DNA of 22,293 bases from a virus. Position numbers and translations under genes: made by a program. Location of the stretch: positions 1 to 22,293 of IMG/VR virus record IMGVR_UViG_3300017786_000166; one strand, written 5' to 3'. The notes under the pieces are model-generated. The model saw only the letters and a program-made list of their open reading frames with translations, had not been told where the DNA came from and did no database searches. Shown piece by piece: positions 1-22,293 of this stretch; the stretch's first letter is position 1, and the number at the start of each line of letters is the position of its first letter.

Positions 1-3000
1 AAGAAGTAAATGTTGCAACTGCAACAACCACTAATATTGTTTCTGTAGGAACAAGTTTCAGATCACTGAAAGTATTAAACCTTTTAGTAACTGGTGATGA
101 CTATCACTTTGCAGAACTGAATATCATTCATAATGGTAGTGATGTCTCTTTTGTAGAATATAATAATATTGATGAAAATTCAAACATACTTTATGGTGGT
201 GGTATTGGAACTTACAGTGCTGCAATTAGTGGATCTGACATTCTTCTTAAGTTCCATCCAAATGCTGGTATTGCAGCAACTTCATACAGTCAGATAGTTA
301 ATACTGTTAGAGGGACTAGTTCACCTGGTATTACAACAATGAACACTGCTAGAATTGGTAGTGCATACACTTCAATTGCTTCCTCTGGATCTCCAACTGC
401 TCATGTAATCTCAAGTTATGATACAAGGTCTCCCTCTGATAATTATAGTGCATCATATCAAGTTATCACTGTAGAGGATACATCCAATAACAAACATGAA
501 ATGTTTGAATTAGGAGTAGTAAACTCACTTACTATTCCAACACAAGGAATTACTCCATATGGAAATGTAGAAACTGATTCATCTCTTGGAACAGTTGGTA
601 TATCTACAAGTGGAGATCTAGTACAGATTACATATACACCTAATCCAGGAATTGCTGTTGAAGTAAAAACTTTCTTTGTTGATCTCAGAGAAATCTCTCC
701 AGATGTTACTGATAATAAAATTGATCTTAATGATGGATGTTTAAGAGCACAAACAGGAAATTATTTTGGAACAATAAATTCAGTTAAGACTAATTTTGAT
801 TTGACACACAAGGGTGATCCAATTTTTAGAAGACAATTTGATGGTGCATCAACAAGTGCTGTTAATTTAACAACAAATCAACTCACATTACCAAATCACT
901 TCTTCCAGAGTGGTGAGGCAATCAAATACGTTGTTACTGGAACTAATCAAAGAATTGGAATTGTTACAACTAATTTTGGTGGTAGTGTTGGTTCAACTTC
1001 TTTACTGCCAACTGATTTATTTGCAATTAAAGTAAATGATGCCCAGATAGGATTTGCAACTAATCCAACTGATGCACAAGCAATAAATCCATCTTTTATT
1101 CAGTTTAGTAATGTTGGAGTTGGTAATTCACACTTCATTGTTGCTACTAAGCAAACCACTAAAATGGTGGTATCAGTTGACAATATGATTCAAGCACCTA
1201 TTGCTAAAACAGGTATTGCTGCCACTTTATCAGAGCAAGTTATATTCCAAACAAAGTTTGCTACAAGTGGAATCACATCTATCTCATCAAATGATATCAT
1301 TAAGATTGATGATGAATTTATGAGAGTTACATCTGTTACTGGAACTGGAACAACCATCTTTGTTCAAAGACCTATTCTTGGAACTCAAATTGGTATTCAT
1401 AGTATTGGCGCAACCATTGACAAATTTGTTGGCAATTTTACAGTTACAGAAAATACACTGAATTTTGTAAGTGCTCCATATGGTAATATTCCCATTGGTA
1501 CATCAACAAATCCACCTGATGAAAGAGATTTTGCAGGAATCACTACAAGTTCTACTTTCAGTGGTAGAGTTCTGATGAAAAATGGTGTTGAATCATCAAC
1601 AACTGAAACATATGATAATAACTTTGTCTTTGATGATTTATCACATCAATTTACTGGAATCACTAGTGAATTTGTTCTGAAATCAGACAATCAAAATGTA
1701 AGTGGTATTACTAGCAATACTTTCCTTCTTGTTAATAATATATTCCAATCACCACAAGGAGCAAATATAACTGAAATTGGTGAATATGAGAACTTTGAAA
1801 GTGCAGGTGTAACCACTGTTAGATTTAATACTAATTCTGCTACACCAACTGGCCATGACCAAAATCTTGGTGGTCTTCCAATTGGAGGAATGATTGTTTC
1901 TGTTGGTTCATTTGAAGGTGCTGGTTATCAACCTCTTGTAAGTGCTGGTGGAACTGCTGTTATATCTGCTGGAGGCACTGTTCAATCAATTAGTATAGGT
2001 AATAGTGGTTCAGGGTATAGAACAGGTGTTGTAACAGCATATAATGTAGGCGTACAGACTTATAGTGGTGTATTACCAGTCTTAACTCATATTGGTACTG
2101 CATTAGTAAGCAATGGTCATGTAATTGGATTTGATATTACTAATGGTGGAGTTGGATTCACAAGTTCCAATGCACCTGTTGTAGTCATTGATGAACCAAT
2201 TAACTATACTGACATTCCTCTTGAATATTCTTCATCCTCATCAGGTGTTGGTACTGAAGCAACTATAAATGTAAAAGTTGGTCAAGGTTCTAGTGTAATT
2301 GAGTTTGAAATTAATGATTTTGGTTATGGATTTAACAGAGGTGATGTGCTTACAATTCCTGTAGGAGGTCCTACTGGTATCCCAACAAATACTTCTATCA
2401 CATTCAATGAATTTCAAATCACAGTTCAAGACACCTACAGTGATGATTTCAATGCATATTCTCCAGGTGAATTCCAAGTATTGGATAGAATAGATACCAG
2501 ATTTAATGGAGAAAAGAAAGTATTCCCATTAACACTTGAGGGTGAACCAATATCCATCTTTGCAGCAAGAGACTCTTCTATTGAAGTAGATCAAACCCTC
2601 TTTGTTTTTATAAATGATATTCTTCAAATTCCTGGTGAATCTTATTTCTTTGAAGGTGGAAGTCAGATAACATTTAATGAAGCACCTAAAGGTCCTGGTT
2701 CAAGCATTCCAGAAGGTGATACATCTAGAATTATGTTCTATAAAGGTGCAGGTGATTCTGATGTAGTATTTACAGATATTTTAGAAACAATTAAAATTGG
2801 TGATACTGTAGAACTGAATGCTGAACCTACTCAGGGTATAGTTCTTGATCAAGATAAGAGAGTTATAACAGGTATTACAACTGTTGATGCTGTTAAAACT
2901 AATGTATATCCTGGTCCTGGTCTTACTGATGATGAAACTATTGAAAGACCTTTAACTTGGTGTAGGCAAACAATTGATAAAAAAATAAATGGTCAATTTA

Positions 3001-3989
3001 TTGGTAAAGATAGACCAAAATATGAACCTAATATTTTCCCTGCTGCCTATCTTACAAGTCCAATTGGAATCAACTCAACTGAGGCATATGTAGATAGTGT
3101 AAGACCATTGTTCAATATTGCAAATGAATCATTCAATACCTCATTCCAAAACTCCATAACTGTAATTTCACAAAATGCATATGCTGGTGCTGCTGCTACT
3201 GCTACAGTTTCAACTGGTGGATCTATTTCATCAGTTAACATTACTGATGGTGGTGCAGGTTATGATTTCACACCTACAGTAACTATTGCTGCACCTAGTG
3301 GAATAACAACTGCTCAGGCAACTGCTACTGCCTCTGTAACAGCAGGAGTTGTTACTAGTGTCACTATCAGTGGTATTGGTACTGATTATGTCACACAACC
3401 ACTGGTGTTGATTCAACCACCAAGAATAACAAAAGAAACAATTAATGTTAATTCTTATTCTGGTGACTATGGCGTAATTGTGGGTGTTGGAAGCACTAAT
3501 GTTGGAGCACAGAAACAATTGTTCTTTGATGTTTATATTCCAACTGATTCATTCATGAGAGATGCAAATATTGTTGGAACTGCAAAAACAGTAAGTGGAA
3601 TCAGCACTGGTGACTTTATAGTTGTTAGTGATACATTCCTTTCAATTGGTAGCACATTTGCATCCACTGTTGGTGTAGCAAAAACTTTCCTTGATTGTGT
3701 GTATCAAGTTGATTCTGCATCAACTCAAATGATATCTGTTACTACTGAAAATTCTTCTGGTATTGTAACAGCAGTAAGAAGAATTAAGTGTGATGTTGAC
3801 ACATATGGTTCTGGTATTACTCATACTCAAAGACCATTTATGGGTAATTATAGTTGGGGTAAAATTGTTTTTGAAGAAAGAACTAATACCAAGTCTTTTG
3901 ATTCATATAATGATAATGGAGTCATTGGAATTTCAACATCTGGCTTGGTTCAAAGGACTGCATCTCTTAAATTTAAAAACTATACTTAA
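1..3989 (+). CDS. Large tail/baseplate virion protein, 5' end outside window (marine T4-like, upstream of gp8)
   Basis: The reading frame is open from base 3, giving 1328 codons before the TAA at 3987-3989. The ATG at 339 is internal and is not the real start. I recognise the family from marine T4-like phages, where a very large virion protein precedes gp8; some cyanophage annotations call it VrlC-like, and by position it may stand for T4 gp7, but I see no gp7 similarity. It is rich in Gly, Thr, Ser, Ile and Val, with no enzymatic motif. Visible modules are: a DEFMRV...QRP...H..GA segment (1302-1421), a 'FLLVNNIFQSP' segment (about 1720-1760), Gly-Tyr repeats (about 1960-2370), a 'LFVFINDILQIPG' segment followed by 'MFYKGAGDSD' (about 2600-2765), a family-typical 'RPLTWCRQ...GKDRPKYEP' stretch (about 2950-3030), and two more Gly-Tyr repeats (3216-3422). 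Family assignment is fairly sure; exact position in the virion is inference. Confidence 0.75.
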   Translation, partial: EVNVATATTTNIVSVGTSFRSLKVLNLLVTGDDYHFAELNIIHNGSDVSFVEYNNIDENSNILYGGGIGTYSAAISGSDILLKFHPNAGIAATSYSQIVNTVRGTSSPGITTMNTARIGSAYTSIASSGSPTAHVISSYDTRSPSDNYSASYQVITVEDTSNNKHEMFELGVVNSLTIPTQGITPYGNVETDSSLGTVGISTSGDLVQITYTPNPGIAVEVKTFFVDLREISPDVTDNKIDLNDGCLRAQTGNYFGTINSVKTNFDLTHKGDPIFRRQFDGASTSAVNLTTNQLTLPNHFFQSGEAIKYVVTGTNQRIGIVTTNFGGSVGSTSLLPTDLFAIKVNDAQIGFATNPTDAQAINPSFIQFSNVGVGNSHFIVATKQTTKMVVSVDNMIQAPIAKTGIAATLSEQVIFQTKFATSGITSISSNDIIKIDDEFMRVTSVTGTGTTIFVQRPILGTQIGIHSIGATIDKFVGNFTVTENTLNFVSAPYGNIPIGTSTNPPDERDFAGITTSSTFSGRVLMKNGVESSTTETYDNNFVFDDLSHQFTGITSEFVLKSDNQNVSGITSNTFLLVNNIFQSPQGANITEIGEYENFESAGVTTVRFNTNSATPTGHDQNLGGLPIGGMIVSVGSFEGAGYQPLVSAGGTAVISAGGTVQSISIGNSGSGYRTGVVTAYNVGVQTYSGVLPVLTHIGTALVSNGHVIGFDITNGGVGFTSSNAPVVVIDEPINYTDIPLEYSSSSSGVGTEATINVKVGQGSSVIEFEINDFGYGFNRGDVLTIPVGGPTGIPTNTSITFNEFQITVQDTYSDDFNAYSPGEFQVLDRIDTRFNGEKKVFPLTLEGEPISIFAARDSSIEVDQTLFVFINDILQIPGESYFFEGGSQITFNEAPKGPGSSIPEGDTSRIMFYKGAGDSDVVFTDILETIKIGDTVELNAEPTQGIVLDQDKRVITGITTVDAVKTNVYPGPGLTDDETIERPLTWCRQTIDKKINGQFIGKDRPKYEPNIFPAAYLTSPIGINSTEAYVDSVRPLFNIANESFNTSFQNSITVISQNAYAGAAATATVSTGGSISSVNITDGGAGYDFTPTVTIAAPSGITTAQATATASVTAGVVTSVTISGIGTDYVTQPLVLIQPPRITKETINVNSYSGDYGVIVGVGSTNVGAQKQLFFDVYIPTDSFMRDANIVGTAKTVSGISTGDFIVVSDTFLSIGSTFASTVGVAKTFLDCVYQVDSASTQMISVTTENSSGIVTAVRRIKCDVDTYGSGITHTQRPFMGNYSWGKIVFEERTNTKSFDSYNDNGVIGISTSGLVQRTASLKFKNYT
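3216..3422 (+). repeat. Two GGxGY/PxVxI protein repeats in the upstream large virion protein
   Basis: Two consecutive units of the form 'SxxSVxITxGGxGY...PTVTIAAP' are encoded here. The first has SSVNITDGGAGYDFTPTVTI; the second is more diverged, with TSVTISGIGTDY and then QPLVLIQPP. Earlier, looser units of the same kind (SISIGNSGSGY, FDITNGGVGF, FEINDFGYGF) lie at about 1980-2370. The unit is the one that is expanded in gp14 at 15260-16861. Confidence 0.7.
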
Positions 3990-3994
3990 TCCCC

Positions 3995-4002
3995 TATAAA
4001 TA
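3995..4002 (+). promoter_or_regulatory. T4-type late promoter (TATAAATA) before gp8
   Basis: A perfect match to the T4 late -10 octamer TATAAATA lies in the 33-base gap between the upstream gene's stop and the gp8 start. In T4 this element is read by the phage late sigma factor gp55 with gp33 and the sliding clamp. If spacing is as in T4, transcription would start about 6-7 bases downstream, leaving a leader of about 14 bases before the gp8 ATG at 4023. No clear Shine-Dalgarno is seen in that leader. Confidence 0.8.
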
Positions 4003-4022
4003 AACAAAAAAGTCCTAATAAA

Positions 4023-5579
4023 ATGGCTGCGATTATAACTGATCAACTTCGTATATTAAATGCTAAAAACTTTGTTGCTGGAGTACAATCCAGTAGCAAC
4101 TCTTATTATACGTTCATTGGTCTCCCCAATGCCAGTGATTATTCATCTACTTGGGATAGTTTTCCACCCTCTCCCAAAGATAATTTAGATGAATCAAATG
4201 ATTATTGGGATACTATGATTGCTTTGAAAAAAGTAAGTAGTGGAGATGTTACTCAAGTTGTTAACAAAAACACTTGGTCATCTGGCAGCATCTATGATAT
4301 GTGGAGGAATGATATTTCAAGATCAAATCCTTCACAACCATCTGGTTCATTTAACATATACAATGCAAATTATTATGTGATGAACAGTGATTTTAGAGTT
4401 TATATTTGTCTTTATAATAATGCAACTCCTGAAAATAATTTCAAAGGTAGTCCTTCACTAGATGAACCAACATTTACTGACTTAGAACCTAGAGCAGCAG
4501 GTTCAAGTGGTGATGGTTACATTTGGAAATATCTTTATACTATTAAACCAGGTGATGCAATTAAATTTGACTCAACAAAATATATTCCAGTTCCTAATGA
4601 TTGGGGCAATACTACTGACACCTCCACAGTCAAGGCAAATGCTGCTTCAAGTGGTCAATTAAAAATTATTACTATTAGAAACAGAGGTGCTGGTTTAGGA
4701 AATGCAAATACTTACACTGGTCTTACTGTTAAGGGTGATGGTAAAGGTGGTAAAGCAACTGTAGTAGTAAATGCTGATAGTAAAATTCAATCAGTTACTG
4801 TTACAAATGGTGGTTCAGGATATACTTATGGAACAGTTGATCTTTCAGAAAAAGGTATAACAGCAACAACATCTCCAGTTTTTGATGTAATTATTCCTCC
4901 TGCTGGAGGTCATGGACATGACATTTATACTGAATTAGGTGCATCAAATGTACTTACATATTCAAGATATGATAATGATGCTCAAAACCCTGACTTTATT
5001 ACAGGAAATCAATTTGCAAGAGTTGGTCTTATTGAGAATCCACAACAGTTTGGTTCAACTAGTCTCCTTACTTCAGACAAAGCAGCAGCAACTTATGCAT
5101 TAAGACTTACTGGTGTTGGATATAGTTCAGTGGTTTTTACTGCTGATAGTGAAATTACACAAACAGTTGGACTTGGTTCAACAGCAGTTGGAAGAGTTAT
5201 TTCATATGATCAAACAACTGGTGTTTTAAAGTATTGGCAAGATAGAACTAATGTTGGATTTAATTCTGACGGTTCACAAAATGCTAGTGCTAAATATGGA
5301 TTTGTTAATATCTTATTTGATGGTGATGCTAAATCAAATATAGGTGGAAATGTTAATATTATTGGTGGATCAGCAACACTTCAGATCAGCACTTCATTTA
5401 CAGGTATTAGTACTGTAATAAATAATAGGACATATAATCTTGGGCAAGAATTTGCCATGGGTACTGCAAATCCTGAATCTAAAAAATATTCAGGAAACAT
5501 TGTCTATGTAGATAATAGACCTCCAGTTACTAGGTCTACTTCCCAGAAAGAAGACGTCAAAATCATTTTGCAATTCTAA
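4023..5579 (+). CDS. 8: Baseplate wedge subunit gp8
   Basis: This is the T4 gp8 homologue, a wedge component that in T4 forms a dimer and joins the baseplate wedge with gp7, gp10, gp6 and gp53. Two blocks decide the call. GDGYIWKYLY at residues 163-172 matches GDGYVWEYLF of T4 gp8. The C-terminus from residue 491, GNIVYVDNRPPV ending in IILQF, matches the T4 end, GEMIYMENRPPI ending in ILFTF. At 518 residues it is much longer than T4 gp8 (334). The extra length lies between the N-terminal domain (to about residue 195) and the C-terminus, and it contains Gly-rich repeats (4650-4856) and a 'VGRVISYD' module (5166-5261) shared with other proteins here. It has its own late promoter. The giant gene follows after 6 bases, so the two are probably cotranscribed. 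Confidence 0.9.
   Translation: MAAIITDQLRILNAKNFVAGVQSSSNSYYTFIGLPNASDYSSTWDSFPPSPKDNLDESNDYWDTMIALKKVSSGDVTQVVNKNTWSSGSIYDMWRNDISRSNPSQPSGSFNIYNANYYVMNSDFRVYICLYNNATPENNFKGSPSLDEPTFTDLEPRAAGSSGDGYIWKYLYTIKPGDAIKFDSTKYIPVPNDWGNTTDTSTVKANAASSGQLKIITIRNRGAGLGNANTYTGLTVKGDGKGGKATVVVNADSKIQSVTVTNGGSGYTYGTVDLSEKGITATTSPVFDVIIPPAGGHGHDIYTELGASNVLTYSRYDNDAQNPDFITGNQFARVGLIENPQQFGSTSLLTSDKAAATYALRLTGVGYSSVVFTADSEITQTVGLGSTAVGRVISYDQTTGVLKYWQDRTNVGFNSDGSQNASAKYGFVNILFDGDAKSNIGGNVNIIGGSATLQISTSFTGISTVINNRTYNLGQEFAMGTANPESKKYSGNIVYVDNRPPVTRSTSQKEDVKIILQF
4650..4856 (+). repeat. GGxGY-type repeats inserted in gp8
   Basis: Two units are encoded in the part of gp8 that has no counterpart in the shorter T4 protein. 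The first reads IITIRNRGAGLGNANTY and is diverged. The second reads SVTVTNGGSGYTYGTVDLS and is close to the gp14 consensus. Confidence 0.6.
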
Positions 5580-5585
5580 AGAATT

Positions 5586-8500
5586 ATGCCACAGGAAACT
5601 AATCTCAATGTTGCTCCTTATTTTGATGATTTTGACGCAACTAAAAACTACAACAAAGTTTTATTCAAACCTGCCTATCCAATTCAGGCAAGAGAGTTAA
5701 ATAATATACAATCTCTTCTTCAAGGACAGATTGAAGCAATGGGTGACAACCTCTTTAAAGAGGGAACTGTTGTCATTCCTGGTAATTCATCTTATAAACC
5801 TAGATTTCAGTGTATTCAAATACAACCAGAATTTTTAGGTGTTCCAGTAAATTTATATCTTGATTCTTTAATTGGTAAAAAAATTACAGGTAGAACATCA
5901 GGTGTAACAGCAAAAGTTGTAACATATATTACTGATGCTCAGTCTGATAATGGCAATTTTACATTATATTTGAATTATGAAGATTCTAGTGATGATGGTA
6001 ATTCAACTGAAGTGTTCTTTGATGATGAAATTCTTACGTCTGATTCTCCAATAGCATTTGGAAACTCATTTATTTCTGCTGGTGAAGGATTTGCCAATAC
6101 TATTGTTTCAGGTGCATCAGCAGTTGGAACTGCATTTACACTAAGTGCTGGTATTTTCTATCTTAGAGGTAATTTTGTTACTGTTGATGATCAAATTCTT
6201 ATTCTTGATCAATATACTACAACTTCAAGTTACAGAATTGGTTTCCAAATTGAAGAAAAAATAATTACTGCAGATGATGATAATTCACTTTATGATAATG
6301 CAAGTGGATTTAATAACTTTACAGCACCTGGTGCAGATAGACTAAAAATTACTGCTAATTTAGCAAAAAAAGCACTTGATAATTTTGATACTCAAGGATT
6401 TGTACAAATTGCTGAAATTAATAATGGTCAACTGAAGAATGCCATTAATAATACATCAAGATATAATATTCTTGGCAATGAGTTAGCAAAAAGAACATTT
6501 GATGAATCTGGTCATTACTATGTTAAAGAATTACAGACTAAAATCAAAGAAAGTTTAAATAATCTTGAAGGTAATAGAGGTGTATATAAATCAGACCAAC
6601 TGACTCAGGGTGGTAATGTTCCATCTGATGATTTGATGGTTTTTCAGATTTCACCTGGTAAAGCATATGTTAGAGGATATGAAACTGAAATAAAATCACC
6701 ACAATTTATTGATGTTCCAAAACCAAGAACATCAAGAAGTATGGGAAATACTGGTGTTGCTTTTGATTTTGCTCCAACAATTGCAGTTAACAATGTAACT
6801 GGAAATGCACCTATTGGTTTTAACACAACTAATACGCTTTCTCTAAGAACCCAAAGAGTTGGGTCTGATAAGTATGCTGCTGCTGGCAATGAAATTGGTA
6901 AGGCAAGAATTTATGACTTTGCTTTAGAATCTGGTTCATATGATGTAGCAAATTCAAATATTAATCAGTGGGATCTTTCATTATTTGATATTGAATTTAA
7001 AAATGAAATTACTTTAAACCTGTCAGCCACACTAGCAAAATCAACATTTATTGAAGGCAAAAATAGTGGTGCAAATGGTTATATTCATACAACTGCTACA
7101 GGTATTGCACATACTTTGTTTAATGTACGAGGTGAATTTCAAATTGGAGAAGCAGTTACATTAAATGGTGATGATGACCAACAGAGATTTTTAGTTGCCA
7201 CTAGACAATATTCCTTATCTGATACAAAATCAATTTTTGGAGTTGTTGGAACTGCTAATACATTTACTGCTGATATAATTCAAAGTCCTATATTAACCTT
7301 TGACAATGCAAGAATTAGTGCATCAAGTGGAGGAATTTCTACCGTAACCAGTCCTTCATTGGGTGGAAACACATTTGTTGGAGTTGTTACTTCTGGAAAC
7401 ATAATTCAGTATGAAAGACCAGGTTTAAATGATGTTTCTTTTGCAAGGGTTGTCTCTGTTGCATCAACTAATTTTACAGTTGCAGCAGTATCTACAGTAA
7501 ATGGAGTTGCTAATGGTAGTCTTCCAACTGCCACCTTTGATGCAAATGATCTTAAAATTGTAACAACAAAATTAACAAACTCCTCAAACAGTGGAAATGA
7601 TGCAGGTAAAGATTCTCTTTACAGTGTCTTACCCAATATTAATGTAAAATCTGTAAACTTAAATGGTTCAAGTGCAAACATTAGAGTTAAGAAAACTGTA
7701 ACCATTAGTGCAGCAGGTGAAACAGGAGCTATCGCTGTTGATGATCTTCTTAATCAAACTTGGTCTTCATTTGATGAAGAAAGATATTCTCTTCAAAGTG
7801 ATGATGGAACAACTCAAATTCTTACTAATGATAAGTTCTCATTCAATTCTGCCAGAACAGAACTTACTATTCAAGGGTTGACTGGAACTGGCACTGCTGT
7901 TTTAGTTGGAACTGTTGTACAAAACAAACTTACTTCAAAAGTAAAAAGAAAAAATATTGTTAATAAATTAACAATTGATAAATCATCCAATCCCATATCA
8001 GGCACTGATAAAGTGGGTTTTGCTGGCACAACTTTAAATGATGGTCTTGATTATGGAAACTATCCATTTGGAACAAGGATTCAGGATGATGTAATTTCTC
8101 TGAATAAACCAGATGTTTACATTGTACATGCAATATTTGAATCTTTAGATATAAATGCTCCTACTAGTCCAACATTAACTGTCAGTAATATGACAGGACC
8201 AAGTGGTAATACAAATGATCTTCAAATTGGTGATGTATTTGTTGGCAATTTAAGTGATGCTAAGGCAGTTTATCTTGAGCAATTATCTTCAACCTCAATT
8301 GCTTTTGCATATATTAATAATAAAACATTCCAAAATGGTGAAATCATAAGTTTTACAAATACTGATGTTCAGACAAATGTTGCTGATATCACAACAGGTT
8401 CACCAAATATTACATCATCTTTTGAATTTGATAATGGTCAAAGAAGTGACATTTATGACATTTCTAGAATAAGAAGAAGATTTAATGCACATACACCTAC

Positions 8501-11500
8501 CAAAAAAATCCTCATCTATTATGGATTCCTTGATTATGATTCCAGTGATACTGGTGATGTAACAACTGCAAACTCATATACTAATTGTGATTACTCTAAT
8601 GAAGTTCAATCAACTGATGGGTTTAGAAATACTGATTTAATTGATTTAAGACCTAGAGTTTCAGATTATAGTGTCACTGAGGGTGGAAATTCACCATTTG
8701 AATTTGATGGAAGAAACTTCAGTAATGGTAATCATAGTTCAAAACACATTTTTGCAAGTGATGAATCAACCACCCTTGCATATGACTACTATCTTGGTAG
8801 AGCAGATAGGGTTTATCTGACTAAAAATGGTGATATTCAAGTTACTCTTGGAGCTCCATCTGATAGACCAGAACTTCCTGATGTTCTTCCTGGTGCTTTA
8901 AACATTGCTAATGTTTTTAATCCTCCTTATCTCTATAATATAGGAGACTCAAGTATTAAATTTATTGAGCACAAGAGATATCAGATGAATGATATCGCAA
9001 GACTTGAAAGAAGAATTAAAAATCTTGAATATTACACTTCACTTAATCTTCTTGAGCAAAATACCCTTAATACTTTTGTTTCTGATGCCAATGGTTTGAA
9101 TAGATTTAAATCTGGCATTTTTATAGATAATTTCTCTTCATATACGCCACAAGATGTCAGTATTGGTATCAGAAATAGTATTGATCCAGTACAAAAGGTC
9201 TTAAGACCTGCACATTACTCAACAGCAGTAAATCTTCAAGTTGGTAGTTCTGCTATTCCAGGAGTTGGAGCAGATGCTCCAGCAAATACTGATGCAAGAT
9301 TTGCATCATTGGCGGGACAAAATGTAAGAAGAACTGGTGATGTTATTAGTTTAAACTATACTGAAGTTGCTGAGATATCTCAACCATATGCTACTAGAGT
9401 TGAAAATGTAACTCCTTTCTTGATTGATTTTTATCAAGGTAGTATTGCATTAAATCCAACCTCTGATGTTTGGGTAAGCACATTACCACCTGAAACTAAT
9501 GATGTTATTATTGAAGGCAATTTTGAGTCAATTGCTGACGCACTTCAAGCAGATGTAACTGATGGTGCTGATGGTTTAAGAACAGGTGTAGCACCTACTT
9601 TATGGAATTCTTGGGAGACCACTGGAATTAGTCTTGATCTTTCAGGATCAACTCAAACTGAAACATTTGCAGCTGCTTCAAGAAGAACTGGTAGATCTAA
9701 TGCTGCTTTAGGTCTACGTGGAAATAATGCAAGTTTAAGCACAATTAATTCAACCTCAATTGATGGTACTATTAATATTGAGCAAAATAGAACAGGTGTT
9801 CAGCAGACTGTAAATGAAATTTTAACAGATGCAGAATCACTTGGTACTAGAATTACCAATAGATCTATCTCCAACTTTATGAGAGAGAGAAATATTGAAT
9901 TTACTGGTACTAGAATGAAACCAAATACACAAGTATTTGCTTTCTTTGATAATGTAAATGTAACCTTAAGATGCACCCCCAAATTGATTCAAATTGCAAT
10001 GAATTCTGGTGTATTCCAAGTTGGTGAAGAAGTTGTTGGAACAGTTCCTGGTTCAGCAGATGCAGGTTCAATAAGATTTAGGGTTGCTGCTGCCAATCAT
10101 AAGTATGGTCCTTTTAATAATCCAACTGACTTCTATGATAGCAATCCTTATTTGAGATCCAATGCTGTTCCTTCAGTTTATTCTGCTCAAAGCACAATAC
10201 TTAATGTAGATACTGTTACACTTGCATCAGAAGAAAATCCAACCTTTACAGGTCACGTTGTTAATACAATGACTCTTCAGGGTCAAACAAGTGGAGCTGA
10301 AGCAACTGTAACAAATGTCAATCTTATTACAGATAGAGTTGGCACATTACAGGGTTGTTTTGAAGTTCCTGGAGAGGATGATTTAACAATACAAACCTTT
10401 AATACAGGAAGAAACGTATTTAAACTTACAAGTAGTGCAATCAATAGTAGAATTCAAGGAACCACTACCACTGAAGCAGAGGAAATTTTCTATTCACAAG
10501 GTGATATTGATACTACAGAAGAAGTGACTCTTTCCCTTAGAAATGCAAGAGTTAGTACAGTTGATGTTCTTCCAGAATCTCAAACTATTGAGTCTGATGT
10601 AAATCTGGAAATTATTAATAGCACAACACTAAGACCAACTCCTCCCCCTCCACCACCACCAGCACCTCCAAGAAGAGGTGACCCACTTGCACAGACCTTC
10701 AAGATTGACTCATCTATTGGAATCTATACCACAAAGGTTGATTTATTCTTCCAAACTAAAGATGATACTCTGCCTGTAACTGTACAGATTAGAGAAACAA
10801 CATTAGGAACACCAAATAATGCTATTCTTGCTTTTTCAGAGGTAACTCTTGATCCTGATGATATTAATATTTCCTCTGATGGTACAGCATCAACAACGTT
10901 TAGATTTGAATCACCTGTATATCTCAGACCAGGTGCTGAATATGCTTTAGTCGTTCTTTCAAGTGTAACAACTTACAATCTCTGGATTTCCAGACTTGGA
11001 GAAGCAGATGTAACTACTCTTGCCACAGAATCAGGTAGAGTTTTAGTAACTGAGCAACCTGTGCTTGGTTCACTCTTTAAATCACAAAACTCTTCAGTAT
11101 GGACTCCAAGTCAATATGAAGATATGAAGTTTGTTATTCATAGATGTGACTTTATAGGAACTGGTAATATTCAGTTCTATAATCCTGAACTTGATGATAA
11201 GAATGAGGCAATTGGACCTGGTGCAATTCTTGCTGAATCTAGAAGCATTAGTGTTGGTATTGGCACAACAGTAAATCAAGGATCTGCTGCAAATCCTCTT
11301 ATTATTGGTAATAAAGTTATCCAAACAAACACTGGAGCATCTGGTTTCCTTAAAAAGTTTGCTGGCATTGCTACAGGTGAACTTAGTGTTACAACTACTG
11401 GTATTGGATTCACACCATCTGCAGGTTCATTTACATTCACAGGAGTTGGTTTAACAGCAGTAACTGGAAGAGGTGTTGATGCAACTGCTGATATAACTGT

Positions 11501-13157
11501 TCTTGATGGTATTGCTATTGGTGCAACTGTCAGATCTGGAGGAAGTAATTATTCATTAGGTGATGTTCTGAAACCTTTGCCATTTGGAACTAGTAAACTT
11601 GGAACTGGATGTCAACTTACAGTTGGCATTATTACAGCACAGAATTCAATTATTTTGAACAATGTTCAAGGTGAATTCAGTACTAATGTCACTGATTATC
11701 TTGTATATGATTCTACTGCTGGAACCAGACTTTCAATTAATGCTGGTGCTGGTGGTTCAGTTTGTCCTACAAGTACAACACTCATCACTGATGGTCTTCA
11801 TATGAAGATCAAGCAAAGAAATCATGGAATGTACTCCAATACAAATAAAGTTAAAGTGAGAAATGTAAAAGGAACTAGCGCACCTACAAGTCTCCTTACT
11901 AATGTAATAAGATCAAGCACTGCAAACATTTCAATTGCTAACACAAATGGATTTGAAAATTTTGAAAATGTAGGTGTTTCAAATACTAATCCTGGATATG
12001 TTCAGATTGGTGAAGAAATTATTAAATATGAAGGTGTTACATCTGGCAGTGGTACATCTGGAACTTTAACTGGTATTGGTAGAGCAGCAGAAGGAATTGC
12101 TGCAAGTTATAAAGTAAATGATCTTGTCACAAAATATGAGTTTAATAATGTTTCTTTGAGAAGAATAAACACAACTCACAATCTTCAAGATGTGACCAAA
12201 GAGGATGCATTGGCAATTGATTCCTATCACATCAAAATTGATATGAATTCAAATGGAACAAATAGAACAGGAACTGGAGGCACATTTATTCCTCAAACAA
12301 ATTATCTCACTGATGGTTCTACTAATACTAGTGTTGCCAAGGGATCCTACAATATTCCTTACTCATTAATCATACCTGATGTTACTTCAACAACACCAGA
12401 AGGTGCATATGTCCTTGCATCTGCTAGGACCATTTCTGAAACTTCTGTTTCAGGTAATGAGGTAGCATTTATTGACCAAGGGTTCCAAGATGTTCAGTTT
12501 AACCAAAAGAACTATTTTGAATCACAAAGAATGGTTGCATCATCAGTCAATCAAGATGAAAATCTTGCACAATTCCCTGGTAACAAATCATTTACTTTGA
12601 ACCTTGATTTACTTACTTATGATAAGAGAATTTCACCTATGATTGACCTTAATCACTCATCTGTTGTATTTGTATCCAATAGAGTTGATGGTCCAATTAC
12701 AAACTTTGCTACTGATCCAAGAGTGACAGGTATTCCAAATGATCCTAACAGTATGTTATATGTTACTAAAAATGTAACTCTTGAAAATCCTGCTACATCT
12801 CTGAAGGTATTCATTGATGCTTACATTGCAAATACAAGTGATGTAAGAATTTTCTATGCTCTTGATCAAAATGTAAGTGCAAAAGAAACTAAGTTTAAAC
12901 CATTCCCAGGTATCAATAATATTGATACTTTTGGAAACATTATTGATCCTTCATTGTCAGATGGAACTCCTGATACCAGGAAAGAGAAAAGTGATAAATT
13001 GACTCAAACACCTGCAATAAATGACTTTACTGAATACAAATTCACTATGGATAATCTTCCACCTTTCAAGTCATTTAGACTTAAATTGATTGGAACATCA
13101 TCTAATCAAGCAGTTGTTCCTCAATTTAGAAACCTTAGAGTATTAGCATTAGCATGA
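5586..13157 (+). CDS. Giant virion structural protein, DUF4815-like N-terminus
   Basis: At 2523 residues this takes up a third of the window. The N-terminus (NVAPYFDDFDATKNYNKVLF, PAYPIQARELNNIQSLLQGQ) is of the DUF4815 type found in tail proteins of marine T4-like and some other phages; function is unknown. Its place just after gp8 is where T4 has gp9-gp12, so a baseplate, spike or fibre-attachment role is likely but inferred. A proline-rich hinge (residues 1684-1695) is followed by the motif DPLAQTF, which starts a beta-rich C-terminal third. Other pieces are a 'TSGVTAKVVTY' module (5871-5985), a second 'TSGAEATV' module (10257-10382), one GGSNYSLGDV unit near 11540, and an 'IGEEIIKYEGV...IGRAAEG' module (11991-12140). 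No transmembrane, signal or catalytic motif is evident. The start follows gp8 by 6 bases, and the stop overlaps the next start (ATGA). Confidence 0.8.
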   Translation: MPQETNLNVAPYFDDFDATKNYNKVLFKPAYPIQARELNNIQSLLQGQIEAMGDNLFKEGTVVIPGNSSYKPRFQCIQIQPEFLGVPVNLYLDSLIGKKITGRTSGVTAKVVTYITDAQSDNGNFTLYLNYEDSSDDGNSTEVFFDDEILTSDSPIAFGNSFISAGEGFANTIVSGASAVGTAFTLSAGIFYLRGNFVTVDDQILILDQYTTTSSYRIGFQIEEKIITADDDNSLYDNASGFNNFTAPGADRLKITANLAKKALDNFDTQGFVQIAEINNGQLKNAINNTSRYNILGNELAKRTFDESGHYYVKELQTKIKESLNNLEGNRGVYKSDQLTQGGNVPSDDLMVFQISPGKAYVRGYETEIKSPQFIDVPKPRTSRSMGNTGVAFDFAPTIAVNNVTGNAPIGFNTTNTLSLRTQRVGSDKYAAAGNEIGKARIYDFALESGSYDVANSNINQWDLSLFDIEFKNEITLNLSATLAKSTFIEGKNSGANGYIHTTATGIAHTLFNVRGEFQIGEAVTLNGDDDQQRFLVATRQYSLSDTKSIFGVVGTANTFTADIIQSPILTFDNARISASSGGISTVTSPSLGGNTFVGVVTSGNIIQYERPGLNDVSFARVVSVASTNFTVAAVSTVNGVANGSLPTATFDANDLKIVTTKLTNSSNSGNDAGKDSLYSVLPNINVKSVNLNGSSANIRVKKTVTISAAGETGAIAVDDLLNQTWSSFDEERYSLQSDDGTTQILTNDKFSFNSARTELTIQGLTGTGTAVLVGTVVQNKLTSKVKRKNIVNKLTIDKSSNPISGTDKVGFAGTTLNDGLDYGNYPFGTRIQDDVISLNKPDVYIVHAIFESLDINAPTSPTLTVSNMTGPSGNTNDLQIGDVFVGNLSDAKAVYLEQLSSTSIAFAYINNKTFQNGEIISFTNTDVQTNVADITTGSPNITSSFEFDNGQRSDIYDISRIRRRFNAHTPTKKILIYYGFLDYDSSDTGDVTTANSYTNCDYSNEVQSTDGFRNTDLIDLRPRVSDYSVTEGGNSPFEFDGRNFSNGNHSSKHIFASDESTTLAYDYYLGRADRVYLTKNGDIQVTLGAPSDRPELPDVLPGALNIANVFNPPYLYNIGDSSIKFIEHKRYQMNDIARLERRIKNLEYYTSLNLLEQNTLNTFVSDANGLNRFKSGIFIDNFSSYTPQDVSIGIRNSIDPVQKVLRPAHYSTAVNLQVGSSAIPGVGADAPANTDARFASLAGQNVRRTGDVISLNYTEVAEISQPYATRVENVTPFLIDFYQGSIALNPTSDVWVSTLPPETNDVIIEGNFESIADALQADVTDGADGLRTGVAPTLWNSWETTGISLDLSGSTQTETFAAASRRTGRSNAALGLRGNNASLSTINSTSIDGTINIEQNRTGVQQTVNEILTDAESLGTRITNRSISNFMRERNIEFTGTRMKPNTQVFAFFDNVNVTLRCTPKLIQIAMNSGVFQVGEEVVGTVPGSADAGSIRFRVAAANHKYGPFNNPTDFYDSNPYLRSNAVPSVYSAQSTILNVDTVTLASEENPTFTGHVVNTMTLQGQTSGAEATVTNVNLITDRVGTLQGCFEVPGEDDLTIQTFNTGRNVFKLTSSAINSRIQGTTTTEAEEIFYSQGDIDTTEEVTLSLRNARVSTVDVLPESQTIESDVNLEIINSTTLRPTPPPPPPPAPPRRGDPLAQTFKIDSSIGIYTTKVDLFFQTKDDTLPVTVQIRETTLGTPNNAILAFSEVTLDPDDINISSDGTASTTFRFESPVYLRPGAEYALVVLSSVTTYNLWISRLGEADVTTLATESGRVLVTEQPVLGSLFKSQNSSVWTPSQYEDMKFVIHRCDFIGTGNIQFYNPELDDKNEAIGPGAILAESRSISVGIGTTVNQGSAANPLIIGNKVIQTNTGASGFLKKFAGIATGELSVTTTGIGFTPSAGSFTFTGVGLTAVTGRGVDATADITVLDGIAIGATVRSGGSNYSLGDVLKPLPFGTSKLGTGCQLTVGIITAQNSIILNNVQGEFSTNVTDYLVYDSTAGTRLSINAGAGGSVCPTSTTLITDGLHMKIKQRNHGMYSNTNKVKVRNVKGTSAPTSLLTNVIRSSTANISIANTNGFENFENVGVSNTNPGYVQIGEEIIKYEGVTSGSGTSGTLTGIGRAAEGIAASYKVNDLVTKYEFNNVSLRRINTTHNLQDVTKEDALAIDSYHIKIDMNSNGTNRTGTGGTFIPQTNYLTDGSTNTSVAKGSYNIPYSLIIPDVTSTTPEGAYVLASARTISETSVSGNEVAFIDQGFQDVQFNQKNYFESQRMVASSVNQDENLAQFPGNKSFTLNLDLLTYDKRISPMIDLNHSSVVFVSNRVDGPITNFATDPRVTGIPNDPNSMLYVTKNVTLENPATSLKVFIDAYIANTSDVRIFYALDQNVSAKETKFKPFPGINNIDTFGNIIDPSLSDGTPDTRKEKSDKLTQTPAINDFTEYKFTMDNLPPFKSFRLKLIGTSSNQAVVPQFRNLRVLALA
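10635..10670 (+). other. Proline-rich hinge within the giant virion protein
   Basis: Twelve residues (PTPPPPPPPAPP, positions 1684-1695) are followed by RRGDPLAQTF. Such a stiff linker commonly separates domains. Here it divides the long N-terminal two thirds from a C-terminal part starting with the DPLAQTF motif. Confidence 0.8.
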
Positions 13158-13375
13158 GTTTTATTCCAGTTGAGGGCAATAAAAACCTGTTGAGAGATGG
13201 GAAAACTAATGCCCTAATTAATACAAATAAAAATGAATTTAACGCATACATAAAAAATAGGGAGAAACTTTTATCTGATAAAGAAAGAGTTGACTCCCTT
13301 GAAAAAAAAGTTGATAATTTAAAGGGTGATCTAGATGAAATCAAATCAATGTTAAAATCACTAACTAATGGCTAA
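13154..13375 (+). CDS. Small coiled-coil protein of marine T4-like phages, function unknown
   Basis: It encodes 73 residues. The start ATG overlaps the giant gene's TGA (ATGA), which suggests coupled translation and a linked role. The N-terminal half carries 'NLLRDGKTNALINTNKNEF', a pattern I associate with small conserved proteins at this place in marine T4-like phages. The C-terminal part, from about residue 42 (DKERVDSLEKKVDNLKGDLD), has hydrophobic residues at heptad spacing and is very likely a short coiled coil. It could be a small oligomerising virion or assembly factor. No function can be assigned from sequence. The overlaps on both sides and the charged coiled-coil composition make a real gene likely. 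Confidence 0.7.
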   Translation: MSFIPVEGNKNLLRDGKTNALINTNKNEFNAYIKNREKLLSDKERVDSLEKKVDNLKGDLDEIKSMLKSLTNG

Positions 13376-13751
13376 CAATACTATCACCTTTAATCCAAAT
13401 TCCAATACTGCATATGGTGTAAATCTTACCATATTGGAAGGTGCTGACTTTAAGTCTACATTTAAAGTAAATAAAGAAAATAAATCTGCCTTTGATTTAT
13501 CTGGTTATGCAATTCATGGAAAGATGAAAAAAAGTGTTGCTATTGGAGCATCCACTGGTGGAATTCAAGGATTTACTGCTGGTATTACAAGTGCTGCTGG
13601 TGGTGAATTTAATATTTCACTTACAGATACTATAACAAAGGATTTAAAACCAGGAAGATATTATTATGACATTAATGTTGTGAGTTCAGCATCAACAGTT
13701 TATAAAATGGTTTCAGGAAACATAGTGGTAGAAGGGGGTCTCTCCGTCTAA
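13368..13751 (+). CDS. Small beta-rich virion-type protein, function unknown
   Basis: It encodes 127 residues and overlaps the preceding gene by 8 bases. The pattern is a beta-sandwich-like phage protein: 'LTILEGADFKSTFKV', then 'FDLSGYAIHGKMKKS', a Gly/Ala-rich loop, 'GEFNISLTDTITKDLKPGRY' and a final 'YDINVVSS...GNIVVEGG'. The order (gapped strands, 'DLSGY', a 'LKPGRYYYDI' turn, then a last strand pair) resembles N-terminal Ig-like domains of phage baseplate/tail proteins such as BppU. That is a resemblance of pattern only. By position it lies where T4 has wac and gp12, just before gp13, so a neck or fibre accessory role is possible. No signal peptide or membrane segment is seen. Confidence 0.7.
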   Translation: MANNTITFNPNSNTAYGVNLTILEGADFKSTFKVNKENKSAFDLSGYAIHGKMKKSVAIGASTGGIQGFTAGITSAAGGEFNISLTDTITKDLKPGRYYYDINVVSSASTVYKMVSGNIVVEGGLSV

Positions 13752-13758
13752 CTAAATA
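13751..13758 (+). promoter_or_regulatory. Weak late-promoter-like octamer (ACTAAATA) before gp13
   Basis: ACTAAATA begins on the last base of the upstream stop codon and ends 21 bases before the gp13 ATG. It differs from TATAAATA at the first two positions. Position and spacing match the better octamers at 3995, 17157 and 18551, which is the main argument for it. An AAGGA at 13764-13768, 11 bases before the ATG, could serve as a ribosome binding site. Confidence 0.45.
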
Positions 13759-13779
13759 TAAAAAAGGATATAGTGTATA

Positions 13780-14643
13780 ATGGCACAACCTTCTTCAAGA
13801 CAAGAACTTATAGATTATTGTTTAAGACAGTTAGGTGCCCCTGTCTTAGAAATTAATGTCGCTGAAGAACAACTCCAGGATTTGATGGATGATGCTATTC
13901 AGCATTTTCAAGAAAGACATTATGATGGTGTTGAGAAGGCATTCTTAAAGTATCAGATTACTGAAAAGGATGTGGAGAGAGGTAAAGCAAGACCTCCTGG
14001 AGCATCAAGTGCTACTACTCAAACTGGTATTACTTCAACTACAGTAAACACCACAATAGGAGGAGATTCTACAAATTTTGCTTTTTATGAAAATAGCAAT
14101 TACATTCAAGTCCCACCTCAAGTTATAGGTATTGAAAGAATATTTAAATATGATGATGCTCAGGCAGCAAGTAGTTCAAATATGTTTAGTTTCAAGTACC
14201 AACTGTTCTTGAATGATATTTACTACTTTGGAAGCACTGACCTGCTCTCATATTCAATGTCAATGAGTTACTTGGAGACAATGGATTTTCTCCTTAATAC
14301 TCACAAGAGAATTAGATTTAATATTAGACAAGATAGAATGTATCTTGATGTAGATTGGGATAATCTGAAAAAGGATGAATTTATTATCCTAGAATGCTAT
14401 AGAGCACTTAATCCAAATGATTACACAAGAGTTTATAATGACCCCTTCTTAAAAAGATATTTGACTGCTTTAATTAAAAGACAATGGGGACAGAACCTTA
14501 TTAAGTTTACAGGTGTAAAACTACCTGGAGGCATTGAATTTAATGGCAGACAACTCTTTGATGATGGTCAAAGAGAACTTGATGAAATCAAGGTTGAAAT
14601 GTTAAGTAAGTATGAGTTACCACCAATGGATTTGATAGGTTGA
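13780..14643 (+). CDS. 13: Neck protein gp13 (head completion)
   Basis: This is the T4 gp13 homologue. In T4, gp13 and gp14 form the neck that closes the filled head and receives the tail. The N-terminus 'RQELIDYCLRQLGAPVLEIN' matches the T4 pattern of a helix followed by RRLGAPI and a strand. Next comes 'LQDLMDDAIQHFQERHYDGV', like the T4 block ending in YGEYHFDGI. Length, 287 residues, is close to the T4 protein (309). A Thr/Ser-rich loop occurs at about residues 72-96. It is followed after 4 bases by gp14, its expected partner. The ATG is preceded by a plausible AAGGA and a weak late promoter motif. Confidence 0.9.
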   Translation: MAQPSSRQELIDYCLRQLGAPVLEINVAEEQLQDLMDDAIQHFQERHYDGVEKAFLKYQITEKDVERGKARPPGASSATTQTGITSTTVNTTIGGDSTNFAFYENSNYIQVPPQVIGIERIFKYDDAQAASSSNMFSFKYQLFLNDIYYFGSTDLLSYSMSMSYLETMDFLLNTHKRIRFNIRQDRMYLDVDWDNLKKDEFIILECYRALNPNDYTRVYNDPFLKRYLTALIKRQWGQNLIKFTGVKLPGGIEFNGRQLFDDGQRELDEIKVEMLSKYELPPMDLIG

Positions 14644-14647
14644 TCAC

Positions 14648-17158
14648 ATGCTCAATCCATATTTTTTAAACAACTCTAAACAAGAGCAAAATCTCATACA
14701 GAGTCTAGTCAACGAACAGTTGCAAATGTATGGGATTGAAATTTTTTACATTCCTAGAAGGTATGTAAAAAAGAATACTGTTATTAAAGAAGTAATACAG
14801 TCAGAATTTGATAATGCATATCCAATAGAAGCGTATCTTGATAGTTATGAAGGATATGGAGGTCAGGGTACATTATTATCAAAATTTGGAATTCAAGAAG
14901 TAGATGATTTGACATTAGTTGTGTCAAGAGAAAGATATGAAAATTATATTACTCCTCTCATCAAAGATGTTCCAAATATTGAATTATCAACTAGACCAAA
15001 AGAAGGTGATTTAATTTATTTCCCATTGGGTGATAGATTATTTGAAATAAATTATGTTGAACATGAGCAACCATTTTATCAATTACAAAAAAACTATGTT
15101 TATACTCTGAAGTGTCAACTTTACAGATATGAAGATGAGGTTCTTGATACTGGTGTAGAAACAATTGATGATGAAATTGAGCAGATTGGATATATTCAAA
15201 AATTACAATTAATAGGTGTAGCAACACCTGCAACAGCATCTGTTATTGGTATTGGAACTGGTACTATTTCCAGTATCAGAATAACCAACATGGGCGGTGG
15301 TTACTCCTCAATACCCACAGTTGCAATTTCTTCTGCACCAGATGGTGGAATAGATGCCAAAGCAGTAGCAGTTCTCACCAATGATTATATTGGTTGTGAT
15401 GGAACAAAAGGTGGAACCATAACTGAGATACAACTTACAAATCCTGGTTTAGGTTATACTGTAAACCCAATCATAACAATAACAGGAGGTGGTGGTGATG
15501 GTGCCACTGCTGAGGTGGTAGGTATTGAAACTATTGGTGGTATTAACCCAATCAGCATTACATCAGGTGGTAGTGGATATGTTGGTGCTCCCACTGTTGG
15601 TATATCAACCCCAATTCATGTTGGAGCAGCAGCAACTGCAACAATTGACATTCCAATTAATCCTGGTGCTGGGTCAAGTGTTATTGATACTACAATCAGT
15701 GTTGGTATTGCTACCTATTTGTTCCCTGGTGGCACTACAGGTGGTGTTTTCTACAAGTCTGCACCCACTGTTACATTCTCAGATCCAACAGGCACAGGAG
15801 ACAACGCAAATGCCACAGCAACAATTCAAGATATTGCAATAAGTGGTGGTAGAGTAAATTCACTTACAATTACTGATGAAGGTAAGTTCTATACATCAGT
15901 TCCTACAGTAACTATTGCTCATCCTGGACTTAGCATTGCTTCTGCTACCATAGGAATTGCTGGATCATCTATAAACCCAAGTTCTATAGCATTCAGTACC
16001 ACAGGTAGAGCATATACAAGTGCTCCAATTGTAGCAATTACCACATCTACTGGACAGGATGCACCAACACAAAATGCTACTGGTATTGCTACTATTCACC
16101 CCATTACTGGTATTATAACAGCAGTTTCATTTGACCCTGCTGATGCTTGGGCAGTTGGAACTTCAGCAACTATTGGGGCAGGATATACTGTTGCTCCTAA
16201 TATTGCTTTTGGGTCACCATCACCTGTTCAAGCAACTGCAACTGCAACAATTTCAATTGGTGGTTCAGTAACAAGTCTTGCTATTGGAAATAGTGGATTT
16301 GGATATATTTCAGCACCAACAGTCACAATATCAGCACCAGCAGGTGTAACAACACAATTTACCGCAACTGGTATTGCAACCATTAGATTTAATTCAATTT
16401 CCACCACAGGAACACTTTCAACCACATCCACATCAATTACTGGTATTACTACAACAGGTATAATTATTGGCGATAGAGTCAGACTTGCTGTAGGACATGA
16501 TAGTTATTATAACTTTGTGCCAGGAGGTACTTTTGTAAGTGGTATTGGTGCTGGATCAATATCACTTAATCAAGCATCAACAAATGTTGGTATTGCAACT
16601 TCAGTATTTGAATTTGGCATTAATCAATGTGGCATTGTAACTGGAATAAATCTAACATATGGTGGAGGAGGATATCTATCTCCACCAACAATCACTATAT
16701 CAAATAATTCTAGATTTAAAAATTATGTTGACATTCAACCAGGTGTAACCACAGCAGTTGGTGTGGCAAATACAAATGCTGCTGGTGTTGTAACAAGTAT
16801 CACAATCACAAATAGTGGTAGTCAATATGTGTTAACACCAACTATTACAATCTCTGAACCTGTGTCAACAAGTACTGGATCATTTATATTCAATGAAGTT
16901 GTAACTGGTGCAAGTTCTGGATCCACTGCAAGAGTTAAGTCTTATGATGCTGTGAACAATATTCTTGAAGTGTCCATTGTTGATGGAACATTTACACCAG
17001 GTGAAACAATAGTTGGTAGCGAATCTGGTGCTAGACATTCAATGAAATCTCAAGATAAGTTTGATACTATTGATCCATTTGCAGATAATGATACCATTGA
17101 GGTAAGAGCAGATGATATTATTGATTTTAGTAAAATAAATCCATTTGGTATGCCTTGA
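14648..17158 (+). CDS. 14: Neck protein gp14 with a large internal repeat array
   Basis: This is the T4 gp14 homologue (head completion/neck). Conserved N-terminal blocks are '[18 protein letters not shown]' (residues 23-40; T4 has MRGVECYYVPREYV), '[14 protein letters not shown]' (61-74; T4 AAYLNSFEGYEGQ) and '[20 protein letters not shown]' (117-136; T4 [20 protein letters not shown]). The last residues, with [11 protein letters not shown] near residue 805, recall the acidic T4 end. T4 gp14 has 256 residues; this one has 836. The difference is an inserted stretch, about residues 205-790, made of about ten Gly-Tyr beta repeats (15260-16861) followed by a '[11 protein letters not shown]' module (16898-17032). 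The core neck role should be kept. The inserted part would be exposed decoration around the neck, which is inference. The stop TGA overlaps the late promoter of gp15. Confidence 0.9.
   Translation: [836 protein letters not shown]
15260..16861 (+). repeat. Array of about ten GGxGY/PTVTIS protein repeats within gp14
   Basis: Units follow the pattern G-x-[IV]-[TS]-[SE]-[IL]-x-[IL]-T-x-x-G-x-G-Y-x-x-x-P-[TI]-[VI]-x-I. Good copies have cores [64 protein letters not shown] and [16 protein letters not shown]. Diverged copies have [16 protein letters not shown] and [16 protein letters not shown]. Between them lie Ala/Thr-rich spacers such as [10 protein letters not shown] and [10 protein letters not shown]. 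Spacing is uneven, so the array diverged long ago or grew by mixed duplication and recombination. Confidence 0.85.
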
Positions 17159-17164
17159 TAAATA
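17157..17164 (+). promoter_or_regulatory. T4-type late promoter (GATAAATA) before gp15
   Basis: GATAAATA differs from TATAAATA only at the least important first base. It overlaps the gp14 stop TGA (17156-17158) and ends 19 bases before the gp15 ATG. The sequence after it is almost the same as the leader of gp8 at 4003-4022, including a run of A, a GT, and AATAAA directly before ATG. Confidence 0.75.
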
Positions 17165-17183
17165 AAGAAAAAGTAGCAATAAA

Positions 17184-18191
17184 ATGTTTGAGCATTTTTA
17201 CAATGAGATCTTTAGATCTGTAATCATAGCATTTGGTTCTCTCTTTAATGGAATTGAGATTCATAAAAAAGATGCCAATGATGATACTTTTAGTATTATT
17301 AAAGTTCCACTTGCATATGGACCTACTCAAAAGTTTTTAGCAAGACTTGAGCAGCAGGCAGATTTAAATAAACCAGTTCAAATGACTCTTCCAAGAATGT
17401 CATTTGAATTTACTGATCTTCAATACGATCCTGTTAGAAAAGCAACTCAAACACAAGCATTTCATCCTGTAACTGATTCAGGAACAAAGACAAAAAAAGT
17501 CTTTATGCCTGTACCATATAATATGGGTTTTGAACTTTCAATAATGACAAAGTTGAATGATGATGCTTTGCAGATCATAGAGCAAATATTACCTTATTTC
17601 CAACCATCTTACACACTTCCAATTAAACTTCTTGGTGATCTTAGAGAAGTTGTAAATGTTCCAGTTCAACTTGAAAATGTAACAATGGAGGATGATTATG
17701 AAGGTAATTTTGACACTAGAAGAGCACTTGTTTACACTCTGAGATTTTCTGCAAAGACAAATCTATATGGACCAATTAGTGATGTTTCAAGTGATGTAAT
17801 CAAAAAAGTACAAGTTGGATATGTATCTGGTCAAAGAACTTCTTCTGGTCAAGCATATACTAGAGATGTTTCATATAGTGTTGTACCAAGAGCAACCAAG
17901 AATTATACTGGAAATGTAGTCACAGAACTTGCTGAAGATGTTGATACTACTGAGACAGTAATAAGTGTTGGTGATGGTTCAAAGGTCACTGTCAAGCAAT
18001 ACATCACACTTGGTGATGAGGAACTGTTTGTTGAATCTATTGATGGCAATAAACTGACTGTGAAGAGAGGACAAGATAAAACAACTCCAAGTAACCATGT
18101 ATTAGGAGCAGATGTCTCTCAAATTGTAGCAGCAGATTCTGGTTTCATTGATATTGGTGATAACTTTGGTTTTGATGGTGGAATGTTATGA
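17184..18191 (+). CDS. 15: Tail sheath stabiliser / tail terminator gp15
   Basis: This is the T4 gp15 homologue. In T4, gp15 forms a hexamer on the end of the tail tube and sheath and makes the joint to the neck. The N-terminus 'MFEHFYNEIFRSVIIAFGSL' matches the T4 start (MFGYFYNSSFRR). The strongest block is 'QIIEQILPYFQPSY' (T4 QIVEQILPYFQPHF), preceded by 'YELSI'-like 'FELSIMTKLNDDALQ'. 'RRALVYTLRFSAKTNLYGP' matches the T4 strand RRRIEWSLTFEVNGWMYPP. T4 gp15 has 272 residues and this has 335. The extra C-terminal part contains a DEELFVES...VKRG...NH..GADV module (18003-18125) also found in two other proteins here. It has its own late promoter, and its stop overlaps the start of gp16. Confidence 0.92.
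   Translation: MFEHFYNEIFRSVIIAFGSLFNGIEIHKKDANDDTFSIIKVPLAYGPTQKFLARLEQQADLNKPVQMTLPRMSFEFTDLQYDPVRKATQTQAFHPVTDSGTKTKKVFMPVPYNMGFELSIMTKLNDDALQIIEQILPYFQPSYTLPIKLLGDLREVVNVPVQLENVTMEDDYEGNFDTRRALVYTLRFSAKTNLYGPISDVSSDVIKKVQVGYVSGQRTSSGQAYTRDVSYSVVPRATKNYTGNVVTELAEDVDTTETVISVGDGSKVTVKQYITLGDEELFVESIDGNKLTVKRGQDKTTPSNHVLGADVSQIVAADSGFIDIGDNFGFDGGML
18003..18125 (+). other. Added C-terminal module of gp15
   Basis: The segment reads ITLGDEELFVESIDGNKLTV and continues KRGQDKTTPSNHVLGADV. Its pattern (Glu-rich turn, two strands, RG, then H-x-x-GA-x-V) recurs in the protein ending at 3989 (1302-1421) and in the giant protein (11991-12140). It lies beyond the part of gp15 that aligns with T4. Confidence 0.6.
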
Positions 18192-18559
18192 CAGATGATA
18201 GTATCATAGACATTACACCAGGTAAGGAAAAACCTGCTCATCTTACCAAGAATGATGTAGAAAAGGATTATGAATATACAAGGGGTAATCTATACTCTAT
18301 TATTGAAAAGGGTCAAGAAGCAATTAATGGTATTCTAGAACTTGCCCAAGAAAGTGAGATGCCAAGAGCATATGAAGTCGCTGGTCAGTTGATTAAGAAT
18401 GTTGCTGATGCTACTGATAAACTAATGACCCTTCAACAGAAGTTAAAGGATGTAGAAGAAGAAAAAGTTAGTAAAGGTCCAACCACAGTTAATAATGCTT
18501 TATTTGTTGGTTCAACTGCAGAACTACAAAAATTATTGAAGAATAATACTGATAAATAA
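18188..18559 (+). CDS. 16: Small terminase subunit gp16
   Basis: This is the T4 gp16 homologue. The small subunit forms rings that recognise phage DNA and stimulate the large terminase gp17 during packaging. The central block 'NLYSIIEKGQEAINGILELA' followed by 'PRAYEVAGQLIKNVADATDK' is the family signature; T4 has the same PRAYEVAG pattern. It is followed by a coiled-coil stretch, 'LMTLQQKLKDVEEEK'. Length is 123 residues against 164 in T4, as usual for marine T4-like phages, with shorter ends. The ATG overlaps the gp15 stop (ATGA), so it is probably translated by coupling. In T4, gp17 follows directly. Here two other virion-type genes follow instead. Confidence 0.9.
   Translation: MTDDSIIDITPGKEKPAHLTKNDVEKDYEYTRGNLYSIIEKGQEAINGILELAQESEMPRAYEVAGQLIKNVADATDKLMTLQQKLKDVEEEKVSKGPTTVNNALFVGSTAELQKLLKNNTDK
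18551..18558 (+). promoter_or_regulatory. T4-type late promoter (GATAAATA) before the 906-residue gene
   Basis: GATAAATA overlaps the gp16 stop codon (18557-18559), as the copy at 17157 overlaps the gp14 stop. It is followed by a 40-base leader to the ATG at 18599, longer than the other leaders. The leader carries GGGA (18567) and TCCC (18577), which could pair around a six-base loop. Confidence 0.75.
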
Positions 18560-18598
18560 TACATCAGGGAGAGAAATCCCAAAGTTTATACTAATAGA

Positions 18599-21319
18599 AT
18601 GTCTAAAAAAGAGGATTTGCCGTCAATAAATGATTATCTAGAGGATAATGAACTGCCCTCTTACAAGAATTTTATTGAAGAAGGGAAAGAATTACCATCA
18701 GTAGAAGAATATAAGACTTATCCTCTAGAAGAGGACCAAACAATTGAAGATGCAAATGGAAACACATTTGCAGAGGTTATTGACGTTGTTAAAGCACCAG
18801 AATGGCAGGAACTGGTTAAATTAGTCAATGATGTAAGAAAAGATATACCTGAATTACCTGAAATTAAGTCATATGATGATGAAATTGGTCAGATAAGTGA
18901 AAAAATTGCAGAAATTCAAGAAAATTTCTCTCAGTATGACCTAAAAAGTGATAAAATTTATGATCTAAGGGCAAAAAATGAAGAATTTGAGGTAAAATTA
19001 ACTGAAATTGAACAAAAAATACCTGAAGTGCCAGAGGTTAGGTACTATGAAGGTGATATTGAGTTAATTTATGGTAAAATATCAAGAATTAAGGAAGAAA
19101 TTGAGTCTCTTCCTGAGGTAAAATACTACGAAAATGATCTTGATGTCTTAAAATCAAGAATTGAAGAGGTCAACAACAATATTCCTACATTTCCCAAGTG
19201 GGTTAATGAGGTAAATGAAGTACCTGACTTCTCTTGGATTGGTAAAACCTTTGGTGTTATTGATGATGACTTTAAAAATGTAGAAACTCACTTTGATTTA
19301 ATAAAAGATACTATTAACTCAAGAGTTTCTGAATTAATTGAAACAATTGAAGTCAAGGATTTTGAGCAAAAAGTTGATTTTAAAGATTTTAAGAATGTAT
19401 ATTCAGAATCTAAGGACAAAATTTATAAAGAACTTAAAGAAATCACTCTTAGAGTTTATGACCATAAGCATGAATTCAAGGATGATGATAGAAAATTAAA
19501 GAAAGCACTTTTAGGTGAGCAAAATAAATTAAAACAAACTCTTGAAACAGAAATTAAGAGGATTAATAAGGAGAGTGTAAATACAGATGAGACAATTCTG
19601 TCATATTTTACTAATTTAAAAGAAGAGGTAAGTAAAAAGTTTGATTCTCTTCCAGAGATTAAAGATTATGACAATGAAATTGACTCACTTAGGCAAGATG
19701 TAAAATTTGTCAAAGTTAGTGTTAAAAGTTGTCTTGAAGATATTAAAAAAATATCTGCAGATATAAAAAAAGCACAAGTTGACCTTGCTGAGGGTCTGCT
19801 CAATGAACCACCTAGTGAAAAAGAGACTGCTGGAGGACAAACTGATCCATTAACACCAATGGATCAAAAGTTTGCAACCCTTGATGATCTGTCAAAACAC
19901 TACAGGTTGTTTATAAACAGGGTGCAAACTCAACTTTCCACTATGGGTGGTGGTGGAGCAGGATTCATCAAAGACCTTGATGATGTTACTTTTGATCAGA
20001 CCACAGGAACAAATAAATTATTAATTTATGATGGTGCTAAGTGGGTTGGTATTGCTAGCACAGCAATTCAAGGTTCTGTAGGTGCTGCTGGAACTTGGGC
20101 AGTAACCTCTGTTGGTATTCACACCACTAAAAATGTTGGTATTGCTACTACAGCAAGAAGTAATTTTGCTTTATATGTAGAAGGAAATACATTTATTGAT
20201 GGAAATATCAGTGTTGGTGGGACAATCACCTATGAAGATGTAAAAAATGTTGACTCTCTTGGAATTGTTACAGCAAGGTCTGGTATTAGGATTGGAACTG
20301 GAGGAACAGTAGGTCCTGTAGGGTCTGGTATTGTCACATATTTTGGTGATGGTTCACAACTGACAGGCATTATTGCTGGTGTTGGAATTCAATCTGGTTC
20401 TACTCGTATTGGTACTGGATTCACTGATTTTAAATTTACTGGTGCTGGAGTTTCTAGTATTGTTGGTTCAGGAGCCACAGTCACTATTGATATTCCTGCC
20501 ACTACAATTAAGAGACAGGTTGCCACAGCATCAGGAATTACAACAAACTTCACTGTCACTGGTGGATATACTGCTGGGTTCATTGATGTATTTTTAAATG
20601 GTGTGAAGCAGAGAAGTGGAACTGACTTTACTGCAACAAATGGAACCACAGTAACCATGGTTCCTGCTATCAATGATGGTGATGTTCTTGAATTGCAAAT
20701 ATATGAAAATTTAACTGTTGCAGCACAAGAAAGTGGTATTACAACTGCTTCAGTTCGTGATGCCATTCAAGGTTATTATGGATATACCACTGACTATTAT
20801 ACAGTTGGTGTAGCAAATACCACTCAAGAGATTGGTGCTGGAACAACCACAATGATTATGCCTAAGGTAGCATCTGATGGAATATATCAATATTTGCCTA
20901 CTATTATGACTGGTGTTGGCACTAATCCATATGTTGGAACTGGCGCAACTGTAGGTACAGGACAGACTGAGTTTTCACTTGCAGGACTGTCTTCAGGTTC
21001 TTCCTGCATTGTAAGAACTGCACTTGCATACAACCCTGATGATGATAACTCAAACCTTGATGTTCAGTTAAAGTTTACAACTAATACTGCCACTCAAGGA
21101 ACTGGATTGACTAACTTTACAATTAAAAAAGAACAGGCAATCATTATGAATGAGGGTGCAGACCAACAATATATAAGTGAGAATCTATTTTCTTTCTTTG
21201 TTGGAACAACATTGGAGGGAACCTCATATGCAAATGCAGGAAGTTTCAATATTGAAGTTATTCCTACATCTGAGGGAGAACTTGAAGTCCTAGCAGTAAC
21301 TGTCAACGTAGTAGCATAA
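18599..21319 (+). CDS. Coiled-coil and tail-fibre-like virion protein (between gp16 and the next structural gene)
   Basis: At 906 residues, this has two unlike halves. The N-terminal 400 or so residues are charged and helical. They hold three short tandem units starting LPS (18617-18724), then four LPE[IV]-x-x-Y units at about residues 86, 144, 171 and 351, between long coiled-coil stretches. The C-terminal half is Gly/Thr-rich beta structure. It contains 'LDDVTFDQTTGTNKLLIYDG', an 'ALYVEGNTFIDGNISVGGTI' segment, 'YEDVKNVDSLGIVTARSGI' (20231-20371) and a 'GYTAGFIDVFLNGV...TDFTATNGTTV' domain (20528-20707). I know the last two as recurring modules of marine phage tail and fibre proteins. A structural role is likely; a rod with distal beta domains is inference. 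No chaperone or peptidase motif is seen. It has its own late promoter. No in-frame start exists between the gp16 stop and 18599, so the start is firm. Confidence 0.75.
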   Translation: MSKKEDLPSINDYLEDNELPSYKNFIEEGKELPSVEEYKTYPLEEDQTIEDANGNTFAEVIDVVKAPEWQELVKLVNDVRKDIPELPEIKSYDDEIGQISEKIAEIQENFSQYDLKSDKIYDLRAKNEEFEVKLTEIEQKIPEVPEVRYYEGDIELIYGKISRIKEEIESLPEVKYYENDLDVLKSRIEEVNNNIPTFPKWVNEVNEVPDFSWIGKTFGVIDDDFKNVETHFDLIKDTINSRVSELIETIEVKDFEQKVDFKDFKNVYSESKDKIYKELKEITLRVYDHKHEFKDDDRKLKKALLGEQNKLKQTLETEIKRINKESVNTDETILSYFTNLKEEVSKKFDSLPEIKDYDNEIDSLRQDVKFVKVSVKSCLEDIKKISADIKKAQVDLAEGLLNEPPSEKETAGGQTDPLTPMDQKFATLDDLSKHYRLFINRVQTQLSTMGGGGAGFIKDLDDVTFDQTTGTNKLLIYDGAKWVGIASTAIQGSVGAAGTWAVTSVGIHTTKNVGIATTARSNFALYVEGNTFIDGNISVGGTITYEDVKNVDSLGIVTARSGIRIGTGGTVGPVGSGIVTYFGDGSQLTGIIAGVGIQSGSTRIGTGFTDFKFTGAGVSSIVGSGATVTIDIPATTIKRQVATASGITTNFTVTGGYTAGFIDVFLNGVKQRSGTDFTATNGTTVTMVPAINDGDVLELQIYENLTVAAQESGITTASVRDAIQGYYGYTTDYYTVGVANTTQEIGAGTTTMIMPKVASDGIYQYLPTIMTGVGTNPYVGTGATVGTGQTEFSLAGLSSGSSCIVRTALAYNPDDDNSNLDVQLKFTTNTATQGTGLTNFTIKKEQAIIMNEGADQQYISENLFSFFVGTTLEGTSYANAGSFNIEVIPTSEGELEVLAVTVNVVA
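18617..18724 (+). repeat. Three short tandem LPS-x-x-x-Y/F units at the N-terminus of the 906-residue protein
   Basis: The units are LPSINDYLEDNE, LPSYKNFIEEGKE and LPSVEEYKTY. Each is 10-13 residues with an acidic tail. They match in form the later LPEIKSYDDE, VPEVRYYEGD, LPEVKYYEND and LPEIKDYDNE units of the same protein. Confidence 0.7.
20231..20371 (+). other. NVDSxGIVTARSG / GDGSQLTGI tail-fibre module
   Basis: The segment runs from YEDVKNVDSLGIVTARSGI to YFGDGSQLTGI. In marine phages this kind of unit often repeats in tandem in fibre proteins; here one clear copy is seen. Confidence 0.6.
20528..20707 (+). other. VFLNGVxxxxGTDFTATNGTTV phage tail domain
   Basis: The segment holds GYTAGFIDVFLNGVKQRSG, TDFTATNGTTVTM and then GDVLELQIYE. 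This order (YxxGxxxVFLNG, DFTATNGT, GD-x-[VL]-E[VL]) is a widespread beta domain of marine phage tail proteins. A more distant relative may be 'LFVFINDILQIPG...ITFNEAP' near 2600 in the first gene. Confidence 0.65.
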
Positions 21320-21320
21320 A

Positions 21321-22293
21321 ATGTCAAAACCAGTAAAAATCTTTGGAGACGCAGCACTAGGTTCTCTTTTCTTTGAAGGGGTAACAATTCCTCCTGCACC
21401 TTTAGGTGGTATTGTTGTAGCAGTTGAAAATCCTAATCGTCCAGGAAAGATTAGAATTACTAGATCAGACCTGCTGCAGAAAGATGGTGTTTCTCCAAGA
21501 GTTCTTTTCAAAAGAATGCGTCCTACTAGAGTTAGGAATAAACAGAACCAACAACTTATTGGAGATCTTGGGTTTAGTCTGGCGCAGGTAATAAGTTATA
21601 TCAATGATGAGGCAAATAGAAAAGCAAATGAAATTGACTTCCAAAAAAATGGTTCTTCAGTTGGTAGTGGTAACACAGTAAACTTTACTGGTGGTATTGA
21701 AGATGTTACAGTTTCTAATGATGTTGCGACAATCGCTATTAATCAGGTTGGTATTACAACCAGTGGTGGTTATGTTGGCACAGGTATTACATTATTTGAT
21801 TTTAGAGGTAGTGGTGTATCTACTGTTACTTCAATCGTTGGTGGCGCAACAACAATATTCTTTGAGGGAGGTAGTGCTGGCAACCCTGTAACTAGTGGCA
21901 TAGTAACTGGAGCAGGGTCTACAACACTTAGACTTACCTTACAGGATTCAACAAATGTTAATATTGATGTAACCAATCTGAGAACCACAACAGCAATTGG
22001 TTCATCCACAAACTACTTCTTCCTCAATAATGGAGCACAACTTTCTAGTAATGACCATGACATTGATGGTGGTGTTACATTCTATAATCAAAAGTTGAGG
22101 AGAGGAGAAGAAATCGTATTCTCAACTCCTGGTAATGCTGCTCACATTGGTATCTGGAATGGTGGTAATGGTATAACTGGATCTGCCAATGTTCGTAACA
22201 AATCCAACTGGCAGGTCAAGTGGCAGTACAATCATTCTGCTCTTGTTTGGGAAGCAGGTAACCAAAATGTCAATTCTACTGGTGTAGAATTGA
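21321..22293 (+). CDS. Virion-type protein, 3' end outside window
   Basis: An open frame starts at ATG 21321, one base after the previous stop, and stays open for 324 codons to the window edge. The N-terminus (MSKPVKIFGDAALGSLFFEG) leads into 'NPNRPGKIRITRSDLLQKDG' and a basic stretch, 'KRMRPTRVRNKQNQQLIGDL', around residues 70-90. The rest is Gly/Thr/Ser/Val-rich like the other structural genes, with 'GITLFDFRGSGVSTVTSIVG'. It then has a Trp-rich part near the edge ('HIGIWNGGNG', 'NWQVKWQYNHSALVWEAGN') that looks like a compact beta domain. I do not recognise the family with certainty. The one-base gap suggests cotranscription with the preceding fibre-like gene. A fibre or decoration role is inference. 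Confidence 0.7.
   Translation, partial: MSKPVKIFGDAALGSLFFEGVTIPPAPLGGIVVAVENPNRPGKIRITRSDLLQKDGVSPRVLFKRMRPTRVRNKQNQQLIGDLGFSLAQVISYINDEANRKANEIDFQKNGSSVGSGNTVNFTGGIEDVTVSNDVATIAINQVGITTSGGYVGTGITLFDFRGSGVSTVTSIVGGATTIFFEGGSAGNPVTSGIVTGAGSTTLRLTLQDSTNVNIDVTNLRTTTAIGSSTNYFFLNNGAQLSSNDHDIDGGVTFYNQKLRRGEEIVFSTPGNAAHIGIWNGGNGITGSANVRNKSNWQVKWQYNHSALVWEAGNQNVNSTGVEL

Follow-up and report, generated by a model that had tools for sequence, protein, structure and literature searches.

Protein X, a predicted fibre-like virion protein encoded behind the terminase gene gp16 in a viral record that is 22,293 bases long (hereafter the window; Table 1), carries look-alike proline motifs that are two distinct classes: class A, an LPS array in the N-terminal arm, and class B, the joints of the shaft. 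We favour, at somewhat better than even confidence, the explanation that X is a fibre shaft/adaptor of T4-like marine phages, in which the LPS arm docks on the particle and the class B motifs serve as joints. In these uncultured phages the three LPS motifs probably act as hooks that hold the fibre on the virion. The LPS motif offers a cheap way toward the attachment site, since a docking motif that is short, portable and repeated would lead directly to the socket protein.

Table 1. Features of the window, with positions in its own numbering.
Feature	Position	Strand	Basis
Baseplate wedge genes	window		phrog_2885, phrog_438 matches
2523-aa protein, function unassigned	window		phrog_358 match
gp13 neck protein without T4 fibritin-binding segment	13780..14643	+	phrog_211; gp13 alignment
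gp14	window		phrog_460 match
gp15	window		phrog_227 match
gp16, terminase small subunit, upstream of X	18188..18559	+	phrog_445 (2.6e-50); 102/102 loci
X, 906-aa fibre-like virion protein (predicted)	18599..21319	+	ORF; PHROG tail-fibre matches; relatives
Acidic N-terminal arm, residues 1-47, 14 D/E and 5 K/R	18599..18739	+	
Arm motif 1, LPSINDY, class A	18617..18637	+	
Arm motif 2, LPSYKNF, class A	18653..18673	+	
Arm motif 3, LPSVEEY, class A	18692..18712	+	
Arm-shaft conserved segment QTIEDANGNTF...VNDVRKDIP	18737..18850	+	alignments
Predicted segmented helical (coiled-coil) shaft, residues 85-400	18851..19798	+	AF2 helices with breaks; hydrophobic period
Shaft joint LPEIKSY, class B	18854..18874	+	
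Shaft joint VPEVRYY, class B, no exact LP[ES] match	19028..19048	+	
Shaft joint LPEVKYY, class B	19109..19129	+	
Conserved block IPTFPKWVNEVNEVPDFSWIGKTFGVIDDDF	19181..19273	+	alignment
Shaft joint LPEIKDY, class B	19649..19669	+	
Shaft-to-beta junction DPLTP...HYRLFINRxQTQLSTMGGGGAGFIKDLDDV	19844..19987	+	common to S-SKS1, S-B05, S-CAM7 proteins
Variable region, swapped out among relatives	19988..20713	+	
C-terminal tip, TNF/C1q-like jelly roll (low-confidence model)	20714..21316	+	
Next fibre-like gene, cut by record end, travels with tip	21321..22292	+	

Genomic Context and Relatives of X

The genes of the window match a T4-like virion module, and X starts about 40 bases behind gp16. Its parts are, in order, the arm, the shaft, the junction, the variable region and the tip. 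The shaft is closed by the junction, with the consensus DPLTPxDQKFATLxDLxxHYRLFINRxxTQLSTMGGGG...DLDDV, which is weakly present also in a second downstream fibre of some loci. The first-pass annotation had called X a virion protein, and this is supported by its place in the gp13-gp14-gp15-gp16 module and by tail-fibre matches in PHROG: all 33 members of our alignment A2 matched phrog_28263 (tail fibre) over the shaft (best 8.2e-34), and the relatives in SynMITS9220M01 and AG-345-O18 matched the tail-fibre family phrog_17885 with their C-terminal portions (8.5e-146 and 3.5e-156, respectively). Matches of 18 of the 33 members to the SbcC-like phrog_77 were judged to be coiled-coil similarity, and structure matches from profile searches, all within coiled coil and with E-values of 0.0018 or worse, were judged compositional. 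No solved-structure relative of X was found by phmmer, and Pfam gave sub-threshold coiled-coil matches only.

A first scan of viral contigs yielded 49 loci with X, and a profile scan at least 580 relatives, of which the best 80 were kept. Closed members are 580-1326 aa long, and for most relatives the alignment to the X of the window stops near residues 518-664. Full-type relatives are few in the phage collection, namely SynMITS9220M01 and the single-cell contig AG-345-E15, whose copies are 45-47% identical where tblastn aligns them best; AG-345-O18 and AG-341-P01 are more distant (32-33%). SynMITS9220M01_093 (QJT70106.1, hypothetical protein) and its AG-345-E15 counterpart resemble the X of the window in gene order after gp16 and in having three LPS motifs, and contain five class B matches each, but the SynMITS9220M01 copy differs in ending in a phrog_17885 module.

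At 102 loci the start of X is complete and the DNA ahead of it is available, and X lies just after gp16 in all of them, several being extracts of the same contig; the end of gp16 is within 150 bases of X in 84 and within about 460 bases in the other 18. The interval between gp16 and gp17 has been described as a hot spot for variable genes (PMC3037559). That an X orthologue occupies this site in all cyanophages was rejected, as six others read after gp16 (S-B43, S-SCSM2R, S-SZBM1, ACG-2014e, P-SSM5 and Syn33) carry different genes.

Two Classes of Motif in One Protein

At least seven copies of LP[ES]xxx[YF] had been reported in X by the first-pass annotation. Six match this pattern exactly (residues 7, 19, 32, 86, 171 and 351; 18617 to 19649), while the seventh, VPEVRYY at residue 144, departs from it. 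Shuffling residues 1-412 5000 times gave a mean of 0.02 matches and never six, and when the 47-residue arm alone was shuffled 100,000 times, three LPSxxx[YF] never arose, which indicates that the pattern is genuine even though one copy deviates from it. The description of the copies as evenly built did not survive: the N-terminal copies are LPS motifs spaced 12-13 residues apart, whereas the internal copies are of PE type and 27 to 180 residues apart, and the AF2 model opens mini-helices at the LPS motifs but shows a non-helical gap before a helix at the internal ones. A single class for all seven sites was rejected, since the two sets differ in consensus and spacing, in the structure predicted for them and in their phyletic distribution. 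The AF2 model of A2 has low confidence (mean pLDDT 56.5, pTM 0.23), so that its mini-helices and breaks are weak evidence, and the division into class A and class B stands on more than this model. The alternative of helix caps or docking peptides, offered earlier for all copies alike, therefore splits, with docking favoured for the N-terminal trio and structural joints for the internal copies. Taking an arm motif and a rod joint for one because they look alike within the same protein is the pitfall corrected here.

Class B has the consensus [LIV]PE[VI][KR]xY, with D or E as the next residue, and four internal copies in X. Identity of the A2 columns is 0.92 in class B compared to 0.65 in the remaining coiled coil; in the conserved block of the shaft (residues 196-228) it averages 0.81. 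The long AF2 helices span residues 93-112, 119-140, 151-169, 178-194, 212-258, 261-292, 297-349 and 358-399, and the class B sites fall into gaps between the shaft helices of this low-confidence model; the hydrophobic period of the shaft is 3.45-3.7. AG-345-O18 and AG-341-P01 carry class B seven times in steps of 27-30 residues under a different type of arm, and the counts are 3-5 with LPS arms, 6-9 with PS[DEQ][FY]F arms and 5-9 with other arms. This presence beneath other arms indicates that class B belongs to the architecture of the shaft, independent of the arm, and that the internal copies behave as structural joints. In the S-SKS1 and S-B05 relatives, which share only the junction, no class B joint was found, a point that counts against the favoured explanation. 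The cyanophage tail-fibre proteins of PHROG 28263 / 17885, i.e., S-CAM7 gp223 and the X-like protein of AG-345-O18, have a homologous shaft, LPEVKYYD joints and a HYRxFxxRxQxQLxxxGGGG junction as X does, but an arm of the PSDFF/PGDFF type in place of the LPS array, and the AG-345-O18 protein has its seven joints as compared to four in the X of the window. The rod would thus be a segmented coiled coil, with class B as its non-helical joints.

The LPS Array Is Selected as a Peptide

Class A follows the consensus L-P-S-[VIY]-x-[DE]-[FY]-[IL]-E-E, with D or E at position 6 in 167 of 172 motifs and F, Y or W at position 7 in 157. The motif count expected to be conserved among homologues was so, with exactly three LPS copies in 55 of 57 unique N-termini collected without a motif filter, whereas spacing and copy number in the arm vary (starts 11-19 residues apart). 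The exceptions are L020, with two copies and LLS in place of the first LPS, and L104, with five. A wider census of 83 unique arms found three motifs in 76, two in five, four in one and five in one; it demanded at least two LPS motifs, a rule that left 45 of 194 loci without a complete LPS arm, and hence cannot show motif absence. Uniqueness refers throughout to the first 55-60 residues, many loci being overlapping extracts of the same contigs.

In the 33 sequences of A2 the class A columns (L, P, S and [YF]) have a mean identity of 0.92, as against 0.73 for the positions in the middle of the motif and 0.58 for the other arm columns, and none of 20,000 random column sets equalled the motif. The LPS sites of 63 unique arm DNAs use 5-6 Leu, 4 Pro and 3-4 Ser codons per site; this free exchange of synonymous codons points to selection on the protein. 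The class A motif is selected as a peptide; the acidic arm that holds it is itself changeable, and its motifs drift in number and spacing. Within one chain, position 4 differs (Y, I or V), so that the three sites may be non-equivalent.

The motif appears to be particular to X in the material searched. None with D or E at position 6 was found outside X in the flanking ORFs scanned, all 11 of the 11 entries listed being X, and no other protein with a cluster of motifs was found in the whole SynMITS9220M01 genome. The arm alone, searched against phages, gave AG-345-E15 and, with a second query, SynMITS9220M01, all further matches having an E-value of 4 or more. In the literature, searched by means other than the motif letters, no description of an LPS arm was recognised.

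Docking, Capping or Chaperone Binding

The sequence S-x-x-[DE] is a helix capping box, and in the AF2 model short helices (residues 10-15, 23-27 and 35-38) start right after each LPS, in an arm with pLDDT mostly about 50 or lower. The motifs could accordingly be local structural caps, i.e., Pro/Ser helix N-caps with a capping box and no role in binding. We regard this as improbable: the motifs start only 11-19 residues apart and are too close to head coiled-coil segments, the modelled helices are 4-6 residues long with no coiled coil there to cap, copy number ranges from 2 to 5, the whole arm is swapped in relatives with the same shaft, and the aromatic residue at position 7 is unnecessary for a capping box. 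Conservation in a fast-changing acidic arm, together with a spacing too tight for coiled-coil caps, favours docking of the trio.

For docking on the particle we envisage X as the rod of a fibre in T4-like marine phages, tethered through several contacts at its N-terminus and bearing a connector at its C-terminus. The arm would be a flexible acidic tether bearing three short motifs, each of which is inferred to fold into a short amphipathic helix on its partner. The Ser and the Asp/Glu three residues on would form the capping box. One face of the helix would be lined by Leu1, a hydrophobic side chain at position 4, the aromatic one at position 7 and residue 8. Each motif may then dock in a repeated or multi-subunit site of another particle protein, so that several weak contacts together could hold one fibre.

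The same conservation would, however, result from the arm binding a chaperone or folding back on the fibre. In particular, the LPS arm could bind a dedicated assembly chaperone or a phage enzyme during folding of the fibre and have no role in the finished virion, which we rate as a minor possibility, though one that fits the motif conservation and copy-number data equally well. Some T4-like fibritins are described as needing helper sequences or downstream genes for folding (PMC3797505), and in L076, SynMITS9220M01, AG-345-O18 and AG-341-P01 the gene behind X is one of about 110 codons. However, this gene adjoins X with a PSDFF arm as well and is present in 89 phage records, a number well above that of records with X, which indicates that it is not specific for the LPS arm; furthermore, a different gene follows X in the window. 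Docking on the particle is our preferred reading of the arm.

Comparison With Fibritin and With T4 Capsid Targeting

T4 fibritin starts with a short conserved region for attachment, continues as a segmented, loop-bearing coiled coil and ends in a highly variable C-terminal domain (PMC3797505). X appears to follow this plan, with a conserved N-terminus, a shaft predicted to be a segmented coiled coil and a variable C-terminus, and its gene lies beside gp13-gp14-gp15-gp16, so that the gp12-gp16 neighbourhood is common to both. X may work like fibritin, by analogy of plan, without being shown to be a fibritin homologue. It nevertheless seems unlikely to us that X forms a neck whisker that is seated on gp13/gp14 and is equivalent in function to fibritin. 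Homology to T4 Wac was not found (hhalign of A2: probability 0.2, 23 columns aligned), T4 wac is located between genes 12 and 13 and X after gene 16, and the Wac sequence shows no tandem motif array like that of the X arm. Moreover, fibritin binds domain III of T4 gp13 (PMC12270204), and the gp13 segment containing this domain is largely absent from seven of seven cyanophage gp13s aligned, including that of the window, a comparison that concerns the socket segment and not binding itself. Another known solution to attachment is the neck fibre of A-1(L), where a folded trimeric domain sits on a pentadecameric ring (PMC10966104).

The arm also resembles the capsid-targeting sequence of T4 internal proteins (described in PMC3012670). 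LPSYKDFIEE and the MKTYQEFIAE of IPII/IPIII have the core [ST]-Y-[KQ]-[DE]-F-I-x-E in common, and a broad pattern picks out X alone in SynMITS9220M01 and, in the stretch of T4 scanned, just IPII and IPIII. In T4 the targeting sequence is removed by the gp21 head protease. If the arm were such a signal, X or a precursor of it would lie inside the head, which we consider highly improbable. The broad pattern is post hoc, having been built after both motifs were seen, and a narrower one has no match in SynMITS9220M01; tail-fibre modules form the ends of relatives of X, and the long rod shape of X sets it apart from the T4 internal proteins. In addition, the T4 peptide occurs once, right at the N-terminal end of a protein inside the head, whereas X has 2-5 motifs along a fibre arm.

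Arms Are Swapped on Homologous Shafts

At the one site behind gp16, relatives with a homologous shaft differ in their arms. Among 81 loci the arm is an LPS array in 43, of the PS[DEQ][FY]F type in 22 and of another type in nine; four are without a junction ORF and three have a cut N-terminus. gp16 was seen upstream at 43 loci with LPS arms, 20 with PS[DEQ][FY]F arms and two with other arms. By eye, two short proline motifs tend to appear in the other arms (PSDFF followed by APKxFFGE, or SPxEL twice).

A broader and more doubtful suggestion is that marine T4-like phages use modular multivalent fibre addresses, in which arms of 2-5 motifs, swapped on homologous shafts at one site of the genome, would pick the socket on the particle. 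The motifs in this reading would be proline-capped mini-helices, arranged as LPS arrays, PSDFF with APKxFFGE pairs or SPxEL pairs, and the arrangement can be likened to the short linear motif arrays of eukaryotic adaptors.

The C-Terminal Tip and the Next Gene

The last 200 residues of the X in the window form a tip that is unlike the phrog_17885 module and was found in 11 sources. In eight of eight readable cases a homologue of the next gene (21321-22292 in the window) lies within about 20 bases of the tip; the other three sources are extracts ending inside the tip, of which longer versions have the next gene. The tip occurs with three different N-termini, namely the LPS array (the window and L013), MKE[IV][ST]LDDLKVLVESL (L072, L073, L074 and L076) and TPSQFFND (S-B05 and S-H68). 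Finding tip and next gene together on three arms suggests a link between X and the protein encoded next to it, with the tip probably serving as the connector. Such a cassette points to the proteins expected in the distal part of the fibre.

The model of the tip (pLDDT 50.9, pTM 0.54) resembles TNF/C1q-like jelly rolls, which we take as only a lead. Its best match is the lectin BC2L-C (Z 9.8, 2.6 A over 118 residues), followed by a domain of the A-1(L) short tail fibre (Z 9.0) and the needle knobs of phages HS1 and Sf6 (Z 8.9). The TNF/C1q-like model hints that X may be a trimer.

Downstream genes and the C-terminal cassette

The C-terminal tip of the 906-residue fibre-like protein, X, and the gene after it form a two-part cassette, which occurs behind three different N-terminal arms in all eight readable cases. 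In several relatives the gene after X is a conserved one, about 110 codons long and assigned to phrog_1276, a family without annotated function; relatives of the copy at viral locus L076 occur in 89 phage records. A second coiled-coil fibre gene lies downstream at L076 and at L022, L072, L073 and L074; its protein starts with MKE[IV][ST]LDDLKVLVESL, and the QLxxxGGGG junction, the conserved end of the shaft of X, is common to it.

Features of the window and related loci
Feature	Locus	Positions	Length
127-aa ORF	window	13368-13751	127 aa
gp13	window	13780-14643	
gp14	window	14648-17158	836 aa
Tip and next-gene cassette	window	20714-22292	
Tip and next-gene cassette	L013, L053, L072, L073, L074, L076, L127		
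phrog_1276 gene	L076	9925-10257	about 110 codons
phrog_1276 gene	SynMITS9220M01 (cyanophage)	84972-85304	about 110 codons
Second coiled-coil fibre gene	L076	11932-13059	

Repeated units in arm and shaft

One relative of X, that of L104, carries five LPS motifs, an array which apparently arose by tandem expansion of a unit of 18-19 residues. In the shaft of the L095 X protein the 11-residue unit SIVSEQNKLKQ is tandemly duplicated in near-exact form (at about columns 366-390 of A2, the 33-row alignment of X relatives), as expected for a hendecad coiled coil.

Neck proteins

Most of the stretch of T4 gp13 that contains domain III, to which fibritin binds, is missing from gp13 of the window and of six other cyanophages. 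The ORF ahead of gp13 matches two families: phrog_1084, which has no annotated function, and phrog_3304, whose annotation is L-shaped tail fibre protein assembly. The head-closure family matches gp14 of the window best over residues 2-242, and a long C-terminal extension is built from repeats of the GGGY..PTV type. This extension is variable, since the L076 copy of gp14 has 460 residues compared with 836 in the window.
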